This document shows, in pieces, positions 1-64,000 of a stretch of DNA of 64,000 nucleotides (position 1 is the stretch's first letter; each line of letters starts with the position of its first letter). The stretch is from contig NZ_CP032098.1 in NCBI RefSeq assembly GCF_003544935.1, positions 2,728,001 through 2,792,000 of the forward strand, written 5' to 3'. The translations under genes were made by a program, and so were the position numbers. This DNA comes from Malaciobacter molluscorum LMG 25693. GTDB taxonomy: Bacteria > Campylobacterota > Campylobacteria > Campylobacterales > Arcobacteraceae. The notes beneath the pieces are model-generated. The model was not told where the DNA came from, did not search any database, and saw only the letters and a list, made by a program, of their open reading frames with translations.

Positions 1-677
1 ACCTACTAGATTTTTTAAAAAATAACCAAAGTGAAAACCTTATTTTAGTAGGTGACATAATTGATGGTTGGGCAATAAAAAGAAAATTTATATGGCCTCA
101 AACACACTCAGATGTAATTCAAAAGATTCTAAAAAAAGCAAGAAAAGGATGTAATGTAACATTTATAACAGGGAATCATGATGAATTTTTAAGACCTTTT
201 ATTCCTCTTGTATTGGGTGATTCACTAGTCATTGCAAATGAAATTGAATATAAAGCATTAAATGGTAAGACTTATTATGTAACACATGGAGATTTTTTTG
301 ATTCAATTACAATGACAAAAAAATGGTTAGCAGTTTTAGGTGATTATGGATATGACATACTTCTTTATATAAACTCATTTTTAAATTTAATTAGAAAAAA
401 ACTTGGGATAAAAAAATATTGGTCTTTATCAAAATATGTAAAAGATAGTGTTAAATCATCAGTTTCTTTTATAAATGATTATGAAAAAGTATTATCAACT
501 CATGCAAAAAATAAAGGATATAATGGTATTATTTGTGGACATATACATAAAGCAGAAATCAGAAAAATTGATAAAATTGAGTATTTAAATTGTGGAGATT
601 GGGTAGAAAATTGTACTGCAATTGCAGAAACATATGATGGGGAATTTATAATAATTGATTGGTTAGAAAAAGAATGA
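1..677 (+). CDS. LpxH-like metallophosphoesterase, 5' end outside the window
   Basis: The reading frame is open from base 3, so the gene enters from the left edge and only its last 224 codons or so are here. Calcineurin-type phosphoesterase motifs appear in order: VGDIIDGW, TGNHDEFLR, VTHGDFFD and CGHIHKAEIR, supplying the Asp, Asn-His and His ligands of a di-metal site; the first D-x-H motif must lie upstream. This layout and the late NCGDWVEN motif match the UDP-2,3-diacylglucosamine diphosphatase (LpxH)-like family of lipid A synthesis. Substrate is inferred, since relatives are often unassigned. It has no membrane segment in the visible part. The stop overlaps the patatin start (ATGA), so the two are probably co-translated. 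Confidence 0.8.
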   Translation, partial: LLDFLKNNQSENLILVGDIIDGWAIKRKFIWPQTHSDVIQKILKKARKGCNVTFITGNHDEFLRPFIPLVLGDSLVIANEIEYKALNGKTYYVTHGDFFDSITMTKKWLAVLGDYGYDILLYINSFLNLIRKKLGIKKYWSLSKYVKDSVKSSVSFINDYEKVLSTHAKNKGYNGIICGHIHKAEIRKIDKIEYLNCGDWVENCTAIAETYDGEFIIIDWLEKE

Positions 678-1444
678 ATAAAACTTCAAATAATAATCTT
701 GCCTTAGCATTAGGTGGTGGTGCAGCAAGGGGTGCTTTTCATTTAGGATTTTTACACTTTTGTGAAAAACACAATATACAAATAGAAGCATATAGTGGCT
801 CTTCAATTGGAAGTATTATAAGTGCATCCCACGCAAGTGGTGTTTGTGCAAAAGAACAATTAAGAATTTTTGCTTCTAAGGACTTAAAAAAAATATTCAA
901 ATTTAATTTTTTTAGAAATGGACTATTTAGAATTGAACAAACAAGTAAAATAATAGAAGAGTTACTTCCAGTTAAAAACTTAGAAGAATTACAAAAACCA
1001 GTATATATATGCTCTTATGATTTAAGAGAAAAAAAACTACACTATTTTAATAAAGGAGAAATACTATCTTTATGTCTAGCTTCAAGTGCATTAATTCCTT
1101 TATTTAAACCAGTAAAACATGAAAATATGTATTTAATTGATGGTGGTTTTTTTGATAATATTCCTATTAAACCTTTAGAAAATAAAGGTTATGATATTTT
1201 GACAATAGATCTATTTCCTAAAAGAGAATACTCTGTATCAAAAAAAATTAATCCTTTAAGAATTTTAAAAAGAAATCTTCTAAAATCTTTATACGAAAAT
1301 CATGCATACTCTAAAGAGTTTTCAACTCATTATCTTACAAGTGCGCATATAAGGAACTTTTCTCTATTTACTTTTAAACAGCTTGAAGATTGTTTTAATC
1401 TTGGTTTTAAAGAGGCTCAAAATCATTTTTTAGATATAATATAA
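674..1444 (+). CDS. Patatin-like phospholipase (RssA-type)
   Basis: A 256-residue patatin-family lipid acyl hydrolase. The glycine-rich oxyanion motif GGGAARGAF is near residues 14-22, the nucleophile elbow is GSSIG at about residue 43, and the catalytic Asp sits in LIDGGFFDN, completing a Ser-Asp dyad. This is the short bacterial form without extra domains. A TTG at 659 would add five residues, but the ATG at 674 overlaps the upstream stop as ATGA and gives the usual N-terminus, so it is preferred. There is no signal peptide; action on membrane phospholipids from the cytoplasmic side is inferred. Its physiological substrate cannot be told from sequence. Confidence 0.85.
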   Translation: MNKTSNNNLALALGGGAARGAFHLGFLHFCEKHNIQIEAYSGSSIGSIISASHASGVCAKEQLRIFASKDLKKIFKFNFFRNGLFRIEQTSKIIEELLPVKNLEELQKPVYICSYDLREKKLHYFNKGEILSLCLASSALIPLFKPVKHENMYLIDGGFFDNIPIKPLENKGYDILTIDLFPKREYSVSKKINPLRILKRNLLKSLYENHAYSKEFSTHYLTSAHIRNFSLFTFKQLEDCFNLGFKEAQNHFLDII

Positions 1445-1471
1445 TAAATTTTAATAAATAGAGATTCAAAT

Positions 1472-4400
1472 ATGTCAGATACTCCAAAGTTTACCCATTT
1501 ACATTTACATACAGAATATTCATTACTAGATGGTGCAAATAAAATTAAACCATTAGCTAAAAAAATTAAAGCACTTGGAATGAATAGTGTTGCTATGACA
1601 GACCATGGTAATATGTTCGGCGCAATTGCTTTTTACAATGCAATGAGAGCTGAAGGAATAAAACCAATAATTGGTATGGAAGCTTATATTCATAATAGTG
1701 AAGAACTTGATGATAAAACAACAAAACAAAGATACCACTTATGTTTATATGCAAAAAATGATATAGGATATAAAAATTTAATGTTTTTAAGTTCTCAAGC
1801 TTATATGCATGGTTTTTACTATTATCCAAGAATAAATAAAAAATTATTAAGAGAGAACTCTGAAGGATTAGTTTGTTCTGCTGCTTGTTTACAAGGAGAA
1901 GTAAATTGGCATTTAAACACTCAAAATGAAAGAAATGTAAGAAATGGTGCAAAAGGATATGAAAAAGCAAAAGAGATTGCTTTAGAATATAAAGATATAT
2001 TTGGTGATGATTTCTATTTAGAGATAATGAGACATGGTATTGGTGACCAATTATTTGTTGATGATCAAATATTAAGAATTTCAAAAGAGACTGGAATAAA
2101 AGTAGTTGTGACAAATGATACTCACTACTTAGAACAAAAAGATGCACAAGCACATGAAGCTTTTATGTGTATTGCAATGAACAAACTATATGATGATCCA
2201 AATAGATTAAGACACTCTGTTCATGAATTTTATTTGAAATCACCAGAACAAATTGCAAAACTATATGCTGATATTCCAGAAGCTATTGAAAATACTCAAG
2301 AAATAGTTGAAAAATGTAATTTAGAGATAAAATTAGGGAACCCTACTCCACCAAACTTTAAGTTTACAAGACAAAAACTTGAAGAGATGAATGAAGAATT
2401 ACCTGAGCCAAATGAAGAATACTCACTTTTAAATGACATTAAATTATTTGAATTAAAATGTTGGGAAGGCTTAAAAAAGAGGCTAGAAATAGTTCCTGCA
2501 GAAAAACATGAAGAATATAGACAAAGATTACAAACTGAAATTGATATTATTAATGGTATGAAATTCCCAGGATATATGCTTATTGTATGGGACTTCGTAA
2601 TTGTTGCAAAAAGAATGGGAATTCCAGTAGGTCCAGGGAGAGGTTCAGCAGCAGGAAGTTTAGTTGCTTATTGTCTTTTTATTACAGACCTTGACCCAAT
2701 GCCATATGGATTACTTTTTGAGAGATTTCTAAATCCAGAAAGGGTATCAATGCCCGATATTGATATGGACTTCTGTCAAAGTAGAAGAGGTGAAATTATC
2801 GACTATGTTATACAACAATATGGTCGTGCAAACGTTGCTCAAATTATTACATTTGGTAAACTCTTAGCAAAAGGTGTAATTAGAGATGTTGCTAGAGTTC
2901 TTGATATGCCTTATGCAAAAGCTGATGCTATGGCTAAACTTATTCCTGATGAACTTGGTATAAACTTAACTGATTCTTGGGAAAAAGAACCAAAAATAAA
3001 AGAGTTATGTGAAACAGATCCCCAAGCAAAAAGAGTTTGGGAATTTGCATTAGCATTAGAAGGGTTAAATAGAAATGCAGGGACTCATGCTGCTGGGGTA
3101 GTTATTTCAAATGAACCTCTATGGAAAAAGACTCCTTTATTTAAACCTTCAGGGATGGATACTCTTGCTACACAATATAATGGTAAATTTGTAGAAGATG
3201 TTGATTTAATTAAATTTGACTTTTTAGGTCTAAAAACATTAACTGTTATCGAACAAGCAAATAAATTAATAGAACAACGACATGGAAAAAGAGTTGATTT
3301 TATTCATGTAGATGAGAATGATAAAGCTGTTTATGATTTGATTCAAACAGGTAATACAATAGGATTATTCCAGATAGAATCAGATGGAATGCAAGATTTA
3401 TGTAAAAGACTTGCTCCATCAAATTTTGAGGATCTTATTGCCGTATTAGCACTGTATAGACCAGGACCAATGGAATCAGGGATGCTTGATGACTTTATTG
3501 ATAGAAAACATGGTCGTGCAGAAATTAGTTACTTCTATGATGAGTTTGATGCACCATTAAGACCGATTCTTGAAACTACATATGGAGTTATTGTTTATCA
3601 AGAACAGGTTATGCAAATTGTGCAAAGTATTGGTGGATTTTCACTTGGTGGAGCTGACCTTGTTAGACGGGCAATGGGTAAAAAAATTAAAGAAGAGATG
3701 GATAGACTAAAAGGTGAATTTGCTCAAGGTGGAGTAAAAAAAGGTTATGTAAAAGAACATTGTGAAGAACTATTTGACCTTATTGTTAAATTTGCTGGAT
3801 ATGGATTTAATAAATCTCACTCAGCAGCCTATGCAATGGTAACTTTTTATACATCTTATTTAAAATGTTATTACCCATCAGAATTTATGGCAGCATTACT
3901 TACATTAGAAAAAGATAATACTGATAAAGTTGTTAAATATGTTGATGAAGTAAAAAGATTAGGATTTGATTTATTCCCTCCAGATATTAATAAATCTGAC
4001 TTAGTATTCTCTGCCAAAAAAATTGATGATAAAGAAGTTGTTATGTTTGGTATGGGTGCCATCAAAGGTGCAGGTGATGTTGCCATTAAATCTATTCTAA
4101 AAGCAAGAAGTGAAGGTGGTGAATTTAAAGATTTAAGTGATTTTATTTCTAGAATTGATGCAAGTAAAGTAAATAAAAGAGTAATTGAATCTTTAATTAA
4201 AGCAGGAGCACTTGATTGTTTTGAATACAGTAGAAAAGCGTTGCTTGAACAAATTGAACATATTGTTGAAGGTGCAGGAAAAGCAATGCAAGCTAAAAAA
4301 CTTGCAACAGGTTCACTTTTTGGAGATGATGAAGAACTAACGACAGTAACAATTGAACTTGATCATTTACCAGAATATAGTTCTAAAGAGATTTTAGAAT

Positions 4401-5020
4401 TTGAGAAAAATACTCTTGGATTTTATGTATCTGGTCATCCACTTGATGAATATAGAGAACAATTAGATGGAATTAGATATACATTAAGTTCAGAAATAGA
4501 TGAATTAAGTGATGGTAGTGAGGTTTTATTTGTTGGAAAAGTAGAGACAATAACTGAAAAAATCTCAAAAAAAGGTAATAAATTTGCAATATTAAATATC
4601 ATGGATTTACATGGAAATATTGAACTTATGATGTTTGAAGATAAATTAAATGAACTAAAAAATGATTTCAAATACCAAGAAGAGCCACTAGCATTTAAGG
4701 TAAGAATATCAAAGGATGACCAATTTACAAGAATGAGTCTTAGAAAAATAGAAGATTTAAATGATGCCAAAAAAGATAAACAAAGAGTTAAAAAAGCAGA
4801 AAAAATAGAACCACCTTTAATAGTAGCCGTACCTTTTTCAAATAGTGAAGATATTATGTATAAGTTATTTGAAGTAATTGCTAATAACCAAGGAAAAAGA
4901 GAGTTTAAAATATTAGTAAAATCAAAACTTGGAGATATTGAACTTGATACAGGTTTTAAAGTTGCTAATAATGTAGAATCTCTTTTAGAATCAATTGATG
5001 GTGTTTATAAAGTAGATTAA
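1472..5020 (+). CDS. dnaE: DNA polymerase III subunit alpha
   Basis: The 1182-residue replicative polymerase catalytic subunit. The N-terminal PHP domain starts with HLHLHTEYSLLDG (residues 9-21). The polymerase core contains GPGRGSAAGSLVAY and the metal-binding Asp pair in PDIDMDF (D429 and D431); a third Asp is D583 in KFDFLGLKT. A helix-hairpin-helix region follows, and near residues 1010-1060 there is an OB-fold with VLFVGKVETITEK. Length is normal for DnaE, and there is no proofreading domain, so a separate DnaQ is expected elsewhere. The start ATG at 1472 is the first in frame and gives the usual short leader before the PHP motif. Its stop TAA overlaps the surE start (TAATG). Confidence 0.97.
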   Translation: MSDTPKFTHLHLHTEYSLLDGANKIKPLAKKIKALGMNSVAMTDHGNMFGAIAFYNAMRAEGIKPIIGMEAYIHNSEELDDKTTKQRYHLCLYAKNDIGYKNLMFLSSQAYMHGFYYYPRINKKLLRENSEGLVCSAACLQGEVNWHLNTQNERNVRNGAKGYEKAKEIALEYKDIFGDDFYLEIMRHGIGDQLFVDDQILRISKETGIKVVVTNDTHYLEQKDAQAHEAFMCIAMNKLYDDPNRLRHSVHEFYLKSPEQIAKLYADIPEAIENTQEIVEKCNLEIKLGNPTPPNFKFTRQKLEEMNEELPEPNEEYSLLNDIKLFELKCWEGLKKRLEIVPAEKHEEYRQRLQTEIDIINGMKFPGYMLIVWDFVIVAKRMGIPVGPGRGSAAGSLVAYCLFITDLDPMPYGLLFERFLNPERVSMPDIDMDFCQSRRGEIIDYVIQQYGRANVAQIITFGKLLAKGVIRDVARVLDMPYAKADAMAKLIPDELGINLTDSWEKEPKIKELCETDPQAKRVWEFALALEGLNRNAGTHAAGVVISNEPLWKKTPLFKPSGMDTLATQYNGKFVEDVDLIKFDFLGLKTLTVIEQANKLIEQRHGKRVDFIHVDENDKAVYDLIQTGNTIGLFQIESDGMQDLCKRLAPSNFEDLIAVLALYRPGPMESGMLDDFIDRKHGRAEISYFYDEFDAPLRPILETTYGVIVYQEQVMQIVQSIGGFSLGGADLVRRAMGKKIKEEMDRLKGEFAQGGVKKGYVKEHCEELFDLIVKFAGYGFNKSHSAAYAMVTFYTSYLKCYYPSEFMAALLTLEKDNTDKVVKYVDEVKRLGFDLFPPDINKSDLVFSAKKIDDKEVVMFGMGAIKGAGDVAIKSILKARSEGGEFKDLSDFISRIDASKVNKRVIESLIKAGALDCFEYSRKALLEQIEHIVEGAGKAMQAKKLATGSLFGDDEELTTVTIELDHLPEYSSKEILEFEKNTLGFYVSGHPLDEYREQLDGIRYTLSSEIDELSDGSEVLFVGKVETITEKISKKGNKFAILNIMDLHGNIELMMFEDKLNELKNDFKYQEEPLAFKVRISKDDQFTRMSLRKIEDLNDAKKDKQRVKKAEKIEPPLIVAVPFSNSEDIMYKLFEVIANNQGKREFKILVKSKLGDIELDTGFKVANNVESLLESIDGVYKVD

Positions 5021-5802
5021 TGAAACAAATACTAATTACAAATGATGATGGATTTGATGCAATAGGAATAAAAGCCTTAATCAAAGCACTTTCTCCTATT
5101 GCAAAACTTACTGTTGTTGCGCCAGCAAAAAATAAATCTGCATGCGGTCACTCGCTTACATTAGATAAGCCACTAAGAATGGAAAATGTAAAAGATGATT
5201 TTTATAAAATAGATGATGGAAGTCCAACGGACTGTATGTTTATATCGATTCATAATCTATTTAAAGATGGATATAAACCTGATTTAGTGGTAAGTGGGAT
5301 TAATATTGGAGCAAATATGGGAGAAGATATAACATATAGTGGAACAGCAGCAGCAGCCATGGAAGCAGTGTTACATGGAATTCCTGCAATTGCAATATCA
5401 CAAGTTTGTAAAGATCGTTGTAATGATATTAAAAATGGTTGGGACTTTGAACTAGCAAAAGATATTATCTCAAAAATTGCAAAGAAAATATTAAAAGATG
5501 AATTCCCAATAGGGAAAAGAAAATTTCTAAATATAAATATTCCTCCAATAAAAAAAGATGAGTGTAAAGGTATAAAAATCACAAAAGCTGGTTACCGTGA
5601 ATATGGAAATGATACTTCAAGACATTTGAATCCTAGAGGAGAAGAATACTACTGGATTGGACTTCATCCATTAATTTGGAAGGAGAGTAAAAATAAAGAT
5701 TGTGACTTTGAAGCAATAAAAGCTAATTATGTATCAATCTCTCCTATAAAACTTGATATGACATCATATGAAGATATAAATAGATTAAATGAATGGATAT
5801 AG
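5020..5802 (+). CDS. surE: 5'/3'-nucleotidase SurE
   Basis: A 260-residue SurE family nucleoside monophosphate phosphatase. It shows the N-terminal metal-binding motif ITNDDGFDA (N8-D9-D10), the conserved PAKNKSACGHSLT segment around residue 40 with the metal-binding Ser, and SGINIGANMG followed by TYSGTAAAAMEA near residues 93-118. The start codon overlaps the dnaE stop, so the gene is translationally coupled to the polymerase gene. The family dephosphorylates nucleoside 5'- and 3'-monophosphates and is linked to stress survival. Nothing looks truncated. Confidence 0.95.
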   Translation: MKQILITNDDGFDAIGIKALIKALSPIAKLTVVAPAKNKSACGHSLTLDKPLRMENVKDDFYKIDDGSPTDCMFISIHNLFKDGYKPDLVVSGINIGANMGEDITYSGTAAAAMEAVLHGIPAIAISQVCKDRCNDIKNGWDFELAKDIISKIAKKILKDEFPIGKRKFLNINIPPIKKDECKGIKITKAGYREYGNDTSRHLNPRGEEYYWIGLHPLIWKESKNKDCDFEAIKANYVSISPIKLDMTSYEDINRLNEWI

Positions 5803-5863
5803 AGTTAAAATAAAGCACCAATAATATATAATACATTTTTATAAAACCAAAGGATTAAAAGTA

Positions 5864-6130
5864 ATGAATTTTACACAATCAATTACAAATAATATTGAAA
5901 AACTTGTTGGAACATTAAAATCAGAAGAAGAGCTACAAGAAGTTTTAAAAAGAAAGTTTACAAAAAAAGAGTATAAAGTTTTTGTTGCAATTGAATCTGG
6001 TGAAACAATTGAAAGTTTACAAGAATCAATGAAAGATGAAAAACAAAGAATAGAAGAACTTTATAAAAATGCTTGTAAAAAATTAAACCAAGAGCTATTC
6101 AAAAAAGAACTTATAGACTTACAATTCTAA
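5864..6130 (+). CDS. Small HTH-like protein of unknown function
   Basis: An 88-residue soluble protein that I do not recognise as a named family. Residues about 31-80 (FTKKEYKVFVAIESGETIES onward, ending near CKKLNQ) follow the spacing of a sigma-region-4 or LuxR-type helix-turn-helix: a first helix after an FTKKE start, a short turn, then a long helix. The N-terminal 30 residues look helical and acidic. A fair RBS (AAAGGATT) precedes the ATG. It lies 61 bp after surE and ends at a convergent hairpin. DNA binding is an inference from the pattern only; a coiled-coil adaptor is an alternative. Confidence 0.65.
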   Translation: MNFTQSITNNIEKLVGTLKSEEELQEVLKRKFTKKEYKVFVAIESGETIESLQESMKDEKQRIEELYKNACKKLNQELFKKELIDLQF

Positions 6131-6156
6131 GCTCACTAAAGACTAGTAGAGCTTAG
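6127..6156. terminator. Convergent stem-loop terminator
   Basis: An inverted repeat with outer arms CTAAGCTC and GAGCTTAG is extended by inner ACTA/TAGT pairing with one bulged A. It overlaps the stop of the 88-residue gene and the 3' end of the convergent peptidase gene, so it could end transcripts in both directions. There is no long T-run on either side, so strength is uncertain. Confidence 0.5.
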
Positions 6157-7521
6157 TTTATCAGAACTTGTTGCAGATAAATTTTTATCACTAATTGGAC
6201 TTTTATCATCAAAATTAATAACAATCATTCCTACAAAATTATTATCTTTATAAAATTCAACTCTATAAAGCTTACCTTTTTTATCGATTGAAAATCTTTT
6301 TATAATATCTTTTTTAGATATTTTTAATCCAGATTCATTTTCAAAAGAGTTATTTACATAACCAATAACATTTACTCTTATATTTTTACTTTTTTTAACT
6401 AAAAAATCATTTTGAACATTTACAATAGATCCAATGGGAACCTCTTTTTCAACTCCATCAATATCTAATTTAACATTATCTAATTCATTTGCAATATCAA
6501 AGTAATCAGGGAAAAGTCTAGCTAATCTTCTATTTCCATAATGAATACTGTAAGATTCTTTATTTTTTATTATTAACATTAAAGGATTACTTGGTTTAAA
6601 ATTAATTTTACCATCTTTTTTTACAGGGAAATAACCTATTTTATTTCTTATTTCACCTAATGGAAGTCTTATTTTATCATTGTAAAAAGATATATAAATA
6701 TCGTTATCAATTACATTTTTTAATGATTTAGGATTTAATTCAAAATTTCTATGAAATTTTATACCCATAATATCCATATATTTTTCAATAGCAAGAAGAT
6801 GATAATAGGCTCTCTCATGTAAAGGTAAATTTTTGCTTGCTTCATTACCAAATGCTGCTTTCCCATTATTTATAGCAAAGTATGTAAGACTTTTTTCCAT
6901 CTCTTTATCACCCATTCGTGTATGAGTGTTTTTTACATGGTATTTATCTCTTTGTCTAATTAGATTTTCATTTACATGCTTACATACTAAAGTTGATATT
7001 TCTTCTAAATTACCATACTTTTGTACATCTATTCTTTCTTGATCAATAATAGAACTTTGTCCCCATCTATAAGGAGCATAAATTCCATTAACTGTTTTTT
7101 TTCTAAAAAAACCACTTCCATCATGTAAATTTAATACAAGTTTTACATTGTCTTTTAATATATAATCTTTTATTCTTTCTATTTTAGAATAATCAGGATC
7201 GTTTTTAGAAATTTTGGCAAATTTTCTATTCATATCACCAAAAGGACCTCTATTCCTTTTAATAATTGAATAAAAATTTAGATTAGGAATAACCCAAACA
7301 GAACCTTTTTCAATTGTATAATGGGTAGTTATTAGTGATGCTGCCATAAAACCACCTGGCTCATCACCTTGAATCCCACCTACAATCAACATAGTATTAT
7401 TTAAAGAGTTATCTCCTCTTTTAATTAAATCAAAATCTAAATCTTTAATAGCTGCATTTAAATTTGTTAAAAATAAACAAATAAATAAAAAACTAAATAA
7501 CCTTAATATGCCAAGGTTCAT
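6136..7521 (-). CDS. M99-family peptidoglycan D,L-carboxypeptidase (Csd4/Pgp1-like)
   Basis: A 461-residue exported protein with a hydrophobic N-terminal signal (residues about 5-23). The zinc site is visible: GGIQGDEPGG gives Gln51 and Glu54, and LNLHDGSGF gives His133. The Gln-x-x-Glu pair in place of the usual His-x-x-Glu of M14 carboxypeptidases is the known hallmark of the M99 family (Helicobacter Csd4, Campylobacter Pgp1), which trims muramyl tripeptides to dipeptides and sets helical shape. A beta-rich C-terminal region follows. The start overlaps the upstream M15 peptidase gene by 29 bp, so the two are coupled. Role in cell curvature is inferred from the family. Confidence 0.85.
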   Translation of the reverse strand: MNLGILRLFSFLFICLFLTNLNAAIKDLDFDLIKRGDNSLNNTMLIVGGIQGDEPGGFMAASLITTHYTIEKGSVWVIPNLNFYSIIKRNRGPFGDMNRKFAKISKNDPDYSKIERIKDYILKDNVKLVLNLHDGSGFFRKKTVNGIYAPYRWGQSSIIDQERIDVQKYGNLEEISTLVCKHVNENLIRQRDKYHVKNTHTRMGDKEMEKSLTYFAINNGKAAFGNEASKNLPLHERAYYHLLAIEKYMDIMGIKFHRNFELNPKSLKNVIDNDIYISFYNDKIRLPLGEIRNKIGYFPVKKDGKINFKPSNPLMLIIKNKESYSIHYGNRRLARLFPDYFDIANELDNVKLDIDGVEKEVPIGSIVNVQNDFLVKKSKNIRVNVIGYVNNSFENESGLKISKKDIIKRFSIDKKGKLYRVEFYKDNNFVGMIVINFDDKSPISDKNLSATSSDKLSSTSL

Positions 7522-8293
7522 ATCTTACACCGTCCTTATTATTGATTGTATATCTCATTTCAATATATGTTAATTTTTTCATTTGAGAAAACTCTTTTGT
7601 TAAAGCAAACCTTGCAGTAAAGTTATTATATCCAAAACCTTTTTTCCCTACATCAAAATCACCAACAGAATGATAAGTATATGCAGGAGGAGCTAATGAC
7701 TTTGAAGCTTTAGTTATATTACCTTCCGTTCTATAAACTTTGTCAAGATATAACTTCATCTGTTTTACAACACTTCTAACACCAGAAGTTAAAACCATTG
7801 TGTCACCAATATCTTTTTTCATTTCATAATATGTATGTTCAGGTTTTCCTCTAAAAAGATAATGACCTGTTCTTGGTATTTTTACAACATCTTTTTTATT
7901 TATAGCTTCTGTCATTTTAAGAGATATTTTTTTACCATAAAATCCATATTGAGAAGGGTTAATATAAAATGTCTTTTCTAAAAATTCTAGTTCAGCTTTT
8001 GAAAAAGCCTCTATTTTATTTGAATATTTTGCAGTTCTTAACATATCGTCAAAACTAATGATATTAAAGTTTCCATACCCAACATGTCGTTGAACTTGTC
8101 TTAATTTTCTTCTTACACTTTCAAAATCTTTTATTTCACTATTTTCAATAAATAAATCTTCTTTACTACTTTGATTATTATTTGATGTAACTATTGAATC
8201 AGCTACTTTCTCATATGCATTTGATATAGTTGGATAAGTTATTCCTAGAACTGTTGCAACTTTTATTTTATCTAAAAACTCTCTTCTATTCAT
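7493..8293 (-). CDS. M15-family D-Ala carboxypeptidase with Tat-type signal
   Basis: A 266-residue protein that starts MNRREFLDKIK, a twin-arginine pattern followed by a short hydrophobic stretch (residues 12-24), so export through Tat is likely. The C-terminal half carries the VanY/M15B zinc motifs: SGVRS, HSVGDFDVG (His-x6-Asp) and EPWHIKV (Glu-x-x-His). The family cleaves D-Ala-D-Ala or the terminal D-Ala of tetrapeptides. It overlaps the M99 peptidase gene by 29 bp, which suggests that the two enzymes act one after the other on the same peptide stem. Whether it acts as a D,D- or L,D-carboxypeptidase cannot be read from sequence. Confidence 0.8.
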   Translation of the reverse strand: MNRREFLDKIKVATVLGITYPTISNAYEKVADSIVTSNNNQSSKEDLFIENSEIKDFESVRRKLRQVQRHVGYGNFNIISFDDMLRTAKYSNKIEAFSKAELEFLEKTFYINPSQYGFYGKKISLKMTEAINKKDVVKIPRTGHYLFRGKPEHTYYEMKKDIGDTMVLTSGVRSVVKQMKLYLDKVYRTEGNITKASKSLAPPAYTYHSVGDFDVGKKGFGYNNFTARFALTKEFSQMKKLTYIEMRYTINNKDGVRYEPWHIKVI

Positions 8294-8302
8294 TTTTAAA
8301 TC

Positions 8303-8566
8303 TTATACAATCATTTTAATATGTTCATGATCACTTAAGAGTCTATATAACTCTTTTCTATCATCTTCATTATGAACTAAAAGTTCCAAGGCATAACTTT
8401 TATATTTACCTTTGCTACTTACTTTAGAAGGCTTAACACTATGTTCTCTATCTTCTATTACATCTTTTATTATTTCTTTTATATCTTTATCATGATGACA
8501 TACTAGTTTATAAATCCAATTGCAAGGATAATTTAACTTTAAAGTCTCTTTACTTAAATCAATCAT
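8303..8566 (-). CDS. DUF493 (YbeD-like) protein
   Basis: An 87-residue protein of the DUF493/YbeD family, recognised by the opening pattern LNYPCNWIYKLVC, the central SSKGKYKSYALELLVHNE and the end LLSDHEHIKMIV. The fold is a small alpha-beta ACT-like sandwich. In enterobacteria YbeD lies near lipoyl transfer genes, but its role is unknown. Here it sits 9 bp upstream of the M15 peptidase gene and 8 bp downstream of moaC on the same strand, so all four genes probably form one transcript. No catalytic residues are evident. Confidence 0.8.
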   Translation of the reverse strand: MIDLSKETLKLNYPCNWIYKLVCHHDKDIKEIIKDVIEDREHSVKPSKVSSKGKYKSYALELLVHNEDDRKELYRLLSDHEHIKMIV

Positions 8567-8574
8567 TACAAACC

Positions 8575-9054
8575 TTATATATTTTTTCTATCAAATGTAC
8601 CTGTTTTTCCACCAGATTTATGCTCTAATTGAACATTAGAAATAATCATTGATTTATCAATTGCTTTAACCATATCATAAATAGTTAACAACCCAATACT
8701 TACACCTGTTAAAGCTTCCATTTCAACACCTGTTTGACCTTTTAGTTTTGCAGTAACAAACAATTTAAAACCTGGTAATTGCGGCAATTCTTCAACATCG
8801 CAATTAATTCCACTTAATAATAAGGGATGACACATAGGAATTAAATCTGAAGTTTTTTTTACACCTTGAATAGCTGCAATAACTGCTGTTTGTAACACTG
8901 GACCCTTTTTTGTATTGTTTGAAATAATTGCATCAAATGCTTCTTGAGACATAGAGATTTCACCAGAAGCAACAGCAACTCTTGAAGTATCATTTTTTGC
9001 TGAAACATCTACCATTTTAGGTCTATTTTTATCATCTAAATGAGTTAAATCCAA
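8575..9054 (-). CDS. moaC: Cyclic pyranopterin monophosphate synthase
   Basis: A 159-residue MoaC, which converts the MoaA product into cyclic pyranopterin monophosphate during molybdenum cofactor synthesis. The family signatures are present: [16 protein letters not shown] at the N-terminus, [11 protein letters not shown] near residue 75, and [19 protein letters not shown] near residues 115-133 holding the catalytic Asp and Lys. Length is standard. No other moa gene is beside it; it heads the minus-strand group with DUF493 and the two cell-wall peptidases, and is divergent from rpsU. Confidence 0.95.
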
Positions 9055-9120
9055 TTGTTCAACCTTTTTTTCAAATTTAATTATTATATCTTAAATTGAT
9101 TAAATAGGAATTAAGTTAAC

Positions 9121-9138
9121 TTTAAATATAATGGCAAT
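9121..9138 (+). promoter_or_regulatory. rpsU promoter (-10)
   Basis: A TATAAT box at 9127-9132 is preceded by T-rich sequence and no good -35, the usual form of sigma-70 promoters in this phylum. It lies about 36 bp before the rpsU start. Confidence 0.45.
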
Positions 9139-9168
9139 TCAAATTTTAAAAGAAAGAGGGTGATTTTA

Positions 9169-9381
9169 GTGCCAGGCATTAAAGTTAAAGAGAACGAATC
9201 ATTTGACGAAGCATATAGAAGATTTAAGAAACAATGCGATAGAAATCTAATTGTTACTGAAACTAGAGCTAGAAGATTTTTTGAACCAATGACAGAGATC
9301 AGAAAAAAACAAAAAATTAACGCTAGAAAGAAAATGCTTAAAAGATTGTACATGCTTAGAAGATACGAAAGTAGACTGTAA
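9169..9381 (+). CDS. rpsU: 30S ribosomal protein S21
   Basis: A 70-residue S21. The sequence [18 protein letters not shown] and the C-terminal block [17 protein letters not shown] are typical of Campylobacterota S21. Two in-frame GTG codons are possible, at 9160 and 9169. The second gives the canonical MPGIKV start and sits eight bases after the purine-rich RBS AGAAAGAGGG (9151-9160), so it is chosen; no ATG is available. The gene stands alone with its own promoter and a strong terminator. Confidence 0.95.
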
Positions 9382-9400
9382 GCTATCGTTCTTTCCAAAA

Positions 9401-9437
9401 AAAGGTCAATTGTTCTTACAATTGGCCTTTTTTATTT
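9401..9437 (+). terminator. Rho-independent terminator of rpsU
   Basis: Arms GGTCAATTGT (9404-9413) and ACAATTGGCC (9418-9427) pair with one G-T wobble around a TCTT loop. A flanking AAA and a T-rich tail (TTTTTTATTTT) complete a standard intrinsic terminator. Confidence 0.9.
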
Positions 9438-9542
9438 TAATTTACTCACAATATACTTACAATTATTAATTTTCTTATTTTATTTTATTTTAAATTTATT
9501 ATTTTAATATATTTATTAAAATTAATTTATAAGAGGGAAATT

Positions 9543-10505
9543 ATGAAAAAACTTTCTATTGCAATAATGACTACCGCATTAATGGGTATTTCAGCTTTAA
9601 GTTCAGAGATAAAAAAACCAGAGTGTATTGCACCTGCAAAACCAGGTGGAGGTTTTGACTTAACTTGTAGAGTTGTTCAAACAGGACTAAAAGATCAATT
9701 TAGTAGATTAATGAAAGTAACCTTTATGCCAGGAGGAATTGGAGCAGTTGCTATTAATCAATTCAACACTACAAGAACAGATGATCCAAATGCAATTGTT
9801 GCATTTTCTTCAGGATCATTATTAAACCTTGCAACAGGGAAATATGGTAAATGGACTGAAAATGATGTTAAATTCTTAGCAACAGCAGGAGCTGATTTTG
9901 GTGCTGTTGTAGTTAAATCAAATAGTAAATATAAAACATTAGACCAACTAATGAATGACCTAAAAAAAGATCCTACTAGTATAATCATTGGCGCAGGTGG
10001 TTCTGTTGGGTCTCAAGATTGGATGAAAGGTGCATTACTTTTTAAATCTATAAAAAAAGATCCAAGAAAAATGAGATATGTTGCATATGATGGTGGAGGA
10101 GATGCAATTGCAGGATTACTTGGAGGAAGTATTCAAGTTTATATGGGTGATATAGGAGAGATGACATCTCATCTTGACTCTGGAAATATGAGAATATTAG
10201 CTGTACTATCAAAAAAGAAATTACCTGAACCTTTTTCAAAATATCCTACAGCAATTGAACAAGGATATGATGTAGAATGGACAATATTAAGAGGTTATTA
10301 TATGGGTAAAAATGTTTCTACTAAAGCTTATAATGCATGGGTTAAAGCATTTGAAAATGCATATAAAACTCCTGAGTTCAAAAAAATTCAAGAAGAAAAA
10401 GGGCTTATTCCTTTAAATATGGCTGGAGAAGAGCTTGATAAATCTGTTAAAGAAAGAATTGTAAAACTTAGAGAAATTGCAAAAGAAACAGGACTTATAA
10501 AATAA
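9543..10505 (+). CDS. tctC: Tripartite tricarboxylate transporter substrate-binding protein (TctC/Bug)
   Basis: A 320-residue periplasmic binding protein with a signal peptide (residues 1-20, cleavage near ALSSE). The TctC/Bug family pattern is seen in APAKPGGGFDLTCRV, VAYDGGGDAIAGLLGGSIQV and GDIGEMTSHLDSG. It captures a carboxylate in the periplasm and presents it to the TctA/TctB membrane pair encoded downstream. Bug proteins bind varied substrates (citrate, tartrate, amino acids, nicotinate), and the ligand cannot be read from sequence. A good RBS (AGAGGGA) precedes the ATG. A long hairpin separates it from tctB, which would let it be made in excess. Confidence 0.9.
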   Translation: MKKLSIAIMTTALMGISALSSEIKKPECIAPAKPGGGFDLTCRVVQTGLKDQFSRLMKVTFMPGGIGAVAINQFNTTRTDDPNAIVAFSSGSLLNLATGKYGKWTENDVKFLATAGADFGAVVVKSNSKYKTLDQLMNDLKKDPTSIIIGAGGSVGSQDWMKGALLFKSIKKDPRKMRYVAYDGGGDAIAGLLGGSIQVYMGDIGEMTSHLDSGNMRILAVLSKKKLPEPFSKYPTAIEQGYDVEWTILRGYYMGKNVSTKAYNAWVKAFENAYKTPEFKKIQEEKGLIPLNMAGEELDKSVKERIVKLREIAKETGLIK

Positions 10506-10513
10506 ATAAACTT

Positions 10514-10545
10514 GAAGATAAAGTAAAATATTTTACTCTATCTTC
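10514..10545 (+). other. Long intercistronic hairpin after tctC
   Basis: Arms GAAGATAAAGTAAAA and TTTTACTCTATCTTC pair over about 15 bp with a single mismatch and a 2-base loop. There is no clean T-run after it, so it fits a 3' stabiliser or partial terminator that raises tctC over tctBA expression, rather than a full stop. Confidence 0.65.
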
Positions 10546-10678
10546 TAATTCTCTTTAAATTTGTCTATTTATATAAAATTTATTTCAATTTCTTCATTAT
10601 TTCTTTTATTTAGAATTGAAAATAGAAATTATTATATTTGTTCCCTTCTACAATAGGGAAAATTAAAAAGGAAAATAA

Positions 10679-11125
10679 ATGATTGCGGATAGAATATTTG
10701 CAGGTATTTCATTATTATTAATTATTGGATATGGATATATTGCTTTTTATGTAATAAAAGCACCTTTTCAATATGATCCACTAGGACCAGAAAGTTGGCC
10801 TAAAATTTTAGCAGTTGTTTCAGGATTAAGTGCTTTATATTTAATTTTAAAACCAGACAATATATCTTTAGATATATCAAAATCAGTCTTTATTCGTTTG
10901 ATAACTGTCACAATCTTATTATTTGGATACTCTTTTGCTTATGAGCCTTTAGGTTTTATAATTGCAACATTTTTATTTTGTGGATTATTTGCTCGTTTAT
11001 TAGGTGCAAATACTTTAAATTCGATATATTTTGGACTTGGACTAGGAATTTTCGGTTATGTATTATGTGCAATAATACTAGAATTAAATCTACCTGCTGG
11101 TCCACTTGAATCTTTATTAGGATAA
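10679..11125 (+). CDS. tctB: Tripartite tricarboxylate transporter small membrane subunit TctB
   Basis: A 148-residue membrane protein with four predicted helices (about residues 6-26, 37-57, 72-88 and 94-136), the normal TctB topology and length. The N-terminal region holds the typical FQYDPLGPESWPKILA motif, which matches the TctB family. It pairs with TctA to move a carboxylate into the cell using an ion gradient. It lies 4 bp before tctA and is preceded by a clear RBS (AAAAGGAAA). Confidence 0.85.
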   Translation: MIADRIFAGISLLLIIGYGYIAFYVIKAPFQYDPLGPESWPKILAVVSGLSALYLILKPDNISLDISKSVFIRLITVTILLFGYSFAYEPLGFIIATFLFCGLFARLLGANTLNSIYFGLGLGIFGYVLCAIILELNLPAGPLESLLG

Positions 11126-11129
11126 TATT

Positions 11130-12635
11130 ATGAATGAAGTATTATTAGGTCTTTCTCATGGCTTTAGTGTTGCATTTATGCCAACAAACCTTATGCTTGT
11201 ATTACTTGGTTGTTTTGCTGGTACATTAATTGGTGCCTTACCTGGTATTGGACCAATTAATGGAGTTGCAATATTATTACCAATAGCTTATAGTTTTGGG
11301 TTACCACCTGAATCTGCATTAATTTTACTTGCAGGTATTTATTATGGTGCTGAATATGGTGGAAGAATATCATCAATTCTTCTTAATGTTCCAGGGGATG
11401 CGGGAGCAGTTATGAGTACCTTAGATGGTAATCCAATGGCAAAAAAAGGTGAAGCAGGACGTGCTTTATCATTATCTGCTATTGCATCTTTTGTGGGAGG
11501 TACACTTGCAGTAGTATTACTTGCAATGTTTGGTCCAATGTTAGCAAAATTTGCTGTTAAATTTAATCCATCAGATTATGTTGCCTTGATGATTTTTGCA
11601 TTTGCAAGTTTATCTTCTTTAGTTGGTAAAAATGCAATTAAATCACTTTTTGCAGCACTAATTGGATTAATGCTTGCATCTATTGGTATTGATGCAAATA
11701 CAGGTGTAGCTAGATTTACTTTTGGGATTCCTGATATTTTAGCGGGAATTGATTTTTTAGTTGTTGTTATTGGTCTTTTTGGTATGGCAGAGTTATTTCA
11801 TTTAGTTGAACAACAAATTAGAGGGAATCTTAAACTTCTTCCTATTGGAAAAAGTTTTGTTAGTTTTAAAGATCTTATGCTTGTAAAATGGACTATTCTT
11901 CGTTCATCATTAATTGGCTTTTTTGTTGGAGTATTACCAGGAACAGGAGCTTCTGTTGCATCTGCAATCACATACGGAACAGAAAAAAGATTAGTGGGAG
12001 ACAAAGGAGATTTTGGTAATGGAGATCCAAGAGGGTTAGCTGCTCCAGAAGCTGCAAATAATGCTTCAGCAGGTGGAGCTATGGTTCCTATGTTAACACT
12101 TGGTATTCCAGGTTCTGGAACAACTGCAATTTTATTAGGTGCATTATTATTATTTAATGTTCAACCTGGTCCATTAATGTTTGAACAAAGACCTGAAATT
12201 GCATGGGGTTTAATTGCATCAATGTTTATTGGTAACTTTGCATTATTATTAATTAACTTACCTTTAGTTGGTATGTTTGCTAGATTATTAACAATTCCAC
12301 AACAATATTTAACTCCTATGATTGCTGTATTAGCATTTATTGGTGTTTATTCAGTAGTTGGTAATCCTTTTGATTTATATATGATTATAGGATTAGGGAT
12401 ATTAGGATGGATATTACGTAAATTAGATTTTTCTTTAGCTCCTGTAATACTTGGTTTTGTTTTAGGTCATATATTTGAAGATAATTTAAGAAGAGCATTA
12501 TCTATATCAGCTGGAGACTGGAGTATTTTATACCAATCAAATAATGCTGTTGTATTATATATTATGACTATATTTATTATTCTTGTACCTATGTTTGTAA
12601 AAATGTATAAAAAAAGAGTTAGTAAAAATAATTAA
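11130..12635 (+). CDS. tctA: Tripartite tricarboxylate transporter large membrane subunit TctA
   Basis: A 501-residue integral membrane transporter with about twelve helices. The two inverted-repeat family motifs are clear: LIGALPGIGPINGVAILLP near residue 35 and FFVGVLPGTGASVASAITYG near residue 265, together with the AAPEAANNASAGGAMVP segment. TctA is the ion-coupled translocation subunit and works with TctB and the binding protein TctC. Genes are in the order C-B-A, with a universal stress protein and an AbrB-type membrane protein following closely. The length is normal. Confidence 0.93.
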   Translation: MNEVLLGLSHGFSVAFMPTNLMLVLLGCFAGTLIGALPGIGPINGVAILLPIAYSFGLPPESALILLAGIYYGAEYGGRISSILLNVPGDAGAVMSTLDGNPMAKKGEAGRALSLSAIASFVGGTLAVVLLAMFGPMLAKFAVKFNPSDYVALMIFAFASLSSLVGKNAIKSLFAALIGLMLASIGIDANTGVARFTFGIPDILAGIDFLVVVIGLFGMAELFHLVEQQIRGNLKLLPIGKSFVSFKDLMLVKWTILRSSLIGFFVGVLPGTGASVASAITYGTEKRLVGDKGDFGNGDPRGLAAPEAANNASAGGAMVPMLTLGIPGSGTTAILLGALLLFNVQPGPLMFEQRPEIAWGLIASMFIGNFALLLINLPLVGMFARLLTIPQQYLTPMIAVLAFIGVYSVVGNPFDLYMIIGLGILGWILRKLDFSLAPVILGFVLGHIFEDNLRRALSISAGDWSILYQSNNAVVLYIMTIFIILVPMFVKMYKKRVSKNN

Positions 12636-12658
12636 TTTAAATTTTCAAAGGGATATTC

Positions 12659-13501
12659 ATGAGTTATAAAAAGTTTTTTTTTCCAGTTGGTGGAGGGCAA
12701 GAGCTAAGAGAACGACTTTATGGGGCAATATTAGTTGCAAAACATTTTAATGTACATCTTGAGATTCTTCAATGTTTACCAGGTTTAGAATCTCAAGCAA
12801 GTTTTGATATTCCTAATTTTGTCCTTGAAGAGTTAAAAGGTGCAATTGAAAATCATTATAAAGCAGAAAATAGTGATTTCCAAAAACTATTAAATGAAGT
12901 AGCAAATGAATTAAATGTACCAATAAATAAAGATAATACAAATAATCAAACTACTGTATTTGCACAAATAAAGCATGGTAATAGAAGTAGTATTGTAGAA
13001 CAAGAATCTAAATTTTGTGATTTAGTAGTTGTAGCAACACCACCTAATGCTATTACGACAGCAACTTTTGAAGCGAGTGTTTTACAAAGTGGTAAATCAG
13101 TTATTATGATACCTAGAATTATGAAAAAGTTTAGCACTGAATCAATTATTATTGGATGGAATAATTCTCCTGAATCTTCAAGAGCAATAACATCATCTTT
13201 GGATATTCTAAAACAAGCGAAAAGAGTTCATATTGTTTCATCAAAAGAGTATGCACCAGATATTTCAAAATTAGAAAAAATACAAAATTATTTATCTCTA
13301 CATGGAATTGAAGCAACTATTGAATTAGTTAAAACAAAAAAGTCTCCAGGAGAAACTATTTATAAAGCTGCTAAAAAAGGCAACTTTGATATGATAGTTG
13401 CAGGAGCCTTCAGTCATAAAGGTTTACGTGAAATAATGTTTGGTGCTGCAACAAAATACCTTTTTGAACATACAGATATTCCAGTATTTATGTCTCACTA
13501 A
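12659..13501 (+). CDS. Tandem-domain universal stress protein
   Basis: A 280-residue protein with two UspA-like domains, roughly residues 1-145 and 155-280. The second ends with MIVAGAFSHKGLREIMFG and YLFEHTDIPVFMSH, the position of the ATP-binding G-rich loop, although the usual Gly-Ser is Gly-Ala here. It lies 23 bp after tctA with an RBS (AAAGGGA) and 30 bp before the AbrB-type gene. UspA proteins are often encoded next to secondary transporters and are thought to sense nucleotide or energy state; a role in regulating the neighbouring transporter is inference. Confidence 0.85.
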   Translation: MSYKKFFFPVGGGQELRERLYGAILVAKHFNVHLEILQCLPGLESQASFDIPNFVLEELKGAIENHYKAENSDFQKLLNEVANELNVPINKDNTNNQTTVFAQIKHGNRSSIVEQESKFCDLVVVATPPNAITTATFEASVLQSGKSVIMIPRIMKKFSTESIIIGWNNSPESSRAITSSLDILKQAKRVHIVSSKEYAPDISKLEKIQNYLSLHGIEATIELVKTKKSPGETIYKAAKKGNFDMIVAGAFSHKGLREIMFGAATKYLFEHTDIPVFMSH

Positions 13502-13531
13502 AATGTATTTAATTTTAGAAGAAATTACTTT

Positions 13532-14584
13532 ATGCAAAAAGTAATAATAACATTTGCAATAGGCCTTGTAGGAGTATTTATTTTTAAATACTTCTCATTA
13601 CCTTTACCATGGATGATGGGACCTGTGTTAAGTGTTGCAATTGCAAGTAATCTTCCAAATATTACTACACAAAAATTAACTTCAAATATAGCAAATCCTG
13701 CAAGAGTAGTTATTGGAGTAACTGTAGGAAGTGCATTCAGTGCTTCAATAATTAATGATTTAGATAATTATATGTTTAGTATTCTTTTAATTATTCCTTT
13801 TATTCTTTTATCTACAATATTTGGTGTTTTATATTATCATAAACTTGGAGGTATTGATAAAAATAGTGCTTTCTTTGCATCGCAACCAGGTGGATTTGTT
13901 GAAATGGTTATATTAGCTCAAAGTTCAGGGGCAGATGTACGTAAAGTTATTCTTGCTCAATCATCAAGACTTATGATAATTGTATTAGCTTTACCTTTTT
14001 TAATTCATACTTTTCTTAATATAGAACTTCCAAAGTCAAATGCAGGTAATGCCCTTCCGTCAATCATAAACATTCAAATAAATGATGCACTATTAATGCT
14101 CCTTTGTGGATTAACTGGTTGGTGGATTGCTTCAAAGATCAAACTTGGCGCAGCTAGTTTATTAGGTCCAATGGCTGTTAGTATGGTATTTTATGTTTTT
14201 GATTTTATTCATCAAAGACCTCCATTTGAACTTTTAAATCTAGTACAGCTTATTTTAGGAGCGTCAATTGGATCATCTTTTAGTGGAATAGGATTTAAAG
14301 AATTTAGTAAAACTTTACTTTTTGGAGCTGGTCATTTTATAATACTATTATTATTATCATTAATTTTTGGAGTATTTTCTGTTTGGATTACAGGAGAAAA
14401 TTGGTTATCTGTGTTATTAGCATTTTCTCCTGGTGGTCAAAGTGATATGAATCTAATAGCTATTTTAGTAGGAGCAAATGTTCCATTTGTTGCACTTCAT
14501 CACACATTTAGATTATTTATCGTAATGGCAATTTTACCTGTTATGCATAGAAATTTTGATAAATTTATAAAAAAGAAGATTTAA
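13532..14584 (+). CDS. AbrB-family (AmoR-like) membrane protein
   Basis: A 350-residue protein with about ten membrane helices built from two similar halves. The repeated family motif is seen as PWMMGPVLSVAIAS near residue 28 and again as ASLLGPMAVSMVFY near residue 208, with FFASQPGGFVEMVILAQSSGAD near residue 115 and AFSPGGQSDMNLIAI near residue 292. Databases often call this family an AbrB transcriptional regulator, but it is a polytopic membrane protein and probably a transporter. It is the last gene of the tct group, so a second carrier or efflux route for the same compound is plausible. Confidence 0.8.
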   Translation: MQKVIITFAIGLVGVFIFKYFSLPLPWMMGPVLSVAIASNLPNITTQKLTSNIANPARVVIGVTVGSAFSASIINDLDNYMFSILLIIPFILLSTIFGVLYYHKLGGIDKNSAFFASQPGGFVEMVILAQSSGADVRKVILAQSSRLMIIVLALPFLIHTFLNIELPKSNAGNALPSIINIQINDALLMLLCGLTGWWIASKIKLGAASLLGPMAVSMVFYVFDFIHQRPPFELLNLVQLILGASIGSSFSGIGFKEFSKTLLFGAGHFIILLLLSLIFGVFSVWITGENWLSVLLAFSPGGQSDMNLIAILVGANVPFVALHHTFRLFIVMAILPVMHRNFDKFIKKKI

Positions 14585-14632
14585 ACAAATATTAATTGTT
14601 TAAATCTCTTTTATTATATTTTTTTTATTTTT
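14581..14632 (+). terminator. Terminator after the tct operon
   Basis: Arms TTAAACAA (14581-14588) and TTGTTTAA (14596-14603) form an 8-bp stem over the stop codon, with T-rich sequence after it (14607-14632). It also lies at the 3' end of convergent copA. Confidence 0.6.
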
Positions 14633-16791
14633 AATCTTAATGAGTTTAAAACTACTGATACAGAACTAAAACTCATAGCAATTCCTGCATACATTGGTGT
14701 TAACATATGCCCTAATAAAGAATAAAAAAGTCCTGCTGCTAAAGGAATTCCAACAGCATTATAAGCAAAAGCCCAAAAAAGATTTTGTTTTATAATTTTA
14801 ATACTCTGTTTTGATAAATTGATACTTTTAGAAATCGATAATAATTCATTATTTATTAAAATTATATCTCCTGCATCTTTAGTTATATCAGAACCAGAAT
14901 TTAATGTAATTCCAATATCAGCTTTTTTAATAGAAGGTGCATCATTAATTCCATCTCCAACAAACATAACTTTACCATCTTTTTGAAGATTTGATATTAT
15001 TTCATATTTTTGTGTAGGAATTACTTCACTATATACTTTATTTATTTTCAATTGTTCTGCTATTTTTGAAGCTGTTACTTTATTATCTCCAGTTAATAAA
15101 ATAGGTTCAATTCCTTCATTTTTAATATTTTCAATTAAACTTATAGCATCATCTTTTAATTTATCTATTAAAGAAAAAGAGCCTACTGTCTTATTATTTA
15201 TCGACACTAATATAGCACCATTTGCTTTATCTAACTCTTTTAAAAAAAACTCTTTATGTTTATCTTCTATTTTTACACTATTTTCTAATAAAAGTTTTTC
15301 ATTTCCCAATAAGAACTCATTATCATTAATTTTTGCTTTTATACCTTTTCCTGCAATAATATCAATATTATCAACATCAACTGTAGAAAATTGTTTTTTT
15401 TGTTTTATATAGTTTACTATTGCTTTTGAAATAGGATGTTCACTAAGACTCTCAATTGACAAAATTGAAGAAAAATATTTGGGATCAATATCTGTATTCT
15501 CTACACTTATTTCACCTTTTGTTAAAGTTCCAGTTTTATCAAAAACAGCATATTTAATATCTTTTATTATTTCTAATATTTCAGGATTTTTGATTAATAA
15601 TCCCTCTTTTGCACCTCTACTAACTGAACTAACTATTGCAATTGGTGTAGCAAGACCTAAAGCACAAGGACAAGATATGATTAATACACTAATCGAAGTC
15701 AATATTGCATTTTGAAGTTCTCCTAATAATGTCCAAACAATAAATGTAATAATAGAAATTAAAATAACTGTTGGAACAAAAATATTAGCAATTTTATCTG
15801 CAAATCTACTAATTGGTATTTGCTTACTTTGAGCAGATTTTAGCAATGTAATGATTTTTGATAATGTAGTATCTTTTGATTGTTTTAAAACTTTTACTTT
15901 TATAACACCATTAGTATTTAAAGTCCCAGATAAGACTTCATCTTCTATTTGTTTAAAAACAGGCATTGCCTCACCTGTAATCATAGAAGTATCAATATCT
16001 GCTTTTCCTTCTATAATTTTTCCATCAGCTGGTATTTTTTCTCCTGATTTAATTAAAATACAATTACCAACTTCTAAACTATTTGCAAGTACCGTTTTAA
16101 TCTGTCCATCTTCTAAAATTTTATTAGCTTTTTGAGGAGCTAAATTCATTAATTTTTTTAAAAAATCACTTGCTTTTTGTTTTGAACGAGCTTCTAAATA
16201 TCTACCTAATAAAACAAAAGTTATAATTACTGCTGCACCATCAAAATATATAAATCTTAAATGTTCAGGGAATAAGTTAGGTAAAAATAATACAAATGTA
16301 GAATAAAAATATGCTGCACTTGTTCCTAAAGCAACTAAAACATTCATATCATAATTTCTATTACTTAATGATTTATAAGCAAGTAAATAAAACCTCGCAC
16401 CTCCATAAAACTGAACAATTGATGCAAGTAAAAATATAATCATTTTTGTTGTTTTATCATCAAATAAATTGAGAAATACAAGAGCAAAAATTCCTAATGT
16501 AAATATCATAGAAGTAAAAAATAGTTTTTTTAATTTTTCAAAACTTTTTATTTGTTCTTTTTCTAATTTTGAAAAATCTTCTTCTACTTTGTAACCTAAT
16601 TTTTCAATATTTGCTATCAAGTTATCTTTTGAGAAAAGGTCAGTATCAATAGTAAATTCTCCTTCATTAGAAGCAAAACTAACTTTTGTATCTAATACAC
16701 CCTCTTTTCTTTTCAAAAAGTTTTCTATACCATTAGAGCAATTTACACAAGTCATTCCCGAGATATTTAAATTTATTTTCTCTTTTGACAT
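14614..16791 (-). CDS. copA: Copper-exporting P1B-type ATPase
   Basis: A 725-residue CopA with one N-terminal metal-binding domain (GMTCVNC, Cys15 and Cys18). The transport motif ISCPCALGLATP places Cys374-Pro375-Cys376 in the sixth helix, diagnostic for Cu(I) pumps. The phosphorylated Asp is D418 in DKTGTLTKGE; the HP motif SLSEHPISKA and the hinge GDGINDAPSIKKADIG follow. Eight helices are expected. It exports Cu(I) from the cytoplasm at the cost of ATP. It is the third gene of the operon copZ-arsR-copA, starting one base after the regulator ends. Confidence 0.95.
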   Translation of the reverse strand: MSKEKINLNISGMTCVNCSNGIENFLKRKEGVLDTKVSFASNEGEFTIDTDLFSKDNLIANIEKLGYKVEEDFSKLEKEQIKSFEKLKKLFFTSMIFTLGIFALVFLNLFDDKTTKMIIFLLASIVQFYGGARFYLLAYKSLSNRNYDMNVLVALGTSAAYFYSTFVLFLPNLFPEHLRFIYFDGAAVIITFVLLGRYLEARSKQKASDFLKKLMNLAPQKANKILEDGQIKTVLANSLEVGNCILIKSGEKIPADGKIIEGKADIDTSMITGEAMPVFKQIEDEVLSGTLNTNGVIKVKVLKQSKDTTLSKIITLLKSAQSKQIPISRFADKIANIFVPTVILISIITFIVWTLLGELQNAILTSISVLIISCPCALGLATPIAIVSSVSRGAKEGLLIKNPEILEIIKDIKYAVFDKTGTLTKGEISVENTDIDPKYFSSILSIESLSEHPISKAIVNYIKQKKQFSTVDVDNIDIIAGKGIKAKINDNEFLLGNEKLLLENSVKIEDKHKEFFLKELDKANGAILVSINNKTVGSFSLIDKLKDDAISLIENIKNEGIEPILLTGDNKVTASKIAEQLKINKVYSEVIPTQKYEIISNLQKDGKVMFVGDGINDAPSIKKADIGITLNSGSDITKDAGDIILINNELLSISKSINLSKQSIKIIKQNLFWAFAYNAVGIPLAAGLFYSLLGHMLTPMYAGIAMSFSSVSVVLNSLRLKIKKI

Positions 16792-16792
16792 A

Positions 16793-17149
16793 TTACTCCT
16801 TTATATTTTTTAACATAGTTTTTAAAAGTGCTTTTATATATTCATCTTTTATGTGATAAAAAGACATTTTTTTATCTTTTCTAAAATCAACTATTCCATA
16901 CTTTTTCAAGATTCTAAATTGATGAGAGACATGAGATTGGGGTATTTCAAGTAAATTTGCCATTTCTCCAACACAAATCTCATAATCTAATAAAGCATAT
17001 AACATTTTTAATCTTGTAGAATCTGCAAGGGCTTTGAAAATATAAGATATATTTACTAAATTCTCATTTGAAGGAAGAACTTCTCTTATTTCAGGAATAT
17101 AACTTATACCTTCACAACATGAACGTTTTAATTCATCAAGATTTAACAT
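16793..17149 (-). CDS. ArsR/SmtB-family metal-responsive repressor
   Basis: A 118-residue winged-helix repressor. The family pattern FKALADSTRLKMLYALL is at residues about 38-54 and the recognition helix is IPQSHVSHQFRILKKYG. Candidate metal ligands are the adjacent Cys11-Cys12 at the N-terminus and the Cys in YEICVGEM, an arrangement like CadC-type sensors that join N-terminal and alpha-3 cysteines. It lies between copZ and copA, so copper (or another thiophilic metal) is the likely inducer. The operator is probably the palindrome at 17368-17389. Confidence 0.88.
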   Translation of the reverse strand: MLNLDELKRSCCEGISYIPEIREVLPSNENLVNISYIFKALADSTRLKMLYALLDYEICVGEMANLLEIPQSHVSHQFRILKKYGIVDFRKDKKMSFYHIKDEYIKALLKTMLKNIKE

Positions 17150-17150
17150 A

Positions 17151-17354
17151 TTAACCTATTATCTCAAATCCAAGTTCTTTCATCTCTTTTTTAAATACTT
17201 GCTCTTGTTCTTCATTTTCTATCTCTACTGTTACTTCTTTAGGTGTAACATCAAGATTAACAACAATCTCACCAAATGTATCTTCTAAAGATGCTTTAAT
17301 CATATTTGAGCATCCAGAACAAGCTATTTTATCTGCTTTAAATGTTTTTTTCAT
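17151..17354 (-). CDS. copZ: Copper chaperone CopZ-like HMA protein
   Basis: A 67-residue heavy-metal-associated domain protein with the metal site KIACSGC (Cys12 and Cys15) near its N-terminus and the usual ferredoxin-like beta-alpha-beta pattern ending KELGFEIIG. It should carry Cu(I) in the cytoplasm and pass it to CopA. Acidic residues in the second half give it a low charge, normal for chaperones that dock on CopA. It is the first gene of the operon and is preceded by RBS AAAGGA, a consensus-like promoter and a palindromic operator. Confidence 0.85.
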   Translation of the reverse strand: MKKTFKADKIACSGCSNMIKASLEDTFGEIVVNLDVTPKEVTVEIENEEQEQVFKKEMKELGFEIIG

Positions 17355-17367
17355 ATTAAAATCCTTT

Positions 17368-17389
17368 CATATGATATTTTTATCATATG
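17368..17389 (-). promoter_or_regulatory. Palindromic operator of the cop operon
   Basis: Perfect 9-bp arms CATATGATA and TATCATATG flank a 4-base centre. The site begins just after the -10 box, covering the likely transcription start, where an ArsR-type repressor would block initiation. Confidence 0.75.
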
Positions 17390-17392
17390 TTG

Positions 17393-17422
17393 ATTATATC
17401 ATTTGAAAGTTTAAATAGTCAA
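17393..17422 (-). promoter_or_regulatory. Sigma-70 promoter of copZ-arsR-copA
   Basis: On the minus strand a TTGACT box (17417-17422) and a TATAAT box (17393-17398) are separated by 18 bp. The operator follows directly. Confidence 0.75.
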
Positions 17423-17450
17423 GAAAATTTGAAAAAAGATTAAGATTTAT

Positions 17451-17474
17451 AAAATTAGCTTAAAAGCTAATTTT
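17451..17474 (-). terminator. Stem-loop after the DASS transporter gene
   Basis: Perfect 11-bp arms AAAATTAGCTT and AAGCTAATTTT sit 2 bp after the stop of the minus-strand transporter gene. The following T-run is interrupted, so termination is likely but not certain. Confidence 0.6.
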
Positions 17475-17475
17475 A

Positions 17476-18909
17476 TTATGAATAAAAACTTAATAAAGTT
17501 ATAATAAAGAAAGGTCCTGCAACTCCTGCAATTAGACCTATAAATAAAAAATCTTTTGATTCTAAATGCCCACTTGCATAAGCAATAGCATTTGGTGGTG
17601 TAGAAACAGGTAGTACCATAGCACAAGAAGCACATAAAGCTATACTTATTATCATATAAGATACAATACTATCACCCAGTGTACTTCCAAGAGCAACAAC
17701 AAGTGGTAACATAATATTTGTAGCAGCAGTATTACTCATAAAATTTGATATTACTATTACAATAAATGCAAAAATTGAAACAATAAGAAAAATATTTAAT
17801 CCTTCTAAATCAATATGCGTTCCAAGCCACTGATCAAGTCCTGTTTTCATTACACCTAAGCCAAGAGATAATCCACCAATTATTAATATAATAACATCCC
17901 ATCTTATTTGTCTTATATCATCAGTATCAATTATTCCAAAAATAGTAAAAATCACAATAGGAAGTAAAGAAACAACTGGAGTTGGAATATGATGAAAAGG
18001 ACCTGTTAACCAAAGTAAGATAGTAAAAATAAATACACTAATTACAAGTAATTTTTTCCAACTAGGAATTGTAGGTACCTTTGTAAAGGTAGTAGTAGAA
18101 TCATCATAGTGAGATACTTTTTTTAATTTATCAATATTAATTGTTTCTTCAGTTGAAGGATAACTTTTTAAAAGTACAAATCTTAATATAAAAGCAATCA
18201 AAATACTAGGAGGTAATGCTAACATCATCCAGCCAACAAAAGATGGTGCTTTATCACCTAATATCCCTATTGCTATTGCATTTGGTGGCGTTCCAATAAT
18301 AGTTCCCATTCCTCCAATATTAGCTGCAACTACGATACCTAATAAAATTGCTTTTTGGAAAGGGTTATTCTCTTTCATATTTTTTAAGATAGGAAGTAGC
18401 ATTGTCATCATCATTGCAGTAGTAGCTGTATTTGAGATAAACATTGATAATATAAAAGTGATTAACATTAATCCAGTTAAAATATTATGAGGTTTTGAAC
18501 CAAAATAAAATATTACTTTTTTAGCTAACCATAAATCTAATTTTGTTTTAGATGCCGCAATTGCTAAAATAAAACCTGATAAAAACAAAAATACTAAAGG
18601 TGAAGACCATGGCTTAAGATAATAAACCCACTCTTTTGAATTACTATCAAAATTAAAATCATGATAACCAAGAAAAAATATTTCTAGAACAATAATCAAA
18701 AAGGATACTGCAAAAGTTGGAATTGCTTCAGTCATCCACAATAAAGCTGAAAAACATAAAATAAATAACATTAATGTTGCTTCTTTTGATAGTCCTATAT
18801 AATCTGGAACTATGGCTACAAAAAAAGCTATTAAAAAGGAAAGAATAAACTTTGATACTGCATGTTTTATTGAAAATTTTATCTTTCCACTCCTAAGTCT
18901 GCCTAACAT
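17476..18909 (-). CDS. DASS-family (SLC13) anion:sodium symporter
   Basis: A 477-residue transporter with about eleven to twelve helices. Both SNT substrate-binding motifs are present, MFISNTATTAMMM near residue 155 and ISNFMSNTAATNIML near residue 395, each followed by the matching Pro-rich segment (TIIGTPPNAIA and LPVSTPPNAIA). These are the hallmark of divalent anion:Na+ symporters, which take up C4-dicarboxylates, citrate or sulfate. The exact substrate is not visible. RBS AAGGAAA precedes the ATG. It follows the cop operon on the same strand but has its own upstream region and terminator, so it is probably independent. Confidence 0.9.
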   Translation of the reverse strand: MLGRLRSGKIKFSIKHAVSKFILSFLIAFFVAIVPDYIGLSKEATLMLFILCFSALLWMTEAIPTFAVSFLIIVLEIFFLGYHDFNFDSNSKEWVYYLKPWSSPLVFLFLSGFILAIAASKTKLDLWLAKKVIFYFGSKPHNILTGLMLITFILSMFISNTATTAMMMTMLLPILKNMKENNPFQKAILLGIVVAANIGGMGTIIGTPPNAIAIGILGDKAPSFVGWMMLALPPSILIAFILRFVLLKSYPSTEETINIDKLKKVSHYDDSTTTFTKVPTIPSWKKLLVISVFIFTILLWLTGPFHHIPTPVVSLLPIVIFTIFGIIDTDDIRQIRWDVIILIIGGLSLGLGVMKTGLDQWLGTHIDLEGLNIFLIVSIFAFIVIVISNFMSNTAATNIMLPLVVALGSTLGDSIVSYMIISIALCASCAMVLPVSTPPNAIAYASGHLESKDFLFIGLIAGVAGPFFIITLLSFYS

Positions 18910-19318
18910 ATATAATATTTCCTTTATTATAAAGTTTATGATTATATAATATCAAACTTATAAAAATGTAATAATTTGCCCTATTAAAGCTAAATTATGC
19001 AAAAAAACAATTAATTTTAACTATATTAAATAAAAAGTGTAATTATTGTTAAAAATAATTTAATATTATGTAAAAATAAAGTAATAAAAATAATGTAAAA
19101 AGCCTTAAAATCATTATTTATAAAGAATATAATTTAATATAAAAATATATTAAAGACACATTTTTATAAAAATAAATAATAAATGAGTAAAAAAACAAAA
19201 AAGGAGATAAAAAAAAATAAAAGGGTGAAAGAGGAGGTGAAAGGAGGTAAAAAAAAAGGCTTAGTTAAGAATACTAGAAAAAAGTATAAATAACTAAACC
19301 TAAAAATAAAACTCAAAA
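18910..19318. other. AT-rich intergenic region with a purine-rich tract
   Basis: About 400 bp without a convincing gene lie between the DASS transporter promoter and 5S rRNA. The left part is featureless A/T sequence with several TATAAT-like words. From 19189 to 19260 the plus strand is almost only purines and contains two tandem AGGAGGT words; the rRNA terminator occupies 19249-19300. Confidence 0.7.
19249..19300 (-). terminator. Terminator of the rRNA operon
   Basis: On the minus strand, arms GGTTTAGTTA and TAACTAAGCC, with further pairing inside (TATACTT/AGTATTC region), form a long hairpin at 19258-19300. It is followed by nine T residues (19249-19257). It lies about 19 bp after 5S rRNA. 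Confidence 0.85.
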
Positions 19319-19433
19319 GCTGGCAGAGACCTACGTTTCCACACCTGAAAGGTGCAGTATTATCAGCGCTGAAGTGCTTGACTTCCAGGTTCGGAATGGA
19401 GCTGGGTATTTCCACTTCGCTTTTTCCACCAGC
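19319..19433 (-). rRNA. rrf: 5S ribosomal RNA
   Basis: About 115 bp whose minus strand reads as a 5S rRNA: the ends GCTGGTGG and CTGCCAGC region pair, and the conserved loop words CCGAACCTGGAAGTCAAGC and AGGTCTCTGCCAG are present. It is the last gene of the operon. Ends are approximate by a few bases. Confidence 0.93.
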
Positions 19434-19524
19434 AATATGAGTATACAATGAACTTATCATTCACTCTATACTCACATTCTTATGAGCTCTTTTATATTAA
19501 AGTCTTTTTCTTCTTTCAATAACT

Positions 19525-19565
19525 AACACAACTACTTAGTAAACTTAATAAGATAGTAAACCAAG
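19525..19565 (-). other. 23S processing stem, 3' arm
   Basis: This stretch is largely complementary to 22570-22610 on the other side of the 23S gene, sharing TACTATCTTATTAA and TAGTTGTGTT with small bulges. Such flanking stems are the normal RNase III sites for excising pre-23S rRNA. Confidence 0.75.
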
Positions 19566-19569
19566 TTAA

Positions 19570-22483
<2,914 letters not shown>

Positions 22484-22569
22484 TTAAGTTAGCCTAAAAA
22501 AATCTTACGATTTCTCCAGGGTACCTTTTATAAAACAATATCTCTATTATTTTACCTTGATAATTATTC

Positions 22570-22610
22570 CTTGGCTACTATCTTATTAAATTTAATAAAA
22601 TAGTTGTGTT
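22570..22610 (-). other. 23S processing stem, 5' arm
   Basis: Partner of 19525-19565 (see that entry). The two arms enclose the whole 23S gene and would form a stem of about 40 bp with a few bulges. Confidence 0.75.
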
Positions 22611-22765
22611 CTTTCTTTTTATCTTTGAAATTGTTATTTCTTAGAAAAATTTAGACTTTAACATTATATTTTTAAATAACTTGATTACTCTTGTAATCTT
22701 TTGGTTTTTTTTGAAACCAAATATAAATCTTACTTTTTTTAAGACTTATATTTAGTTTCTTCAAA

Positions 22766-22841
22766 TGGTGGAGATAAGCGGGATCGAACCGCTGACCTCC
22801 TGCGTGCAAGGCAGGCGCTCTCCCAGCTGAGCTATATCCCC
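22766..22841 (-). tRNA. tRNA-Ala (anticodon TGC)
   Basis: A 76-nt tRNA in the 16S-23S spacer. The acceptor arm begins GGGGATATAGC and pairs with the 3' end before an encoded CCA. The anticodon loop reads CTTGCAC (anticodon TGC), and the T arm contains GGTTCGATCC. Ala in second position after Ile is the usual spacer order. Confidence 0.97.
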
Positions 22842-22895
22842 ATTTGTATTTCTTATTTGGTATTCTTCTAATCTTTAAAGATTATTCAATCTTCA

Positions 22896-22972
22896 TGGTG
22901 GGCCTACCAGGACTTGAACCTGGGACCTCACGATTATCAGTCGAGCGCTCTAGCCAGCTGAGCTATAGGCCC
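22896..22972 (-). tRNA. tRNA-Ile (anticodon GAT)
   Basis: A 77-nt tRNA with acceptor GGGCCTATAGCT, D arm CAGCTGGCTAGAGCG, anticodon loop CTGATAA (GAT) and T arm GGTTCAAGTCC, ending with encoded CCA. It is the first spacer tRNA after 16S rRNA. Confidence 0.97.
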
Positions 22973-22992
22973 ATTCACCTATTGTTATCAAA

Positions 22993-23019
22993 TAATCTTT
23001 ATAAACTGAATATCCTAGA
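22993..23019 (-). other. 16S processing stem, 3' arm
   Basis: Complementary at 26 of 27 positions to 24671-24697 upstream of the 16S gene (shared word ATATTCAGTTTATAAAGATTA in one orientation, split by one mismatch near its end). It should form the RNase III stem that frees pre-16S rRNA. Confidence 0.82.
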
Positions 23020-23027
23020 TCTTTTTG

Positions 23028-23053
23028 CTAGATAAGAATCGAATCTTATCTAG
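23028..23053 (-). other. Perfect 10-bp hairpin just after 16S rRNA
   Basis: Arms CTAGATAAGA and TCTTATCTAG surround a six-base loop, nine bases after the mature 16S 3' end. It has no T-run. It probably helps 3'-end folding or processing rather than termination, because tRNA and 23S genes follow. Confidence 0.6.
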
Positions 23054-23061
23054 TCTTCTCT

Positions 23062-24579
<1,518 letters not shown>

Positions 24580-24670
24580 ATTTTTTGAATGTTTAATTCT
24601 CTGACTAATTAATCTCTTAATTACTCGTGTTATAGACGAAGAATTTTTATTTCTTCTTGTTTTTTATATA

Positions 24671-24697
24671 TCTAGTATATTCAGTTTATAAAGATTA
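24671..24697 (-). other. 16S processing stem, 5' arm
   Basis: Partner of 22993-23019 (see that entry), located in the rRNA leader between boxA and the 16S gene. Confidence 0.82.
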
Positions 24698-24718
24698 CTT
24701 ATCTTTACCAAACTTCTC

Positions 24719-24729
24719 TGTTAAAGAAC
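24719..24729 (-). promoter_or_regulatory. boxA antitermination element of the rRNA leader
   Basis: The minus strand reads GTTCTTTAACA, very close to the E. coli boxA (TGCTCTTTAACA), about 40 bp after the predicted transcription start. It would recruit NusB-S10 for antitermination. Confidence 0.75.
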
Positions 24730-24763
24730 TCTTCACTTTCTTCCTTCCGGCCTCAGCGAATTT

Positions 24764-24800
24764 GGACGGGAATTATAGTCTCTTTTCCCCTCTTTGTCAA
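24764..24800 (-). promoter_or_regulatory. rRNA operon promoter
   Basis: On the minus strand TTGACA (24795-24800) and TATAAT (24772-24777) are separated by exactly 17 bp, a perfect sigma-70 consensus. The sequence after the -10 box, TCCCGTCC, is a GC-rich discriminator in an otherwise AT-rich region, as expected for a promoter under stringent control; dksA is encoded at 39186-39560. Confidence 0.92.
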
Positions 24801-25022
24801 GAGCTACAACTTAATAAAAGCTTAAATTTTGAAAATCGCACTGTTCCACCCTCTTTTTCCTATTATGATTACTTTATATACTGCTTGTTAATAATTCATT
24901 TATATTAATTAAGTATTATTCTAATAGTGTGATAGTAAATATATGTTTAATAAACTAATTAATAAAAACATATTAAAATTACATCACTAAATAATTAAGA
25001 ATAAAAATAAAAAGGATTTAAA

Positions 25023-25718
25023 ATGTATAATAGAGATTATTTAGAACAATCTCAAAATCATACAGCACAAGACTCATCAAGAGTTGAACTTATGAGCTTT
25101 TTAAAAGCTACATATCAATTATTTGCGGGATCACTTTTAGCAGCTACTGCAGGTGCATATATCGGATTAGATATTGTTTCATATCTTGCAGGTCCACTTA
25201 TGTGGGTATTATTTGCTGTTGAATTAGGGTTAATTTTCTTTGTAATCCCAAGAGTAAAACATACTCCAGGTGTAAACCTTGCAGTATTGTTTGCTTTTAC
25301 ATTTATTACAGGTCTTACAATTGCTCCTTTATTAACAGCAATATTTGCTATGCCTAGTGGTGCAGCTATTGTTGGTCAAGCATTTTTAATGACATCTGTA
25401 GCATTTGGTGGGATTTCAATGTTCGCAATGACAACAAAAAGAGATTTTTCATCACTTGGTAAGTTTTTATTTATTGCATTAATTATCATGATTGTTGCAG
25501 GTATTTCTAATATCTTTATTCAATCATCAATGTTTCAATTAGTTATTGCAAGTGCAGGTGCTTTACTATTTTCAGTATTTATCCTTTTTGATACACAACA
25601 AATCATAAGAGGTGGATACGATTCACCAGTTGAAGCAGCTTTATCACTATATTTAGACTTCTTTAATTTATTTGTATCTTTATTACAAATTTTAGGAATT
25701 ATGAATAGTGATGATTAA
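25023..25718 (+). CDS. Bax inhibitor-1/YccA family membrane protein
   Basis: A 231-residue protein with seven membrane helices in the Bax inhibitor-1 (BI-1/YccA) family. Markers are the helix TYQLFAGSLLAATAGAYIG near residue 30, the FAFTFITGLTIAPLL segment near residue 95, and the C-terminal FDTQQIIRGG followed by SLYLDFFNLFVSLLQILG. Bacterial members are proton-sensitive calcium leak channels or modulators of FtsH; the exact role here is unknown. An RBS (AAAAGGA) precedes the ATG. It is divergent from the rRNA operon. Confidence 0.88.
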   Translation: MYNRDYLEQSQNHTAQDSSRVELMSFLKATYQLFAGSLLAATAGAYIGLDIVSYLAGPLMWVLFAVELGLIFFVIPRVKHTPGVNLAVLFAFTFITGLTIAPLLTAIFAMPSGAAIVGQAFLMTSVAFGGISMFAMTTKRDFSSLGKFLFIALIIMIVAGISNIFIQSSMFQLVIASAGALLFSVFILFDTQQIIRGGYDSPVEAALSLYLDFFNLFVSLLQILGIMNSDD

Positions 25719-25721
25719 TTT

Positions 25722-25747
25722 ATAACTCCTCCTAAAAGAGGAGTTAT
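25722..25747 (+). terminator. Stem-loop after the BI-1 gene
   Basis: Perfect 10-bp arms ATAACTCCTC and GAGGAGTTAT with a six-base loop lie 4 bp after the stop. No T-run follows, and the next gene starts 16 bp later, so it may be a weak terminator, or it may hide the GAGG-like RBS of thiD2. Confidence 0.5.
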
Positions 25748-25762
25748 TACACTAAAATATTT

Positions 25763-26167
25763 ATGAATAGAAATAACTTACGATTAATTGATGCTAATTT
25801 GAATAGATTACGAGAAGGTATTAGAGTAGTAGAAGATATCTTTAGATACATCTATGATGATAAACAGAATGCATCAAGACTTAAACAATTAAGACATAAA
25901 TCACGAATTAACTTATATAATGAATTATTATCTTCAAGAGATATAAAAAATGACGTATTAAAAGAATCTATAAAAAGTGAGCAAGGAAGAGATGATCTTT
26001 ATGCTATCTTAATTGCAAATTTTAAAAGAGCACAAGAAAGTGCAAGAGTATTAGAAGAGTTTACAAAATTAATCTCAACTAATGATAGTGAAATTTTTAA
26101 ACATATAAGATATGAACTTTATGACTTAGAAATAGTTTTAACAAAAATAACTTCAAACTCTAAATAA
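25763..26167 (+). CDS. thiD2: Stand-alone ThiD2-type HMP-phosphate kinase
   Basis: A 134-residue all-helical protein whose opening, LRLIDANLNRLREGIRVVED, matches the domain usually found fused in front of thiamine phosphate synthase (ThiE) and named ThiD2. The later motifs QLRHKSRI and NFKRAQESARVLEEF also fit. Published work on ThiD2 assigns hydroxymethylpyrimidine phosphate kinase activity, unrelated in fold to ThiD. Here no ThiE domain follows: the gene ends at 26167 and runs into a convergent methyltransferase gene with a 49-bp overlap. Substrate assignment rests on family recognition by eye. Confidence 0.75.
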   Translation: MNRNNLRLIDANLNRLREGIRVVEDIFRYIYDDKQNASRLKQLRHKSRINLYNELLSSRDIKNDVLKESIKSEQGRDDLYAILIANFKRAQESARVLEEFTKLISTNDSEIFKHIRYELYDLEIVLTKITSNSK

Positions 26168-26811
26168 TTTAATTTATATTCTTTATATAACTTCTTTGCA
26201 TCTTTAAAAGATAATGAATTACCACCACTTACCCCAGAATTTTTAATATAATCAAACATAATTTTTTTATCATCAAATTCTAAATTATAATTATAAATTT
26301 CAAACTCACAATTAAAACTATATTCAAACGCTTTTTTTATCTCTATTGATGAAAGAATAGGTGATTTTGTATTTGTAATTTCTTGAATAGTTTTAAATGT
26401 ATTAGAAGTAAATAAAACAGCATCTATTTTATTTGTACAATCTTTTAGTTTTGAAACTAATTTTTTTAAATCTTTTGACCATTGCATTGCAGATGAAGAT
26501 AAAACTATATCAAAATGTTTATCTTTTAAAAAATCAAAAAAATCTTGTGAATCAAAGTCAAAACAATCAATTTGAATATTTTTTCCTCTTGGATGTAATT
26601 TGCACATTGAACTAGAGAAGTCAATTGCATTATATTTTTTAATATTCCAATTTATATTTTTAAAAACTTGTCCTGAACCACAACCTAACTCTAAAATATA
26701 TTCAGGATTGTTATTTATCTCTCGAACTAATGCTTTTGCAATGATTTGTTGTATTATATTATTGTTATTATAATCTTTAGCGTGTTTTGTAAATTCATTT
26801 TTTACAGACAT
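26119..26811 (-). CDS. BioC-like SAM-dependent methyltransferase
   Basis: A 230-residue class I methyltransferase. The SAM-binding motif ILELGCGSGQVFKNI is near residue 40, the acidic strand end is NAIDFSSSMC, and SSSAMQWSKDLKK near residue 105 resembles the BioC signature (S-x-A-x-Q-W-x-D-L). BioC methylates malonyl-ACP to begin pimelate synthesis for biotin. The length fits. No other bio gene is adjacent, so the biotin role is inferred from the motif. The 3' end overlaps thiD2 on the opposite strand. Confidence 0.72.
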   Translation of the reverse strand: MSVKNEFTKHAKDYNNNNIIQQIIAKALVREINNNPEYILELGCGSGQVFKNINWNIKKYNAIDFSSSMCKLHPRGKNIQIDCFDFDSQDFFDFLKDKHFDIVLSSSAMQWSKDLKKLVSKLKDCTNKIDAVLFTSNTFKTIQEITNTKSPILSSIEIKKAFEYSFNCEFEIYNYNLEFDDKKIMFDYIKNSGVSGGNSLSFKDAKKLYKEYKLNYLEFEVIFVKTISKS

Positions 26812-26920
26812 TTGTTAGAATTATCTCTTTTTAAATAATTTGTTAAATATACTTAAGATTTATTTTAGCTTTTTCTTAATAAGTTTTAGATAAAATATAC
26901 AGCATTTTTAAAAAAGGACA

Positions 26921-27274
26921 ATGAATATGACCTCTACACTTTTAATAGTTCAATTTGTATTAGCTATTATATTAACTATAACAATCTTACTTCAAAAAAG
27001 CTCAAGTATTGGACTTGGTGCATACAGCGGAAGTAATGATTCTTTATTTGGGGCTAAAGGACCAGGTAACTTTTTATCTAAAGCTACAATGGCACTTGGA
27101 CTAATTTTTGTTATAAATACATTAGTTCTTGGGTATATGTACAATCAAGATAAAACAAAAAGTGCTGTAGATACAGTAAAAATTGATACATTAATTCCAA
27201 ATAAACCAGAACAAGATAAACAAAAAACTGCACCTGCAGCACCAACTGCACCTAGTGTGCCACAAACAAAATAA
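26921..27274 (+). CDS. secG: Protein translocase subunit SecG
   Basis: A 117-residue SecG: two membrane helices (residues 4-22 and 55-74) flank the conserved cytoplasmic loop ILLQKSSSIGLGAYSGS and LFGAKGPGNFLSKAT. SecG joins SecYE and supports SecA-driven export. After the second helix there is a Pro/Ala/Lys-rich tail (APAAPTAPSVPQ) typical of this phylum. RBS AAAGGA lies before the ATG. The following genes (deacetylase, frr, pyrE and on) are close and co-oriented. Confidence 0.93.
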   Translation: MNMTSTLLIVQFVLAIILTITILLQKSSSIGLGAYSGSNDSLFGAKGPGNFLSKATMALGLIFVINTLVLGYMYNQDKTKSAVDTVKIDTLIPNKPEQDKQKTAPAAPTAPSVPQTK

Positions 27275-27292
27275 TAAAAAGAAGTAGGAAGT

Positions 27293-28243
27293 ATGAGATT
27301 TTTACTACTTCTTTTTATCTCTTATTATTATTTAAATGCAAATGCTCACATATTTGTATATCATAGATTTGGAGATGATAAACATTCAAGCACAAACACT
27401 ACTTTAAAAGAGCTTGACAAAGAGTTTAAATACTTTAAAGATAATGGTTACAAAGTAGTAAAGCTATCACAAATAGTAGAAAGAATAAAAAGCAAAAAAG
27501 AAGTACCTGATAACTGGGTTGCATTAACTATTGATGATTCATATAAAAGCTTTTATAAAAATGGATTACCTATTTTTATAAAATATAATTATCCATTTTC
27601 TTTATATGTTTATGTAAAAGCAACTCAAAAAAAATATGGTGATTTTATGTCTTGGGAAGAAATTAAAGAAGCATCAAAATATGGTGAAATTGGCTTACAT
27701 TCATATTCTCACCCTCACCTTACAAATATCTCTTTAGAAAAAGTGAAAATTGATACAAAAAAATCTTTTGAGATTTTTGAAAAAGAGCTTGGATTCAAAC
27801 CAAAATCATATGCATATCCATACGGTGAATATAATCAAAAAGTTCAAAAGATTATAAAATCTTTTAATTTTGATTATATATTAAACCAAAATACAGGAAC
27901 AGTAACAAAATCATCGGATATATATGATATAAATAGAATCGCACTTGTTGGAAAAGTAAATTTACAAGAGAAATTAAAATATAAAACGCTAGATGTACAA
28001 TGGATAGAACCAAAAACTTATCCAAAAGATAATATTTTAAAAAAAGTAAAAGCAAAAATAGATCCAAATATAAAAGAATTAAAACTTTATATTACAGGAT
28101 ATGGATGGCAAAATATAAAAGTTAAAAATGGTATAATAGACAAAAAATTAGACCTTCAACTAAAAAAATCAAGAACTAGAGTAATATTAAGTACAGATTA
28201 CTTTACTATTGCAAATAAAATAATAATTCAAGATAAAAAATAA
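27293..28243 (+). CDS. Exported polysaccharide deacetylase family protein
   Basis: A 316-residue protein with a signal peptide (residues 1-19, ANAHIF junction) and a NodB-type deacetylase domain. The catalytic Asp pair is in VALTIDDSYKSF near residue 82 and the metal His pair in GLHSYSHPHLT near residue 135; SYAYPYGEYN provides the later conserved Pro-Tyr-Gly. About 90 residues follow the domain and form a beta-rich tail (KLYITGYGWQNIKVKNG). The family removes N- or O-acetyl groups from cell-surface polysaccharides; the substrate is not known. It sits 9 bp before frr. Confidence 0.85.
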   Translation: MRFLLLLFISYYYLNANAHIFVYHRFGDDKHSSTNTTLKELDKEFKYFKDNGYKVVKLSQIVERIKSKKEVPDNWVALTIDDSYKSFYKNGLPIFIKYNYPFSLYVYVKATQKKYGDFMSWEEIKEASKYGEIGLHSYSHPHLTNISLEKVKIDTKKSFEIFEKELGFKPKSYAYPYGEYNQKVQKIIKSFNFDYILNQNTGTVTKSSDIYDINRIALVGKVNLQEKLKYKTLDVQWIEPKTYPKDNILKKVKAKIDPNIKELKLYITGYGWQNIKVKNGIIDKKLDLQLKKSRTRVILSTDYFTIANKIIIQDKK

Positions 28244-28252
28244 GGAGAAAAT

Positions 28253-28810
28253 ATGTTAGAAGATATCTACGCTGAAACAAAAGAAAATATGGATAAATCT
28301 ATTGATTCTTTAAAAAGAGATTATAAGACATTAAGAACAGGAAAAGTTTCTACATCAATTTTAGATGGAATAAAAATAGATTATTATGGAACACCTACAG
28401 AATTAAACCAAGTAGCATCAGTTCTTGCTCCAGATGCAACTACAATCGTAATTTCACCATGGGAAAAACAACTTGTAAGTGACATTGAAAAAGCAATAAA
28501 TGAAGCAAATATTGGTGTAAATCCAAACAACGATGGTGAAGCAGTTAAACTTTTCTTTCCTCCAATGACTGTTGAACAAAGAAAAGAGACAGCAAAACAT
28601 GCAAAAACTATGACAGATAATGCAAAAGTTGCTATTAGAAATGTAAGAAAACACTCTAATGATAGAGTAAAAGCTTTACATAAAGATAAAGAGATAACTG
28701 ATGATGAAAATAAAAAAGCATTAGATGAAATTCAAAAAATAACTGATGGATATGTAGCTAAAGCTGATGAGACTTTAAAAGTAAAAGAACAAGAAATCTT
28801 AACGGTATAA
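28253..28810 (+). CDS. frr: Ribosome recycling factor
   Basis: A 185-residue RRF of standard length. Conserved segments are [52 protein letters not shown] and [18 protein letters not shown]. Together with EF-G it splits post-termination ribosomes. The RBS AAGGAG stands 7 bp before the ATG, and pyrE begins 4 bp after the stop. Confidence 0.97.
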
Positions 28811-28814
28811 TCTG

Positions 28815-29423
28815 ATGAGAATAGAACAAATATATAAAGATGCTAGTGCTTTACTAGAAGGTCATTTTAAATTAAGTAGTGGTAACCATTCAAAATTTTA
28901 TCTTCAATCAGCAAAAGTTCTAGAAGACCCAAAAACTGCAAAACTTTTAGCAGAAGAGTTAGCTAAACAAATTAAAGATAGTGGTCTTAAAGTTGATGCT
29001 GTTTGTTCTCCTGCACTTGGTGGACTAATTGCAGGTTTTGCTTTAGCAACTGCTCTTGATGTAAGATTTATTTTTGCAGAAAGAGTTGATGGAGAGATGA
29101 CTATTAGAAGAGGTTTTGAAGTAAAAGAAGGTGAAAATTACATTATATGTGAAGATATTATTACTACTGGTGGAAGTGCACTTGAAGCTGCAAAACAAAT
29201 AGAAAATGCAGGTGGGAATATTCTTGCTTATGCAGCACTTGCAAATAGAGGTTTTTGTTCAAGAGTTGGAAGTGACTTAGAACCAAAAAATAATTGTAAA
29301 TTACCTTTAGATAAACCACTTTTTGCATTAGATGATTTTACATTTGAAATGTATTCTCCTGAAGATTGTCCAATGTGCAAAGAAGGAAGTATTGCATATA
29401 AGCCAGGAAGCAGAGGGAACTAA
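28815..29423 (+). CDS. pyrE: Orotate phosphoribosyltransferase
   Basis: A 202-residue PyrE that joins orotate to PRPP in UMP synthesis. The PRPP-binding loop [17 protein letters not shown] is near residues 110-126, and the N-terminal [18 protein letters not shown] is typical of the family. The last 20 residues hold [17 protein letters not shown], a short Cys pair seen in the long PyrE form. The stop overlaps the start of the next gene (TAATG). Confidence 0.95.
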
Positions 29424-29893
29424 TGGCAAAATGGAGAGATGTGAAACAAAATAGAATCAAAAATAGTTCTAATAAAATTCAAGAAGAATATAAATCTTCT
29501 TGTGCATCTCTTTTCTCTCGATTTAAAGCATTTATAACAGATTCATTTTTAATTACAACTCCAATTGTTTATATTGTTATTTATTTAGTATTTGGAAGTG
29601 GTGATGCATTTTCTCAAAATAGACTTTTAGGTTGGAGTTATATTCTTAGTACGGTTTTTCTTATTATTTGCTTTTTTTGGTATGTGAAAACACAAACTCC
29701 AGGAATGAAAGCATATAGCCTTAAAATTGTCAGTTCAAAGAAACAAAGAATTAATATCTTTCAAGCAATGATAAGATATATTGCTACACTTATATCAATA
29801 GTAACCCTATTTTTACTATTACTACCATTTTTTAATAAAGATAAAAAAACTTTTCAAGATTATATTTCTAAAACAATAATAATTGATGAATAA
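29423..29893 (+). CDS. RDD family membrane protein
   Basis: A 156-residue protein with a basic N-terminus and three membrane helices (about 43-60, 73-95 and 118-138). The RDD motif is degenerate but recognisable: SRFKAFITDSFLITTPI in the first helix, then TPGMKAYSLKIVSS and ARMIRYIATLIS-like sequence before the last helix. Function is unknown; the family may take part in transport or membrane adaptation. It overlaps pyrE and the next MFS gene by one base at each end. Confidence 0.8.
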   Translation: MAKWRDVKQNRIKNSSNKIQEEYKSSCASLFSRFKAFITDSFLITTPIVYIVIYLVFGSGDAFSQNRLLGWSYILSTVFLIICFFWYVKTQTPGMKAYSLKIVSSKKQRINIFQAMIRYIATLISIVTLFLLLLPFFNKDKKTFQDYISKTIIIDE

Positions 29894-30972
29894 TGCTATT
29901 TTTTAGATTATCAGCATTTTATTTTTTCTATTTTGCTGCTGTTGGTATTTATGTAATATTTTTACCAAAAGTTTTAAATGATTTAGAATATACAAAATTA
30001 CAAATTGGAATTATTTTTGCTTTAGCTCCATTAATGAAATTTATTACTCCTTTTTTATTCTTAAAACATATAACTCTTAATCAAAATGTTTTCAAACTTG
30101 CATTACTTGGTTCAGTTGTTTGTTCATTATTACTATATATTACGCTTAATAATTTTTATTTATTGATGTTAAATAATGCTATTTTAGGTGCATGTTTAAG
30201 TATGATATTACCTTATCTAGAAGTGATTTCTGTAAAAGATTTAGGTAAAGATAAATATGGTAAATCGAGATTATTTGGTTCTATTGGATTTATGATAATT
30301 ACTTTAGTTCTTGCAAGAGTTTTAAAAGAACCAATAATAGCTATTCATTTTTATCTTTTCGTTAATATATTAACTGTAATATTTGCCTTATCGTTACTTA
30401 AATATGATTCAACATATGAAAAAAAGAATGAAGATACCCAAGAACCTTTTTCATTTATTAAACACTGGACATTTTGGTTAAGTCTTTTTTTAATGCAAAT
30501 AAGTTTTGGAGGTTTTTATAATTTCTTTACTATTTATGAAACATCACATGGAATTGATTTAAAAACAGTATCTTATCTTTGGACTTTTGGAGTTTTATGT
30601 GAAATAGTGATGCTTTATTATCAAGCACCAATTTTACAAAAAAATCTAGTTGGTATAATAAAATTTTGTTTATTAATAACATCTTTTAGATGGTTACTAC
30701 TTTATCTTTTCCCTGATTCACTAGTTATCACATATATAACACAAGGTATTCATGCTTTTTCATTTGCTTTATTTCACAGTGCAGTACTAATGTACCTATA
30801 TTCATTATACGATAATAAAAAACTAGCTCAACAATTTATGTTTGGTGTAGCTTATGGATTAGGTGGTTTTTTAGGTGCATTAATTGCTGGTTACTTATAT
30901 GGAAAGAATCTATTCTTATATTGTAGTATTTTCGCTTTTTTTGCTTTTGTCTCAATTATAAAAAGAAAATAG
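29893..30972 (+). CDS. MFS transporter, HcaT/PPP-like
   Basis: A 359-residue permease of about twelve helices. It resembles the 3-phenylpropionate/nucleoside-type MFS branch: YFFYFAAVGIYVIFLPKVL at the start, SRLFGSIGFM near residue 128 and FWLSLFLMQISFGGFYNFFT near residue 195, with FGVAYGLGGFLGALIAGYL near the C-terminus. Substrate is unknown. It is the last gene of the secG-to-MFS run; the stop is followed by a hairpin and convergent yaaA. Confidence 0.8.
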   Translation: MLFFRLSAFYFFYFAAVGIYVIFLPKVLNDLEYTKLQIGIIFALAPLMKFITPFLFLKHITLNQNVFKLALLGSVVCSLLLYITLNNFYLLMLNNAILGACLSMILPYLEVISVKDLGKDKYGKSRLFGSIGFMIITLVLARVLKEPIIAIHFYLFVNILTVIFALSLLKYDSTYEKKNEDTQEPFSFIKHWTFWLSLFLMQISFGGFYNFFTIYETSHGIDLKTVSYLWTFGVLCEIVMLYYQAPILQKNLVGIIKFCLLITSFRWLLLYLFPDSLVITYITQGIHAFSFALFHSAVLMYLYSLYDNKKLAQQFMFGVAYGLGGFLGALIAGYLYGKNLFLYCSIFAFFAFVSIIKRK

Positions 30973-30987
30973 AGATTTACTCTATTT
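30967..30987. terminator. Convergent stem-loop between MFS gene and yaaA
   Basis: Arms AAATAGAG and CTCTATTT surround a five-base loop at the junction of the two convergent genes and contain both stop regions. The stem is short and there is no long T-run. Confidence 0.45.
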
Positions 30988-31714
30988 CCATTATCAATAA
31001 CTTAATATTCTTTTTTTCTTGGATTTCTGTTAGTTTTAAACCTTCAACATTTGTAGCCATAAATTGGGCAATTGTTTCTATATTATTAATAGCTAGATGT
31101 TTCAATAAGGCCCCTCTATAATATTTTGCCCAATGACTTACAACTTTACCATCTTTTATAAATTTAAACGTTAATACACTTGCTTTTTTTATTTTATAAA
31201 ATTTTTCGTAATAACCTGCTCTTAAATCAATTATCTCTTCACCTAAATATTTATCTAAAGTTTGTGTAAAATTATCTTGATAAAACTTTTCTACATTAAT
31301 ATTAGGAAGTTTTGCACTTTGTTTATATTTATAATCAGGAATTAAATCATCAGCTTTAATTGGACCAAATAGATTTGAAAATAGTATTACATTATTATCT
31401 ATATAATCTTTTTGTTTTTTATCTAAACTATTATACTCTAGTGAATCAAATGCAACACCGTTATACCTTTGAATAGCTTTCATTGTTGGCTTATTTTTCA
31501 AACTTTGTCTATATTTTTCTACTTCATCAAATTTTTTTAAACCAAACCACTTTGACAAATCTTCTAATGATGAATTCTCAATATAATTTTCATAAATATT
31601 AAAAATATATTCTCTTTTATCAAATAACTCTTCTAAAAAGAAATTTTGTTTACAAAAAGGCTCTTTTTGCCCTCCACTATTTTTCGTCTCTGCTGGTGCT
31701 AATAGTATTTTCAT
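30977..31714 (-). CDS. yaaA: YaaA-family (DUF328) peroxide stress protein
   Basis: A 245-residue DUF328/YaaA protein. Diagnostic segments are MKILLAPAETKN at the start, RYNGVAFDSLEYNSL near residue 83, LFGPIKADDLIPDYK near residue 115, IIDLRAGYYEKFYKI and SHWAKYYRGALLKHL. The E. coli protein lowers free iron and limits oxidative DNA damage. The gene is 9 bp after the YchJ-like gene on the same strand, suggesting an operon. Length is normal. Confidence 0.9.
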   Translation of the reverse strand: MKILLAPAETKNSGGQKEPFCKQNFFLEELFDKREYIFNIYENYIENSSLEDLSKWFGLKKFDEVEKYRQSLKNKPTMKAIQRYNGVAFDSLEYNSLDKKQKDYIDNNVILFSNLFGPIKADDLIPDYKYKQSAKLPNINVEKFYQDNFTQTLDKYLGEEIIDLRAGYYEKFYKIKKASVLTFKFIKDGKVVSHWAKYYRGALLKHLAINNIETIAQFMATNVEGLKLTEIQEKKNIKLLIMEIE

Positions 31715-31723
31715 CTATCTCCT

Positions 31724-32134
31724 TTATAAAAAAATTCCATCAATATAATACCATTTGCCATCAACTTTTAGAAATCTACTTTTTTCAGTAAATGAAGCAT
31801 CTAATCCATTTTGTGATAATTTTGCTTTAAAGCTGACAAAACTCTCTTTATTACCATCTTTAAAATCTAATATTGTTAGTCCTTGAAAGTCTGTATATTC
31901 GCAAAAATTATTTATATCACTTAGCCAAGTTTGTCTATTATGAGTAAATTCACAATTATCTTTATGAGTAGTTTCGATAATATAATTTGCATATCCAAGT
32001 GCATATGCACTAAATCTTGAACGCATTAATTCTAATGCAGTTTTTGGTAACTTTCCATCATGAAACTCTTTGCAACACTTTTTGTACTTTTTATCACTTC
32101 CACATATACATTTTGAATTAACAGATATTTCCAA
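31724..32134 (-). CDS. YchJ-like protein with SEC-C zinc motif
   Basis: A 136-residue protein that opens with an SEC-C-type zinc motif, CICGSDKKYKKCC (residues 9-21), followed by an NTF2-like YchJ domain recognised by LMRSRFSAYALGYANYIIETT, TWLSDINNF and FTEKSRFLKVDGKWYYIDG. The family has no assigned function; zinc binding is inferred from the cysteine pattern. It appears to be transcribed with yaaA. Confidence 0.88.
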   Translation of the reverse strand: MEISVNSKCICGSDKKYKKCCKEFHDGKLPKTALELMRSRFSAYALGYANYIIETTHKDNCEFTHNRQTWLSDINNFCEYTDFQGLTILDFKDGNKESFVSFKAKLSQNGLDASFTEKSRFLKVDGKWYYIDGIFL

Positions 32135-32177
32135 ATTTTTCCTTGTGATTTTTTATATATAATTTTATCACAAGTTT

Positions 32178-32212
32178 TTAAAAATTTTACAAAAGCAAAA
32201 GCTTTTGTAAAA
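32178..32212 (-). terminator. Terminator of the comEA-like gene
   Basis: Perfect 12-bp arms TTTTACAAAAGC and GCTTTTGTAAAA enclose an AAAA loop. On the minus strand the stem is followed by TTTTT. It lies 12 bp after the stop of the comEA-like gene. Confidence 0.75.
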
Positions 32213-32223
32213 CTATTTTTTTA

Positions 32224-32460
32224 TTATGATTTAGTTGATTTTTTTATTTTATTAACTAGTTTTTCTCCAAAACCTTTTATTTTTTGTAAATCATCAACAC
32301 TATTTATTTTATTTTTCTTTCTATAATCAATTATAGATTGCGCTTTTTTTTCACCAATTCCTTTTATATTCATCAACTCTTGTTTTGAAACTTTATTAAA
32401 ATCAATTGCTGCAAAAAGCATCACAAAAGAAAGTAGTAAACCTAAAAATATTTTTTTCAT
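32224..32460 (-). CDS. ComEA-like helix-hairpin-helix protein
   Basis: A 78-residue protein with a signal peptide or N-terminal anchor (residues 1-18) and a double helix-hairpin-helix domain: LMNIKGIGEKKAQSIIDYR and LQKIKGFGEKLVNKIKK. This is the compact ComEA form found in many Gram-negative bacteria, where it binds incoming DNA in the periplasm during natural transformation. Other competence genes are not adjacent, so the competence role is inferred from the family only. Own RBS (AGGAG) and terminator. Confidence 0.85.
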   Translation of the reverse strand: MKKIFLGLLLSFVMLFAAIDFNKVSKQELMNIKGIGEKKAQSIIDYRKKNKINSVDDLQKIKGFGEKLVNKIKKSTKS

Positions 32461-32516
32461 TTTGACTCCTAATAAATAATTTTAATTATTATATAAAAAT
32501 AATTTATTATATTATC

Positions 32517-32705
32517 TTAAAGAAGGTCTTTTTTTATTTTTCCTTTTTTATTTTTCTGTTTTTCATATATTTTATTGGAAAAAACTAATTCAAGAGTATA
32601 ATAAGTAACAGGTATAACCATTAAACAAATAAATATTATGTAAACTAAATCTATAATTAATCCTTTTAAATTATCATTATACATTATTATTTTACAATTT
32701 AGCAA
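32517..32705 (-). CDS. Possible small membrane protein
   Basis: An open frame of up to 62 codons with one strong hydrophobic helix (IIDLVYIIFICLMVIPVTYYT) and a Lys-rich C-terminal tail (KNKKGKIKKDLL), the shape of a real single-span inner membrane protein. The start is unclear: ATG at 32705 or the internal ATG at 32684, neither with a good RBS. It lies between two co-oriented or divergent genes and fills an otherwise empty gap. I do not recognise the family. Confidence 0.35.
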   Translation of the reverse strand: MLNCKIIMYNDNLKGLIIDLVYIIFICLMVIPVTYYTLELVFSNKIYEKQKNKKGKIKKDLL

Positions 32706-32745
32706 AAATTATGTATGATATTAATACAACTTTAAAGGATAAATT

Positions 32746-33141
32746 ATGACTCAATCACAATTTCCAATAGAAACAATATCTTCAATAATATCAATTATAA
32801 TTGTTATAGGAATTTTTCTTAAATTCTTTCAATACAAACAAAAACTTGACGTATTAAAAGAACTTGATAGAAGAAAAGATATGTCAAAACTTACACCTGA
32901 AGACAAAACATACATAAAAAGAAATTATAATGAATACAAAGAAAAACAAATAAAAATTGATGCACTTACAAGACTTATATTCCCTATATTTATAACAATA
33001 GCTGCTATTTTATTTTTCTTTCTTCCACTTGAAAAAACATTAATACACTTAAATGTTATTATTGTTCTATATATCTATTTACAAATTCATAGAATACATA
33101 CAAGAAATTTTGCTAAATTCCTAGAAGAGTTAAGTAGTTAA
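32746..33141 (+). CDS. Unknown three-helix membrane protein
   Basis: A 131-residue protein with an N-terminal helix (residues about 10-27), a charged cytoplasmic stretch rich in Lys and Asp (DRRKDMSKLTPEDKTYIKRN), and two more helices (about 78-95 and 99-118). I know no named family for it. RBS AAAGGA precedes the ATG. Its 3' end overlaps the convergent DUF695-like gene by 12 bp. Confidence 0.7.
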   Translation: MTQSQFPIETISSIISIIIVIGIFLKFFQYKQKLDVLKELDRRKDMSKLTPEDKTYIKRNYNEYKEKQIKIDALTRLIFPIFITIAAILFFFLPLEKTLIHLNVIIVLYIYLQIHRIHTRNFAKFLEELSS

Positions 33142-33531
33142 AAGTTTCTTATATGTTTTAAAATCATCTTTATTATATATTTCAAATTCAACGGGATATA
33201 AACTATTTGATTTTAAATATGATATACAATCATAAATGCAAGATTGAATATCTTCACAATATATATAAAATTTCATATCACCCTCAACTATATCTACTGC
33301 AGCTAGAAGAAGTTTCTTATCTTCTTCTAATTTTTTTAAATGATTTTGTTCAAAACTAGTAAAAAAAGCTAAACATGCAGGATCAGGAAACATAATATCA
33401 TCAGCAATATGATATTTATGTTTTATTACTAACAAATTTTTCATAGAAATCATATCTTTTGCATTTAAATGCTGTCTTATTCTCAACATTTGATTTATAT
33501 TTGAAGTATATTTTAATTGCCAATTATCCAT
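33130..33531 (-). CDS. DUF695-like protein
   Basis: A 133-residue soluble protein beginning with a WQLKY motif and carrying KKLLLAAVDIVEGDMKFYIY near residue 83 and PVEFEIYNKDDFKTYKKLL at the end. This general pattern resembles DUF695, whose function is unknown. The match is by eye and moderate. It is 3 bp downstream of ung on the same strand and is probably co-transcribed with it. Confidence 0.6.
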   Translation of the reverse strand: MDNWQLKYTSNINQMLRIRQHLNAKDMISMKNLLVIKHKYHIADDIMFPDPACLAFFTSFEQNHLKKLEEDKKLLLAAVDIVEGDMKFYIYCEDIQSCIYDCISYLKSNSLYPVEFEIYNKDDFKTYKKLLTT

Positions 33532-33534
33532 ATA

Positions 33535-34185
33535 TTACCAATCTATAGTATTTTTATTTATTGATTTTAATATCTCATTTGTTTGACTAAAATGTTTACA
33601 TCCAAAAAAACCTCTATAAGCAGACAATGGACTTGGATGTACTGAAGTTAAAATATGATGTCTTTTTTCATCAATTAATTTTGATTTTGAAATTGCAGGA
33701 GTTCCCCATAGTAAAAAAATTATATTATCGCAGTTATCATTTATATTTTTAATAATATTATCTGTAAAAATTTCCCAACCTAATTTATGATGAGATTTTG
33801 GCTTTGATTTTTCTACTGTTAAAATAGTATTTAATAATAATACTCCTTGTTTTGCCCAAGAAGTTAAATCTCCATCTTCACAACTTGATTTTTTTTGTAG
33901 ATCTTGATTTATCTCTTTTAATATATTTACCATTGAAGGAGGATTTTTAATCTGTTTTGGTGTAGAAAAAGCTAGCCCTTGTGCTTGACCTTCTCCATGA
34001 TAAGGGTCTTGCCCTAAAATAACAACTTTTAAATCTTCTAAAGAAGTAAGTTCGAATGCTCTAAAAATATTTTCATATTTAGGATAAATAATTGAAGTTT
34101 TATACTTTTGTTTAATATCTAACATTAACTTTTTAAAGTAATCTTTTTTCTTTTCATCTTCTATTATCTGTTTCCAATTATTCAT
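33535..34185 (-). CDS. ung: Uracil-DNA glycosylase
   Basis: A 216-residue family 1 UNG. The catalytic water-activating motif is ILGQDPYHGEGQAQGLAFS with Asp60; LLLNTILTVEKSKPKSH, FLLWGTPAISK and the DNA-intercalation motif SVHPSPLSAYRGFFGC follow in order. It removes uracil from DNA in base excision repair. Length and motif order are standard. It is divergent from the LemA gene. Confidence 0.97.
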   Translation of the reverse strand: MNNWKQIIEDEKKKDYFKKLMLDIKQKYKTSIIYPKYENIFRAFELTSLEDLKVVILGQDPYHGEGQAQGLAFSTPKQIKNPPSMVNILKEINQDLQKKSSCEDGDLTSWAKQGVLLLNTILTVEKSKPKSHHKLGWEIFTDNIIKNINDNCDNIIFLLWGTPAISKSKLIDEKRHHILTSVHPSPLSAYRGFFGCKHFSQTNEILKSINKNTIDW

Positions 34186-34268
34186 TTTATTCCTTAAAAT
34201 TAAATATTCATTTTTTATTAATTAAAATTTCAATACTATATCACAATTAAAAAAAATGAAGGTTAAAA

Positions 34269-34859
34269 ATGAGATCAATTTTTATTACAATTGGTATAAT
34301 AGTTTTAGCATTTATTATACTGATTACTACAAATATAAATAATATACCAAAACTTGATGAAAATGTTAATGCTGCATGGTCACAAGTTCAAAATCAATAT
34401 AAAAGAAGAGCAGATTTAATTCCAAACTTAGTAGCTACAGTAAAAGGATATGCTAAGCATGAAAAATCTACTTTAGAAGAAGTTACTAAAGCAAGGGCAA
34501 GTGTAGGTAAAATAAATATTTCAGAAAACATGCTTTCAAATGCTCAACAGTTTGAACAATTTCAGAAAGCACAAGGTGCATTAAGTTCTGCTCTTTCAAG
34601 ACTTATGATAGTAGTTGAAAAATATCCACAATTAAAAGCTGATAAAAACTTTCTTGCTTTACAATCACAACTTGAAGGTACAGAAAATAGAATCTCAGTT
34701 GCTAGAAGGGATTATATTCAAACAGTAAAAAAGTATAATACTGAATTAAGAACTTATCCTGGAAAGATTGTTGCTGCAATAATATATCCAGAAGCAAAAG
34801 TAAAACAAAACTTTACTGCATCTTTACAAGATCAAGAGACACCAAAAGTAAACTTCTAA
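34269..34859 (+). CDS. LemA family protein
   Basis: A 196-residue LemA protein: one N-terminal membrane helix (residues 3-22), then a helical periplasmic domain with VNAAWSQVQNQYKRRADLIPN, TVKGYAKHEKSTLEEVTKAR and ISVARRDYIQTVKKYNTELR. The family function is unsettled, but lemA is commonly followed by TPM-domain genes, as here: the next gene starts one base after the stop. Together they suggest a small membrane protease or envelope stress module. Confidence 0.9.
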   Translation: MRSIFITIGIIVLAFIILITTNINNIPKLDENVNAAWSQVQNQYKRRADLIPNLVATVKGYAKHEKSTLEEVTKARASVGKINISENMLSNAQQFEQFQKAQGALSSALSRLMIVVEKYPQLKADKNFLALQSQLEGTENRISVARRDYIQTVKKYNTELRTYPGKIVAAIIYPEAKVKQNFTASLQDQETPKVNF

Positions 34860-34860
34860 G

Positions 34861-35742
34861 ATGAAAAAGTTTATTTTTATAGTTGTATCACTTTTTTTAT
34901 TTAATCTGTCTGTCTTTGCACAACCAGATTTTCCCAAACTTACAGGAAGAGTAGTTGATAATGCAAATTTATTAACTACTTCACAAAAACAAAATTTATC
35001 ATCTATTTTAAAGAAACAAGAAGATGAAACTTCTAATCAAATTGTTGTAGTTACTTTAAAAAATCTAAATGGCTATGATATTGCTGACTATGGTTATCAA
35101 CTTGGAAGATACTGGAAAATTGGACAAAAAGATAAAAATAATGGTGTATTATTAATAGTATCACTTGAAGATAGGAAAGTAAGAATTGAAGTTGGATATG
35201 GATTAGAGGGTACATTAACAGATAAAATTTCATATGAAATAATTGAATATACTCTAAAACCAGAATTTAAAAAAGGCAATTATTATAAAGGAATTTTAGG
35301 GGCTGTTAATTCTATTATAAAAAGTATAAAAGGCGAGTACAAATCAGTTTCAAATAGCAGTTATAAATCCTCTTTTAGTTTTTTAGGATATATTAATCAT
35401 CTTCTTTCTAAAATTCCTGATGGTGCTTTAGGAATTTTAGCTTTTATTATTTTTATGTTTATTCCAAGAATTATAAAATTAATTGGGTTTTCCATAATAT
35501 TTGGATTTTTATTTGGTCTTGTTTTTCTTACTATATTTCGAAGTGTTATTGCTTTTTTATGTGTTTTCTTTATTTCAACTATTCTAATTTTTATAAAAAT
35601 GAAAAATAGCAATACAAGTAGTGAATCATGGAACAATTCAAGTTCTTCATTTAGTAGTGGTTCTTCAAGTTTTAGTAGTAGCTCAAGCTTTAGCGGTGGA
35701 GGCGGAAGCTTTGGTGGCGGTGGAGCCAGTGGGAGTTGGTAA
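34861..35742 (+). CDS. Secreted TPM-domain membrane protein (YgcG-like)
   Basis: A 293-residue protein with a signal peptide (residues 1-20), a TPM domain at about residues 24-150 (VVDNANLLTTSQKQNLSSIL, NGVLLIVSLEDRKVRIEVG, EGTLTDKISYEIIE), two to three membrane helices near residues 185-240, and a low-complexity Ser/Gly tail (FSGGGGSFGGGGASGSW). This is the typical YgcG/TPM architecture. The TPM domain of a plant relative is a phosphatase, but bacterial roles are unknown. It overlaps the next TPM-like gene through TAATG. Confidence 0.88.
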   Translation: MKKFIFIVVSLFLFNLSVFAQPDFPKLTGRVVDNANLLTTSQKQNLSSILKKQEDETSNQIVVVTLKNLNGYDIADYGYQLGRYWKIGQKDKNNGVLLIVSLEDRKVRIEVGYGLEGTLTDKISYEIIEYTLKPEFKKGNYYKGILGAVNSIIKSIKGEYKSVSNSSYKSSFSFLGYINHLLSKIPDGALGILAFIIFMFIPRIIKLIGFSIIFGFLFGLVFLTIFRSVIAFLCVFFISTILIFIKMKNSNTSSESWNNSSSSFSSGSSSFSSSSSFSGGGGSFGGGGASGSW

Positions 35743-36353
35743 TGTATATAAATGAAAATGAAAAAAATCTAATCTCAAAAGAGATTGAAAATTTAGAGAA
35801 AAAAAGTTCAGTAGAACTAGTTGCAGTTATTGCAAAAAAATCATCAAATTATAAATATGAAGGATTATTAGTATCTTTGGCAATTACAGCCTTAATGTCA
35901 ATAATTGCTATATTTTTACAGATGAATAACAAAATCTTTTTTCAATTGCAAATATTAACTTTTACTCTTAGTTATTTATTGATATATAGATTTGAGAATA
36001 TTACTTTACTATTTTTAAGTAAAAAATATAAACAAGAAAAAGCTTCAAATAAAGCAAAAAGAGAATTTAATTTTTTAGGTATAAATAATACAAAAACTAA
36101 ACAAGGTATAATGTTTTATGTATCAATTGATGAAAAATATGTAAAAATTATAACAGATGAACAGATACAAAAGAAAATTCCAAATGAATATTGGCAAGAT
36201 ATTATTAATACCTTTATTATTGATATAAAAAATAATCAATTTTCAAAAGGCTATTTAAATGCAATAAAATCTTCTTCAAATAGATTAATTACTGATTTCC
36301 CTATACAAAAAAATGATATAAATGAACTTAGTAATGAGGTTATAGAATTATGA
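35742..36353 (+). CDS. Second TPM-domain-like membrane protein
   Basis: A 203-residue protein with a short N-terminal part of a TPM domain (residues about 3-30, SSVELVAVIAKKS), two membrane helices (about 42-62 and 66-84), and the rest of the TPM fold after them (KTKQGIMFYVSIDEKYVKII, VPNEYWQDI-like segment). The ATG at 35742 overlaps the upstream stop and is preferred to a TTG at 35736. Pairs of TPM genes after lemA are common. Function unknown. It overlaps the Gph-like gene through ATGA. Confidence 0.75.
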   Translation: MYINENEKNLISKEIENLEKKSSVELVAVIAKKSSNYKYEGLLVSLAITALMSIIAIFLQMNNKIFFQLQILTFTLSYLLIYRFENITLLFLSKKYKQEKASNKAKREFNFLGINNTKTKQGIMFYVSIDEKYVKIITDEQIQKKIPNEYWQDIINTFIIDIKNNQFSKGYLNAIKSSSNRLITDFPIQKNDINELSNEVIEL

Positions 36354-37003
36354 AAAAACAAAAAGCAATTATTTTTGATTTAGATGGAACATTAATTGAC
36401 TCTGTTTTAGATATTGCGCTATGCATGAATAAAGTTCTGCAAGAACTAAATTTACCAACATATAAAATAGAAGAATACAACTATTTTCTTGGTGGTGGAG
36501 TTGATGTATTAGTAGATAATGTTTTAAAAAATCCATCATTAAAAATAAAAGATATTGTTATACAAAGATTTAAAGAAGTGTATGATTTAGCTATTCACTC
36601 AAATACTAAACCTTATGAAGGAATTTATGAATTGTTAGATGAATTGGAAAAATTAGATTTTAAAATTGCAGTTTTGTCAAATAAACCTCACAAATTTACA
36701 ATTAATTATATAAATACTCTTTTTAATAAATACAATTTTATTGAAGTTCATGGACAAAAAGATGATAGACCTAAAAAACCCCATCCTGCAGGGGCATTAT
36801 TAATATCTAAAAATCTAAATATCCCATGTGAAGATATATATTTTGTAGGAGATACTAAAGTTGATATGCAAACAGCATCAAATGCAAATATGATTTCAAT
36901 TGGTGTATTATGGGGATTTAGAGATGAAAAAGAATTGAAAGAACATAAGGCTAACTTTATTGTAGAAAAGCCACTAGATATTTTAAATATCGTAAAAAAT
37001 TAA
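36350..37003 (+). CDS. gph: HAD-family phosphoglycolate phosphatase-like protein
   Basis: A 217-residue HAD hydrolase with all four motifs: the nucleophile IIFDLDGTLIDS (Asp9 region), VLSNKPH for motif II, the Lys in PKKPHPAG, and the acidic motif FVGDTKVDMQTA. The cap domain between motifs I and II is of the helical type seen in Gph and PpaX. The family removes phosphate from 2-phosphoglycolate, formed in DNA repair or oxygenation, but related enzymes act on pyrophosphate or sugar phosphates. It is coupled to the TPM-like gene through a 4-base overlap. Confidence 0.85.
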   Translation: MKKQKAIIFDLDGTLIDSVLDIALCMNKVLQELNLPTYKIEEYNYFLGGGVDVLVDNVLKNPSLKIKDIVIQRFKEVYDLAIHSNTKPYEGIYELLDELEKLDFKIAVLSNKPHKFTINYINTLFNKYNFIEVHGQKDDRPKKPHPAGALLISKNLNIPCEDIYFVGDTKVDMQTASNANMISIGVLWGFRDEKELKEHKANFIVEKPLDILNIVKN

Positions 37004-37040
37004 TTTTAAGTTAGAATAAAAATTTTAATCTTAAAGAAAG

Positions 37041-37054
37041 GTTGCATACGCAAC
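37041..37054 (+). promoter_or_regulatory. Palindromic operator upstream of marR
   Basis: GTTGC and GCAAC arms around ATAC form an inverted repeat 25 bp before the MarR gene. TTGC-N-GCAA palindromes are typical MarR-family sites, so autoregulation is likely. Confidence 0.65.
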
Positions 37055-37056
37055 TA

Positions 37057-37068
37057 TTCTATATAGAA
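37057..37068 (+). promoter_or_regulatory. Second palindrome upstream of marR
   Basis: TTCTATATAGAA is a perfect 12-bp palindrome two bases after the GTTGC palindrome and 10 bp before the MarR start. It could be part of the promoter -10 region or a second regulator half. Confidence 0.4.
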
Positions 37069-37078
37069 AAGGATTTTT

Positions 37079-37501
37079 ATGACTGAAGAATTAAATAAAT
37101 CAATTGGCTTTAAAATAAACCAAATTGCAAGTAAAATAAATCAACAATTTAATTATATTCTACAAGATTATAATATTGCACTAGAACAAAGAGTAACTTT
37201 GGAAATAATTAGTGCAGATAAAAATATAACACAAACTAAAATATCAACCATTTTAGGAAAAGATAAAACTACAATTTGCAGAGCACTTAACTCACTAGAA
37301 AAGAAGGGCTTCATTATAAAAGAAGAGAATAAAGAGGATAAAAGAGTAAATATTATTAAACTAACACAAAAAGCATATAAAGTATTAAAAGATACAGAAG
37401 ATATTATTCAAAATTATAGAAATGTATTATCTTCAAATTTAAAAGAAGAAGAGATCACTACTCTTTTTAAGATTTTAGAAAAAATAAGTATTAAAATATA
37501 A
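37079..37501 (+). CDS. MarR family transcriptional regulator
   Basis: A 140-residue winged-helix regulator. The recognition region is TQTKISTILGKDKTTICRAL (residues about 56-75), followed by LEKKGFIIKEENKEDKRVN, the wing with the conserved DKR. MarR proteins act as dimers and are released by small phenolic or oxidant ligands. The transporter gene 9 bp downstream is the likely target, together with its own promoter. Confidence 0.88.
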   Translation: MTEELNKSIGFKINQIASKINQQFNYILQDYNIALEQRVTLEIISADKNITQTKISTILGKDKTTICRALNSLEKKGFIIKEENKEDKRVNIIKLTQKAYKVLKDTEDIIQNYRNVLSSNLKEEEITTLFKILEKISIKI

Positions 37502-37510
37502 AGGAAGATT

Positions 37511-38668
37511 TTGAAAAAATCAGTAAATCATATATATCTAATTATATTATTAGCAATATTATCGTCAGTTGCACCAATTGCAATAGACACTTATATACCA
37601 TCAATACCAAATATAGCAGAATATTTTCATGTAGGTATTGAAAAAATAGAATTAACTTTATCTATATTTTTAATAGGATTTTCTATTGGACAAATTTTCG
37701 GAGGTACTTTTTCAGATAGAATAGGAAGAAGAAAATCTTCAATTATTGGTCTTGTAGGATTTAGTATTTTTAGTTTTCTAATTATATTAAGTGAAAATGT
37801 AATTCAATTATGGGTATTTAGATTTTTTGAAGCCTTTTTTGGTGGATTTGTTGTAGTAAATTCAAATGCAATTGTAAGAGATATGTTTCATGGAAAAGAA
37901 GCTGCAAAGATTTTCTCACTTATTGGAACAGTAAGAAGTATTGCTCCATTAGCTGCTCCTGCAATTGGTGCATTTATTATTCATTTTTATTCATGGAAAT
38001 ATGTTTTTCTATTTTTATGTGGTTACTCTTTATTTATTGCATTTATTGTTTTTAAAACATTAAAAGAGACATTTACATATACCAAACAAAATGTTATAGA
38101 ATCATATAAAACTGTACTTAAAAATAAAATGGCAATGAAAGCTATGCTTGTTCTTGCATTGGGATTTTCTGGTTTTTTTATACTTATTTCTAAATCATCA
38201 TTTATTTATATTGAATATTTTAACATTCCAACTGACTATTTCCCTTTCTTTTTTGGTTTGAACTTTATTATTCTTGTGATAATGATTAGAGTTAATGTGT
38301 TAATGCTTAAATATTTTACACAATTAGATTTAATAAAAATTGCACTGATTATACAAATTATAGCAGGAACTCTATTTGCATATTTTTCTAATAGTATAAC
38401 TTTAATTCCTTCTATGGTTTTAATAGCTACTTATATGAGTATGATGGCATTTGTATTTGGTAATAGTATGGCTTTGGCGATGGAACATTTTTCAAAAAAT
38501 GCAGGGGTTGCATCATCAGTAATTGGAGTATTACAGTTTGGTTTTGGAGCAATTATTTCTTCAATAGTATTATTATTTCAAACAAAAACATTTATGCCTA
38601 TTGGTATGAGTATTGCAGTTATATCTTTTATCGCATTTTTTATAATTAGAACATACAAGAATAAGTAA
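37511..38668 (+). CDS. Bcr/CflA-type drug efflux MFS transporter
   Basis: A 385-residue drug/H+ antiporter with about twelve helices. The Bcr/CflA pattern is seen in SVAPIAIDTYIPSIPNIAEY (residues about 20-39) and the MFS loop GQIFGGTFSDRIGRRKSS. It starts at TTG 37511 with a strong RBS AAGGAAG four bases before it; no ATG nearby gives a full first helix. The MarR regulator directly upstream fits an inducible efflux operon. Substrate range is unknown. Confidence 0.88.
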   Translation: MKKSVNHIYLIILLAILSSVAPIAIDTYIPSIPNIAEYFHVGIEKIELTLSIFLIGFSIGQIFGGTFSDRIGRRKSSIIGLVGFSIFSFLIILSENVIQLWVFRFFEAFFGGFVVVNSNAIVRDMFHGKEAAKIFSLIGTVRSIAPLAAPAIGAFIIHFYSWKYVFLFLCGYSLFIAFIVFKTLKETFTYTKQNVIESYKTVLKNKMAMKAMLVLALGFSGFFILISKSSFIYIEYFNIPTDYFPFFFGLNFIILVIMIRVNVLMLKYFTQLDLIKIALIIQIIAGTLFAYFSNSITLIPSMVLIATYMSMMAFVFGNSMALAMEHFSKNAGVASSVIGVLQFGFGAIISSIVLLFQTKTFMPIGMSIAVISFIAFFIIRTYKNK

Positions 38669-38687
38669 AGATATTCTTTACTTATTC
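38659..38687. terminator. Bidirectional terminator
   Basis: Perfect 13-bp arms GAATAAGTAAAGA and TCTTTACTTATTC with a 3-base loop contain the stop codons of the convergent transporter and 132-residue genes. Confidence 0.7.
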
Positions 38688-39080
38688 TACACCTATTTCA
38701 AAAAAATGTTCTTCCACTTTTTCATATTTTGCAATAGAACATGTTATTTTTAAAGCATTTTTATAATCTTTAAACTCTTGAATAAAAAAGTCTTGAAGTT
38801 TTTTTGCATTTGTTGCTCTGAAAACAAAATATCCTAAAATATTTGTACCTCTAGAACCTGCCTTTTCTATACCAAAACTATCAAACTTCCAATCAACACC
38901 TTTAGCAAAAAAAAATACCTCTTCTATTCTTCTTATTAACTCTTCTCTAACATTGTTATTATACTCACTTAAATGTACATAAAAAGCTACATTTGTATTA
39001 TAATCTTGTTGAACAAGTTTTTTTTGACTTTGTGTTATTGGCTCATCTGTTATTTTAAAATTTTCTTTTTCAATATTCAT
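38682..39080 (-). CDS. Unknown soluble protein
   Basis: A 132-residue protein that I cannot assign. It looks like a small alpha-beta sandwich: the strand NVAFYVHLSEY, a charged helix REELIRRIEEVFFFAKG, the strand ILGYFVFRATN, a helix KKLQDFFIQEFKDYKN and the strand ALKITCSIAKYE, a ferredoxin-like beta-alpha-beta order. It has one Cys, no signal and no catalytic motif. An RBS (AAAGGAAA) precedes the ATG. It lies upstream-adjacent to nothing on its strand except dksA after a 105-bp gap. Confidence 0.7.
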   Translation of the reverse strand: MNIEKENFKITDEPITQSQKKLVQQDYNTNVAFYVHLSEYNNNVREELIRRIEEVFFFAKGVDWKFDSFGIEKAGSRGTNILGYFVFRATNAKKLQDFFIQEFKDYKNALKITCSIAKYEKVEEHFFEIGVE

Positions 39081-39159
39081 TATTTTCCTTTGGTAAGAAC
39101 TCTATTTACTATTATATAAAAGAAAGATAAAAATTAGGAAAAATAAAAGGAAAGTAAAT

Positions 39160-39187
39160 ATAAAAAAGCTTGGAAAATTCCAAGCTT
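39160..39187 (-). terminator. Terminator of dksA
   Basis: Arms AAGCTTGGAA and TTCCAAGCTT form a perfect stem overlapping the dksA stop. On the minus strand it is followed by TTTTTT, a good intrinsic terminator. Confidence 0.85.
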
Positions 39188-39560
39188 AACGTTCTTTTTT
39201 CTCGTTATCGATGAAACTTCTACAATCTATACAATATCTTGCATGAGGTTTAACTCTTAATCTTTTAATAGTAATTTCACTATCACACATTTCACAAAGA
39301 CCTGTATATTCACCTTTTTCTATCTTTTTTAATGCGTGATCAATTAATTCTAATTCTTTTTTTTGTTGTTTTTTAATATGAATATCATTTGAGTAATCTC
39401 TACTTGCAGCTGCAAAATCACCCTCATCTTTTAAATCCATTGTACTCAAAGACTCATGATCTTCATCAATTTTTCTTAAAGCTGTTTCAATCTTTTGCTT
39501 ATTTTCTAATAATAAGACTTTTATCTCTTCAACTTGCTTTTCATTTAATGCTTTAGCCAT
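39186..39560 (-). CDS. dksA: DksA/TraR family transcription factor
   Basis: A 124-residue protein with a coiled-coil N-terminal half (LEEVKVLLLENKQKIETAL-like, residues about 8-60; tip region near DLKDEGDFAAA) and a zinc finger C-x2-C-x17-C-x2-C (CEMC and CIDC) near residues 92-116. It binds the RNA polymerase secondary channel and, with ppGpp, controls stringent promoters such as the rRNA promoter at 24764. The acidic tip holds Asp residues as in DksA. Own terminator. Confidence 0.9.
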   Translation of the reverse strand: MAKALNEKQVEEIKVLLLENKQKIETALRKIDEDHESLSTMDLKDEGDFAAASRDYSNDIHIKKQQKKELELIDHALKKIEKGEYTGLCEMCDSEITIKRLRVKPHARYCIDCRSFIDNEKKER

Positions 39561-39649
39561 AACACTTCCTAAATTTTTTGCGAATTATACAAAAATACAT
39601 CTGTGTTATTTATAAAATATGACATTTTTACAACATTTTTACAACTAAA

Positions 39650-40879
39650 TTATAATTTACTTATTGATTTGCCAACTAAAAAACCACTTGCCCATGCAAA
39701 ATGAAGATTAAACCCTCCTCTATTTCCAACTATATCTAAAACCTCTCCTGCAAAATATAAATTTTTACATAATTTACTTTCAAAAGTTTTATTATCAACT
39801 TCATCAGTTCTTATTCCACCACCACTTGCTTCTGCATGTTTAAAGCCTTGAGTTCCATCTATTTTAAATCGCATATTTGTTAAAGTATTAATTATAGCTC
39901 TTAACTGTTTTGCATTTATATCAGCTGATTTTATATCTTTATTTATATTATTTATATCTAATAAAACCATCGCTAATTTTTTAGATACAACACCTGTTAG
40001 AGCATCAATTGCATCACTTTTTGGAATTGTTTTAAAAAGAGTTTCAATTATGCCTAAAAGTTCATTTTTTGTTAAAGTAGGAAAAAGATTTATTGATATA
40101 GCAACATCTTGATATAAACTTAAAGCATAAACTGCATATTGTGAAATATCCAAAATAGCAAAACCAGATACTCCATACTTTGTAAAAAGAATATCACCTG
40201 TAATCTCTTTTTCTTTTTGTTTATCTATATATAATGTAACAGTTGCCTCTTTTTTTACGCCTTGCAATTTACTTTTAAATTCAAAGTCTGTTTGAAGACC
40301 AACTAAAGAAGGGTATGTAGGGTTAAAACTATGATTAAAACTAGTTGCTATATCTATTCCATCTTCAGTTGAATTTAATTGAGGAGCAGCTTGTAAACCA
40401 CTACTTATTAAAACTTTATCATAATCTTTAAACTCTTTATCTTCTGATTTTAAAATAAAACTATCTTCTTTTTTTATTACCTTTTCTATTTTAGTTTCTA
40501 ATATTTGATTTATTTGTAAATTCTCAAGCTCTTTTTCTAATAAAAGTACAACAGATTTTGCTTCATTTGATAAAGGATATACTTTACTGCTATCTTTTAT
40601 ATCTAAAATCAATCCTATACTTTTACAAAAATTTTCAAATGCTTTAAAATCAAACTCTTTTAATGCCTGATTTACAAAACTTGGATTTTCTCCTATATAG
40701 TTATCTTGAGTAATTGTTGTATTTGAAATATTGCATCTACCATTTCCTGATGCAAGTATTTTTTTTCCTATCAAATTATTTATATCAAAAATATCTATAT
40801 ATAAATCTTTATTTAACCTTTTGGCTGTAATAGCAGCCATTACACCTGCTGCACCTGCACCAATAATTGCTATCTTCAA
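39650..40879 (-). CDS. HI0933/BaiN-type FAD-dependent oxidoreductase
   Basis: A 409-residue flavoprotein. The FAD-binding motif IAIIGAGAAGVMAA is at the very N-terminus, ASGNGRCNISN near residue 50 and ASGGGIRTDEVDNK and NRGGFNLHFAWASGF near the C-terminus are family signatures. Known relatives include BaiN, but most have no assigned substrate. A frame upstream would add ten residues from a TTG at 40909, but the TTG at 40879 follows RBS AAGGA by five bases and places the Rossmann motif at the start, so it is chosen. It begins 8 bp after the cupin gene ends. Confidence 0.85.
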   Translation of the reverse strand: MKIAIIGAGAAGVMAAITAKRLNKDLYIDIFDINNLIGKKILASGNGRCNISNTTITQDNYIGENPSFVNQALKEFDFKAFENFCKSIGLILDIKDSSKVYPLSNEAKSVVLLLEKELENLQINQILETKIEKVIKKEDSFILKSEDKEFKDYDKVLISSGLQAAPQLNSTEDGIDIATSFNHSFNPTYPSLVGLQTDFEFKSKLQGVKKEATVTLYIDKQKEKEITGDILFTKYGVSGFAILDISQYAVYALSLYQDVAISINLFPTLTKNELLGIIETLFKTIPKSDAIDALTGVVSKKLAMVLLDINNINKDIKSADINAKQLRAIINTLTNMRFKIDGTQGFKHAEASGGGIRTDEVDNKTFESKLCKNLYFAGEVLDIVGNRGGFNLHFAWASGFLVGKSISKL

Positions 40880-40887
40880 AATATTCC

Positions 40888-41202
40888 TTAATAAAATATT
40901 GCCAACCAAATTGTTGGTTCATTTTCATTTGTGTATTTTACCCTATGCTTTCTGTGAGAATCTATATTTAAATAATCACCTTTTTTTAATTTTACTTGTT
41001 TATCTTCAAACTCTATAATTGCATCACCACTTAATACAATTACAAACTCATTTTCTTCTTGATCATACCAAAAGTTTTTTTTACTTTTTTGTCCATTTGA
41101 TACTATTTTTTCAATTTTCACATTTTTTGTATTTATTAATGAAATAAACTGTTCTACATTTTTATCAATTTTTATATCATCTAATATATTTTTTACTTGC
41201 AT
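40888..41202 (-). CDS. Cupin-domain protein
   Basis: A 104-residue single cupin. The core motif EENEFVIVLSGDAIIEFED and the later LKKGDYLNIDSHRKHRVKY give His and Glu positions that could bind a metal, though the first cupin motif lacks the usual two His. Such short cupins are often metal-dependent dioxygenase-like or sensory proteins. It is upstream of and probably co-transcribed with the flavoprotein gene. Function unknown. Confidence 0.8.
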   Translation of the reverse strand: MQVKNILDDIKIDKNVEQFISLINTKNVKIEKIVSNGQKSKKNFWYDQEENEFVIVLSGDAIIEFEDKQVKLKKGDYLNIDSHRKHRVKYTNENEPTIWLAIFY

Positions 41203-41421
41203 TTTTACCCTTTATTATTATAAGATTATAACAAATTTAACAAAATTTTTCTTTTTTATAATCCTTAGTAAAATAATCAACTTTATTTTTTAGAGTTTTT
41301 TATAAAAATTTAGATTTACTTTTTTTATCATATTGAAAACTTAATACTTTTTTTGCTATTCTATTAAGATGTACTATTTTATGGTAGTTATATAAAACAA
41401 AAATTACTATTTATTTTAAAG

Positions 41422-41438
41422 TTTAGTAATTTACTAAA
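41422..41438 (+). promoter_or_regulatory. Palindromic operator upstream of metY
   Basis: TTTAGTAA and TTACTAAA are perfect inverted arms around one base. It is upstream of the metY promoter and the gene for an Rrf2-type regulator lies in the same operon, so this is a candidate binding site for it. Confidence 0.55.
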
Positions 41439-41491
41439 GATTAAATCAGAAGCTAATTTATAATCTTTATATTTAATCTTTATAATATCAC

Positions 41492-41520
41492 TTGACATTA
41501 TTTTTAAAATAGTATAGACT
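41492..41520 (+). promoter_or_regulatory. Candidate metY promoter
   Basis: TTGACA (41492-41497) is followed, after 17 bp, by TAGACT, or after 15 bp by TATAGA. The -35 is perfect; the -10 is weak, as expected for a regulated promoter. Confidence 0.45.
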
Positions 41521-41548
41521 TTCAACATAAAAATCAAAAGGGAAAAAA

Positions 41549-42820
41549 ATGCAAAAAGAGACTATTGCAATACATGCAGGGTACAATAAAAAAGAGGGAC
41601 ATGGATCAATGAGCGTTCCTATCACTCAAACAACTGCATATGCATTTAGAGATTCTGAACATGCAGCAAATTTATTTGCACTAAAAGAGTTAGGTCCTAT
41701 TTATGGAAGAATAACTAACCCTACTACTGATGTATTAGAACAAAGATTTGCTGCACTTGAGGGTGGTGCTGCAGCAATTTGTACATCAAGTGGTCAAGCA
41801 GCAATATTTTTTGCAATTGCAAATGTTGCAGAAGCTGGAGATAATATACTTATCTCAGATAAACTATACGGTGGTGCTGTTACATTACTTACACATACTA
41901 TTAAAAGATTTGGTATTAAAGCTAGAGTTTTTAATAGTGAAAAAGTAAATGACTTAGAAGAGCAAATAAATGATAAAACAAAAGCTATCTTCTTTGAATC
42001 ACTATCAAACCCGCAAATTGCTATTGGAGATATTGAAAAAATTGTTGAAATAGCAAAAAAACATGGAGTATTAACTATTTGTGATAATACAGTTGCAACA
42101 GCAGCTTTATTTAATCCTATTAAATGGGGTGTAGATGTAGTTGTTCATTCTACTTCTAAATATACAAATGGACAAGGAACTGCTATTGGGGGAATTGTAG
42201 TAGAAAGAGAAGGTCTTGCAGAGTTTTTCAAAGAAAATAACAAAAGATACTATCACTTTAATGAACCTGATGAAAGTTATCATGGATTAGTTTATACTGA
42301 AGTTCCATTACCAAACTTTTGTCTTAGAATTAGACTTGCACTATTAAGAGACATAGGAGCAACTCAGTCTCCACATAATTCATGGCTTCTAATTCAGACA
42401 TTAGAAACACTATTGTTAAGAGTAGATAAACATTCAGATAATGCTTTAGAGGTTGCTAAATTTTTACAATCTCATCCAAAAGTAAAATCTGTTAATTATC
42501 CAGGCTTAAAAGATAGTCCATATTATGAAAAAGCTCAAAAATACTTCAAAAATGGAAAAGCTTCAGGGCTTATCTCATTTGAAGCAGAAAGTTTTGAAGA
42601 TGCAAGAAAAATTATTGATAGTACAAAACTATTTAGTGTAGTTGTAAATATTGGTGATAGTAAATCTTTAATTACTCATCCAGGAAGTACAACTCACTCA
42701 CAATTAAGTGAAGAGGAACTAATTGCTGCTGGTATTAACCCATCAACAATTAGATTAAGTATAGGATTAGAAGATCCTAAAGATTTAATTGAAGATTTAG
42801 ATCAAGCATTAAATAAATAA
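41549..42820 (+). CDS. metY: O-acetylhomoserine sulfhydrylase (MetY-like)
   Basis: A 423-residue PLP enzyme of the Cys/Met metabolism family. The PLP lysine is in HSTSKYTNGQGTAIGG near residue 205; YGRITNPTTDVLEQRFAALE near residue 52 and SLITHPGSTTHSQLSEEEL near residue 370 are the usual substrate-binding segments. It joins sulfide to O-acetylhomoserine, giving homocysteine. It starts the operon that continues through the Rrf2 regulator, cysK and the sulfate assimilation genes, consistent with direct sulfhydrylation of sulfide. RBS AAAAGGGA precedes the ATG. Confidence 0.93.
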   Translation: MQKETIAIHAGYNKKEGHGSMSVPITQTTAYAFRDSEHAANLFALKELGPIYGRITNPTTDVLEQRFAALEGGAAAICTSSGQAAIFFAIANVAEAGDNILISDKLYGGAVTLLTHTIKRFGIKARVFNSEKVNDLEEQINDKTKAIFFESLSNPQIAIGDIEKIVEIAKKHGVLTICDNTVATAALFNPIKWGVDVVVHSTSKYTNGQGTAIGGIVVEREGLAEFFKENNKRYYHFNEPDESYHGLVYTEVPLPNFCLRIRLALLRDIGATQSPHNSWLLIQTLETLLLRVDKHSDNALEVAKFLQSHPKVKSVNYPGLKDSPYYEKAQKYFKNGKASGLISFEAESFEDARKIIDSTKLFSVVVNIGDSKSLITHPGSTTHSQLSEEELIAAGINPSTIRLSIGLEDPKDLIEDLDQALNK

Positions 42821-42834
42821 AATAGGAAAAAGAA

Positions 42835-43248
42835 ATGCCATTAATTTCAACAAAGGGAGTATATGGATTATCTGCCATGCATGAGTTAAGTAAATACAAT
42901 AAGGATACTCCCATGCAAATTAAAGAGATTTCTAAAAAAGCAAATATTCCGCAGAATTATTTAGAACAACTTTTAGGAAAATTAAGAAAAGCGGGACTGG
43001 TTAAAAGTATAAGAGGTGCAAAAGGAGGCTATATACTAGCCCTTGAAGCAAAAGATATATATATAGGTGATATTTTGGCTGTTTTGGAGGATGATTTAAA
43101 AATTATTGACCAAAGAAGCCAAAATCCTATATTAAATCTTTTCTTCGAAGATGCAAAATTAAATATAAGAACTTTTTTTAATGTAAATCTATCAAAGTTA
43201 GATGAATATCAAGAAAAGTATAATGAATTTTTACACTATAGCATATAA
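42835..43248 (+). CDS. Cysteine-free Rrf2 family regulator
   Basis: A 137-residue Rrf2-family winged-helix protein: KGVYGLSAMHELSKY at the start, MQIKEISKKANIPQNYLEQL as recognition region and VKSIRGAKGGYILAL as wing. The segment that in IscR or NsrR holds three Cys for an iron-sulfur cluster has none, as in CymR of Firmicutes, which senses cysteine status through binding to CysK. Here cysK is the very next gene (18 bp away), so a CymR-like role is plausible. The operator at 41422 is the best candidate target. Confidence 0.88.
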   Translation: MPLISTKGVYGLSAMHELSKYNKDTPMQIKEISKKANIPQNYLEQLLGKLRKAGLVKSIRGAKGGYILALEAKDIYIGDILAVLEDDLKIIDQRSQNPILNLFFEDAKLNIRTFFNVNLSKLDEYQEKYNEFLHYSI

Positions 43249-43266
43249 TTTTACAAGGAGTTAATT

Positions 43267-44199
43267 ATGAAGTATGCAAAGAACGTTACGGAATTAGTTG
43301 GGAATACACCTTTAGTTGAACTACAAAGTGCATCTAAAAAAAGTGGTGCTACTGTTTTAGGTAAATGTGAGTTTATGAATCCTACACATTCAGTTAAAGA
43401 TAGAATTGGTACAAATATGATTAAAACTGCTATTGAAAATGGTTTAATCAATGATACTACAACAGTAATTGAACCAACAAGTGGAAATACAGGTATTGCA
43501 CTTGCTTCTGTTTGTGCAGGTCTTGGAATTAAATTAATTTTAACAATGCCAAGTTCAATGAGTATTGAAAGAAGAAAACTTTTAAAAGCATTAGGTGCAG
43601 AACTTGTACTTACAGAGCCAGAGAAAGGAATGAAAGGTGCTGTTGAAAAAGCTAATGAATTAAGTAAAGAAATTGATAATTCATTTGTTCCTCAACAATT
43701 TGCAAATCAAGCAAATCCAGATATTCATAGAAAAACTACTGCAAAAGAGATTTTAGCAGATACTGATGGAAAAATTGACATCTTTGTTGCAGCAATTGGT
43801 ACAGGTGGAACATTAACAGGAACAGGTGAAATTTTAAAACAACATAATCCTGATATTAAAATCATTGCAGTTGAACCTGAAGCATCTCCTGTATTAAGTG
43901 GTGGAAAACCAGGTCCTCACAAAATTCAAGGAATTGGAGCTGGATTTGTTCCAGATATATTAGATACTAAACTTTATGATGAAGTTGTAACTGTATCAAA
44001 TGAAGATGCAATTGAAAGTTCAAGAAGACTTGCAAAAGAAGAAGGTTTATTAGTTGGTGTTTCTGCAGGTGCAAATATAAAAGTAGCACAAGATATAGCA
44101 TCAAGACCAGAAAATAAAGGTAAAACAATAGTAACAATTCTTTGTGATACTGGGGAAAGATACTTAAGTTCTGGATTATATGAATATGATGATGAGTAA
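43267..44199 (+). CDS. cysK: Cysteine synthase A (O-acetylserine sulfhydrylase)
   Basis: A 310-residue PLP enzyme of the CysK family. PLP lysine motif [15 protein letters not shown] near residue 42, the phosphate-binding [12 protein letters not shown] near residue 75, and [15 protein letters not shown] near residue 178 are all canonical. It converts O-acetylserine and sulfide to cysteine. RBS AAGGAG sits before the ATG. The stop is inside the first of two hairpins that separate it from the sulfate reduction genes. Confidence 0.95.
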
Positions 44200-44209
44200 A
44201 ATACTCATC
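44191..44209 (+). other. Hairpin at the cysK 3' end
   Basis: Arms GATGAGTA and TACTCATC around AAA contain the last cysK codons. It has no T-run, so it may protect the cysK mRNA or act with the second hairpin. Confidence 0.6.
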
Positions 44210-44239
44210 CTCATATGAATCATCTTTAAACATATGAGG
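44209..44239 (+). promoter_or_regulatory. Hairpin covering the RBS of the DUF2061 gene
   Basis: Arms CCTCATATG and CATATGAGG pair perfectly over 9 bp around a 13-base loop. The right arm contains the GAGG of the ribosome binding site for the ATG at 44250, so folding would hide it. Confidence 0.6.
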
Positions 44240-44249
44240 AAATATAAAA

Positions 44250-44480
44250 ATGCATGAAAAACCCTACAGATCAATAGTAAAATCAATATCATGGAGAACA
44301 ATAGGAACTATAGACACTATGATTATCTCTTATTTTATTACGGGTAATTTTGTTATGGCAGCATCTATTGGTTCTATCGAAGTTTTCACAAAAATGGTTA
44401 TATATTATTTTCATGAAAGAGCTTGGAATAAAATTCCACTTGGTAGAGTAAAACCAACACAAAATGATTATCAAATTTAG
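44250..44480 (+). CDS. DUF2061 membrane protein
   Basis: A 76-residue protein with two membrane helices (about residues 16-32 and 33-55). The pattern SIVKSISWRTIGTIDTMIIS and YYFHERAWNKIPLG is typical of DUF2061, a family often encoded in sulfate assimilation operons. Its role is unknown; help with sulfate or sulfite movement is a guess from the context. The gene overlaps the longer possible start of cysH. Confidence 0.85.
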   Translation: MHEKPYRSIVKSISWRTIGTIDTMIISYFITGNFVMAASIGSIEVFTKMVIYYFHERAWNKIPLGRVKPTQNDYQI

Positions 44481-44487
44481 GTACAAA

Positions 44488-45186
44488 ATGGAAATTATTA
44501 ATAAATTAAATGAAAAACTAAAAGATGTTTCAACATTAGATGTAATTGAATTTTTTTTAAAAGGGTATAAAAATAAAATTGCATTAGCTTCAAGTTTAGG
44601 AGCTGAAGATCAAGTTTTAACGGATATGATTCTAAAAACAAATAAAGATACAAAAATTTTTACTTTAGATACAGGAAGATTAAATCCAGAAACATATAAT
44701 GTAATGGATGCAACAAACCTAAAATATTCAGTAAAACTTGATGTTTACTTTCCGAAGTTAGAAAATGTTGAAAAGTTATATAAAACACAAGGTGTAAATG
44801 GTCACTTTGAAAGTATAGATAATAGAAAAAACTGCTGTAATATAAGAAAAATTGAACCTCTAAAAAGAGCTTTAGAAGGTCTTGATGTTTGGTTTACAGG
44901 ACTTAGAAGTTCTCAAAGTGTTACAAGAGAAGATATGAAGTTAGTTGAATGGGATGAAGCTTTTGGATTAATTAAAGTAAACCCTTTAATTAACTGGAAT
45001 GAAGAAGATGTATGGACATATATAAAAGAAAATAGTGTTCCATATAATAAACTTCATGATCAAGGATATCCAAGTATTGGATGTGCACCCTGTACTAGAG
45101 CCGTTAAGGACGGTGAAGATATTAGAGCTGGAAGATGGTGGTGGGAAAATCCTGAACATAAAGAGTGTGGTTTACATAAAAAATAG
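44488..45186 (+). CDS. cysH: APS reductase, assimilatory (CysH family)
   Basis: A 232-residue CysH. The pyrophosphatase-like loop LASSLGAEDQVLTDM is near residue 33, the two cysteine pairs are KNCCNIRKIEPL and GCAPCTRAV, and the C-terminal catalytic ECGLHKK is intact. Two Cys pairs bind a [4Fe-4S] cluster in APS reductases, whereas the PAPS type lacks them, so APS is the likely substrate. That agrees with the absence of cysC in the operon. Two starts exist, ATG 44464 (overlapping the DUF2061 gene) and ATG 44488; the second is chosen because TAGG lies just before it, but 44464 is not excluded. Confidence 0.92.
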   Translation: MEIINKLNEKLKDVSTLDVIEFFLKGYKNKIALASSLGAEDQVLTDMILKTNKDTKIFTLDTGRLNPETYNVMDATNLKYSVKLDVYFPKLENVEKLYKTQGVNGHFESIDNRKNCCNIRKIEPLKRALEGLDVWFTGLRSSQSVTREDMKLVEWDEAFGLIKVNPLINWNEEDVWTYIKENSVPYNKLHDQGYPSIGCAPCTRAVKDGEDIRAGRWWWENPEHKECGLHKK

Positions 45187-45245
45187 TTGATATATTCAAA
45201 CCTTTAATTTGATATATATTTAAAAGTTTATTTAATGGAGAGATT

Positions 45246-46157
45246 ATGTTAGATACAAAAAGATTAACTCACTTAAAACAACTAGAAGCTGAGTCAATTC
45301 ATATTATTAGAGAAGTTGTAGCAGAATTTAATAATCCTGCAATGCTTTATTCAATTGGTAAAGATTCTGCTGTGATGCTTCACTTAGCAATCAAAGCTTT
45401 TGCACCTGCAAAGTTACCATTTCCTTTACTTCATGTTGATACAACATGGAAGTTTAAAGAGATGATTGAATTTAGAGATAAAAGAGCAAAAGAACTTGGA
45501 TTTGAATTACTTGTACATGTAAATCAAGAAGGCGTAGATCAAGGTATAGGACCATTTACACATGGAAGTGCAGTTCATACAGATATTATGAAAACACAAG
45601 GGTTAAAACAAGCATTAAACAAATATAAATTTGATGCTGTTTTTGGTGGAGCTAGACGTGATGAAGAAAAAAGTAGAGCAAAAGAGAGAATATATTCTTT
45701 TAGAGACAAAAATCACAGATGGGACCCAAAAAATCAAAGACCAGAACTTTGGAATATCTATAATGGTAGAGTTCATAAAGATGAATCAATAAGAGTATTT
45801 CCTCTTTCTAACTGGACAGAACTTGATATTTGGCAATATATATATTTAGAGCAAATTCCTATTGTTCCTTTATATTTTGCTAAAAAAAGACCAGTTGTTG
45901 AAAAAGATGGTATAAAAATCATGGTAGATGATGACAGAATGCCTATAGAAGAAGGTGAAGAAGTAAAAGAAGAGTTAGTTAGATTTAGAACGTTAGGTTG
46001 TTATCCTTTAACAGGTGCAGTTGAAAGTTCAGCAACTACTTTACCTGAAATTATTCAAGAAATGTTACTTACTAAAACAAGTGAGAGACAAGGAAGAGTT
46101 ATTGACCAAGACCAAGCAGGATCAATGGAAAAGAAAAAAATAGAGGGGTATTTTTAA
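45246..46157 (+). CDS. cysD: Sulfate adenylyltransferase subunit 2
   Basis: A 303-residue CysD, the PP-loop subunit that forms APS from sulfate and ATP. The ATP-binding loop is [15 protein letters not shown] near residue 37, with [19 protein letters not shown] and [15 protein letters not shown] downstream. It acts with the GTPase CysN, encoded one base after its stop. Length is normal. RBS GGAGAG precedes the ATG. Confidence 0.96.
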
Positions 46158-46158
46158 G

Positions 46159-47568
46159 ATGTCACATCAATCAGATTTAATAGAATCAAATATTGAACAA
46201 TATTTAAAAGAACATGAAAATAAAGAGTTATTAAAATTTATTACTTGTGGTAGTGTTGATGATGGTAAATCAACTCTAATTGGTAGACTTTTACATGATT
46301 CAAAAATGATTTTTGAAGATCAATTAGCAGCAATTAAAAGAGATTCTAAAAAAACAAATACAACAGATAAAGAATTTGATCTAGCTCTTTTAGTTGATGG
46401 TTTACAAAGTGAAAGAGAGCAAGGTATTACAATTGATGTTGCATACAGATATTTTAGTACGGACAAAAGAAAATTTATTATTGCAGATACTCCAGGACAT
46501 GAACAATATACAAGAAATATGGCAACTGGTGCATCAACTGCAGATTTAGCAATTATTTTAATTGATGCTAGATATGGAGTTCAAACACAAACAAAGAGAC
46601 ACTCTTTTATTACAAAACTATTAGGTATTAAAAATATTGTAGTTGCTGTTAATAAAATGGATCTTGTTGATTTTAATGAAGATAGATTTAATGAAATCAA
46701 AAAAGATTATGTAGAATTTGCAAAAGAATTAGGACTTGAAAATATAATTTTAATTCCTATTTCTGCACTTAATGGAGATAATGTAGTTAATAAAAGTAAA
46801 TTATCACCTTGGTATAAAGGTGAAACATTAATGAATACCCTTGAAACTATTGAAATTTCAAAAGATAGAGATTTAGCTCATTTTAGAATGCCTGTGCAAT
46901 ATGTAAATAGACCAAACTTAGACTTTAGAGGTTTTTGTGGAACAATAGCTTCTGGAGTAATTAAAGTAGGAGATGAAATTACAGTTCTTCCTTCTGGTAA
47001 AACTTCAAAAGTAAAAGAGATTGTTACATATGAAGGTAATTTAGAATATGCATATGTAGAACAAGCTATTACATTAACATTAGAAGATGAAATTGATATT
47101 AGTCGAGGTGATATAATAGTAAAAAGTGATGAACAACCAAACCATGCTAGTAGCTTAGATGTAGATATAGTATGGATGAGTGATGAACCTTTAACAAAAT
47201 CAAAATCTTATTATATTAAAAGAGCTACAACTTTTACATCTGGTAGTGTAGAATCATTTTATTATAAAACTGATGTAAATACACTTGAAAAAGATGAAAA
47301 TGCAAGTGTATTAAATCTAAATGAAATTGCACATGTTAAACTTAATTTAGAACAAGATATTGCTTTTGATTCTTATGAGAAAAATAAAACTATGGGAAGT
47401 TTTATAATTATTGATAGAGTTTCAAACAATACAGTTGGTGCAGGAATGATAAGAAATAAATCAAAAGAGCAAACAACTACAAATTCTAATTACTCTGATT
47501 TTGAAATTGAGTTTAATGCTTTAGTTAGAAAACATTTTCCTCATTGGGATGCAAAAGTTATAAAATAG
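46159..47568 (+). CDS. cysN: Sulfate adenylyltransferase subunit 1 (GTPase)
   Basis: A 469-residue CysN, an EF-Tu-like GTPase that drives APS synthesis. G motifs in order are [14 protein letters not shown], the switch [25 protein letters not shown] and NKMDLVDF. The C-terminal beta-barrel domains follow. There is no fused APS kinase (CysC) domain, which again supports APS as the reductant target of CysH. The downstream gene starts within a few bases of its stop. Confidence 0.96.
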
Positions 47569-47576
47569 GTATTTTG

Positions 47577-48674
47577 ATGAAAAAAATAGATTTCCAAGAA
47601 ATAGAGAGAATTAAAGATGAAAAAAGTTCAATAGATGTCTTAGCAGACATCTACTTGTACGCTGTATTAGGTGAACCTGTAAGTGATGATGATATTGAAA
47701 GATTTAAATGGTATGGATTAACTTTACAAAAAAAAGAAAAATCAAATCTCTATTTCACGCTAAAAGTAAAAATTTTAAATGCAAAATTGACAATAAAACA
47801 AATTGATGTCCTTACAAAGATTTCAAAAGAGTTTGCAAATGGAAGTGCAAGATTTGTAGCAAGACAAAATATAGAATTTGATAATATTAAAATTTTTGAT
47901 ATTCCTGCAATTTTTAATCTATTAAATAGTGTAAATTTACACTCAATTTTTGCAAGTGGCCATGTCCCAACAAATATTATGTCTTGTCCTATAAATGGAT
48001 ATAATAAAAATCAAACAACTGATGTTTCAGATATTGTTTTAAAATTAAATAAAGATTTTGAAGGGAATAAAAACTTTTCTAACCTTCCAAATGAATTAAA
48101 AATAATAGTTGATGGTTGTGGTTGTGTAGGACAAAATTGTGAAGATAATGATCTATTTTTTAAAGCAATTAAGAGTTCAAATGGTAAAATTCAATTTAAA
48201 GTTAATGTTAGTGATACAAATGATATAAAAACTATTGGATTTGTAGCACCATCACAAGTTATTCCTCTTGCAAAAGTAGTTGCTAAAATATATAGAGATT
48301 TTGGTAAAAGAGGAGATGAGAAACATTCTAAGCTTGCTTATCTAGTTGAAGATTGGGGTATAGATAAATTTATTTATATTATTCAATCTGAACTTACGTT
48401 TAAAATAAAAGAGTCTTATGACTATATTGATACAAAAAAAGAGTTTGAAAACTACAATGGTATTTTTGAAAGTAATAAAAAAGACTTTAGTTTTCTAGGA
48501 TTTGAATTATCAAATAAAAATATAAACTCAAATGGTTTAGAAAAACTATTTACTATTTTAAAAAGTCATAATGCCACAACAATAAAAATAACTCCAAAAG
48601 AGAATATTATTGTTTTAGATGTTCCAAATATAAATGCAAGTTCTCTTGAAAAAGAATTAAAAAAGAATTTTTAA
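47577..48674 (+). CDS. Truncated sulfite/nitrite reductase-like protein
   Basis: A 365-residue protein aligned by eye with the first two thirds of sulfite reductase hemoprotein (CysI). Residues about 20-110 match the first ferredoxin-like half, 115-270 the first NIR_SIR domain (KIYRDFGKRGDEKHSKL), and 300-365 the second half domain. The final domain, which in CysI carries C-x5-C and C-x3-C for the [4Fe-4S]-siroheme centre, is absent, and only 48 bp separate the stop from the next gene. The protein has Cys137, Cys181, Cys183 and Cys188 in its first NIR_SIR domain instead. The ATG at 47577 is preferred to one at 47544. Function uncertain. Confidence 0.75.
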   Translation: MKKIDFQEIERIKDEKSSIDVLADIYLYAVLGEPVSDDDIERFKWYGLTLQKKEKSNLYFTLKVKILNAKLTIKQIDVLTKISKEFANGSARFVARQNIEFDNIKIFDIPAIFNLLNSVNLHSIFASGHVPTNIMSCPINGYNKNQTTDVSDIVLKLNKDFEGNKNFSNLPNELKIIVDGCGCVGQNCEDNDLFFKAIKSSNGKIQFKVNVSDTNDIKTIGFVAPSQVIPLAKVVAKIYRDFGKRGDEKHSKLAYLVEDWGIDKFIYIIQSELTFKIKESYDYIDTKKEFENYNGIFESNKKDFSFLGFELSNKNINSNGLEKLFTILKSHNATTIKITPKENIIVLDVPNINASSLEKELKKNF

Positions 48675-48722
48675 GTTGATGTTTCTATAACGTGATTAAT
48701 AAATCAAAATAAAAGATGGTTA

Positions 48723-50009
48723 ATGAAAAAAGATCTATTTAGAAAAATACTAGATTCTAAAGATATAAAAAAACATATTATTGGTCAACATAAAAATTTG
48801 TATTTTGATTATACAGCTTCAGGATTAGCATTTGAGCCAATTGAAGCCCGTATTAATGAAGTTTTACAAACATATGCAAATACACACTCAAAAGAAGCTT
48901 CTATGGCAAATACAACCAATAACTATTTTGAAGAAGCAAGAGAAAATCTAAAAAGAATGTTTGAATTAGATGGTGAGTTTACAATCTTACCAAATGGCTG
49001 TGGAGCAACAGCAGCAATAAAACATTTTCAAGAAATTATGGGGATTTATATTCCTCCTGCAACAAAACAAAGATTTAACATACAAGTAGATAAATCTAAA
49101 CTTCCTTTAGTTTTAGTGGGACCATATGAACACCATTCGAATGATGTAAGTTTTAGAGAAGCATTATGTGAAAAGATTAGAATTAATCTTGATAAAAATG
49201 GTCTTGTAGATTTAAATCATTTAGAAGAACTTCTAAAGAAAAATAAACATAGAGAAATTATAGGAAGTTTTTGTATTGCTTCAAATGTTACAGGAATTAT
49301 AAGTGATTATAAAAATATATCAAAATTACTTAGAAAATATAATGCTATTGTTTGTTTTGATGCAGCAGCAAGTTCTCCTTATATGAATGTTCCATGTGAA
49401 TATTATGATGCAATGTTTGTATCTCCTCATAAATTACTTGGAGGTCCTGGAAGTTGTGGTTTATTATTAATTAGAAAAAGTCTAGTTGATAGTAATATAA
49501 GTCCAACATTTGCAGGTGGAGGAACAGTTTTATATGTAAATAAAGATACGCAAGAGTATGATAAAAAAATTGAAAATAGAGAAAATGCTGGGACACCTGG
49601 TATATTACAATTTATAAGAGCATCTTTAGCTTATCAATTAAGAAATGAAATTGGTTTTGAATATATAAAACAAAAAAAAGAAAAACTAACAAAATATTTC
49701 ATAAAACAATTAAAAAGAGTACCAAATATTACAGTTTATGGAAATTTAGAAGCTTCAAATATTGGTATAGTATCTTTTAATATAAAAGATTTAAGTCCTT
49801 ATGATTTATGTGCAAGATTATCAAATATTTTTGGTGTTCAAACAAGAGCTGGTTGTTCTTGTGCAGGTCCATATGGACATGATTTATTAGGAATAGAAAA
49901 AATTGATTTAGCAAATAAGCCAGGTTGGGTAAGAGTATCTATTCATTATACAATGGAAAAAGAAGATATTGATAATCTTCTAACTGCCATAAAAGATAGT
50001 ATCAAATGA
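48723..50009 (+). CDS. Class V aminotransferase / cysteine desulfurase-like protein
   Basis: A 428-residue PLP protein of the class V aminotransferase group. The PLP lysine is in FVSPHKLLGGPGS near residue 238 and a Cys-rich loop TRAGCSCAGPYG near residue 380 resembles the catalytic loop of SufS/NifS-type desulfurases. NYFEEARENLKRMF and LVLVGPYEHHSND are further markers. It closes the sulfur operon, right after the truncated reductase-like gene. A desulfurase or sulfur transfer role is likely, but the exact reaction cannot be fixed. Confidence 0.82.
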   Translation: MKKDLFRKILDSKDIKKHIIGQHKNLYFDYTASGLAFEPIEARINEVLQTYANTHSKEASMANTTNNYFEEARENLKRMFELDGEFTILPNGCGATAAIKHFQEIMGIYIPPATKQRFNIQVDKSKLPLVLVGPYEHHSNDVSFREALCEKIRINLDKNGLVDLNHLEELLKKNKHREIIGSFCIASNVTGIISDYKNISKLLRKYNAIVCFDAAASSPYMNVPCEYYDAMFVSPHKLLGGPGSCGLLLIRKSLVDSNISPTFAGGGTVLYVNKDTQEYDKKIENRENAGTPGILQFIRASLAYQLRNEIGFEYIKQKKEKLTKYFIKQLKRVPNITVYGNLEASNIGIVSFNIKDLSPYDLCARLSNIFGVQTRAGCSCAGPYGHDLLGIEKIDLANKPGWVRVSIHYTMEKEDIDNLLTAIKDSIK

Positions 50010-50019
50010 TACTACCTTT

Positions 50020-52557
50020 TTAAACCTCTTTTATTTTATCTAATATTTCAAATACTTTAATAATATTTGATTCTACTACTTGTGTTTGATTTAATAACTC
50101 TTCATTAGATTTTCCTTCTGCAAATAAATCAACAACTTTTTGTACTTCTTCATGTACTTTTTTATGTAAAGTTTTTAATTCTTGCCATTGTGGTGTTTGA
50201 GCAAAAGTTTCATTATCATTAGCTTTTATCCATTTTCCAAGATCACACTCATGATAGTGCTTTACACTAAATTTATTTCCAAGTTTGCATTTTGCAAACG
50301 AATTATTTTTAAAAATTATATGATCAGATTTTAATTTATTTAAACTAAAAATCATTTGTGGATTAGATATTCTTTTTTTAGATTCTTCATTATAAGAAGT
50401 ATTATTAATTGCATTTGATAAATTTTTTACTAAAAATTTTGTATTTTGAGCCATTGTACTAATTGTAGTTGATAAAGATGCATTTTCTTGTGTTGCTTTA
50501 TCTAAATTATTTACTGTATCATTTATTTGACTTATTGCAGTTTGTTGCTCTTTTGCAGCATCAGCAACTTCTTTAATTAACTCAATTGTTATATTAATAG
50601 TTTCATCTAAGTGGTTATAACCATTTAACATTTTATCTGTAACTTCTTTTCCTTCTTGCGCTTTTAATGTTGCATTTTCTACAATTGCTTTTATTTCCTG
50701 TGCTGCTTGAGCACTTCTACTTGCAAGATTTCTAACTTCTTGTGCAACTACGGCAAATCCTTTTCCAGCTTCACCTGCTGTTGCTGCTTCAACTGCTGCA
50801 TTTAATGAAAGTATATTTGTTTGAAAAGCTATTTGATCTATTACACCTATTGCTTCATTTATTGATATAACTTCTTCATTTAATTTTGTCATTGCATTAA
50901 CTGTTAAATTAGCTAATTTTTTACCCTCTTCATTTGACTTAATTACATCGTTTGTATATACACTCATTTTTTGTGCATTTTCACTACTTTGAAATATCGT
51001 AGAAGTAATCTCTTCTATAGCAGCTGCTGTCTCTTCTAATTGGGCTGCTTGAAGATTTGAAGATTCACTTAGTTTTGTTGATGCAGTTGATAATTCACTT
51101 GAACTTTTTGATAATTTAATATTTGCATCATCAATTAACGCCATAACTTCAGAAATTGTAGATTGAGTTACTTTCACTCCACTTAATAAAGATGCTAAAA
51201 TACCTGTTACTCCTTTTATAGTAGGTACTTCTACATTATATTTTGCATGAGATAACTCTATAAAAGTATCAGATAATATAGATAAATTATTACCCATTTT
51301 TTCTATCATATCATTTATTACATGAATTAATAAAGTAACTTGTTTTGAGCTTGCTTCTTTTTTTATATTATCGTTAAATAATCCTGCATTAACTTTTTCC
51401 ATTACAACTCTTGCTTCATCAATAACCTCTCTATCTTTTTGGATTCCTTCTTCAATACTATCAAGATAAGAGTTAAAACTTTTTACAACATCACCTATTT
51501 CATCATTATTTTTAACCTCTATATGCTTAGCATCAAGATTACTTCCTTTTCTTATATTATCTATTGCTTCTTTTAAATTTTTAATTGGAGTGATAATATT
51601 TTTTTTCATATTTATTAAAGATAAAACAACATTTATTAATAATGATATAAAAAGAATAAGTAAAGAGACAAAAATTATATAAGTAACTTGATTAATTGTC
51701 ATATTTACTATTTCATGTAATCTTGCAATTAATGCTATACCAACAACATTACCTTCAAAATCTTTTATTTGAGTATATGTATATACATATTTACTTGTTA
51801 TATAAATTTTATCATTTAAAAACTTCTGTAAATCTATTTGTTTAGCATCATTTAAAAAATCTTTATTAATAAATTTTTGTGAAATTACATATTTATTTAA
51901 GAAAATTTTATCATCTGGTACTTTTGATACTAAAAGAGATTTATCCATCAAAAGTAAAAAAGCATCTTTATTTTTATCAAATGCTTTTGCAACAGAATTA
52001 ATACCTTGCATAAATTCTAAAGAACCTAGATGTTCATTATTTTGTTCATTAATAATAGGAACAACAGATCTTATACTTAATCCTGCTTTCCCTACTTCAA
52101 AAGTATTAATGCTTTTTAGGTTTTTATTAACAGATACAACACTTTTTCTAAAAGAACTCAAATCATCTCCAAATTTATCAAGTTTCCAACTTCTTAAAAA
52201 AGAGTGATTATCTTTAGTATGAATATGCACTTTGATGTTTTTAAAAGGTGTGTTATTTTTCATATTTAAAGATAAATTTGCTAATGATTTGATTGCAAGT
52301 TCTCTATTATTATCTATTAATGCTTGTTTAATTGATTGATCATTTGCTATTGATATTGCATTAGATATTCCCACATTAAATTTATTTTTAATTCTATTTA
52401 TAGCAAGATTCTGTAAATCTTTTTCCAATTCAACATATACATCTTCAGTTAAGTTATTTTTGTAATTATTTAGAATAAAATAACCGACTCCCATTATGAC
52501 TATTGTAAATAACAATGATAATAAAGTTATTTTTTTTGATATAGTAAAATTTTTCAT
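50020..52557 (-). CDS. Methyl-accepting chemotaxis protein with C-terminal CZB domain
   Basis: An 845-residue receptor. A first helix (residues 8-28) and a second near 290-315 bracket a large periplasmic sensor of Cache-like size. A HAMP domain follows (about 316-368), then a methyl-accepting signalling domain with the hairpin tip [20 protein letters not shown] and neighbouring coiled coil. The C-terminus has a CZB zinc-binding domain: [10 protein letters not shown] provides the His and Cys, and a later HKKVHEEV gives the remaining His. CZB domains sense zinc or hypochlorous acid through the Cys. Ligand of the periplasmic part is unknown. Transcribed alone, convergent to the class V gene. Confidence 0.9.
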
Positions 52558-52726
52558 CTTTTGCCTTCCCTAGTTAAGATTATAAATTATATTTAAATTA
52601 ATATAAAAATTTTATTTATATTTAATTATTTATTTATATATTATTCATAAAAAATATACATATTAATTATTTTTTAATTTTATTGTTCATTCATAATTTA
52701 TTTATCTTAATATACTATAATATATT

Positions 52727-53851
52727 ATGAGATTTTTAATTTTTATTTCAATTTTTATTATTGTTTTTGCGCTTATGAGTATTTATATTTCAAAAAGATT
52801 TATAAAAAAACTACATTTTAAAAAAGTTTATAAAAATTATTTAAACTATTTCTTGATTATAAACCTAATTGGAGTTTTTTGTTATTTTCTATTTAGAAGA
52901 TACCCTTTAATACCAAATGAAATATATTTTTTACTTAGTATTCCAATAGGGATAATTTTTCTTCTATTTTCTACGACAATAATATATGATCTAACTTCAC
53001 TTGTTGTAAATAAAACAGTAAAAGATAATTCAAGACGAGATTTTCTAAAAAAAACACTTGATTTTAGTGCAGTTGCAATTGCAGCGGGAATAAATTCAAA
53101 AGCAATCTACAATGCTAAACATGCACAACTTGAAAAAGTAAATATAAAACTAAATAAATTAAAACAAAAATATAATATTGTTCAAATAAGTGATATACAT
53201 ATTGGTGGATTGATTGATAAAGAATTTATTTCATCAATGGTTGAAAAAATAAATAGTTTAAATACTGATGCAATTGTTATAACAGGAGATTTAGTAGATA
53301 CAAATCTAAAATTTGCAAAACCTGCATTAGAAGAATTAAAACATTTAAATAGCAAATATGGAACATACTTTATAGTTGGTAACCATGAGTATTTTCATGG
53401 AGTAGATAAAATAATTTCATATGTTAAAACATTAAATATTACTGTTTTAGAAAATAGTAATACTTATATTGGGAATAAAAATAATGGATTTAATCTTGCT
53501 GGAGTATATGATAGATTTGGAGAAAGATTTGGTTCTTATAAACCTGATATAAAAGCTTCACTAAAAAATATAGATATAACCTCTCCTACTGTTCTTTTAG
53601 CCCATCAACCAAAATATATTGAAGAAATAGATACAACAAATATAGACTTAATATTAAGTGGACATACACATGGAGGACAAATAGTACCTTTTAATTTACT
53701 TGTGAAACTTCAACAGCCATATATAAAAGGCTTACACCAACACAATAAAAATACTCAAATTTATGTTAATAAAGGTACAGGATTTTGGGGACCTCCTATG
53801 AGACTTGGTTCCAGTGCAGAAATTACATATATAAATTTACTTCCATATTGA
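52727..53851 (+). CDS. Membrane-anchored metallophosphoesterase (YkuE/YaeI-like)
   Basis: A 374-residue protein with three membrane helices in the first 100 residues (about 2-22, 36-54 and 66-90), a twin-arginine-like segment RRDFLKKTLDFSAVAIAAG near residue 102, and a calcineurin-like domain: VQISDIHIGG, ITGDLVDT, VGNHEYFHG, LLAHQPKYI and LSGHTHGGQI. Relatives YaeI and YkuE act on phospholipids or lipid A-type phosphates at the membrane face. It is a paralogue of the shorter protein encoded at 62269, sharing the block HTHGGQI-PF-LVKL-QP and VNKG-G-WG. Confidence 0.85.
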   Translation: MRFLIFISIFIIVFALMSIYISKRFIKKLHFKKVYKNYLNYFLIINLIGVFCYFLFRRYPLIPNEIYFLLSIPIGIIFLLFSTTIIYDLTSLVVNKTVKDNSRRDFLKKTLDFSAVAIAAGINSKAIYNAKHAQLEKVNIKLNKLKQKYNIVQISDIHIGGLIDKEFISSMVEKINSLNTDAIVITGDLVDTNLKFAKPALEELKHLNSKYGTYFIVGNHEYFHGVDKIISYVKTLNITVLENSNTYIGNKNNGFNLAGVYDRFGERFGSYKPDIKASLKNIDITSPTVLLAHQPKYIEEIDTTNIDLILSGHTHGGQIVPFNLLVKLQQPYIKGLHQHNKNTQIYVNKGTGFWGPPMRLGSSAEITYINLLPY

Positions 53852-53908
53852 TTTCTGTCATTGTTTTTTTTATTCTAAACTTATAAAATATAACAAAAAG
53901 AATTTATA

Positions 53909-54256
53909 ATGACAGAAAAAAAATTTGAAACAGAAATTGATACTCTTAAAAAGTTTTATGAATATTATTGTAAAGATAAACATGATAATCTAAAAAAAAA
54001 TGTTGTAAAATTTTCATACAATAATAAAAATTATAATATGCAATTATTATTATGTGATGAGTGTATTAATAATATAAAATACTCATTTGAGAGATTACAA
54101 GAGTGTAAACATGAAATAAAACCAAGATGTAGAAATTGTTCTCAACCTTGTTATGATAAAACACATTGGAAAAATACTGCAAAAGTTATGAAATATAGTG
54201 CTATTAGATTAGGATTATCTTCAATAAAACAGAAAGTAAAAAATATATTCAAGTAA
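53909..54256 (+). CDS. Nitrous oxide-stimulated promoter family-like protein
   Basis: A 115-residue cysteine-rich protein. The arrangement LLCDECINNIKYSFERLQEC then CRNCSQPCYDKTHWKNTAKV matches the small family named after a promoter stimulated by nitrous oxide. Cys pairs suggest zinc or iron-sulfur binding; the function is unknown. A charged N-terminus (TEKKFETEIDTLKKFYEYYC) precedes them. It stands between the phosphoesterase gene and a convergent hairpin before hsp20. Confidence 0.7.
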   Translation: MTEKKFETEIDTLKKFYEYYCKDKHDNLKKNVVKFSYNNKNYNMQLLLCDECINNIKYSFERLQECKHEIKPRCRNCSQPCYDKTHWKNTAKVMKYSAIRLGLSSIKQKVKNIFK

Positions 54257-54275
54257 AGTAAAACTTTACTTGAAT
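54247..54275. terminator. Convergent stem-loop before hsp20
   Basis: Perfect 13-bp arms ATTCAAGTAAAGT and ACTTTACTTGAAT with an AAA loop overlap the stop of the cysteine-rich protein gene and lie 50 bp from the hsp20 stop. It may serve both directions. Confidence 0.65.
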
Positions 54276-54324
54276 AACTCAAAAATTAAGTGCTATAAAA
54301 ATAAGTATTTTCTAATTATTCTTT

Positions 54325-54732
54325 TTATTTAATTTGAATAATTTTTTTGTGCTTTTCTTCTGCTAATTTTGGAACTATTATTTCTAATACTCCATTTTCA
54401 TAATTAGCATCAATATTTTCAATATCTGCATTTTCTGGTAAAGTAAAGCCTCTACTAAACTTACCAAATGATGTTTCAACTTTATAATAGTCTTCTTCTT
54501 TTATCTCTTCTTTTGTTTTTCTTTCACCTGAGATTGTTAATACATCTTTATGAATATCAACTTTTATATTCTCTTTTTTTACACCTGGTAAATCAACATC
54601 AATGTGATATGCAAATTCACCTTCTCTTGTATTTACCATAGGAACAAATCCACTTACACCTTCATTTGTTTTATATAATCGTTTTTCAAAGTCAGCAAGA
54701 TCTTTAAATGGATCAAATTTTGTAAGTAACAT
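54325..54732 (-). CDS. Small heat shock protein (Hsp20/alpha-crystallin)
   Basis: A 135-residue Hsp20. The alpha-crystallin domain spans about residues 35-130, with YHIDVDLPGVKKENIKVDI, LTISGERKTKEE and ENGVLEIIVPKL; the last includes the I-x-V type tail used in oligomer contacts. It holds unfolding proteins in a refoldable state during heat stress. A consensus promoter and two CIRCE elements lie directly upstream, so repression by HrcA is expected. RBS AAAGGAGA precedes the ATG. Confidence 0.93.
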   Translation of the reverse strand: MLLTKFDPFKDLADFEKRLYKTNEGVSGFVPMVNTREGEFAYHIDVDLPGVKKENIKVDIHKDVLTISGERKTKEEIKEEDYYKVETSFGKFSRGFTLPENADIENIDANYENGVLEIIVPKLAEEKHKKIIQIK

Positions 54733-54757
54733 AATCGTCTCCTTTATAATTATAAAT

Positions 54758-54780
54758 ACTTGATGTATTTTCTATCAAGT
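54758..54780 (-). promoter_or_regulatory. Hairpin in the hsp20 5' untranslated region
   Basis: On the minus strand ACTTGAT and ATCAAGT pair around a nine-base loop starting at the predicted +1. It does not cover the RBS, so a stability role is more likely than a classic thermosensor. Confidence 0.45.
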
Positions 54781-54816
54781 TGCTGTAATTATAACAAATA
54801 TTTTAGCACTTGTCAA
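54781..54816 (-). promoter_or_regulatory. Consensus sigma-70 promoter of hsp20
   Basis: TTGACA (54811-54816) and TATAAT (54788-54793) are separated by exactly 17 bp. The first CIRCE element covers the -35 box and the spacer. Confidence 0.9.
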
Positions 54817-54829
54817 CACTAAGTGCTAA
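54803..54829 (-). promoter_or_regulatory. CIRCE element 1 (HrcA operator)
   Basis: TTAGCACTT-N9-AAGTGCTAA, a perfect inverted repeat that differs from the classic CIRCE (TTAGCACTC-N9-GAGTGCTAA) at one matched pair. It overlaps the hsp20 -35. Confidence 0.92.
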
Positions 54830-54834
54830 AATAT

Positions 54835-54861
54835 TTAGCAGTTTTTATATACAAGTGCTAA
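54835..54861 (-). promoter_or_regulatory. CIRCE element 2 (HrcA operator)
   Basis: TTAGCAGTT-N9-AAGTGCTAA, with one arm substitution, lies 32 bp from CIRCE 1 measured start to start, five bases beyond it. It is upstream of the -35 and next to the stop codon of the small ORF at 54865. Confidence 0.85.
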
Positions 54862-54864
54862 TAT

Positions 54865-54957
54865 TTAATTTGCTATTACTAAAAATGTTGCACTTATTGT
54901 TACTAAATATATTGTTAAAACAATTAAATAATCTTTTTTATTTGTATTAATTTTCAT
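54865..54957 (-). CDS. Unannotated 30-residue hydrophobic peptide
   Basis: An ATG at 54957 opens 30 codons ending TAA at 54865. A near-perfect RBS (AAGGAG, spaced six bases) precedes it. The peptide has a charged start (MKINTNKKDY) and then one uninterrupted membrane helix (LIVLTIYLVTISATFLVIAN). It lies just upstream of the hsp20 operators on the same strand. It does not match a family I know. Possibilities are a small inner membrane protein or a type I toxin-like peptide; its leader is structured (see 54968-55023). Confidence 0.55.
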   Translation of the reverse strand: MKINTNKKDYLIVLTIYLVTISATFLVIAN

Positions 54958-54967
54958 TTCTTTCTCC

Positions 54968-55023
54968 TTGTCATAGGAGAAAAAAATCTCCCATATTAAT
55001 ATTTTAAATTTATCCTATGACAA
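54968..55023 (-). promoter_or_regulatory. Structured leader of the 30-residue ORF
   Basis: Arms TTGTCATAGGAGAAA (54968-54982, plus strand) and TTTATCCTATGACAA (55009-55023) pair at 14 of 15 positions across a 26-base loop. The right end of the hairpin overlaps the first bases of the ORF's RBS. An inner GGAGA/TCTCC pairing can compete with it. Confidence 0.6.
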
Positions 55024-55055
55024 TCAGTCATATGTGTTCTTTCCCATTTTTTAGA

Positions 55056-55095
55056 TATAAAAAAAGGGAAAGAGCTAAAAAACTCTTTCCCTTTT
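55056..55095 (-). terminator. Terminator of typA
   Basis: Arms AAAAGGGAAAGAG (55062-55074) and CTCTTTCCCTTTT (55083-55095) form a 13-bp stem with T-rich sequence after it on the minus strand, about 20 bp after the typA stop. Confidence 0.88.
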
Positions 55096-55114
55096 AAATA
55101 GATTTTTCTATTTA

Positions 55115-56929
55115 CTAAGCGTATTTAGTCTTTTTAGCTGTTCTTTTTCTTGCTGTTGGATCAAGCTCTCTTTTTCTAACTCTAATTGAGACAGGAGTTA
55201 CTTCAACAAGCTCATCATCTTCAATCCACTCTAATGCATTTTCTAACGACATTTTTCTTGGTGGTACAAGTTTAATTGCTTCATCTGCACCAGAAGATCT
55301 AACGTTTGATTGTTGTTTCCCTTTAATAGGATTAACATCTAAATCATTAGATTTTGCATGCTCACCAATTACCATACCAGCGTAAACTTTGTCTTGAGGT
55401 TTGATAAACATACTACCTCTATCTTGTAAATTGAATAGAGAATAACCTAATGCTTCACCATTTTCCATAGAAACTAATGCACCATATTTTCTACTTTCAA
55501 CTGTTCCAGAATATGGCCTAAACTCTAAGAAAGAGTGATTCATAACACCCTCACCTTTTGTTTCAGTTAAAAACTCAGTTCTAATACCAATTAAACCTCT
55601 TGCAGGAATTTCAAATTCTAATCTTGTAGAACCTTCACCCATTGGTACCATATTTGTCATATTTGCTTTTCTTTTTCCAAGCTTTTCAATAATTGTACCA
55701 GAATACTCATCAGGTGTGTCAATTACTAAGTGCTCAAATGGCTCAAGTTTTACACCATTTTCTTCTTTAATAATTACTTCTGGTCTTCCAATTGAGAATT
55801 CAAAACCTTCTCTTCTCATATTTTCAGCAAGAATAGTAATTTGAAGTTCACCTCTTCCGTTTACTTTAAACTTACCTTCACCAAATTGCTCATAATTCAT
55901 AGCAATATTAGTGTTCATTTCAGCTTTTAATCTTTCATCAATTTTATTAGAAGTTACATATTTACCTTCAGTACCTGCTAATGGTGAATCATTAACAGCA
56001 AATGTAACTGAAAGTGTTGGTTCTTCAATATGCATAGGATCAAGTGGCATTGGGTTGTTTAAATCACATAAACTATCACCAACATCAATTGCTTCAAACC
56101 CTGCAACAGCACAAATATCACCAGATTCTACTGTTTTAACTTCAATTCTTTCAAGTCCTTTAAAACCAATAAGTTTTGTAACTCTACCTTTAATTTTTTC
56201 ACCATTTGCTTTACAAAGCATAACAGTTTCACCTTGAGAGATAGTTCCATTAAAAATTCTTGCAATACCAATTTTTCCAATAAAGTTATCATAATCTAAA
56301 GTAAATACTTGAAGCTGTAAACCATTTTCATCAGTTCCATTTGGTTTTGGAACCTCTTTTAAGATTGTTTCTAATAAAGGTTTTACATCTTTCTTTTCAT
56401 CTTCTAAATCTAAAATCGCATAACCATCTTTTGCTGCTGCATAAACTACTGGGAATTCTAGTTGTTCTTCAGTTGCATCCATTTGTGCAAAAAGATCAAA
56501 TACTTCATCAACAACTCTATCTGGATCTCCAGCAGGTTTATCAATTTTATTTACAACTACAATTGGTCTATGACCTAATGATAATGCTTTTTTTACAACG
56601 AATTTAGTTTGAGGCATAACACCTTCTTGTGCATCTACAAGAAGTAAAACAGAATCAACCATTTTTAAAACCCTCTCAACTTCACCACCAAAATCGGCGT
56701 GACCTGGAGTATCAATAATGTTAATTCTTACACCTTCATAATCAATTGCAGTGTTTTTTGAAAGAATAGTAATTCCTCTTTCTTTTTCAATATCATTACT
56801 ATCCATAACTCTTTCATCAACTGCTTGATGAGCAGAAAAAGTTCCTGATTGTTTTAGTAATTCATCTACTAATGTTGTTTTACCGTGGTCAACGTGTGCG
56901 ATTACGGCAATATTTCTAATATCTCTCAT
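55115..56929 (-). CDS. typA: Ribosome-associated GTPase TypA/BipA
   Basis: A 604-residue translational GTPase. G motifs are [15 protein letters not shown] near the start, [29 protein letters not shown] and [16 protein letters not shown]-like domains II, III and V follow, and the C-terminal region ends in the basic [11 protein letters not shown]. BipA aids ribosome assembly and stress growth at low temperature. Length is standard. Confidence 0.96.
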
Positions 56930-56957
56930 TTACTCTCTTTAAAGTTAAATTTTCGCG

Positions 56958-56963
56958 ATTATA
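56958..56963 (-). promoter_or_regulatory. typA promoter -10 box
   Basis: A TATAAT box on the minus strand lies about 30 bp before the typA start, without a clear -35 at the proper distance. Confidence 0.45.
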
Positions 56964-57028
56964 CTAAAAATTAACTTAAATTGTGTGTAAACAATGCAAT
57001 TAACATTAAGAAAGAAATATGAATTTTT

Positions 57029-57072
57029 ATTCATTTTTAATTCATAAACAATTCATACAAGTAAGTTATATT
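57029..57072 (+). promoter_or_regulatory. Three ATTCAT repeats and promoter of the ABC/oxidase cluster
   Basis: ATTCAT occurs at 57029, 57040 and 57051, exactly 11 bp apart, followed by a possible -10 TATATT at 57067-57072. Direct repeats spaced by one helix turn are the normal sites of OmpR-type response regulators. The repeats lie over the -35 region. Confidence 0.7.
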
Positions 57073-57097
57073 TCATTAAAAAATAAAAGGATTTTAT

Positions 57098-58180
57098 TTG
57101 TTGAAATTATCTTTTAAAGCATTAAAAGCAAATAGATTAAAAACTTTTTTAATTATCTTAAGTCTTGTTTTTTCTATTACTTCAATTTTTTTAATTACTT
57201 CAATTTCAAATGGAGTTATATCAATGTATTCATCTATGTTAAAAAGTGATGGAGATATTATTATTACACAAAAAAACATCTCTGATACATTTTTTTCAAA
57301 TGTAGATATAAGATTAATAGATAAATTAAAAGAATTAAAACAAATAAAAAAAGCATCTGCTTTAATTGTTGGAGCTTCTATTGTAGAAAATTTACCAATT
57401 GTAGCTGTTTATGGTGTTACTAAAAATAGATTTAATAATTATAATTTAAAAAAAGGATCATATCCAAATATTGGAGAAGTTTTAGTAGGTAAATCTATAT
57501 ATGAATCTCTTAAAAATAAAAAAGATGTATTAATTTCAAATAAAAAATTTAAAATATCAGGTATTTTCCAAAGCAAAATTGGTTTTGAAAATGGAGGAGT
57601 TGTACTAAATATTCAAGATGCAAGTAATATATTTAATAAAAGTGCATCAATGATAATGTTAAATTGCAAAATAGATACTAATATAGATGAATTAGTAAAA
57701 AAAATAAATAAAATAGATACAAACATTCAAGCTAAATCTACCACTAACTTTGTAGATAACTATAATCAATTTAAAATAATCAAAACTTCATCAAATGTAA
57801 TATCTTTTATCTCATTTTGTATGGGATTATTAACTATTGCATCAATTTTAAGTATCACAATAAATCAAAGAAAAACAGAGTTTGGAATTAAAAGAGCAAT
57901 TGGTATTTCTATGAAAAAAATACTTCTTCAAATTATGAGTGAAAGTATTATATTAGCAATTGTTAGTTTTATTATCTCTATTTGTATTTCAAATATTATT
58001 TTATTTTTTATAAAAAATATATCTTACTTACATGGATATGTAAATGGAGAAATATCTTTTGATATTGCAATATTTATATTTATAACTTCTCTTTTAATAG
58101 CCCTACTTGGCTCTATTATTCCAGCACTTAATGCATCAAAAACAGATCCTATTATTTTAATACAAGGAAATAAAATATGA
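57098..58180 (+). CDS. ABC transporter permease, MacB/LolC-like
   Basis: A 360-residue permease with an N-terminal helix (residues about 17-40), a periplasmic domain and three C-terminal helices (about 225-250, 280-305 and 325-345). The signature GIKRAIGISMKKILLQIMSE near residue 268 is the FtsX-type region before the second helix. The layout matches MacB, LolC and YknZ-type permeases that move lipids or peptides out of the membrane rather than import solutes. TTG codons at 57098 and 57101 are the only starts near the RBS AAGG, and the gene overlaps its ATPase by 4 bp. Substrate unknown. Confidence 0.85.
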   Translation: MLKLSFKALKANRLKTFLIILSLVFSITSIFLITSISNGVISMYSSMLKSDGDIIITQKNISDTFFSNVDIRLIDKLKELKQIKKASALIVGASIVENLPIVAVYGVTKNRFNNYNLKKGSYPNIGEVLVGKSIYESLKNKKDVLISNKKFKISGIFQSKIGFENGGVVLNIQDASNIFNKSASMIMLNCKIDTNIDELVKKINKIDTNIQAKSTTNFVDNYNQFKIIKTSSNVISFISFCMGLLTIASILSITINQRKTEFGIKRAIGISMKKILLQIMSESIILAIVSFIISICISNIILFFIKNISYLHGYVNGEISFDIAIFIFITSLLIALLGSIIPALNASKTDPIILIQGNKI

Positions 58181-58797
58181 TTAAGATAAAAAATATTTCA
58201 CATAAATATGAAAAAGATTTTGTATTAAAAAATATAAATCTTGAAATAAAAAGAGGCTCATTCATTGCAATAACAGGAGAAAGTGGAAGTGGTAAGACTA
58301 CACTTTTATCTATTCTTTCAACTTTATTAAAACCCACTAGTGGAGATCTTTATTTTGAAGGAATAAATTATAAAGATATAAAAAACATAGATGAATTTAG
58401 ACAAAAAAACATTGGATTTATTTTTCAATTTCATTATTTAATTAATTATTTAACAGTTAAAGAAAATATCCAATTAGCAAATGAAAAAGCTAGTGATAAA
58501 AAAATTGAACAAGTATTAAAACAATTACATATAGAAAATTTAATTGATTCTTATGCAAATGAAATTTCAGGAGGACAAAGGCAAAGAGTTGCAATAGCAA
58601 GAGCATTAATAAATAATCCAAAGATAATTTTTGCAGATGAACCAACTGGAAATTTAGATTCAAAAAATTCATTAAATGTTTTTAATATTTTTCAAGAACT
58701 AATAAAACAAGGTGTGACTTTAGTTGTGGCAACACATGATAAAAACTTAGCAAGTTTAGCAAATATAAACATTGAGGTAAAAGATGGACAACTTTAA
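58177..58797 (+). CDS. ABC transporter ATP-binding protein, LolD/MacB-like
   Basis: A 206-residue ATPase of the LolD/MacB class. Walker A is GESGSGKTTLLSILS, the Q-loop lies in FIFQFHYLINYLT, the signature motif is ISGGQRQRVAIARAL, Walker B is KIIFADEPTGNLDS and the H-loop VVATHDK. It is the energy subunit of the upstream permease, with which it overlaps by ATGA. It overlaps the oxidase-like gene by 14 bp. Confidence 0.93.
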   Translation: MIKIKNISHKYEKDFVLKNINLEIKRGSFIAITGESGSGKTTLLSILSTLLKPTSGDLYFEGINYKDIKNIDEFRQKNIGFIFQFHYLINYLTVKENIQLANEKASDKKIEQVLKQLHIENLIDSYANEISGGQRQRVAIARALINNPKIIFADEPTGNLDSKNSLNVFNIFQELIKQGVTLVVATHDKNLASLANINIEVKDGQL

Positions 58798-60346
58798 TTT
58801 ATTTATAGAAAAACAGTTTAAAGTTTCAATTGTATTTCTATTTATAGGACTTTTTTTTGGTATTTTATACTCTATTAATTTACTTGGATTTTTTATTGAT
58901 TCTACTACATTAAATCCTGTAAATATAAGAGCAATTCATATTTCACTTATGCTATATGGTTTTATTCCATTAATGCTATCTTATTTACCTTTTTTGTTAA
59001 TAAATAAAGAAGTAGGAAATAGTAAAGAAGGATTATTTTATTTAAATTTATACACTATCTTTTGGTATATCTTTTTAATTTTTATGATTAATACTTTATT
59101 ATTTGGAAATACAAGAGGTTTAGCCTTTTATGATTTTTCATATGAGTTAAATTTTATTTTAGCTTTTGCAGGTTTATTTTATATTATTGCTTTATATAAA
59201 TTTATAAAACTATATAAAGTAAAACCAACTTGGGTAAAAGTTTCTTTATATATAGTAATTGCTGCACCCTTTACTCTTCTTATTTTAATGAACCCAACAA
59301 TAGGACAAGTAGAAAGCACTATTTCTGGCCCACATGGTGATAACACTTTAGGAATGAGTTTTGCTTTAATTCCAATATATTATTTAATAATCAAACTTTT
59401 AAGTAAAAATGATTTTAAAGCAAGATGGAATATTTTTTGGATTATTCCTTTTGTTTTTTATATTTTATCTGTTTTATATAGAAGCTTTATTGGACATCTA
59501 ACTTATAATCAAGAGTGGTTTTTTCAATATCTTACACTATTTTATATTCCTTTACTTTACAGATGGTATAAAGATGCAAATATTGAAAAATACTCAAAAC
59601 TTGCACTTTTAATATCAATTGTTGCATTTTTATTTGTGGATATAGAAGGAAATATACTATTTATACCAGAACTTAGATGGGTTTTTCATAGAAATGATTT
59701 AGTTGTTGCACATGCACATGTAGCTATGGGAATTGGTGTATTTTTTATGGTAATTTCAATGTTTGTTTCATATATAAAACAACTTCAAAAAATAAACTTT
59801 TATACTCTTTATTTAAGTGGTTTAATAGGTATTTTTACTGTTTTAACACTAAGTGGTTTAGCTCAAGCTTCTATGTTAAATACTTCAACTTATACACTTT
59901 GGGAATTTAGAACATTTTTTGGAATCATTACATTTTTATCAATAATTGCATTTATTCAAATAAGAACAAAATATTCTTTATTAGAAAAATATAATATTTT
60001 TGGTGTTTTAAGTGATGGATTAGGTGGAATTTTTTTAATCTTACTATCTAGTTATTTATATCCACTTTTTAGTTTCAGTTTTCAAGGTAAATATGAATAT
60101 GTAGTTTTTGCTTTTGTAAGTATGACAGGGGTTATTCATTATCTTGCATTTAAATATAAAGTTCATGAAAATATACTTACAAAACTTACTGTTTTTATTA
60201 GAGTATTTGTAAGTTCAATATTTTTCTCTTTATATTTAGCAAAATCACTTCATATTGTTGCACTACTAATATCTTTATTTGATATTTCAATGGTTGTATT
60301 TTATTTAGTTTATATTTATAAAAAGGAGCAATTATGCAAAAAGTAG
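58784..60346 (+). CDS. Diverged heme-copper oxidase / NO reductase-like subunit I
   Basis: A 520-residue membrane protein of about fourteen helices that aligns by eye with CcoN and NorB. Helix II has RAIHIS (His52, low-spin heme ligand) and LVVAHAHVAMG gives His310 and His312, the paired heme ligands. The upstream IEGNILFIPELRW matches the FEGPMMS segment of CcoN. The active-site metal ligands differ: the GHNAVG His aligns with Asp186 in GDNTLG (His184 nearby), and the His-His pair with Gly237-His238. This resembles the gNOR-type NO reductases, where an active-site His is reportedly replaced by Asp. Enzyme activity is therefore plausible but not shown. Confidence 0.7.
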   Translation: MDNFNLFIEKQFKVSIVFLFIGLFFGILYSINLLGFFIDSTTLNPVNIRAIHISLMLYGFIPLMLSYLPFLLINKEVGNSKEGLFYLNLYTIFWYIFLIFMINTLLFGNTRGLAFYDFSYELNFILAFAGLFYIIALYKFIKLYKVKPTWVKVSLYIVIAAPFTLLILMNPTIGQVESTISGPHGDNTLGMSFALIPIYYLIIKLLSKNDFKARWNIFWIIPFVFYILSVLYRSFIGHLTYNQEWFFQYLTLFYIPLLYRWYKDANIEKYSKLALLISIVAFLFVDIEGNILFIPELRWVFHRNDLVVAHAHVAMGIGVFFMVISMFVSYIKQLQKINFYTLYLSGLIGIFTVLTLSGLAQASMLNTSTYTLWEFRTFFGIITFLSIIAFIQIRTKYSLLEKYNIFGVLSDGLGGIFLILLSSYLYPLFSFSFQGKYEYVVFAFVSMTGVIHYLAFKYKVHENILTKLTVFIRVFVSSIFFSLYLAKSLHIVALLISLFDISMVVFYLVYIYKKEQLCKK

Positions 60347-61302
60347 CCTTGGTATTATTTATAGCATTTGAATTATGTTATTACTTATTAATAGCACAAA
60401 CAGGAATTGTAGAACACTTCTCATCAAATATATTTAATATTGCTTTTTTACCTATTGGAGGTATTATTGGTTCAATTTTAAGTTTTATAATTAAAATTTC
60501 TGAAAAAAAGAAGATTATTGGATTTTTAACAACACAATTAATTGTTAGTATATTTTATCCAAATCTAAACTCTTTTTTATTGTTGATTCTAGGTTTTAGT
60601 GTTGGTGCATTAGCTCCTTTATTAATAAATGAATTAAAAAAAGCATCAAATATTCAATTAGGTTTTGCACTAGCAATATCATATACTCTTGGAACTTTTT
60701 TATTTACATATGATGCAAGTAAAAGAACAAATATTGCTATTTTATTTACAATTATTACTTTAATATCATCATTTTTTCTTGATATGAAGAAACATAAAGA
60801 TTTGAGTAAAAATAGTGCAAACTTTCCACTTTTTGTGATGGTTTTATGGATATTTTTAGATTCTTGTTTATTTGAAACATTATCAAGAGATATTGATATT
60901 TCAATATGGAGAAATGGTTTTAGTTTAGAAATAGCAATATTTCATATTATTGGTGTTGTGTGTGCATTTTATTTCAAAATGGAAAGAGTTCAAAAAGAAC
61001 TTTTTATTATAACTTTATTTGCACTTTCATACTTATTTTTCTTTTTACATGAACCATTGATTTTATCAATAATTTATCCTTTCGTAATATCTTTTTACAA
61101 TGTAGTAATACTTCAAACAATAGTAAAAAAAGATTTAAAAACATTAGGAATTTATATGATATTTATAGGATGGATAGCTTCAGGAGGTGGATTATTTGTA
61201 GCTTTAGGAAACTTAATTTTATATGTACCATTAATATTTTTCATTTCATTAATAAAAATATTAATTACACAAATTCAAAATAAGGAGATAGCATATGTAT
61301 AA
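60334..61302 (+). CDS. Unknown polytopic membrane protein
   Basis: A 322-residue protein with about ten membrane helices and short loops. I do not recognise the family; some MFS-like features exist (GFSVGALAPLLINELKKAS after the third helix), but no conserved motif is clear. It starts with RBS AAGGAG, overlaps the oxidase-like gene by 13 bp and the YceI gene by 8 bp. Its position suggests a partner in the same membrane complex or transport of its cofactor. Confidence 0.65.
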   Translation: MQKVALVLFIAFELCYYLLIAQTGIVEHFSSNIFNIAFLPIGGIIGSILSFIIKISEKKKIIGFLTTQLIVSIFYPNLNSFLLLILGFSVGALAPLLINELKKASNIQLGFALAISYTLGTFLFTYDASKRTNIAILFTIITLISSFFLDMKKHKDLSKNSANFPLFVMVLWIFLDSCLFETLSRDIDISIWRNGFSLEIAIFHIIGVVCAFYFKMERVQKELFIITLFALSYLFFFLHEPLILSIIYPFVISFYNVVILQTIVKKDLKTLGIYMIFIGWIASGGGLFVALGNLILYVPLIFFISLIKILITQIQNKEIAYV

Positions 61303-61819
61303 GTTAATTGTATTAGCATTTTTTGCTGTTGCATTAAATGCTCAAAATTTAGATTTTTTAAATGGAAAAATCTTAGCACATACTGAAGTTTTTGGAGATA
61401 GTAATATAAATCCATTTTCTCAAAATATAAAATCACAGCTTACAATAGAAAAAAAGATTGATTCTATCAAAGGAGAAATTGAGTTAAACACTACTTCTTT
61501 ACATAGTTCAAATGATAAAAGAGATGAACATATGTATGAAGTTTTGCATATTAAAAAGTTTCCTAAAATAAATTACTTAATTTCTGAAATTAGAAAAGTA
61601 GAAGATGGCTATGAAATAAATGGTATTCTAACACTAAACGGTATAAAAAAAATAGTTACATCTAAAGCTAAAATAATAGATGAAAATAACCATATTATTT
61701 TTGATGGAAAATTTAGTATTAAATTAACTTCATTTAATATAGAACGACCAACAATGTTCTTTTTAACAGTTAGAGATCAAGTTGATATTACTTATCATTT
61801 AGATTATATAAAAGGATAA
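61295..61819 (+). CDS. YceI-like lipid-binding periplasmic protein
   Basis: A 174-residue protein with a signal peptide (residues 1-16) and the YceI beta-barrel pattern: IKGEIELNTTSLHSSNDKRD near residue 65, HIKKFPKINYLIS and NGILTLNGIKKIVTSKAKII, ending with FNIERPTMFFLTVRDQVDI. YceI proteins bind isoprenoid lipids, including quinones. Next to a heme-copper-type protein a quinone or lipid carrier role is attractive but inferred. Confidence 0.85.
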   Translation: MYKLIVLAFFAVALNAQNLDFLNGKILAHTEVFGDSNINPFSQNIKSQLTIEKKIDSIKGEIELNTTSLHSSNDKRDEHMYEVLHIKKFPKINYLISEIRKVEDGYEINGILTLNGIKKIVTSKAKIIDENNHIIFDGKFSIKLTSFNIERPTMFFLTVRDQVDITYHLDYIKG

Positions 61820-61822
61820 TTT

Positions 61823-62272
61823 TTGAAAAAAATAATACTAATAGTATGTTTAGTTTTTTTTGCAAATGCAAAAGAGTTTCATGTTAAAGATAATATAGGA
61901 AGTTTTTCTTTACTTGATCAATTTGATACAAAACATACAATAAATAAAAATATAAAAACTATTATTGTTTCATTTGAAAAACAAACAAGCAAAGATATAA
62001 ATAAATTTTTAAATTCTAAAAATGCAACATTTTTAAAAGAACATAATGCCGTATTTATAGCAAATATTTCTGGTATGCCAACAATAATAACAAAACTTTT
62101 TGCATTACCTAAAATGAAAGAGTATAAACATAAAATTTTATTAATATATGATGATGCAGATACAAGATTTAAAAGTGTTGAAGGTAAATCAACTTTATAT
62201 AGATTAAAAAATGGTGTAATAACACAAATTAAATTTATAACTAAAGATGATTTACAAAAAGTGTTTGAATGA
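61823..62272 (+). CDS. Periplasmic thioredoxin-fold-like protein without CxxC
   Basis: A 149-residue protein with a signal peptide (residues 1-16). The segment FSLLDQFDTKHTINKNIKTI with later KILLIYDDADTRFKS and IYRLKNGVI-like strands suggests a peroxiredoxin- or YtfJ-like fold, but no redox Cys pair exists after the signal (only two Cys within the leader region). It begins at TTG 61823 after RBS AAGGA, and its stop overlaps the next gene by ATGA. Function unknown; a chaperone for the oxidase-like protein is possible. Confidence 0.65.
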   Translation: MKKIILIVCLVFFANAKEFHVKDNIGSFSLLDQFDTKHTINKNIKTIIVSFEKQTSKDINKFLNSKNATFLKEHNAVFIANISGMPTIITKLFALPKMKEYKHKILLIYDDADTRFKSVEGKSTLYRLKNGVITQIKFITKDDLQKVFE

Positions 62273-62988
62273 AATTACCAAAAATATCAAACATTAATAT
62301 AAATATTAAAAATGAAGATTTGCACAATATGCAAATTCTTCATTTAAGTGATTTACATATAAATAAAAGAACTTCAGTTGAAAACATAAAAACACTTGTT
62401 GATATTTGTAATAATATAAAATATGATATTTTAGTAATAACGGGTGATATAATAGATTGTAAAGTAAAGAAAATACAAAATTTACTAAAAATTTTGAATA
62501 ATTTAGAAAAAGTATATTATATAAGTGGTAATCATGATCTATTTTATGGAATAAAAGATTTAGAAAAAATATTAGATAATTTTAATTTTATAGATAATAA
62601 AACTCTATTTATAAAATACAATGATAAAAATATAGCAATAGCTGGACTTAGTGATAGATTTTCTAAATTTTTTAAGATAAAACGAGATGAAAATAAAATA
62701 ATAAATTTTTTAAAAAAGAATAAAAACTCTATTTTATTAGCCCATCAACCAAAAGATTATAATTTTGCAGTAAACACAAATACAAATCTCTTTTTATGTG
62801 GTCATACACATGGTGGTCAAATATTTCCTTTTCATTATCTTGTAAAGTTAGTACAACCTTTTTTAAATGGGCTTCATTATAAAAAAAATAGTGCTATTTA
62901 TGTAAATAAGGGTTTAGGAACATGGGGTATTGACTTTAGATATAAAGCAAATAATGAAATTACTCTCATTAAATTAATACATAAATAA
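62269..62988 (+). CDS. Metallophosphoesterase, YkuE/YaeI-like
   Basis: A 239-residue phosphoesterase with every metal motif: LHLSDLHINKR, ITGDIIDCK, SGNHDLFYG, LLAHQPKDY and LCGHTHGGQI. It is a shorter paralogue of the protein at 52727, sharing its C-terminal half but lacking the membrane helices and twin-arginine segment. Lipid phosphates are a likely substrate by family. It is coupled to the upstream gene through a 4-base overlap. Confidence 0.85.
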   Translation: MKLPKISNININIKNEDLHNMQILHLSDLHINKRTSVENIKTLVDICNNIKYDILVITGDIIDCKVKKIQNLLKILNNLEKVYYISGNHDLFYGIKDLEKILDNFNFIDNKTLFIKYNDKNIAIAGLSDRFSKFFKIKRDENKIINFLKKNKNSILLAHQPKDYNFAVNTNTNLFLCGHTHGGQIFPFHYLVKLVQPFLNGLHYKKNSAIYVNKGLGTWGIDFRYKANNEITLIKLIHK

Positions 62989-62990
62989 CT

Positions 62991-63026
62991 ATTCATTTTA
63001 TATTCATATTTTTTTTGTATTATAAT
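62991..63026 (+). promoter_or_regulatory. Two ATTCAT repeats and promoter of the response regulator gene
   Basis: ATTCAT occurs at 62991 and 63002, again exactly 11 bp apart, in front of a TATAAT box at 63021-63026 with TGTAT before it. The second repeat takes the place of a -35 box, as expected for an OmpR-type activator site. Confidence 0.7.
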
Positions 63027-63052
63027 GTATAATTAAAAATATTGAGGCTTAT

Positions 63053-63721
63053 ATGAAAATTTTAGTAATTGAAGATGATGAAAAAATTGTAAACTTTCTA
63101 AAAAAAGGACTAGAAGAAGAAACATATATAGTTGACTACTGTTTAAATGGAGATGAAGGTATATATTTAGCAACTGTAAATGAATATGATTTAATACTTC
63201 TTGATATTATGATTCCTGTAAAAGATGGAATTGAAGTATGCAAAACTCTTAGAAAATCAAATATAAATACTCCCATTATCATGTTAACTGCAAAAGATTC
63301 TATTGAAGATAAAATAAAAGGTTTAGATATTGGAGCTAATGATTATTTAGCAAAACCTTTTTCATTTAGTGAACTATTAGCTAGAATTAGAGTTCAATTA
63401 AGAACAAGTTATTCAAATCAAACTATTCTTAAAATTGATGATTTAGAACTAAATTTATTAACAAAATCTGCTAAAAGAGCAGAAGATAATATAAATTTAA
63501 CAGCAAAAGAATTTGCACTTTTAGAATACTTGATAAAAAATAAAGATAAAGTATTATCTGAAAGTGTAATAAGTTCAGCTCTAAGTAATATGGATGATAC
63601 AAATATAAGTAATATAGTTAATGTATATATTTATAGATTAAGAAATAAAATAGATAAACCATATGAAAAAAAACTAATAAAAACAATGAGAGGATTAGGG
63701 TTTAAAATAAGTGATGACTAA
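63053..63721 (+). CDS. OmpR-family response regulator
   Basis: A 222-residue regulator. The receiver domain has the acidic pair IEDDEK, the phosphorylated Asp in LILLDIMIPVKDG near residue 51, MLTAKDS and the Lys of YLAKPFSFSEL. The winged-helix DNA-binding domain ends with NIVNVYIYRLRNKID and MRGLGFKI. The ATTCAT repeats in front of this gene and of the 57098 cluster are candidate binding sites. The partner kinase follows with an 8-bp overlap. Confidence 0.93.
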   Translation: MKILVIEDDEKIVNFLKKGLEEETYIVDYCLNGDEGIYLATVNEYDLILLDIMIPVKDGIEVCKTLRKSNINTPIIMLTAKDSIEDKIKGLDIGANDYLAKPFSFSELLARIRVQLRTSYSNQTILKIDDLELNLLTKSAKRAEDNINLTAKEFALLEYLIKNKDKVLSESVISSALSNMDDTNISNIVNVYIYRLRNKIDKPYEKKLIKTMRGLGFKISDD

Positions 63722-64000
63722 TTTATCAATTAAAAAAAAGTTATTAATTTACAATATAATAATTCAAACAATAATACTTTTATTGTTCTCTTTTTCTTTA
63801 TATAAAACACTTGAATCATCTTCAAAAGATAAACTTGAATCAACTTTAAAAGTAATTGTACTTGATGTAGTTGATGATATAGTTGAACATAAAGATAAAT
63901 TAACAAAAAGAGTTTTTAATGAAGAAAAAGAGTATAAATTTAAGCCTTTATATATAAGACTTCTAAAAATTGATGATACATATGAAGTAATAAATTCTAC
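63714..64000 (+). CDS. Sensor histidine kinase, 3' end outside the window
   Basis: Starts ATG at 63714, overlapping the response regulator stop by 8 bp. Only about 95 codons are present. They show a basic N-terminus, one membrane helix (about residues 10-29, LLIYNIIIQTIILLLFSFSL) and the beginning of a charged periplasmic sensor region. No kinase motif is inside the window, so the call rests on position and the N-terminal shape. Confidence 0.8.
   Translation, partial: MTNLSIKKKLLIYNIIIQTIILLLFSFSLYKTLESSSKDKLESTLKVIVLDVVDDIVEHKDKLTKRVFNEEKEYKFKPLYIRLLKIDDTYEVINS

Follow-up and report, generated by a model that had tools for sequence, protein, structure and literature searches.

A conserved Campylobacterota gene cluster combines a COX1-like protein without the CuB/FeB histidine pair, a YceI lipocalin and an ABC exporter, and is possibly an envelope-stress module

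In Burkholderia, the YceI lipocalin BcnA is co-transcribed with LcoA, a cytochrome b561, and the pair is needed to limit lipid peroxidation in the membrane during exposure to polymyxin, norfloxacin, tellurite or cold. That study proposed that LcoA re-reduces a quinone carried by BcnA (PMC9113575). BcnA has also been described as an antibiotic-binding lipocalin (PMC5350466, PMC6291622). Here, we describe a locus of Malaciobacter molluscorum that resembles the LcoA-BcnA-PsrA system of Burkholderia cenocepacia in pairing a YceI-type lipocalin with a multi-helix membrane protein in which b-type hemes are expected. In Burkholderia, the genes are linked to polymyxin and oxidant stress; the genes analysed here come with a PmrA/CopR-like regulator beside eptA. 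The two systems differ in the partner of the lipocalin, which here is a COX1-fold protein with 16 predicted helices rather than a cytochrome b561 (Pfam found no b561 domain in the operon). They differ also in that our cluster adds an ABC exporter, a major-facilitator superfamily (MFS)-fold protein, a small secreted protein and a hydrolase, and has no aldehyde reductase. By analogy with LcoA-BcnA, we tentatively propose that the cluster is an envelope-stress system that would use a YceI lipocalin and a b-heme protein supplied by quinol to handle oxidised lipid or quinone. The original prediction from this DNA held that no described system has this gene set; this agrees with the open-access literature we searched, in which no paper joins YceI with these genes (subscription papers and preprints lie outside that coverage).

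The window, the whole 64,000-nucleotide stretch that was analysed, lies at positions 2728001-2792000 in a 2.8-Mb genome that consists of a single contig. Its relevant features, in window coordinates, are as follows.

57019-57056, + strand: putative regulator box of the operon, ATGAA-N6-TTCAT-N6-TTCAT-N6-TTCAT (motif search)
57098-58180, + strand: ABC permease of the MacB/LolC type (MacB_PCD and FtsX; Pfam), with a TTG start
58177-58797, + strand: ABC exporter ATPase of the LolD/MacB/FtsE type (Pfam ABC_tran)
58784-60346, + strand: COX1-like membrane protein, 520 aa (fold; Pfam COX1 in relatives)
60334-61302, + strand: 322-aa MFS-fold membrane protein (predicted structure matches)
61295-61819, + strand: secreted YceI-type lipocalin (PF04264)
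61823-62272, + strand: 149-aa secreted protein of no recognisable family (family alignment)
62269-62988, + strand: calcineurin-like phosphoesterase, YaeI/LpxG-related (PF00149)
62992-63007, + strand: putative regulator box of the two-component operon, TTCAT-N6-TTCAT (motif search)
63053-63721, + strand: response regulator of the OmpR/PmrA/CopR type (PF00072, PF00486)
63711-65084, + strand (the window stops at 64000): sensor histidine kinase, 457 aa (NCBIfam)

As originally predicted, these genes form a cluster: all lie on the + strand, the seven from permease to phosphoesterase (57098-62988) overlap or are 3 nt apart, and the regulator-kinase pair follows 64 nt after the phosphoesterase with its own box. 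Beyond the window end, the two-component pair is followed by eptA and a dgkA-like gene (L003:13188-15148, equal to 65188-67148 in window numbering). The eptA product, a lipid A phosphoethanolamine transferase, scores 668.7 bits against an NCBIfam cut-off of 500, and the 117-aa dgkA-like product had no match among NCBIfam models. A generic promoter and terminator scan did no better than on shuffled sequence.

Gene neighbourhoods were compared in more than 40 loci. Six genes (permease, ATPase, COX1-like, 322-aa, YceI and 149-aa) recur with a phosphoesterase or a metallo-beta-lactamase hydrolase in Arcobacteraceae, Sulfurospirillum, other Campylobacterota and one gammaproteobacterium-like MAG, in shuffled orders. 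Arcobacteraceae and Sulfurospirillum arcachonense share the order permease-ATPase-COX1-like-322aa-YceI-149aa-phosphoesterase-regulator-kinase; in a few of these loci one gene is absent or moved, such as the 149-aa gene (L037) or the regulator pair (L035). In other families the genes are rearranged; for instance, loci L066 and L052 have the order 322aa-YceI-permease-ATPase-COX1-like-149aa-hydrolase, and L072-L074 have phosphoesterase-149aa-permease-ATPase-COX1-like-322aa-YceI. Of 397 sampled Campylobacterota genomes, 60 encode both the COX1-like and the 322-aa protein (E < 1e-70), and none encodes one without the other. Conservation of these genes side by side is far beyond chance, and the cluster is one conserved module. 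This bears out the original prediction of a single system, and the comparison across Campylobacterota did not find the genes apart in close relatives.

Most Campylobacter and Helicobacter genomes are without the module. Among the genomes listed for an Aliarcobacter-like genus (g2), 9 carry it and 8 do not; because presence is patchy within this genus, frequent gain or loss is suggested. A further copy, with 42% identity, is carried by the 5-Mb gammaproteobacterium-like MAG. A 16S search in that MAG found nothing and rpoB was used instead: its RpoB is 47-48% identical to those of Campylobacterota and its rpoB DNA is 69% identical to that of E. coli. Provided that the MAG bin is not mixed, the system therefore extends beyond Campylobacterota. 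Other phyla were covered only lightly, by one scan of a genome collection with a single sequence, and a plasmid search with the COX1-like protein as query gave no match. In a Sulfurospirillum-group genome, the COX1-like gene (G379:C1:1208640-1210187, minus strand) has eight in-frame stops and the MFS-fold gene is intact; the module there seems to be decaying. One MAG encodes, directly 3' of the cluster, a 613-aa protein with MtrC-like and cytochrome c7-like matches (L048:6833-8671), possibly a multiheme partner.

The permease matches PF12704 (E 1.3e-16) and PF02687 (E 2.5e-16) and the ATPase matches PF00005 (E 3.9e-38). The MacB_PCD plus FtsX permease and LolD-like ATPase resemble the MacB/LolCDE type VII ABC systems, but both proteins score under curated cut-offs: the permease is beneath every NCBIfam equivalog threshold (LolCE 46 of 362 bits, MacB 36 of 966), and the best NCBIfam model for the ATPase, LolD, gives 203 bits against 307.75. 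The pair also differs from those systems in lacking MacA or a second Lol permease and in being the fixed partner of a heme protein. Its neighbour, the 322-aa protein, had been read as an unknown protein of ten helices; instead, its AlphaFold (AF2) model (pLDDT 90) has a major-facilitator fold by Foldseek and VIA-align. The match to EfpA has Z 25.0 over 300 residues, and many MFS transporters match at Z 22-25 over about 300 of the 322. These include the drug pumps EfpA and NorA and also Spns1 and MFSD2A, and EfpA has been solved with lipids bound. The 322-aa protein matched no Pfam or other sequence family, and a PDB sequence-profile search with the MFS-fold family returned nothing. The lipocalin matches PF04264 (E 4.6e-19), and its profile matches solved YceI structures; three further YceI genes lie outside the cluster in the host genome.

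The remaining two genes of the operon encode the 149-aa protein and the phosphoesterase. For the former, the label thioredoxin-fold-like gained no support: no match was found in Pfam, in a PDB profile search or by hhalign against the AhpC/TSA proteins of the genome, the last a weak comparison in which several redoxin sequences were short or out of frame, and the family alignment conserves MP and ALPK motifs and no cysteine. The phosphoesterase matches PF00149 (E 9.4e-15) and scores 94.6 bits with YaeI and 82.9 bits with LpxG, both under cut-off. Several clades have in its place a 300-aa metallo-beta-lactamase-type hydrolase adjoining the cluster (L066:11153-12064, L052:11982-12896, L048:242-1213, L049:2553-3446, L069:12401-13315 and L071:12038-12952), with PF12706 in the copies tested. 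This swap of one hydrolase for another suggests hydrolysis as one step of the pathway. The other assignments of the original prediction, a MacB/LolC-like ABC pair (MacB_PCD and FtsX, ABC_tran), YceI, a phosphoesterase (Metallophos) and a response regulator (Response_reg and Trans_reg_C), were confirmed by Pfam and NCBIfam.

Such components could simply move lipid or quinone between the inner and outer membranes. LolCDE-like extraction would hand an isoprenoid, menaquinone or phospholipid to YceI, and the heme protein would set the redox state of the cargo with no repair involved. The similarity to LolC and LolD, the lipocalin and the lipid-transporting relatives among the MFS matches (lipid-bound EfpA, Spns1, MFSD2A) favor this account. 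However, presence in a patchy 60 of 397 genomes fits a conditional trait better than a core lipid supply, and the regulator is of a stress type; we consider trafficking rather unlikely.

The response regulator carries both PF00072 and PF00486; its best NCBIfam model, a heavy-metal regulator subfamily, scores 250 bits (cut-off 279.2), and the kinase reaches 239 bits with cztS_silS_copS (cut-off 292.55). The operon box has a PmrA-box-like layout with an 11-bp period. Like the PmrAB regulon, the locus has an OmpR-family pair beside eptA-dgkA and direct repeats of that period 5' of the units that would be controlled. The half-site of enterobacterial PmrA is CTTAAT, whereas here it is TTCAT, and the regulator scores nearer CopR/CzcR models. 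The triple TTCAT-N6 repeat occurs once in the 2.8-Mb genome (reversed control, 0), and the full ATGAA plus TTCAT pattern has one perfect match. In relatives, TTCA[TC]-N6-TTCA[TC] lies 5' of the cluster's first gene in 15 of 16 near loci, against a mean of 0.05 for dinucleotide shuffles, and in 8 of 22 distant loci, against a shuffle mean of 0.1. It is present in 5/159 and 4/328 of the other upstream regions in the same near and distant loci, respectively; related genomes are not independent in these counts, so that Fisher values are overstated.

The box at the regulator gene has one mismatch to the 27-base pattern (genome 2790981-2791007), and eptA is preceded by a single ATGAA-N6-TTCAT half-box pair with two mismatches to the full pattern. 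Clustering of boxes at the operon, the regulator and eptA is far above the genome background. A genome-wide regulon search allowing up to 2 mismatches gave 56 matches versus 51 for the reversed control, and because the pattern is no commoner than in this control, we relied on the clustered sites only. The one further site with a single mismatch falls outside the locus, within a chemoreceptor-like coding region, and was dismissed as chance. The regulator gene begins no more than 25 nt from the stop codon of the phosphoesterase gene in most relatives, and in many the response regulator and kinase are merged into the operon, with gaps of -4 to 23 nt. The putative boxes tie the operon to the OmpR-type pair and, in the host genome, to lipid A modification. 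The Sulfurospirillum clusters terminate in a kinase remnant of 220-255 aa with HAMP and HisKA and no ATPase domain, and have no adjacent response regulator (L043:13858-14544, also L042, L046, L047, L054, L055 and L075); some of these loci still have TTCAT boxes 5' of the operon.

A regulator common to the operon and eptA would also suit antimicrobial capture and efflux. YceI would sequester hydrophobic or cationic drugs, the ABC pair and MFS-fold protein would export them, EptA would harden lipid A, and the COX1-like protein would serve to sense energy or redox state. Consistent with this idea are the MacB-type exporter, the nearness of the MFS fold to the drug pumps EfpA and NorA, the boxes common to the operon and eptA, and antibiotic binding by BcnA as described in the papers cited above. 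Yet neither a membrane-fusion protein (MacA) nor an outer-membrane channel is encoded in the cluster, the strict conservation of the heme-protein core is left unexplained and the hosts are mostly environmental, and we judge capture and efflux unlikely, more so than trafficking.

Members of the heme-copper superfamily are textbook enzymes of respiration. The original prediction took the 520-residue protein for an oxidase/NO-reductase-like subunit I, and it does have the NorB/CcoN fold (Z 24-26) and the heme histidines but not the CuB/FeB histidine pair. This copy matches COX1 (PF00115) under the cut-off (E 1.7e-7), 30 of 35 relatives match (best E 5.6e-12), and a PDB sequence-profile search with the family found nothing. 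The AF2 model (pLDDT 86) was compared with solved structures by VIA-align. Residues 1-395 match the NO reductase cNOR (4xyd) at Z 26.1 and the cbb3 oxidase (3mk7) at Z 24.6, over about 365-372 residues with rmsd 4.2-4.3, and the predicted model has the twelve-helix subunit I fold of the superfamily. Four extra C-terminal helices (399-517) lie outside these matches and bring the predicted total to 16.

Aligned by profile to CcoN sequences from relatives (E 4.7e-5, 386 columns), the protein has H52 at the low-spin heme histidine of TM2 and H310/H312 at the His-x-His pair of TM10, with H310 at the high-spin and H312 at the low-spin position. All three are invariant in 42/42 members, among six invariant histidines (52, 184, 302, 310, 312 and 452; n = 42). 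His302 occupies the position that precedes the HxH motif of canonical COX1. By contrast, the TM7 histidine pair for CuB/FeB is absent from 42/42 proteins; position 238, the sole residue aligned with the pair, is histidine in 8/42. The TM7-TM8 segment, His-His in oxidases and NO reductases, reads [L/I][S/T]Y-N-Q-E-W here, with R233, Y241, E244, W245 and Q248 invariant. NorB, whose FeB ligands include a conserved Glu and an HH pair, has GTGHH in relatives at the site where this family has no HH pair. The TM6 copper ligand, the first CuB histidine, aligns with D186, with the invariant H184 two residues upstream in a loop modelled at low confidence. These alignments indicate loss of the CuB/FeB site and probable retention of the heme sites.

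With no CuB/FeB pair in any of the 42 members, oxidase or NO reductase activity is unlikely, and on this ground we rejected the NO-linked (or oxygen-reducing) role of the original prediction. A terminal oxidase or NO reductase module would fit the superfamily fold and the nearest solved structures, cNOR and cbb3. It is nevertheless very improbable: beyond the absent pair and Asp186 at the TM6 ligand, the protein differs from CcoN and NorB in its four extra helices, the cluster has no cytochrome c subunit or NorC/CcoO partner, and the host has a normal CcoN elsewhere. That independent genes merely lie side by side, as the separate two-component and, in the host genome, eptA-dgkA units might suggest, is nearly excluded by the overlaps, the conserved and reshuffled synteny, the identical phyletic pattern and the common boxes.

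We therefore return to the tentative envelope-stress proposal. We favor it because synteny persists in shuffled orders with an identical 60/397 distribution, and the heme histidines are kept without the CuB pair. The best match of the MFS fold is the lipid-bound EfpA and the YceI profile matches. The operon has conserved boxes with related ones at the two-component and eptA genes, and regulator and kinase are merged into the operon in relatives. Finally, there is a precedent for a YceI lipocalin acting with a membrane b-type cytochrome in polymyxin stress and lipid peroxidation (PMC9113575). In the mechanism we envisage, the two-component regulator would sense envelope damage by cationic peptides, metals or oxidants and turn on the module along with lipid A modification. 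Rather than being a terminal oxidase, the COX1-like protein would take electrons from quinol through its b-type hemes and pass them to oxidised lipid or quinone bound to the YceI lipocalin, in line with the LcoA-BcnA proposal. The MacB/LolC-type exporter and MFS-fold protein may extract or flip lipid, and the phosphoesterase (in other clades the metallo-beta-lactamase hydrolase) may cleave a damaged lipid product. The earlier guess of a quinone-linked or membrane-repair function is compatible with the lipocalin, the boxes common with eptA-dgkA and the LcoA-BcnA precedent. Against the envelope-stress proposal, heme binding is predicted from conserved histidines only, and the free-living hosts live mostly under micro-oxic conditions, in which only modest lipid peroxidation is to be expected. 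There is also no LcoA-like sequence relationship, the host has its other YceI genes, and most Campylobacter and Helicobacter do without the module.

Somewhat more doubtful is the specific idea of a repurposed heme-copper-fold protein. With the metal site lost, two hemes retained and four helices added, it would deliver electrons from quinol to a periplasmic lipid or quinone bound by the lipocalin, in obligate coupling with the ABC and MFS proteins. The module looks widespread among free-living relatives of Campylobacter and, in the open-access papers searched, seemingly undescribed. If the envelope-stress proposal is true, it would be the Campylobacterota counterpart of a recently found bacterial defence against lipid peroxidation, with an identified regulator and a predicted binding site. 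If the protein was repurposed as envisaged, a member of the heme-copper family would have a non-respiratory job, and a branch of the superfamily would have dropped oxygen and NO chemistry for envelope maintenance.
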